Part shown: piece by piece, positions 1 through 14,667 of the stretch
Layout of the letters: each line of letters opens with the position of its first letter
How positions within the stretch are numbered: the first letter of the stretch is position 1
NCBI GenBank assembly: GCA_028717525.1
Contig: JAQUNT010000010.1
Coordinates: 1 to 14,667, forward strand
Direction: 5' to 3'
From: Elusimicrobiota bacterium
Lineage (GTDB): Bacteria; Elusimicrobiota; Elusimicrobia; UBA1565; UBA9628
DNA length: 14,667 nucleotides
The notes under the pieces: model-generated
Databases searched by the model: none
The model's input: the letters and a program-made list of their open reading frames with translations, nothing else
What the model was told of the DNA's origin: nothing
Program-made: the position numbers and the translations under genes

Positions 1-17
1 CGACGCTCTTCCGATCT
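1..17 (+). other. Residual Illumina adapter sequence
   Basis: The first 17 bases, CGACGCTCTTCCGATCT, are identical to the 3' end of the standard Illumina TruSeq/universal adapter. A 17-base exact match at the very first base is very unlikely by chance. I read it as untrimmed adapter, so genomic sequence begins at about position 18 and this is a contig edge. Confidence 0.93.
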
Positions 18-19
18 CG

Positions 20-1579
20 ATCTTCAATGACGTCCTGATGGCGCGCGCGGGGTTCGACCCCGACGCCATCGGACCGACCGTCATCCGGGCCGCGGTCTCG
101 CGGCGGATGTTGAGCTGCGGCTGCGGCGACGAGCGCGCCTACCTCCTGAAGCTGCAGTCCGACCGCGGGGAGATGGAGGCTCTGGTCCTGGCCCTCACCG
201 TGCCGGAGACCTGGTTCTTCCGCGAGCGCGAAGCCTTCGTCTGGCTCAAGACCTACCTGGACTCCGAGTGGCTGCCCAAGCGCGGGGGGCAGGCCCTGCG
301 CATCCTGAGCCTGCCCTGCTGCACGGGGGAGGAGCCCTATTCCATCTCCATGACCCTGCTGGACATGGGCTGGCGCGTGGACCGCTTCGTCATCGACGCC
401 CTGGACATCAACCCGGAGTTCCTGGCGAAGGCGCGCCGGATGGAGTACGGGGAGAATTCGTTCCGGGGGGACTGCGCCGAGCTGCGCCGCAAGTACTTCG
501 TCGCCCGCGGCGAGCGCTGCGGCCTGCGCCCGGAGGTGGCGCAGCCGGTCCGCTTCGAGAGGGGGAACCTCCTCGAGGCCGACCCGCTCCTGCACCGGCC
601 CAAGTATCACGTCATCTTCTGCCGCAACCTCCTCATCTACATGCACGCGCAGGCGCGCCAGCGGGCCCTGGAGACTTTGGACCGCTGCCTGGAGCCCGAC
701 GGCCTGCTCTTCACCGGGCACGCGGAGGCCATCTCCTCGCCCAAGTACCGTCTGGTCGAGCATCCCCTGGCCTTCGCCTACCGCCGCGCACCGGCCGTAG
801 GGAAATCCGTCCGGCCGGCGCCGGCGGGACTTCCGATACCGCCGGCGCGTCCCCGCCCGCGCGCCGCCAAGCCCCTGCCGCCGGTGCCGGCGCGCCGCCA
901 GCCTCCGATCCGGGTCCCGGCCCCGGCCGCCGCCCGCTCGTCCGCCGGCTGCTGGGGCCGCATCGGCAGCGACGGCGACCGCTCCTGCCCCGAGCTCAAG
1001 AAGGCCCAGCACTGCCGCCACTGCGACGTCTTCGCCGCGGCGGCCAAGACGGTCTTCGACCAAGCGCCGCCGGCCGGCTACCGGGAGGAATTGGCCCGCG
1101 CCCTGGCCGAGCGGGAGGCTCCCCGCCCGGAGCGCGCCACCTCGATCCTGGTCTTCCGCGTCGGCGCCAGCTGGCTGGCCCTGCCCTCGCGGGGACTGCG
1201 GGGGGTCTACCTTCCCCAGCCGGTGCACGCCATCCCCCACCGCAAGGGCGTGCTCCAGGGCGTGGTCAACGTGGAGGGCGAGTTGCTGCTGCAGTTCGAC
1301 ATGGGGGGGCTGCTGGGCCTGCGCGGGGGCGCGTCCGCCCCGGCGCGGGTCTTCCCGCGCCTGCTGGTCCTGAGGCGCGACGGGCAGGACTGGGCCTTCG
1401 CGGTGGACGAGGTCCATAAGATCATGAGCCTGGACCGCGCGGCCCTGCGTCCGGCCGCGCCGCAGGCGGAGGCGGACGGCCGCGCCTACGCGGAGGGCTC
1501 CTTCGACTGCGACGGCCGGCCGGTCGCCCTGCTCGACGAGGAGCTGCTCGCCGGCGGCCTGCGCAGGTGCCAGAGATGA
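20..1579 (+). CDS. WspC-WspD fusion: CheR methyltransferase plus CheW adaptor (5'-partial)
   Basis: This is a receptor glutamate methyltransferase fused to a coupling domain. Residues are counted from the ATG at 38. The N-terminal CheR helical domain leads to VPETWFFR, and the SAM-binding core contains CTGEEPYS (about 95-102) and FCRNLLIYM. A Pro/Ala-rich linker covers about 250-310. It is followed by a cysteine cluster of the WspD kind (CWGRIG, then CX11C, CX8C, CX2C), and a CheW domain fills about 365-510. In Pseudomonas, WspC (CheR) and WspD (CheW) are separate proteins, so this is a fusion. The frame is open upstream of 38, and the codons at 20-37 read IFNDVL, which fits the family N-terminus. 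The ATG at 38 is therefore probably internal and the true start is lost at the contig edge. The stop overlaps the wspE start as ATGA. The linker hosts repeat copy A. Confidence 0.9.
   Translation: MFNDVLMARAGFDPDAIGPTVIRAAVSRRMLSCGCGDERAYLLKLQSDRGEMEALVLALTVPETWFFREREAFVWLKTYLDSEWLPKRGGQALRILSLPCCTGEEPYSISMTLLDMGWRVDRFVIDALDINPEFLAKARRMEYGENSFRGDCAELRRKYFVARGERCGLRPEVAQPVRFERGNLLEADPLLHRPKYHVIFCRNLLIYMHAQARQRALETLDRCLEPDGLLFTGHAEAISSPKYRLVEHPLAFAYRRAPAVGKSVRPAPAGLPIPPARPRPRAAKPLPPVPARRQPPIRVPAPAAARSSAGCWGRIGSDGDRSCPELKKAQHCRHCDVFAAAAKTVFDQAPPAGYREELARALAEREAPRPERATSILVFRVGASWLALPSRGLRGVYLPQPVHAIPHRKGVLQGVVNVEGELLLQFDMGGLLGLRGGASAPARVFPRLLVLRRDGQDWAFAVDEVHKIMSLDRAALRPAAPQAEADGRAYAEGSFDCDGRPVALLDEELLAGGLRRCQR
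787..848 (+). repeat. 62-bp double-hairpin repeat, copy A
   Basis: This segment is 84% identical (52/62) to the reverse complement of 2029-2090, and the similarity stops sharply at both ends. It folds as two tandem hairpins. Stem 1 pairs CCGGCCG (791-797) with CGGCCGG (812-818) around a 14-nt loop. Stem 2 pairs GCGCCGGCGG (818-827) with CCGCCGGCGC (839-848) around the loop GACTTCCGATA. It lies wholly inside the Pro/Ala linker of the WspCD fusion and adds no stop codon. It resembles REP/BIME-type palindromic elements in form, but I do not recognise a named family. Confidence 0.75.
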
Positions 1580-3879
1580 GCGACGCCTCGGACGGCTCCT
1601 TCATGTTCGACCTCTTCTGCGCCGAGGTGGAGACCCATGCCGCCACGCTGACGGACGGCCTGCTGGGCCTGGAGCGCGGCGGCGGCTCGGCGCAGGCCAT
1701 CGAGCCCCTCATGCGCGCGGCCCATTCCATCAAGGGGGCGGCGCGCATCATCGGCGTCGACGCCGCGGTGAAGGTGGCGCACGCCATGGAGGACTGCTTC
1801 GTGGCGGTGCAGGCCGGCAGGACCGCGCTGGGCCCCGCGGACGTGGACGTCCTGCTCTCGGGGGTGGACTGGCTCAAGAAGGTGCCGGCCGCTGCGGACC
1901 GGGCCACCTGCGCCCTGCCCGAGGCCGACGTCCGGCTGGCGGAGGAGACCACCGCCCGGATCCGTGCTTTGGGGACCGGAGCGCAGTCCGCCCCGGCTCC
2001 GGCGGTCCCCGTGCCTGCGCCGCCGCCTGCGCCTGCGGTATCGGAAGTTCCGCAGGTGCCGGCGGGACGGACTTCCTCACCGCCGGCGCGAGAGGAGGAC
2101 GCCCGCGCTCCGGCGACCGCGCGCCCTGGCGCGCAGGAGCCCCAGCGCATCGTGCGCGTCGACGCCGCCGGCCTGGAGCGCATCATGACTCTCTCCGGCG
2201 AGCTCTTCGTCCAGGCCGGGCGGCTCGAGGCGGTCTCCGCGGCCCTGGGCCGGATGCGGTCCGCCTCCGACCGGATGGGCGGGATGCTGGAGCGGGCTTT
2301 CCAGGCCGCGGAGGCTGGCGACGTGGCCCGCGCCGTGGAACTGGTCCTGCTGGGCAAGCAGCAGAACGAGCGCTGCGGCCGCGGCCTGGCCGCGTCCGAG
2401 GCGGACTTCGAGGCGGTGAGGCGGCGCATGCTGGGGACCTCGGAGCGGCTCTACCACGAGGTGCGCTCCAGCAAGATGCGGCCTTTCGCGGACTGCGCGC
2501 AGGGCTTCCCGCGCATGGTGCGCGACATCTCCAAGTCCGTGGGCAAGGTCGTGCGGCTCCAGCTGGCCGGGCTCAACACCGGCGTGGACCGCGACATCAT
2601 GGAGAAGCTGGAGTCCCCGCTGACGCACCTGCTGCGCAACGCCATCGACCACGGCATCGAGGCTCCGGAGCGCCGCATCAACGCCGGCAAGCCCATGGAG
2701 GGGGTCATCGTCATGGAGGCCTGGCATGCGGCCGGGATGCTGGTCATCTCCATCGCCGACGACGGAGCCGGGGTGGACTTCGCGCGCCTCAAGCGGACCA
2801 TCGTGGAGCGCAAGCTGACCACCGCCGAGCTGGTGGAACGGATGTCCGAGGCCGAGCTCCTGGACTTCATCCTCCTGCCCGGCTTCTCCACGCGCGATGC
2901 CGTCACCGAGCTTTCCGGGCGGGGGGTCGGTCTCGACATCGTGCAGAACATGCTCCAGGAGGTCGGGGGGACCCTGCGCATGGAGAGCAAGCCCGGCCGG
3001 GGGACGTCCTTCACCCTGCGCCTGCCGCTGACCCTCTCCGTCATGAAGGCGGTCATCGCCGAGATCTCCGGGCAGCCCTACGCCTTCCCCCTCAGCCGGA
3101 CCAGCCGCTGCCTGCGCGTCCCCCGGGACCAGGTCGTCTTGGAGGACGGTCTCCCCTGCCTGGAGACCGAGGAGGGCCGGGTCCGGCTCGTGCGCGCCGC
3201 GGAGGTCCTGGAACTGCCGGGCCCGGGCGCGGCGGACGGCGCGGTCTCGGCCGTGGTCATAGGGGACGGCGCCGGCCGCTGCGCGCTGGAGGTGGACCGC
3301 CTGCTGGGAGAGCGCCGCATCGCGGTGCGCCCCCTGGACTCCCGGCTGGGCAAGGTCCAGGACGTGAGCGCGGCCGCGGTCCTGGACGACGGCACGCCGG
3401 TCCTGATCCTGGACGCCGAGGACCTGCTGCGCTCGGCCGAGCTGGCGGGGACGAGGGACCGGACGGGAGACGACGGCGCCGGCCGCGCCGGCCCCCGGGC
3501 CGCGCGGCGCGTGCTGGTGGTCGACGATTCGCCCACGGTCCGGGAGGTGGAGCGGCAGATCCTGGAAAAGGCGGGCTACGAGGTCGACATGTCGATCAAC
3601 GGGATGGACGCCTGGAACGCGATCCAGTCGGCGCATTACGACGCGGTCATCAGCGACATCGACATGCCCCGGATGAACGGCCTGGAGCTGGTCCGGCGCA
3701 TCCGAGGCGACCAGCGCCGGCCGCGGCTGCCGGTCGTCATCGTCTCGTACAAGGACAGCCCCGGCGACCGGGAGCGCGGGCTGGAGGCGGGGGCCGACCT
3801 CTACTTGTCCAAGAGCAGCTTCCAGGACGACACTCTGCTGCGCGCGGTGCAGGAGTTCCTGGGCCAGGCGGCGGCATGA
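1576..3879 (+). CDS. wspE: WspE-type hybrid histidine kinase (HPt-CheA-CheW-REC)
   Basis: This is the central kinase of a Wsp-type chemosensory array. It autophosphorylates on the HPt histidine and passes phosphate to receiver domains. Counting from the ATG at 1576, the HPt domain covers 1-115 with H50 in AAHSIKG. A Pro/Ala linker follows at about 135-190. The ATPase has its N-box at N355 (LLRNAIDHG), DDGAG at 395-399 and GRGVG at 448-452. A CheW-like regulatory domain covers about 485-622. A C-terminal REC domain covers about 645-765, with phospho-acceptor D694 in ISDIDMP and K in LSKSSF. All catalytic motifs are intact. The length of 767 aa suits WspE. I chose the ATG at 1576 because it overlaps the previous stop as ATGA; an in-frame GTG at 1567 is the alternative. 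The linker holds repeat copy B in reverse orientation. Confidence 0.93.
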   Translation: MSDASDGSFMFDLFCAEVETHAATLTDGLLGLERGGGSAQAIEPLMRAAHSIKGAARIIGVDAAVKVAHAMEDCFVAVQAGRTALGPADVDVLLSGVDWLKKVPAAADRATCALPEADVRLAEETTARIRALGTGAQSAPAPAVPVPAPPPAPAVSEVPQVPAGRTSSPPAREEDARAPATARPGAQEPQRIVRVDAAGLERIMTLSGELFVQAGRLEAVSAALGRMRSASDRMGGMLERAFQAAEAGDVARAVELVLLGKQQNERCGRGLAASEADFEAVRRRMLGTSERLYHEVRSSKMRPFADCAQGFPRMVRDISKSVGKVVRLQLAGLNTGVDRDIMEKLESPLTHLLRNAIDHGIEAPERRINAGKPMEGVIVMEAWHAAGMLVISIADDGAGVDFARLKRTIVERKLTTAELVERMSEAELLDFILLPGFSTRDAVTELSGRGVGLDIVQNMLQEVGGTLRMESKPGRGTSFTLRLPLTLSVMKAVIAEISGQPYAFPLSRTSRCLRVPRDQVVLEDGLPCLETEEGRVRLVRAAEVLELPGPGAADGAVSAVVIGDGAGRCALEVDRLLGERRIAVRPLDSRLGKVQDVSAAAVLDDGTPVLILDAEDLLRSAELAGTRDRTGDDGAGRAGPRAARRVLVVDDSPTVREVERQILEKAGYEVDMSINGMDAWNAIQSAHYDAVISDIDMPRMNGLELVRRIRGDQRRPRLPVVIVSYKDSPGDRERGLEAGADLYLSKSSFQDDTLLRAVQEFLGQAAA
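2029..2090 (-). repeat. 62-bp double-hairpin repeat, copy B (inverted)
   Basis: The reverse complement aligns to 787-848 with 10 mismatches and no gaps. Both stems are preserved: CCGGCGG/CCGCCGG for stem 1, and CCTGCGG/CCGCAGG within stem 2. Stem differences between the copies are one C:G to G:C swap in stem 1, one G:C to T:A swap in stem 2, and one wobble-type change. The other differences lie in loops or at the edge. This copy falls in the disordered linker of WspE, between the HPt and the kinase core. Confidence 0.75.
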
Positions 3880-4892
3880 GGGTCGCCATCGTCAACGACC
3901 TGCAGATCGCGGTCGAGATCATCAAGCGCTGCCTCAAGCGCCGGCCGGAATACGAGCTGGCCTGGGTGGCTTACGACGGAGAGGAGGCGGTGCGCCGCTG
4001 CCGCGAGGACCGGCCCGACGCCATCCTGATGGACCTGGTCATGCCGGTGCTGGACGGAGTGGAAGCCACCCGGCGCATCATGCGCGAGTGCCCCTGCCCC
4101 ATCATCGTGGTCACCGCGGGCATGAGCGGGAAGATGTCCAAGGTCTACGAGGCCATGAGCTGCGGCGCCCTCGACGCGGTCGACACCCCGACGGCCGGCG
4201 ACGGAGGCGAGGCCTTGCTGGCCAAGATCGCGGTGGTGCGGCGGCTCATCGGGAGCCCGGGCGAGGCCCCCTCCCAGTTCGTCGTCCCGGGTCCCGCGGC
4301 CAAGGCGGTCGAGCTGCCCTTCCTGGCCACGCTCGGGACCTCGACCGGCGGGCCCCAGGTCCTGGCCGAGATCGTCTCGGCCTTGCCGGCCGACTTCGCG
4401 GGGGCCGTGGCCATCATCCAGCACGTGGACGAGAAGTTCGCCCAGGGCCTGGCCGCCTGGCTGGGCGAGAAGACCAAGCTGGGCGTGGGCCTGGCCGTGG
4501 AGGGCGAGGCGCCGCGGCCGGGACGCATCGCCATCGCCGCGACCAACAACCACCTGGTCATAGGACCGAACCGGACCTTCCACTACACCCCGGACCCGGT
4601 CAACTGCCCCTACCGGCCCTCGGTCGACGCCTTCTTCCTCAGCCTGGTCCAGAACTGGCCGGGCCGCGGCGCGGCGGCCCTGTTGACGGGCATGGGCAAG
4701 GACGGCGCCGCGGGCCTGCTGGCCCTGCGGCGCCGGGGCTGGCGGACCATCGCGCAGGACCAGAAGACCTCGCTGATCTACTCCATGCCCAAGGCCGCGG
4801 CCGAGCTGGACGCCGCCGACGAGATCCTGCCGGCGTCGCGGATCGCGGCCGCCATCGACGCGTCCTGCCGGAAGCGGCAGCAAGGAGCCTGA
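3876..4892 (+). CDS. wspF: WspF-type CheB receptor methylesterase/response regulator
   Basis: This protein demethylates the chemoreceptor and so counteracts the CheR half of the upstream fusion. In Pseudomonas, loss of WspF locks the pathway on. The REC domain (residues 1-120) begins RVAIVNDLQ, which is typical of WspF, and has phospho-acceptor D53 in LMDLVMP. The CheB esterase domain (about 150-335) has the Ser-His-Asp triad S156 (GTSTGGP), H183 (IQHVDEKF) and D276 (TGMGKDGAAG). The length of 338 aa is normal for the family. The ATG overlaps the wspE stop as ATGA, with AGG at 3866-3868 as a modest ribosome binding site. Nothing is missing, so it should be active. The call is firm as a CheB and strong as WspF because of the context and the IVND N-terminus. 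Confidence 0.94.
   Translation: MRVAIVNDLQIAVEIIKRCLKRRPEYELAWVAYDGEEAVRRCREDRPDAILMDLVMPVLDGVEATRRIMRECPCPIIVVTAGMSGKMSKVYEAMSCGALDAVDTPTAGDGGEALLAKIAVVRRLIGSPGEAPSQFVVPGPAAKAVELPFLATLGTSTGGPQVLAEIVSALPADFAGAVAIIQHVDEKFAQGLAAWLGEKTKLGVGLAVEGEAPRPGRIAIAATNNHLVIGPNRTFHYTPDPVNCPYRPSVDAFFLSLVQNWPGRGAAALLTGMGKDGAAGLLALRRRGWRTIAQDQKTSLIYSMPKAAAELDAADEILPASRIAAAIDASCRKRQQGA
4882..4887 (+). promoter_or_regulatory. Ribosome binding site for the REC-PP2C regulator
   Basis: AAGGAG ends 9 nt before the GTG at 4897 and overlaps the last codons of wspF. It fixes the GTG as the start codon, because there is no ATG nearby in frame. Confidence 0.8.
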
Positions 4893-4896
4893 ACCG

Positions 4897-6081
4897 GTGT
4901 CCAACCAAGAGCGAGCCGTGCTGGGCCGCGAGTATCCCGTCACCGTACTCCTCATCGACGACCAGATGATCGTGGGAGAGGCCGTGCGGCGCATGCTGGC
5001 CGGAGAGAAGGACATCCGCTTCCACTACTGCAGCGACCCCACCAAGGCCGTGGAGACCGCCGCGCAGGTCTGCCCCACGGTGATCCTGCAGGACCTGGTC
5101 ATGCCCCAGATGGACGGCCTGCTCCTGGTCAAGGTCCTGCGCGCCAACCCGGCCACCGCCGAGATCCCGCTCATCGTGCTGTCCTCCAAGGAGGAGCCGC
5201 GCATCAAGGCCGAGGCCTTCGGCCTGGGCGCCAACGACTACCTGGTCAAGCTGCCCGACAAGCTGGAGGTCGTCGCGCGCATCCGCCACCACTCCAAGGG
5301 CTACATCAGCCTGCTGGAGCGCAACGAGGCCTTCCGCGCCCTGGCCGCCAGCCAGAAGGTGCTGGCCGAGGACCTGGCCCGGGCCGCGGACTACGTCAAG
5401 TCGCTGCTGCCCGCGCCCCTGCGCGAGCCGCTGAAGACCTCCTGGGTCTACGTGCCCAGCATGGAGCTGGGCGGCGACGCCTTCGGCTACCACTGGCAGG
5501 ACGACAAGCACTTCGCGATGTACCTGCTCGACGTCTGCGGGCACGGGGTCGGCGCGGCCCTGATGTCCGTCTCGGTCATGAACATCCTGCGCGCCCACGC
5601 CCTGCCCGGGGTGGACTTCAACCGGCCGGAGCAGGTCATGGCCGCCCTCAACGAGGCGTTCCAGATGGAGCGCCACAACAACATGTTCTTCAGCATCTGG
5701 TACGGCATCTACAGCCTGGAGGACCGCAAGCTGGTCTGCGCCAGCGGGGGCCATCCGCCGGCGGTGCTGGTGGGCCAGGACTCGTCCGTCCGGCAGCTCG
5801 AAGCCCAGGGCACGGTCGTGGGGGCCTGGCCCAAGGCCAGCTACGACTGCCTGTCCGCCGACATCGCGCCGGGCAGCAAGCTCTACGTCTTCAGCGACGG
5901 GATCTTCGAGATCGAGCAGCCGGACGGGAAGTTCTGGCAGTACGAGGACTTCATCAAGCTGCTCGCCGCCGCGCCCGCCCCGGGCGAGGACGGCACGCAG
6001 CGCATCCTCAAGCAGGTCCGGCGCGTGCGCGGCAAGGACGTGTTCGACGACGACATCTCCCTCTTCGAGGTGGCGTTCTGA
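4897..6081 (+). CDS. Response regulator with WspR-like REC and PP2C (SpoIIE/RsbU-type) phosphatase output
   Basis: This is the predicted output protein of the Wsp operon. The receiver (residues 8-130) has DDQ near the N-terminus, phospho-acceptor D66 in LQDLVMP, and NDYLVKLPDK. These stretches resemble the WspR receiver closely. WspR then carries GGDEF; here a helical, probably coiled-coil linker (about 136-172) leads to a PP2C domain (about 173-393). Metal and catalytic motifs are intact: D194 in LGGDAFGY, D212 with GHG in DVCGHGVG, D334 in SDGIFE, and D384-D386 before the end. Such domains usually dephosphorylate Ser/Thr on anti-sigma antagonist (STAS) proteins. No STAS or anti-sigma gene lies in the window, so the substrate is unknown. 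It starts at GTG with a strong Shine-Dalgarno, 4 nt after wspF. Confidence 0.92.
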   Translation: MSNQERAVLGREYPVTVLLIDDQMIVGEAVRRMLAGEKDIRFHYCSDPTKAVETAAQVCPTVILQDLVMPQMDGLLLVKVLRANPATAEIPLIVLSSKEEPRIKAEAFGLGANDYLVKLPDKLEVVARIRHHSKGYISLLERNEAFRALAASQKVLAEDLARAADYVKSLLPAPLREPLKTSWVYVPSMELGGDAFGYHWQDDKHFAMYLLDVCGHGVGAALMSVSVMNILRAHALPGVDFNRPEQVMAALNEAFQMERHNNMFFSIWYGIYSLEDRKLVCASGGHPPAVLVGQDSSVRQLEAQGTVVGAWPKASYDCLSADIAPGSKLYVFSDGIFEIEQPDGKFWQYEDFIKLLAAAPAPGEDGTQRILKQVRRVRGKDVFDDDISLFEVAF

Positions 6082-6091
6082 GCGCTCCGGC

Positions 6092-7381
6092 GTGGTGACC
6101 GTCAGGCTCCCCCAAGACCGGAGGCTGCGCTGGGAGCTGGCCATCCTGGCCTGCATGTACGCGGGCTACATGGGGTTCATCCTCTGCCGCAGCGCGATCT
6201 TCGCGGCCAGCCCGGCCATGGTCGCGGACCCGGCCCTGGGCCTGAGCAAGACCATGTTCGGGGCCATCCTGGGCTGGGGCACCGCGGGCATGGTCGCGGG
6301 CAAGCTGCTCAACGGGGCCGTGGCCGACCGCCTGGGGGGCCGCCGGGTCTTCCTGCTGGCCCTGCTGATCACCGCGGCCAGCGCCTGCGCCTTGGGCGCC
6401 GCGAGCCGCTTCGCGGCCTTCGCCGCCCTGAACTTCACCATGCTCTTCGCCGCGGCCGCGGGCTGGCCGGCCATGGCCCAGCTCATCTCGGCCTGGTACC
6501 CGCCGCAGGAGTACGGCCGGGTCTGGGGCGTGGTCTCCACCAGCTCGCGGCTGAGCTCGGTGCTCTCCGCGCTCTTCCTGGGGGCCCTGCTCGCGCGCCT
6601 GGCCTGGCCGAGCCTGTTCTGGGCCGCGGGGGCCCTGACCGCGGCAGCTGCGGCCGTGCTCTGCGTCTTCCTCAAGGGGCGCCCGGCAGACGTCGGGCTG
6701 GCGGCGCCCGCAGCCTCCGGGGCGCGCCCGCCGGACTCGGCCGGGCTCGGGGCTGCGCTGCGGGGCTTCGCGGCCAGCGGCCGGTTCTGGCTGATCTGCG
6801 TGAGCATCATGTGCACCACGGTGCTCATGGAGGTGATCGGGTTCCTGCCCCTCTACCTGAAGGAGAACTTCGGGGTTTCCGCCTCCGCTGCGGCGACGGC
6901 GGCCGCGGTCTTTCCGGCGGGGTGCTTCGCGGCCCTCCTCTTGGGCGGCTTCGTCTACGACCGGGTCACGCGCCGGGGCCGGGTCTTCCTGCTGGGCGGG
7001 ATGCTGCTGCTGTCCTGCGCCAGCCTGGCGGCCCTGCTGGCCCTGACGCGCCTGCCGACCGGGAGCCCGGCCTCCTTCGCGGCCGCCGTGGCCATCCTCT
7101 TCGTCTACGGCCTGTCCGTGGCTCCGGCCTACTACCTGCCCATGAGCGTCTTCTCGGTCGAGTTCGGCGGCCGGCATTGCGGGGTGCTCATCGGGATCAT
7201 CGACGCGGTGGGCTACGGGGCGGCCATGCTCTACCAGTTCCTGGGCGGGGCGATCGTGGACCAGCCGGGCGGCTGGGACCGGATGCTGGTCCTGCTCCTG
7301 GCCGTGGCCGCGGCGGCCACGGCGTCCACCGCCTGGTTCGCCTATCAGGACAGCGCCGCGCAGGCGCGGGCCGGGCGCTAG
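6092..7381 (+). CDS. MFS transporter
   Basis: This is an integral membrane permease of about 12 predicted TM helices in 429 aa. The N-terminal half has MYAGYMGFILCRSAIF followed by a SPAM segment. This resembles the first helix of the organophosphate:phosphate antiporter (GlpT/UhpT-like) branch, but the substrate is not determinable. GAVADRLGGRR (helix 2-3 loop) is the MFS motif A, and a degenerate second copy, VYDRVTRRGR, lies in the C-terminal half. A cytoplasmic central loop separates the two six-helix halves. The gene begins 10 nt after the phosphatase stop, so it may be the last gene of the wsp transcript. The start is uncertain: GTG codons occur at 6092 and 6095, and no good Shine-Dalgarno is visible. 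Confidence 0.88.
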   Translation: MVTVRLPQDRRLRWELAILACMYAGYMGFILCRSAIFAASPAMVADPALGLSKTMFGAILGWGTAGMVAGKLLNGAVADRLGGRRVFLLALLITAASACALGAASRFAAFAALNFTMLFAAAAGWPAMAQLISAWYPPQEYGRVWGVVSTSSRLSSVLSALFLGALLARLAWPSLFWAAGALTAAAAAVLCVFLKGRPADVGLAAPAASGARPPDSAGLGAALRGFAASGRFWLICVSIMCTTVLMEVIGFLPLYLKENFGVSASAAATAAAVFPAGCFAALLLGGFVYDRVTRRGRVFLLGGMLLLSCASLAALLALTRLPTGSPASFAAAVAILFVYGLSVAPAYYLPMSVFSVEFGGRHCGVLIGIIDAVGYGAAMLYQFLGGAIVDQPGGWDRMLVLLLAVAAAATASTAWFAYQDSAAQARAGR

Positions 7382-7503
7382 ACCGGATCCCGCGCCCGCT
7401 CGTTGACCATCTTGTCCAGCGAGGCGGCCGCGGCGCCAGTCGCTGCCAGTCCTCCCGGGCCGACCGCGTCCTGCGGCGTCTGGCGGGGCTTGGGCATGGC
7501 CAT
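7378..7503 (-). CDS. Candidate small ORF, 41 aa, function unknown
   Basis: This ATG-initiated minus-strand ORF encodes a short Ala/Pro-rich peptide beginning MAMPKPRQTP and ending VNERARDPV. Its stop overlaps that of the MFS gene in a shared CTAG, a tail-to-tail arrangement. About 36 of 41 third codon positions are G or C, higher than the first and second positions, which is what coding DNA looks like here. A TATTAT (-10-like) sits at 7507-7502, but I see no -35 box or Shine-Dalgarno. I recognise no domain. It could equally be a chance ORF in the 180-bp gap. Confidence 0.3.
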   Translation of the reverse strand: MAMPKPRQTPQDAVGPGGLAATGAAAASLDKMVNERARDPV

Positions 7504-7524
7504 AATATGGCATCCGAGGCGCGA

Positions 7525-7553
7525 TTGACGGCGGACCCGCGGCGAGCTATACT
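7525..7553 (+). promoter_or_regulatory. Sigma70-like promoter, near-leaderless
   Basis: TTGACG (7525-7530), a 17-bp spacer and TATACT (7548-7553) form a near-consensus promoter. The -10 box ends 8 nt before the ATG at 7562. Transcription would start 1-2 nt before the start codon, leaving no room for a Shine-Dalgarno. Confidence 0.72.
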
Positions 7554-7561
7554 GTGGCGCG

Positions 7562-8107
7562 ATGGGCTGCTGCCAGCCGCCTTCCGAGTCGAAGATCCTG
7601 TTCTGCTTCCTCGCCGCGGGCACCCTCCTGCTTTGGCTGGTCAACCCCCGCCTGGGAGCCGCCGCCACCGCGCTGCTGGCCGTCCTGTACTTCTGCGGAT
7701 CCTGGCTCCTGGCCAGGATGGACGTCGTCGTCACCCGCTGCGAGCTGGCCGTGCGGCAGAGTCGGCGGGTCCGCCGGCCCGGCCTGCTGTACTGCCCGGA
7801 GTGCGGCCTGCATCTGGCGAGCCGGGCGGACGGCAAGCCCGTGATGCACTACCTCTGCCCCTCCTGCGGAGGGGCCTGGTGCGGGTCGGAAGATCTCGCC
7901 GCCTTCCTGAGCCGCGGCGCGGCGCAGTGGAAGACGGACCCGGCGGACGGGGCCGCCGCGCTGCCCTGCCCCAAATGCACGCGGCCGCTGGAGGCCGGCG
8001 GCTGGGCGGGGGCGCCGGTGGCTGCGCATCGCTGCCCCGCCTGCCTGGGGACCTGGGTCCCCCGCATGAGCTGGCTCTGGTTCGAGATGGGACTGCCGCG
8101 CGCCTGA
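7562..8107 (+). CDS. Two-TM membrane protein with two zinc ribbons (zf-TFIIB-like)
   Basis: This 181-aa protein has unknown function. Two hydrophobic segments (about 12-30 and 33-50) should form a membrane hairpin. Two CXXC pairs follow per ribbon: C78/C81 with C99/C102 (CPSCGGAWC and then EDL), and C136/C139 with C158/C161. The CPxC...CPxCxGxW spacing matches the zf-TFIIB type of small zinc ribbon. In such proteins the ribbon is usually a single cytoplasmic unit, so the duplicated ribbon behind a TM hairpin is somewhat unusual. The ATG at 7562 is set by the promoter ending just upstream. It is a single-gene unit converging with the ThiF-family gene 17 nt away. Confidence 0.8.
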   Translation: MGCCQPPSESKILFCFLAAGTLLLWLVNPRLGAAATALLAVLYFCGSWLLARMDVVVTRCELAVRQSRRVRRPGLLYCPECGLHLASRADGKPVMHYLCPSCGGAWCGSEDLAAFLSRGAAQWKTDPADGAAALPCPKCTRPLEAGGWAGAPVAAHRCPACLGTWVPRMSWLWFEMGLPRA

Positions 8108-8130
8108 GTCCCGGGATCCGCGCCTCAGGC
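8102..8130. terminator. Possible bidirectional hairpin between converging genes
   Basis: GCCTGAG (8102-8108) and CTCAGGC (8124-8130) form a perfect 7-bp stem with a 15-nt loop. It spans the stop codons of both converging genes. No T-run follows on either strand, so it is not a classical intrinsic terminator. Confidence 0.3.
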
Positions 8131-8727
8131 CCGGCGGTCCTGCATGAGCAGCTCTATGGCGAGATTGGCCTGCATGTTGGCCACCACGGCCACGCGTGCC
8201 GAACAGAGGCCCATGGACATGTCGCTCTCGCAGTCGCCGCAGAGCCATATGCAGTCGCCCAGGCGCTCGACCTTCAGGGAGGTGTTGGCGCCGTAGCCGG
8301 CCACCCCGTTGCCGCACACGATGTGCCGGCCCGGGAAGGCGCGGCACCAGGACTCGATGAGCCACTTCTTGGCCTCGGCCCTGTCGAAAGCCTCGATGAG
8401 GAGGTCGGCCTCCGCGAAGACCTCGGCGACATTCGCGGGCGAGAGCTTGACCAGGCGCTCAGCGAGGCTCAGCTTCGGGTTGATGCCGCGCAGGTGGGCG
8501 GCCAAGGCCGCGACCTTGTCCGCGCCGATATCCGCCCGGGTGAACTGCTGGCGGTTGAGGTTGGAGGCCTCGACCTTGTCGAAATCCGCCAGGATCAGGC
8601 GGCCGATCCCCGCCCGGGTCAGGGCCAAGGCGGCGTTGGAGCCCAGGCCGCCGCAGCCCGCCACGCCCACCGTGCGGCGCCGCAGGACTTCGGTCATCCC
8701 CTTGACGTTGCGCGCGAATATCGGCAT
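8125..8727 (-). CDS. thiF: ThiF-family (E1-like) sulfur carrier adenylyltransferase
   Basis: This 200-aa protein has the Rossmann fold of ThiF/MoeB/E1 enzymes, which adenylate the C-terminal glycine of a ubiquitin-like sulfur carrier. Visible motifs are GCGGLGSN (24-31, nucleotide loop), LADFD (46-50), SNLNRQQF with R59, and GADK with K71. The pattern and short length resemble ThiF 'family 2', found with ThiS outside the classical E. coli-type operon. There is no CXXC zinc site or rhodanese extension. No thiS, thiG or thiH lies nearby, so the thiamine role is inferred from the family. I start at the ATG at 8727 because a TG-G-TACAAT extended -10 ends 8 nt before it. An in-frame upstream start at 8745 would lie within or upstream of that promoter. 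Confidence 0.83.
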   Translation of the reverse strand: MPIFARNVKGMTEVLRRRTVGVAGCGGLGSNAALALTRAGIGRLILADFDKVEASNLNRQQFTRADIGADKVAALAAHLRGINPKLSLAERLVKLSPANVAEVFAEADLLIEAFDRAEAKKWLIESWCRAFPGRHIVCGNGVAGYGANTSLKVERLGDCIWLCGDCESDMSMGLCSARVAVVANMQANLAIELLMQDRRA

Positions 8728-8735
8728 CCCAGTGC

Positions 8736-8744
8736 ATTGTACCA
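8736..8744 (-). promoter_or_regulatory. Extended -10 promoter for the ThiF-family gene
   Basis: Read on the minus strand, TGGTACAAT is an extended -10 box (TG plus TACAAT) ending 8 nt before the ATG at 8727. No good -35 hexamer is seen at 16-18 bp. The geometry predicts a leaderless mRNA. Confidence 0.55.
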
Positions 8745-8778
8745 CAGACGCGGGCCTGCGGACTGCGGAGGCGTTGTT

Positions 8779-8787
8779 TGGTATGAT
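8779..8787 (+). promoter_or_regulatory. Extended -10 promoter, divergent
   Basis: TGGTATGAT is an extended -10 element. It is back to back with the ThiF promoter and points toward the short ORF at 8813 and the SDR gene. The predicted start is near 8794, leaving a leader of about 19 nt that contains GGAGG (8805-8809). I see no convincing -35 box. Confidence 0.5.
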
Positions 8788-8812
8788 AGCGGTCGGTCAT
8801 CGCCGGAGGCGC

Positions 8813-8941
8813 ATGGTCACCCCCCATAGGAAGGATCTTCAGCTGAGGCTGCCGGGCTGCCTTCTCATCGGCTCCGCCTTGATGCTGGCCGTGGCCTACG
8901 GGGACCATATGACCGGCGTCGAGATCAGCTTCTCCATGTAA
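8813..8941 (+). pseudogene. Truncated N-terminus of a membrane sensor protein, or a 42-aa one-TM peptide
   Basis: The ORF encodes 42 aa. A basic start is followed by one hydrophobic segment (about 14-30) and then DHMTGVEISFSM, where it stops. The DxxTGxEISFS motif is common in N-terminal membrane regions of GGDEF proteins and sensor kinases, where it continues into FYLxP and further helices. Here TAA follows immediately and the SDR gene starts 5 nt later, so this looks like a decayed remnant. It keeps a promoter-like extended -10 upstream and a GGAGG only 3 nt before the ATG, closer than ideal. It could also be a real small membrane peptide or a leader for the SDR gene. Confidence 0.45.
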
Positions 8942-8946
8942 CGAGC

Positions 8947-10482
8947 ATGCCCGTCCCGCACCGGCCCGGACCGGAAGACATCCGCCGCTGCCAGGAGGTC
9001 CTCGACGCCATCGTCGCGGACCGCTCCCTGCTGGCCGGCGTGCCCGAGGCGGCCCGCATCGCCCTGCTCAAGGCCGCGGGCCGCGCCTGCCACCCCACCC
9101 GGCGCGAGGTCATCCGTTTCGCCAAGGAGCTGCGCGCCACGGAGCGCCGGGAGGCCGAGGCCAAGGACCGCAAGGCTCGACGCGCCACGGTCATCCGCGA
9201 GGCCCGCCAGGCTGCGGTGTTCACCCCGCCCCGGTTGGCCGGTCCCCAGCCCCAGCCCGGCCCCGAGCTGGCCCGGCCGCGCTACTGCTACGTGTGCAAG
9301 GCCGCGTACCGCCGCGTGCACTTCTTCTACGACTCCATGTGCCAGTCCTGCGGGGACTTCAACTACGCCAAGCGCGGCCAGACCGCGGACCTCTCCGGCC
9401 GCGCCGCCGTGATCACGGGCGCGCGCGTCAAGATCGGCTACCAGGCGGCCTTGATGCTGCTGCGCGCCGGGGCCCGGGTCATCGCCACCACGCGCTTCCC
9501 GCACGACGCCGCCCTGCGCTACAGCCGCGAGCCGGACTACGCGGCGTGGGGGCAGCGCCTGCGCATCCACGGCCTGGACCTGCGCCACTCCCCCAGCGTG
9601 GACATCTTCTGCCGCTACCTCGAGGCGACCCAGGACCGGCTCGACTTCCTCGTCAACAACGCGGCCCAGACCGTGCGCCGGCCGCCGGCCTTCTACGCCC
9701 ATCTGCTGGAGGGGGAGGCCTCCACCGCGGGCCTGCCGGCCGAGGCCCTGCCGCTGCTGGCGAGCCACGAGCGCCTGCTGGGAACGCTGGCGAGCGCGGT
9801 CGGGCCCGGGGGCCCGGGGCAGCGCGTGGACGCCACCGGCCTGACGGTCTGGCATGCCGGAGCGCCGGGGCTGGGTCTGCGCGAGTCGGCCCGGCTCTCC
9901 CAGATCAAGTACACCTACGACCAGAACGACCTGGCCGCGGACGCCTTCCCGACCGGCAGGCTCGACGCGGACCTGCAGCAGATCGACCTGCGCGCCAAGA
10001 ACTCCTGGCGCCTGTCCTTGGCCGAGGTGCCCACGGCCGAGATGCTGGAGCTGCAGCTCATCAATTCCGTGGCGCCCTTCATCCTGTGCAGCAAGCTCAA
10101 GGGCCTGATGCTGCGTCGGCGCAGCCGCGACAAGCACATCGTCAACGTCTCGGCCATGGAGGGCAGCTTTTCGCGGGGGACCAAGACCGACAAGCATCCG
10201 CACACCAACATGGCCAAGGCCGCGCTCAACATGCTGACCCTGACCTCGGCCTTGGACTACGTCAAGGACGGCATCCACATGAACGCCGTGGACACCGGCT
10301 GGGTCACGGACGAGGACCCGGCGCACCACGCCGCGCGCAAGCAGGAGGAGCACGACTTCCAGCCGCCCCTGGACATCGTGGACGGCGCCGCGCGGGTCTG
10401 CGACCCGATCTTCTCGGGCTTCCTGAGCGGGACGCACGTCTGGGGCAAGTTCCTCAAGGACTACGCCCCGACGACCTGGTAG
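8947..10482 (+). CDS. SDR-family protein with N-terminal zinc ribbon and atypical active site
   Basis: This 511-aa protein consists of a charged helical N-terminus (1-100), a zinc ribbon (C114, C117, C132, C135; CYVC...CQSCGDFNYAKR) and a Rossmann short-chain dehydrogenase domain. The cofactor loop is TGARVKIGY (157-165), departing from the usual TGxxxGxG, and NNAAQTVRRPP starts at 237. The active site keeps S402 (NVSAMEG) and K424. The position four residues before that Lys, normally Tyr, is T420 (HTNMAK). I recall the same zinc-ribbon/SDR layout with HxHTNMAK in homologues, so this is probably a family trait and not decay. The substrate is unknown, and classical dehydrogenase activity is doubtful. 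No clear Shine-Dalgarno precedes the ATG, which lies 5 nt after the short ORF's stop. Confidence 0.8.
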   Translation: MPVPHRPGPEDIRRCQEVLDAIVADRSLLAGVPEAARIALLKAAGRACHPTRREVIRFAKELRATERREAEAKDRKARRATVIREARQAAVFTPPRLAGPQPQPGPELARPRYCYVCKAAYRRVHFFYDSMCQSCGDFNYAKRGQTADLSGRAAVITGARVKIGYQAALMLLRAGARVIATTRFPHDAALRYSREPDYAAWGQRLRIHGLDLRHSPSVDIFCRYLEATQDRLDFLVNNAAQTVRRPPAFYAHLLEGEASTAGLPAEALPLLASHERLLGTLASAVGPGGPGQRVDATGLTVWHAGAPGLGLRESARLSQIKYTYDQNDLAADAFPTGRLDADLQQIDLRAKNSWRLSLAEVPTAEMLELQLINSVAPFILCSKLKGLMLRRRSRDKHIVNVSAMEGSFSRGTKTDKHPHTNMAKAALNMLTLTSALDYVKDGIHMNAVDTGWVTDEDPAHHAARKQEEHDFQPPLDIVDGAARVCDPIFSGFLSGTHVWGKFLKDYAPTTW

Positions 10483-10528
10483 GGCGGCCGGTCAGCTTCT
10501 CCTGGTGCGGGGGCGGGGAGCCGAGTCC

Positions 10529-10557
10529 GTGTCAAAGCCGTCCAACTTTGGTACCCT
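10529..10557 (+). promoter_or_regulatory. Promoter of the GreA/GreB-like gene, near-leaderless
   Basis: GTGTCA (10529-10534), 17 bp and TACCCT (10552-10557), preceded by TGG, form a plausible extended sigma70-type promoter. The -10 box ends 8 nt before the ATG at 10566, the same spacing as for the zinc-ribbon and ThiF-family genes. Confidence 0.55.
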
Positions 10558-10565
10558 ACTCTCCC

Positions 10566-11048
10566 ATGAGCCGGGCCTTCATCAAGGAAGACGCGGGCGA
10601 TCCGGACGAACAGCCGGAGCGCCACCAGAGCGCCGCTCCCAACTACGTGACCCCGCAGGGGCTGGCCGCGCTGCGCGAGCAGGCCGAGGGGCTGCGCCAG
10701 CGGCTCGAGGGGTTGGCCGCAGACAGCCGCGAGGCCAAGGAGGTCAAGCGGGACCTGCGCTACTTCGAAGGCCGCCTGGCCAGCGCCATCCCGGTGGACC
10801 CCAAGGCCGCTCCCCCCGGCGAGGTCCGCTTCGGCGCGCGGGTGGAGCTCCAGGCCGCCGACGGCCGGACGCGCGTGGTGGCCATCGTGGGCCAGGACGA
10901 GGCCGAGGGCGCTTCGGGTAAGATCGCCTGGGACTCGGCCTTGGCCCTGGCGCTGATGGGCGCCAAGAAGGGGGACCGGATCGAGACCGAGGAATCCGGG
11001 CCGCTGAGCGTGGCGGCCATCAGCTATGCTTCGGCACAGGAGCCTTGA
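10566..11048 (+). CDS. GreA/GreB-family transcription elongation factor
   Basis: Gre factors insert a coiled coil into the RNA polymerase secondary channel and stimulate cleavage of backtracked RNA. This 160-aa protein opens MSRAFIKED and has PNYVTPQGLAALR, the usual GreB-like N-terminal pattern. A short coiled coil follows (about 31-74). Its tip region has D53 and E56, spaced like the acidic pair that GreA needs for cleavage, although the canonical GDxxENAEY is not present. The C-terminal FKBP-like domain ends in the family pattern of a helix plus GAKKGD before the last strand. The start follows from the promoter just upstream. The POT transporter begins 3 nt after the stop, so the two are probably cotranscribed. 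I leave greA versus greB open. Confidence 0.83.
   Translation: MSRAFIKEDAGDPDEQPERHQSAAPNYVTPQGLAALREQAEGLRQRLEGLAADSREAKEVKRDLRYFEGRLASAIPVDPKAAPPGEVRFGARVELQAADGRTRVVAIVGQDEAEGASGKIAWDSALALALMGAKKGDRIETEESGPLSVAAISYASAQEP
11038..11042 (+). promoter_or_regulatory. Ribosome binding site of the POT transporter
   Basis: AGGAG lies 9 nt before the ATG at 11052, inside the end of the gre-like gene. It supports this start codon and translation as the second gene of an operon. Confidence 0.7.
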
Positions 11049-11051
11049 CCC

Positions 11052-12503
11052 ATGGGAAAGACGACCTGGCGTTTCTCCTCCACCTTCTGGTTCGCCAACC
11101 TCATCGAGCTCTTCGAGCGCGCGGCGTACTACGGCTGCTTCATCTTCCTGTCCGTCTACCTGACCACGCGCATCGGCTTCACCGACGCCGAGACCGGCGT
11201 GGTCACGGGCGTGTTCTCCTTCGTCCTCTACCTCATGCCCACCTTCATGGGGACGCTGGCCGACCGCATCGGTTTCAAGAAGGCCCTCTGCGCGGCCTTC
11301 CTCCTGCTCACCATCGGCTATTCGGTGCTGGGCGCCTTCCCGACCAAGTTCTCCGCCATCCTGGCCTTGGCCATCATCGTTTGCGGGGCGGGCATCGTCA
11401 AGCCCGTGGTCTCCGGCACCACGGCCAAGTGCTCGGACGAGACGAACCGCGCCCGGGCCTTCTCCCTCTTCTATTGGGCGGTCAACATCGGCGCCTTCGC
11501 GGGCAAGAGCTTCGTGGACCCCATCCGCCAGGCCTTCGCCGCGGCGGATTCCTCGGGCGTGCTGGGCTTTCTGAAGGGCCTGCTGGGCAACCCGAGCGGC
11601 CCGGGCTGGGAGCTGCAGTTCGTGAACCTCTACTCGGCCTCCATGGCCTTCGTGGCCTTCCTCTTCGCGCTCTTCGCCTACCGCGATCCGGAGGGCGGGG
11701 GCAAGGCGCACGCCAAGAGCTTCGGCGAGCTGGCCGCGGGCCTGGGCCGGGCCCTGTCCAACTGGCGCTTCGCCTGCTTGATCGTGATCACGGGCTTTTT
11801 CTGGGCCATCCAGGGGCAGCTCTACGCGACCATGCCCAAGTACCTCTTCCGCATGGTGGGGCTGTCCTCCAAGCCCGGCTGGGTGGCCAACGTGAACCCT
11901 TTCGTGGTGATCCTCTGCGTGATCCCGATCACCCAGCTGGTGCGCCGCTGGCGGCCGATCAGCTCGATCGCGGTCTCCTTCCTCATCATCCCGCTTTCGG
12001 CGCTGAGCGTCTCTTTGGCGCCTCTGATCGGAGCCCAGGAGGTGTCGCTGGGATTCACGACGGTCAACACCATCATCCTCATGATGATGATCGGCATCGT
12101 GTTCCAGGGCCTGGCCGAGTGCTTCCTGTCGCCCCGCTATCTGGAGTACGCTTCCAAGCAGGCGCCTCCGGGAGAGACGGGCCTTTACATGGGCTACGCG
12201 CACCTGAACTCGGCCTTCGGCTGGCTGTTCGGCTTCATCCTCTCCGGGGTGCTGCTGGAGAAGTGGTGCCCGGACCCGGCGTCCTTGCCCGCCGGCTTCA
12301 CCGAGCTGGAACGCGCCGCGCGCTACTCGCACGCGCACTACATCTGGTACGTGTTCACGGGCGTGGGGGTGGCGGGCTTCATCCTCCTGATGGCCTTCCG
12401 CTGGTTCACCGACCGGCTCGACGGCAGGAAAGCCGCCAAGGGACGCCTGGGGCCGGTGAGCGCCGAACGGACGCTGGAGGAGATCACCGAGTCGGAAGAC
12501 TAG
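11052..12503 (+). CDS. POT/PTR2-family proton-coupled oligopeptide transporter
   Basis: This 483-aa inner-membrane MFS protein is predicted to import di- and tripeptides with protons. The N-terminal helix carries ELFERAAYYG, the ExxER motif of proton coupling. GTLADRIGFKKAL is the motif A loop. The segment GIVKPVVSGTTAKC followed by FSLFYWAVNIGAFAG matches the PTR2 signature. A hydrophilic stretch with an extra loop around residues 160-190 and some 12-14 TM segments fit the family length. The start has a good Shine-Dalgarno and follows the gre-like gene by 3 nt. The substrate range cannot be told from sequence. Confidence 0.9.
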   Translation: MGKTTWRFSSTFWFANLIELFERAAYYGCFIFLSVYLTTRIGFTDAETGVVTGVFSFVLYLMPTFMGTLADRIGFKKALCAAFLLLTIGYSVLGAFPTKFSAILALAIIVCGAGIVKPVVSGTTAKCSDETNRARAFSLFYWAVNIGAFAGKSFVDPIRQAFAAADSSGVLGFLKGLLGNPSGPGWELQFVNLYSASMAFVAFLFALFAYRDPEGGGKAHAKSFGELAAGLGRALSNWRFACLIVITGFFWAIQGQLYATMPKYLFRMVGLSSKPGWVANVNPFVVILCVIPITQLVRRWRPISSIAVSFLIIPLSALSVSLAPLIGAQEVSLGFTTVNTIILMMMIGIVFQGLAECFLSPRYLEYASKQAPPGETGLYMGYAHLNSAFGWLFGFILSGVLLEKWCPDPASLPAGFTELERAARYSHAHYIWYVFTGVGVAGFILLMAFRWFTDRLDGRKAAKGRLGPVSAERTLEEITESED

Positions 12504-12530
12504 GCCGCGGACCGGGATTGGCTGCGGCCT
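12502..12530 (+). terminator. Possible hairpin terminator after the POT gene
   Basis: AGGCCGC (12502-12508) pairs with GCGGCCT (12524-12530) around a 15-nt loop, starting in the stop codon. No T-run follows, so it is weak evidence for intrinsic termination. Confidence 0.3.
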
Positions 12531-12555
12531 CCCGGGAGGAGCCCCTCTTCGATAT

Positions 12556-12606
12556 GATGGTATGACTGATGGTATTGACAAAGGTAGTACCATCAGGCAT
12601 ACTATG
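12556..12606 (+). promoter_or_regulatory. Four-half-site palindromic operator over the toxin-antitoxin promoter
   Basis: GATGGTA occurs at 12556-12562 and 12568-12574. Its inverse, TACCATC, lies at 12588-12594, and a degenerate inverse, TACTATG, at 12600-12606. Both pairs are spaced 12 bp, and the inner pair lies in a perfect 9-bp inverted repeat (CTGATGGTA/TACCATCAG). The promoter is inside: TTGACA (12575-12580), 17 bp and CATACT (12598-12603). This is the layout expected for autorepression by a ribbon-helix-helix antitoxin and its toxin complex. The predicted transcription start falls on the ATG at 12610. Confidence 0.78.
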
Positions 12607-12609
12607 ATC

Positions 12610-12897
12610 ATGAGACCGGCTAGGGGCGGGCGGAAGGCGTCTCGGGTCGTGAAGAAGGCGATCAGTATTCCGGCGGACCTGCATGACATGGTCTGCGAGG
12701 TCTCGCGCACGCAGCATCAGCCCTACAGCGCGGTGGTGCGGACGGCTTTGGATAGGTATTTCGAGAGGCTGCGGTTGTCCGAGATGGAGCGGGCGTACCG
12801 CAGCTACTACGGGCAGGAGAAGGCCCGCGAGGCGGACGCCAAGTTGGGCGGAGAGGTCTGGCGCGAGAGCCAGTCCGCCTGGCCGGATAGGGAATGA
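12610..12897 (+). CDS. Ribbon-helix-helix antitoxin (MazE-like)
   Basis: This 95-aa protein has a basic N-terminus and then a ribbon-helix-helix fold at about 13-55: strand VVKKAISIPADL, a helix, and a second helix ending ALDRYFERLR. This is the CopG/Arc type used to bind operators as dimers. The charged, poorly structured C-terminus (SYYGQEKAREADAK onward) would wrap and block the toxin. It overlaps the toxin start as ATGA. I start at the ATG at 12610 because the promoter predicts transcription beginning there; an in-frame ATG at 12604 abuts the -10 box. The operator upstream supports autoregulation. The toxin family is clear, so the pair is a MazEF-like module. Confidence 0.85.
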   Translation: MRPARGGRKASRVVKKAISIPADLHDMVCEVSRTQHQPYSAVVRTALDRYFERLRLSEMERAYRSYYGQEKAREADAKLGGEVWRESQSAWPDRE

Positions 12898-13241
12898 CCA
12901 TGGAAGTGTCCAGGGGCGATGTGGTCCTCCTGAACTTCGAGGCGCAGGGCGCGCCGATCCGGAAGACGAGACCTGCGGTGGTGATTCAGAACGACGTGGC
13001 CAATAGGGTGGCGCCGAACACGATTGTGGCCGCGGTGCACCACGACAACCGAAAGGGGCTGCCGGTGCATGTCCCGGTGCGCGCCGGCGTGGGGGGGCTG
13101 ATCAAGGATTCGGTCATCGATCTGGGCTTCATCCAGACCGTGCCGAAGTCGGCATTGGGCCGGAAGCTGGGCCGGATGCCGCTGGACACGCTCGATGCCG
13201 TCGATCAGGCGATCCGGGTCAGCTTGGCGCTGGACTTTTAG
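12894..13241 (+). CDS. MazF/PemK-family endoribonuclease toxin
   Basis: MazF toxins cut single-stranded RNA at short motifs and are held inactive by the antitoxin. The 115-aa protein has the family order: VSRGDVVLLNFE, then IRKTRPAVVIQND with the conserved Arg, IVAAVHHDNRK, and GGLIKDSVIDLGFIQTVPKSALGRKLGRM. The size is normal and nothing appears missing, so it should be functional. It overlaps the antitoxin stop as ATGA, which couples translation; a second ATG at 12900 is an alternative start. A decayed HTH_42 gene begins 1 nt after its stop. The cleavage motif cannot be predicted from sequence. Confidence 0.9.
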   Translation: MTMEVSRGDVVLLNFEAQGAPIRKTRPAVVIQNDVANRVAPNTIVAAVHHDNRKGLPVHVPVRAGVGGLIKDSVIDLGFIQTVPKSALGRKLGRMPLDTLDAVDQAIRVSLALDF

Positions 13242-13242
13242 A

Positions 13243-13728
13243 TTGCGCGTCTCCGTCGAGGCGGTGCGCCGGCTCTTCTTGAAGCGCCAGCATCTGGACC
13301 GGCCTCCGCTCATGGAGCCGGGACCGGCGCCGAAGGGGACGACGTTGCTCTGCCCGTTCGATTCGTTCCTGTGGCATCGCAAGCGGATCGCGGACCTGTT
13401 CGGGTTCGACTACAGGATCGAGGTCTACACTCCTGCGGCCAAGAGGCGCTATGGCTATTATTCTCTGCCGATCCTTCACGATGGGCGGTTGATCGGCCGG
13501 CTGGACGCGAAGAACGTCCGGCAGGAGAAGCGGCTGGCGGTTCCGGCGGTGCATTTTGAAGATGGGGTTGTGGGTCGGGGTGGGGTCTGCGATGGGGTGG
13601 CGAAGGCTTTGAAGTCTTTGGCGGAGTTCGTGGGGGCGGGGGAGATCCGGGTCGGGCGGGTGCAACCGGATGGGCTGGCGCAGGCGGTCAAGGCTGCTGT
13701 TCTGGGGCCGATGACAGCCGCGGGCTGA
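13243..13728 (+). pseudogene. Internally deleted YcaQ-like (HTH_42) DNA-repair protein
   Basis: Full YcaQ/AlkX-type proteins are winged-helix DNA glycosylases of about 390 aa that unhook interstrand crosslinks. This ORF has only 161 codons. It starts at a TTG with LRVSVEAVRRLFLKRQHLDR, which matches the family's extreme N-terminus. After a dozen residues it jumps to LLCPFDSFLWHRKRI, LFGFDYRIEVYTPAAKRRYG and LPILHDGRLIGRLDAK, all from the C-terminal part. About 230 residues of the middle, including the winged helices, are absent without breaking the frame. Codon use towards the end is relaxed (many GGT, GTT, GAT). It is most simply a pseudogene by in-frame deletion, but a surviving short protein is possible. 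It follows mazF by 1 nt. Confidence 0.7.
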
Positions 13729-13785
13729 TAAGCTTCTATAGTAGAATTTGAGCGGACGAGTTCACGCGCACCCGCAAAACACAGT

Positions 13786-13814
13786 TCGGCAGACTCACAT
13801 GTTAGGGCTACTAT
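13786..13814 (+). promoter_or_regulatory. Weak candidate promoter
   Basis: TCGGCA (13786-13791), 17 bp and TACTAT (13809-13814) sit 15 nt before the ATG at 13830. The match is modest, and the surrounding 100-bp gap is AT-richer than the rest of the window. Confidence 0.3.
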
Positions 13815-13829
13815 CAAGACGACAATAGA

Positions 13830-14183
13830 ATGATCCGCCACGACTGGTTCAAACGTCAAGTCGACATATTAGCCCAGGCCATCGGCGCTGTCCTTGGACT
13901 GAGAGGGAGAGGGGACATCCAGGCTTCGATTTCGGCCATTGAAAGCACTATTCGGAAGACATTCGGAATGGATGGAAAGCTGGCCCTTACTCTATCGCCG
14001 GAGGACTTCCTTTCTTTGGCATGTCGCGGAGAGCGGCCATCGACGAAGCTCCTGTCAAAGTTGGCTGACCTCTTTGGCGAATGGGCTGAGTTGCTGCAAG
14101 CTCAAGGCTCCAGCTCTGAGGCGGCGGCGGCCCTAGCCCGCGTGACGAAATTTCGTCAGCTCGCTAGCCAGGCAAATACGTGA
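13830..14183 (+). CDS. Hypothetical helical protein, 117 aa
   Basis: I do not recognise this gene with confidence. The protein is almost entirely amphipathic helix: WFKRQVDILAQAIGAVLGL, an IESTIRKTFG segment, LSPEDFLSLA, LLSKLADLFGEWAELL, and a final Ala-rich helix ending LASQANT. The pattern of an N-terminal aromatic/basic helix followed by short TPR-like helices resembles small Firmicutes proteins such as DUF6483, but this is a loose impression. No signal peptide or TM segment is seen. Its GC content and third-position GC are visibly lower than in neighbouring genes (codons such as TTA, ACT, TCT), suggesting recent transfer. No Shine-Dalgarno is seen upstream. Its stop overlaps a possible GTG start of the next gene. 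Confidence 0.6.
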   Translation: MIRHDWFKRQVDILAQAIGAVLGLRGRGDIQASISAIESTIRKTFGMDGKLALTLSPEDFLSLACRGERPSTKLLSKLADLFGEWAELLQAQGSSSEAAAALARVTKFRQLASQANT

Positions 14184-14667
14184 GCCCTGACATGGGGTTC
14201 TGCCGGCGCGCCAGCGCCGTACTCATCCCTCGGCTTGTCTATCAAGTTCTAACCGGCATCACGATCCTGGCGCTCGCTCCCCTCGTCGCATCCGCAGCGC
14301 CGGTCCCAGCCCCAGCCGCGGCCCCATGCTCCTACCTCGGCGCGGACGGCCTCGAAGAACAACCCCGATGCCTCGAACAAAGAGGCTCCGGCCTCTTCGT
14401 TAAAAAATCCCTCCTCCGGCGCCTCTCCTTCGAGCGCGGCCTCGCCTCGCTCTGGAACAAAGACCTCGGCTGGATGTACGCCGACAAGAAGGGTAAGGTC
14501 CTCATCCAAGGCGTCGCCGTCATGGACAACGGCCCCGACGAATTCCACGACGGCCTCGTGCGCGTCGAGCGCGGCGGCCGGTGCGGCTACGCGGATAGAA
14601 AAGGCCGGGTCGTGATCCCCGCTGCCTATGACGGCTGCCTCAATTTTGAAAAAGCCGTGGCCCGAGT
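14180..14667 (+). CDS. Secreted WG-repeat protein (3'-partial)
   Basis: The frame stays open to the window end. An N-terminal signal peptide is visible: a basic start, the hydrophobic core ITILALAPLV, then ASA before an Ala/Pro-rich stretch, giving likely signal peptidase I cleavage. WG (KWG) repeats follow, for example LGWMYADKKGKVLI, FHDGLVRVERGGRCGYADRKG and RVVIPAAYDGC. These short beta repeats occur in exported or surface proteins of mostly unknown function, and full proteins usually carry several more. Two starts are possible. GTG at 14180 overlaps the previous stop as GTGA, with AGG 7 nt upstream. ATG at 14192 has no clear ribosome binding site. I favour 14180 slightly. The 3' part lies outside the window. 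Confidence 0.75.
   Translation, partial: MSPDMGFCRRASAVLIPRLVYQVLTGITILALAPLVASAAPVPAPAAAPCSYLGADGLEEQPRCLEQRGSGLFVKKSLLRRLSFERGLASLWNKDLGWMYADKKGKVLIQGVAVMDNGPDEFHDGLVRVERGGRCGYADRKGRVVIPAAYDGCLNFEKAVAR

Follow-up and report, generated by a model that had tools for sequence, protein, structure and literature searches.

The inverted pair of repeats found in two adjacent genes of an Elusimicrobiota bacterium very probably results from two insertions of a non-autonomous, dispersed 55-bp mobile element, which comprises two hairpins with conserved loops and lengthens GGCGCC-like sites by 57 bp. The pair belongs to a family whose members show covariation in both hairpins, usually a net addition of 57 bp relative to element-free sites, a dinucleotide repeated at both ends, in-frame placement in host genes and head-to-tail pairs with a period of 57. 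According to the proposed mechanism, some enzyme would act in trans and move the element in the form of a folded strand, and its insertion would add 57 bp, i.e. the 55-bp core plus a repeated dinucleotide that is mostly CG, at GGCGCC-like sites.

The inverted pair and its host genes

The window, i.e. the whole stretch of 14,667 nucleotides analyzed here, is contig C10 of an assembly of 3.02 Mb in 562 contigs that is 79% complete (hereafter G000), and its G+C content is approximately 70%. The preliminary description had claimed an ungapped match at 52 of 62 positions between 787-848 and the reverse complement of 2029-2090. This value was recomputed, and the runner-up 62-mer in the window, direct or inverted, reaches 42/62; the pair is also the longest inverted pair in a repeat listing of the window. 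The features are given below, with columns that refer to a 63-column alignment and with hairpins defined by covariation.

38..1579, + strand: gene for a CheR methyltransferase and CheW domain protein, host of copy A (Pfam PF01739 at 57-234, PF01584 at 370-504)
789..790, + strand: left flanking dinucleotide of copy A, CA (columns 3-4), one transition away from the right one
791..845, + strand: copy A, 55-bp core inside the CheR-CheW gene, read as APAVGKSVRPAPAGLPIPPA (E 1.4e-11)
791..818, + strand: hairpin 1 of copy A, 7-bp stem CCGGCCG/CGGCCGG and conserved 14-nt loop
819..820, + strand: central dinucleotide of copy A, CG (columns 33-34), able to pair with either flanking dinucleotide
821..845, + strand: hairpin 2 of copy A, 7-bp stem and conserved 11-nt loop
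846..847, + strand: right flanking dinucleotide of copy A, CG (columns 60-61)
1567..3879, + strand: gene for a CheA-type kinase (Hpt, HATPase, CheW, receiver), host of copy B (Pfam PF01627 at 13-99, PF02518 at 349-489)
2030..2031, - strand: flanking dinucleotide of copy B at the hairpin-2 end, CG
2032..2086, - strand: copy B, inverted 55-bp core in the linker of the CheA gene, read as APAVSEVPQVPAGRTSSPPA (E 1.3e-11)
2032..2056, - strand: hairpin 2 of copy B
2057..2058, - strand: central dinucleotide of copy B, CA
2059..2086, - strand: hairpin 1 of copy B
2087..2088, - strand: flanking dinucleotide of copy B at the hairpin-1 end, CG

In the host proteins, copy A is located between the CheR and CheW domains and copy B between the Hpt and kinase domains (Pfam). 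The closest relative is G001, whose CheR protein is 81% identical to that of G000 (G003: 53%). G001 carries a counterpart of copy A in the orthologous position, copy B is absent from the orthologous CheA linker of the same genome, and the CheR linker of G003 lacks such a peptide. A scan of the window against Rfam at gathering thresholds gave no match. The first 17 bases of the window, at the contig start, look like the tail of an Illumina adapter; from base 18 onward, the sequence is homologous to G001 and contig C141. Elsewhere in the window (12562-13241), two small genes adjoin each other, the second of which encodes a PemK/MazF-like toxin according to Pfam, while the first is possibly an antitoxin and has no Pfam match.

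A dispersed family with two hairpins

Family members were collected with BLAST and then with a covariance model built from 44 own-genome copies. At least 57 matches at E ≤ 1.1e-5, in both orientations, were detected in G000 (150 of the 7219 first-look candidates were scored). Among them, the starts of head-to-tail neighbors lie exactly 57 apart in five pairs (contigs C39, C67, C208, C24 and C365); in a sixth pair (C136), one copy is truncated and the spacing according to the model ends is 56, and contig C277 carries two copies that are 66 apart. The period-57 pairs would fit a target that is regenerated at the right end of the element.

In a set of 57 genomes searched with stricter filters at E ≤ 0.001, for which counts can include reverse-strand self matches, the genus relatives G001, G006, G003 and G004 yielded 31, 37, 18 and 6 matches, respectively, and G002 and G005 of the same genus yielded none at this threshold. 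The element is therefore found in five of the seven genomes of this genus (g1), G000 included. Outside the genus, 11 matches occur in G012, a member of another genus, and four in G044, a member of another family. The latter are distributed over three contigs (L122, L123 and L121), and stretches of two of them (L122 and L123) share 86% identity over 1.6 kb or 82% over about 0.5 kb with genomes of genus g1. Judged by this resemblance, the element-bearing contigs are probably contaminants introduced during binning of JACRDO, and for this reason the G044 copies were excluded from the dinucleotide and coding counts below. An exact family pattern retrieved 30 stretches from a genome contig collection that may leave out records of the own genome or very near ones, all of them in four Elusimicrobia assemblies; a viral contig collection contained no match to the pattern. 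A literature search on Elusimicrobia and palindromic or transposable elements turned up next to nothing.

The copies in G012 (genus g7) form a sister subfamily, which shares the hairpin-1 arms and the TAAGGAA loop start and has a different hairpin 2. Its center is mostly TG and its flanks mostly CG, the unit comprises 61 + 2 bp, and the copies in two tandem pairs are 63 apart, so that the units of both subfamilies (57 and 63 bp) are multiples of three.

Pair counting on the 44-row own-genome alignment was compared with 500 shuffles and with slid controls. Hairpin 1 spans columns 5-32 and hairpin 2 columns 35-59, with stems of 7 bp (9 bp with the dinucleotide, as each hairpin can be extended by two pairs via the central dinucleotide) and loops of 14 and 11 nt. 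Paired cells account for 91.9% and 93.9% of hairpins 1 and 2, respectively, and the covariation values of 0.197 and 0.211 lie far above the slid controls and above the 0.06-0.07 of the shuffles, none of which (0/500) scored as high. Both sides have changed in 8 of the 16 stem pairs among the 44 copies, again unmatched in 500 shuffles. A single long foldback was rejected as the functional structure: its covariation of 0.084, which exceeds most shuffles (mean 0.075, 13/500 as high), is much weaker than that of the two hairpins. Both stems thus covary across the 44 own-genome copies, as proposed from the two window copies, in which the compensatory changes C:G to G:C (columns 10/27) and G:C to T:A (columns 37/57) were verified. 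The dozens of further copies in the own genome and its genus relatives bear out the reading of the pair as a structured, dispersed element, which had been put forward with the reservation that the genome might contain no others. The proposed BIME-like relationship of the two hairpins in inverted orientation is likewise seen in their related, covarying arms.

Across 101 isolated copies, the conserved core comprises columns 5-59, which correspond to 791-845 and 2032-2086 of the window. The loops are highly conserved, with T at columns 20 and 51 in all 101 copies, and columns 5-13 and 51-59 form terminal inverted repeats with 8/9 matches in the consensus. The ends had been described as sharp; this applies to the core, and columns 1-4 and 60-63 are graded. 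These graded columns are the flanking dinucleotide repeat and, in part, host target. Columns beyond 1-63 are near background in the same 101 copies.

Several units depart from the two-hairpin arrangement. Hairpin 1 or hairpin 2 occurs alone in L223 (1188-1239), L221 (1209-1261), L224, L228 and L226, and L220 contains two hairpin-1 units in tandem; among the matches listed, lone hairpins are rarer than two-hairpin units. Their presence suggests decay products or separately mobile halves. In L033 (2022-2084), a truncated copy has hairpin 2 swapped for another hairpin-like stretch (CCTGGGGCAAAGCCCCAGG).

Empty and filled orthologous sites

The two flanks of 13 of the 34 isolated G000 copies were joined and used as queries against G001, G003 and G006, which resulted in 39 rows; 30 loci were fetched and aligned. 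They represent 29 distinct places, 27 of them element-free and two filled. The net difference to the element-free sites is exactly 57 bp (19 codons) in 21 of the 27 comparisons and 54 in four; the remaining two, with 39 and -12, both belong to copy L023, which lies in a variable Lys-rich tail. Together with the G001 CheA linker that lacks copy B, these comparisons supply empty orthologous sites by which an inserted block can be recognized. Both filled places, those of copies L014 and L024, are in G003. The site of L014 is filled in G000, G003 and G006. The site of L024 is filled in G000 and the more distant G003 and empty in G001 and G006, a pattern that simple gain does not explain and that implies either precise loss or two separate insertions at one site. 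The G003 orthologue of this site (L207) holds a diverged copy and is a candidate for precise excision. In G001, segments are duplicated (L146/L162 and L150/L151), and one pair consists of a member with and a member without the element at the same place, with a gap of 58 beside a run of C.

At the protein level, alignments with three uninterrupted orthologues each revealed exact 19-residue insertions in valyl-tRNA synthetase (ValRS) and in an M18 aminopeptidase. The best solved relative of the ValRS (1gax) is gapped at the same place. This copy is in frame inside the sole valyl-tRNA synthetase found in the 79% complete own genome; one ValRS C-terminal domain was located in this incomplete assembly, on the same contig as the gene that bears the insertion.

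Flanking and central dinucleotides

The best parse of the insertion is a 55-bp core with a repeated flanking dinucleotide at GGCGCC-like sites. Breakpoints were evaluated with 20 of 23 filled/empty pairs, which cover nine copies (three pairs were skipped because of low flank identity). Placing the break at columns 2-4 gives the best prediction of the empty hexamer (identity of 0.767 versus 0.70 at either extreme), in line with a 55-bp core plus a repeated dinucleotide; in 8 of the 20 pairs, this hexamer is CGCGCC or GGCGCC. A scan for target duplications of 2-12 bp with free offsets gave no clear signal; the dinucleotide repeat emerged only upon a direct test of columns 3-4 and 60-61, which were chosen after the copies had been viewed. 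In this test, 79 of 98 isolated copies have the same dinucleotide on both flanks and 19 do not; 20,000 shuffles among copies that share a central dinucleotide gave 65.9 on average and 76 at most. The 98 copies exclude those of G044 and those with another copy within 120 bp and are not all independent, as orthologues and duplicates such as L128/L171 and L150/L151 are included. At site L040, AA flanks the filled copy on either side and TG is present in both relatives, and the dinucleotide may thus sometimes travel with the element.

When a single transition is allowed for, 87 of the 98 copies have a central dinucleotide that is the reverse complement of their left flank (shuffle mean 61, maximum 72). 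Where the left flank is not CG, this rule holds in 24 of 31 copies (shuffle mean 8.6, maximum 15), and for the right flank it holds in 89/98 copies overall and in 24/30 where this flank is not CG. The matches at the left end include 12 that are exact, 56 with G to A at the second place and 17 with C to T at the first. The rule is obeyed by every one of the 19 copies whose two ends are equal and not CG; these stem from several genomes and include at least two pairs that each represent one insertion (L128/L171 and L150/L151).

These associations would be accommodated if the central dinucleotide acted as a guide that pairs with the cleavage and target dinucleotide at the base of each hairpin, a step that, taken alone, we consider somewhat doubtful. 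Target choice by pairing with an imperfect guide is accordingly put forward as a tentative reading of the agreement between center and flank. The main alternative to it could be co-inheritance of ends and center combined with identity-dependent integration, with maintenance of the stem in the donor. Guide-determined cleavage at a dinucleotide has been described, and in one TnpA-REP system, as reported in the available part of the source, a changed guide beside the hairpin shifts the cleavage dinucleotide (PMC8266576).

The same ends could be read as those of a conventional miniature inverted-repeat element (MITE), in which a DDE transposase would cut the double-stranded ends CCGGCSGTA..TACSGCCGG and generate a 2-bp target duplication at palindromic GGCGCC-like sites, with the hairpins as a mere by-product of internal inverted repeats. 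The imperfect 9-bp terminal inverted repeats, the 2-bp repeat and the symmetric GG(CG)CC target agree with this reading. We nevertheless consider it unlikely: recognition of the ends alone requires no hairpins, whereas both internal arms covary with their respective ends, as two distinct hairpins; the central dinucleotide varies along with that of the target; and no gene lies between solo ends among the matches listed in G000, which is fragmented, and G001.

Search for a mobilizing enzyme

As no enzyme with matching ends was found in these searches, the mobility of the two-hairpin element is inferred from its dispersal and from the empty sites. The preliminary description had envisaged an associated REP-type transposase (TnpA/RAYT), i.e. 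a REP/BIME/REPIN family mobilized by a resident REP-associated tyrosine transposase. Such families share the short, dispersed, paired inverted hairpins and the existence of lone hairpins, and Y1 transposase genes are common, being present in 44 of the 57 genomes. The distribution of the two does not coincide, however: G004 holds copies without a Y1 match, and G002 and G005 hold Y1 genes without copies. Among the ten Y1 genes of the genus carriers, seven were examined, and six of these have no hairpin in the fetched stretch; the exception is the gene in G001:C46, where a perfect hairpin 1 stands alone about 1.2 kb away from the reading frame. The full scan, which includes these seven, covered 27 Y1 loci that represent 25 distinct genes; 23 of these lack any hairpin match with up to four substitutions, and one gene of the non-carrier G037 has a match with four substitutions. 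Two Y1 genes are bracketed by long terminal inverted repeats of their own, which are unrelated to the element (L124 1524-2586 and L115 1228-2278; 27 bp and perfect in G001, AT-rich in G000). The association with RAYT was therefore rejected, since six of the seven carrier Y1 genes examined lack hairpins and two Y1 genes have unrelated ends of their own, and with no GTAG or CGTC tag outside the stem, mobilization as a REP-type family is improbable.

Equally improbable, in our estimation, is a route in which a serine recombinase or an IS110-like enzyme would integrate a 57-bp circle at specific sites that must be identical to it in a 2-bp core. This process would likewise yield identical end dinucleotides and tandem pairs with a period of 57, as seen. 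The IS110 DEDD domain (PF01548) is present in the carriers G001 and G003, but also in the non-carrier G002, and was not found in the carriers G000, G004 and G006, so that IS110 is not supported as the mobilizer.

Coding context

Codon statistics, with eight genes of the window as the training set, served to classify 99 isolated copies from five genomes. Six are at contig edges, 29 are read through in frame, 41 have coding sequence on one side and 15 on neither; seven are flanked by coding sequence with a change of frame and one by the same frame with a stop. The read-through share of the classifiable copies is thus 29/93. For each genome, it is below that of random segments: 16/34 versus 62% in G000, 3/20 versus 59% in G001, 8/22 versus 65% in G006, 2/13 versus 29% in G003 and 0/4 versus 35% in G004. 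A preference for coding over intergenic sites was rejected on these grounds, and insertion into coding sequence is considered tolerated rather than preferred. The suggested count of coding versus intergenic copies hence confirmed in-frame copies and fell short of an enrichment.

The same coding frame on both sides was observed for 30 copies, which use two same-strand frames (13 and 4 copies) and two opposite-strand frames (8 and 5). The frame with the consensus stop and one basic-peptide frame are unused; L106, one of the 30, has a stop in another frame. Because none of the 30 uses the consensus-stop frame, translational bypass or splicing of the insert is disfavored. Copies can persist inside genes because 57 bp corresponds to 19 codons and the used frames give Gly/Ala/Pro-rich peptides.

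Pfam searches with 20 of the 29 host proteins placed the insert within a domain in four (M18, the ValRS anticodon domain, isochorismatase and the Mur ligase middle domain) and over a domain edge in two (B3/4 and DegT). In the remaining hosts, including both window genes with their linkers, it lies beyond the listed domain stretches or is unplaced. The notion that Pro/Ala linkers tolerate in-frame insertion in either orientation holds in that both orientations are used in frame, and has to be widened, given that 4/20 inserts lie within a Pfam domain. The idea that there is no mobile element and that runs of Ala/Pro codons made two linkers alike by chance draws on the Pro/Ala-rich surroundings of both copies and has practically no probability left, as it is refuted by the further copies (dozens, in four reading frames and outside genes) and the empty sites, besides the distance between 52/62 and the next best 42.

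Comparison with known palindromic elements

Judged by analogy and from its sequence, the element would work like the REP, REPIN, CGTC-REP, Rickettsia palindromic element (RPE) and MITE kinds of repeats, and its guide-like behavior would come closest to that of TnpA-REP and IS200/IS605. Because the tests for a REP tag and for a REP transposase failed, it is placed as a variant among palindromic miniature elements and not as a REP.

REPINs are described, in the accessible portion of PMC3116915, as short paired inverted hairpins with many copies. The present element shares this arrangement, the copy number, the compensatory changes and the lone hairpins with REP, BIME and REPIN families (PMC3116915, same portion), and consists of two related palindromes in inverted orientation, the unit feature of REPINs and BIMEs. 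It differs in that conservation is concentrated in its loops of 14 and 11 nt, that it carries no GTAG tag, that none of the examined Y1 genes is flanked by it and that its unit, at 57 bp, is a multiple of the codon length. The sole GTAG-like stretch lies not at the end but at columns 11-14, where stem 1 ends on its inner side; 16/101 copies have G at column 14. CGTC-tagged REPs have stems of 8-9 bp, loops of 4-5 nt and an unpaired end tag, as far as the consulted part of PMC3733652 describes them. The element resembles them as a set of paired palindromes that lack a dedicated transposase and are in part located inside genes (PMC3733652, same part), and differs from them by its 7-bp stems, its longer loops and the occurrence of CGTC only inside loop 1.

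RPEs are, in the excerpted text of PMC10969869, palindromic selfish DNA of about 150 bp that has entered unrelated protein genes without disrupting their frame. The element shares this in-frame placement (29/93 copies, with two exact 19-residue insertions); it is smaller (55 bp plus a dinucleotide) and occurs in a different phylum, as judged from that description. The small size, the lack of an own gene, the imperfect terminal inverted repeats and the short direct repeat are MITE-like features. Unlike MITEs, the element has internal arms and a central dinucleotide that covary, and no parent transposon was found among the matches listed in G000 and G001.

IS200/IS605 elements have hairpin ends, and their cleavage letters are set by pairing with tetranucleotide guides 5' of the palindromes, according to the available part of PMC8266576. 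Hairpins at the ends and an apparent guide pairing, here a statistical association only, connect the element to them (PMC8266576, same part). In contrast to IS200/IS605, it has one dinucleotide shared by the stem bases, and no TnpA with such ends was found among the Y1 genes scanned; in contrast to TnpA-REP, its putative guide would be situated between the hairpins and serve both ends.

Implications

The family represents a natural case of selfish DNA that fits dense coding genomes, with codon-multiple insertions in housekeeping enzymes and empty orthologues at hand. Target choice by REPs that lack a dedicated transposase is a question left open in the consulted part of PMC3733652. For very short palindromic repeats, the three-way covariation of dinucleotides provides a testable rule of target choice. 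On a tentative and, at present, not the more probable view, miniature elements of this kind may hold their unit length at a multiple of three and use the central dinucleotide to pick both the donor ends and the target by pairing, with one wobble tolerated. If this is true, each element would carry a self-contained two-letter address and would re-create its own target upon insertion.
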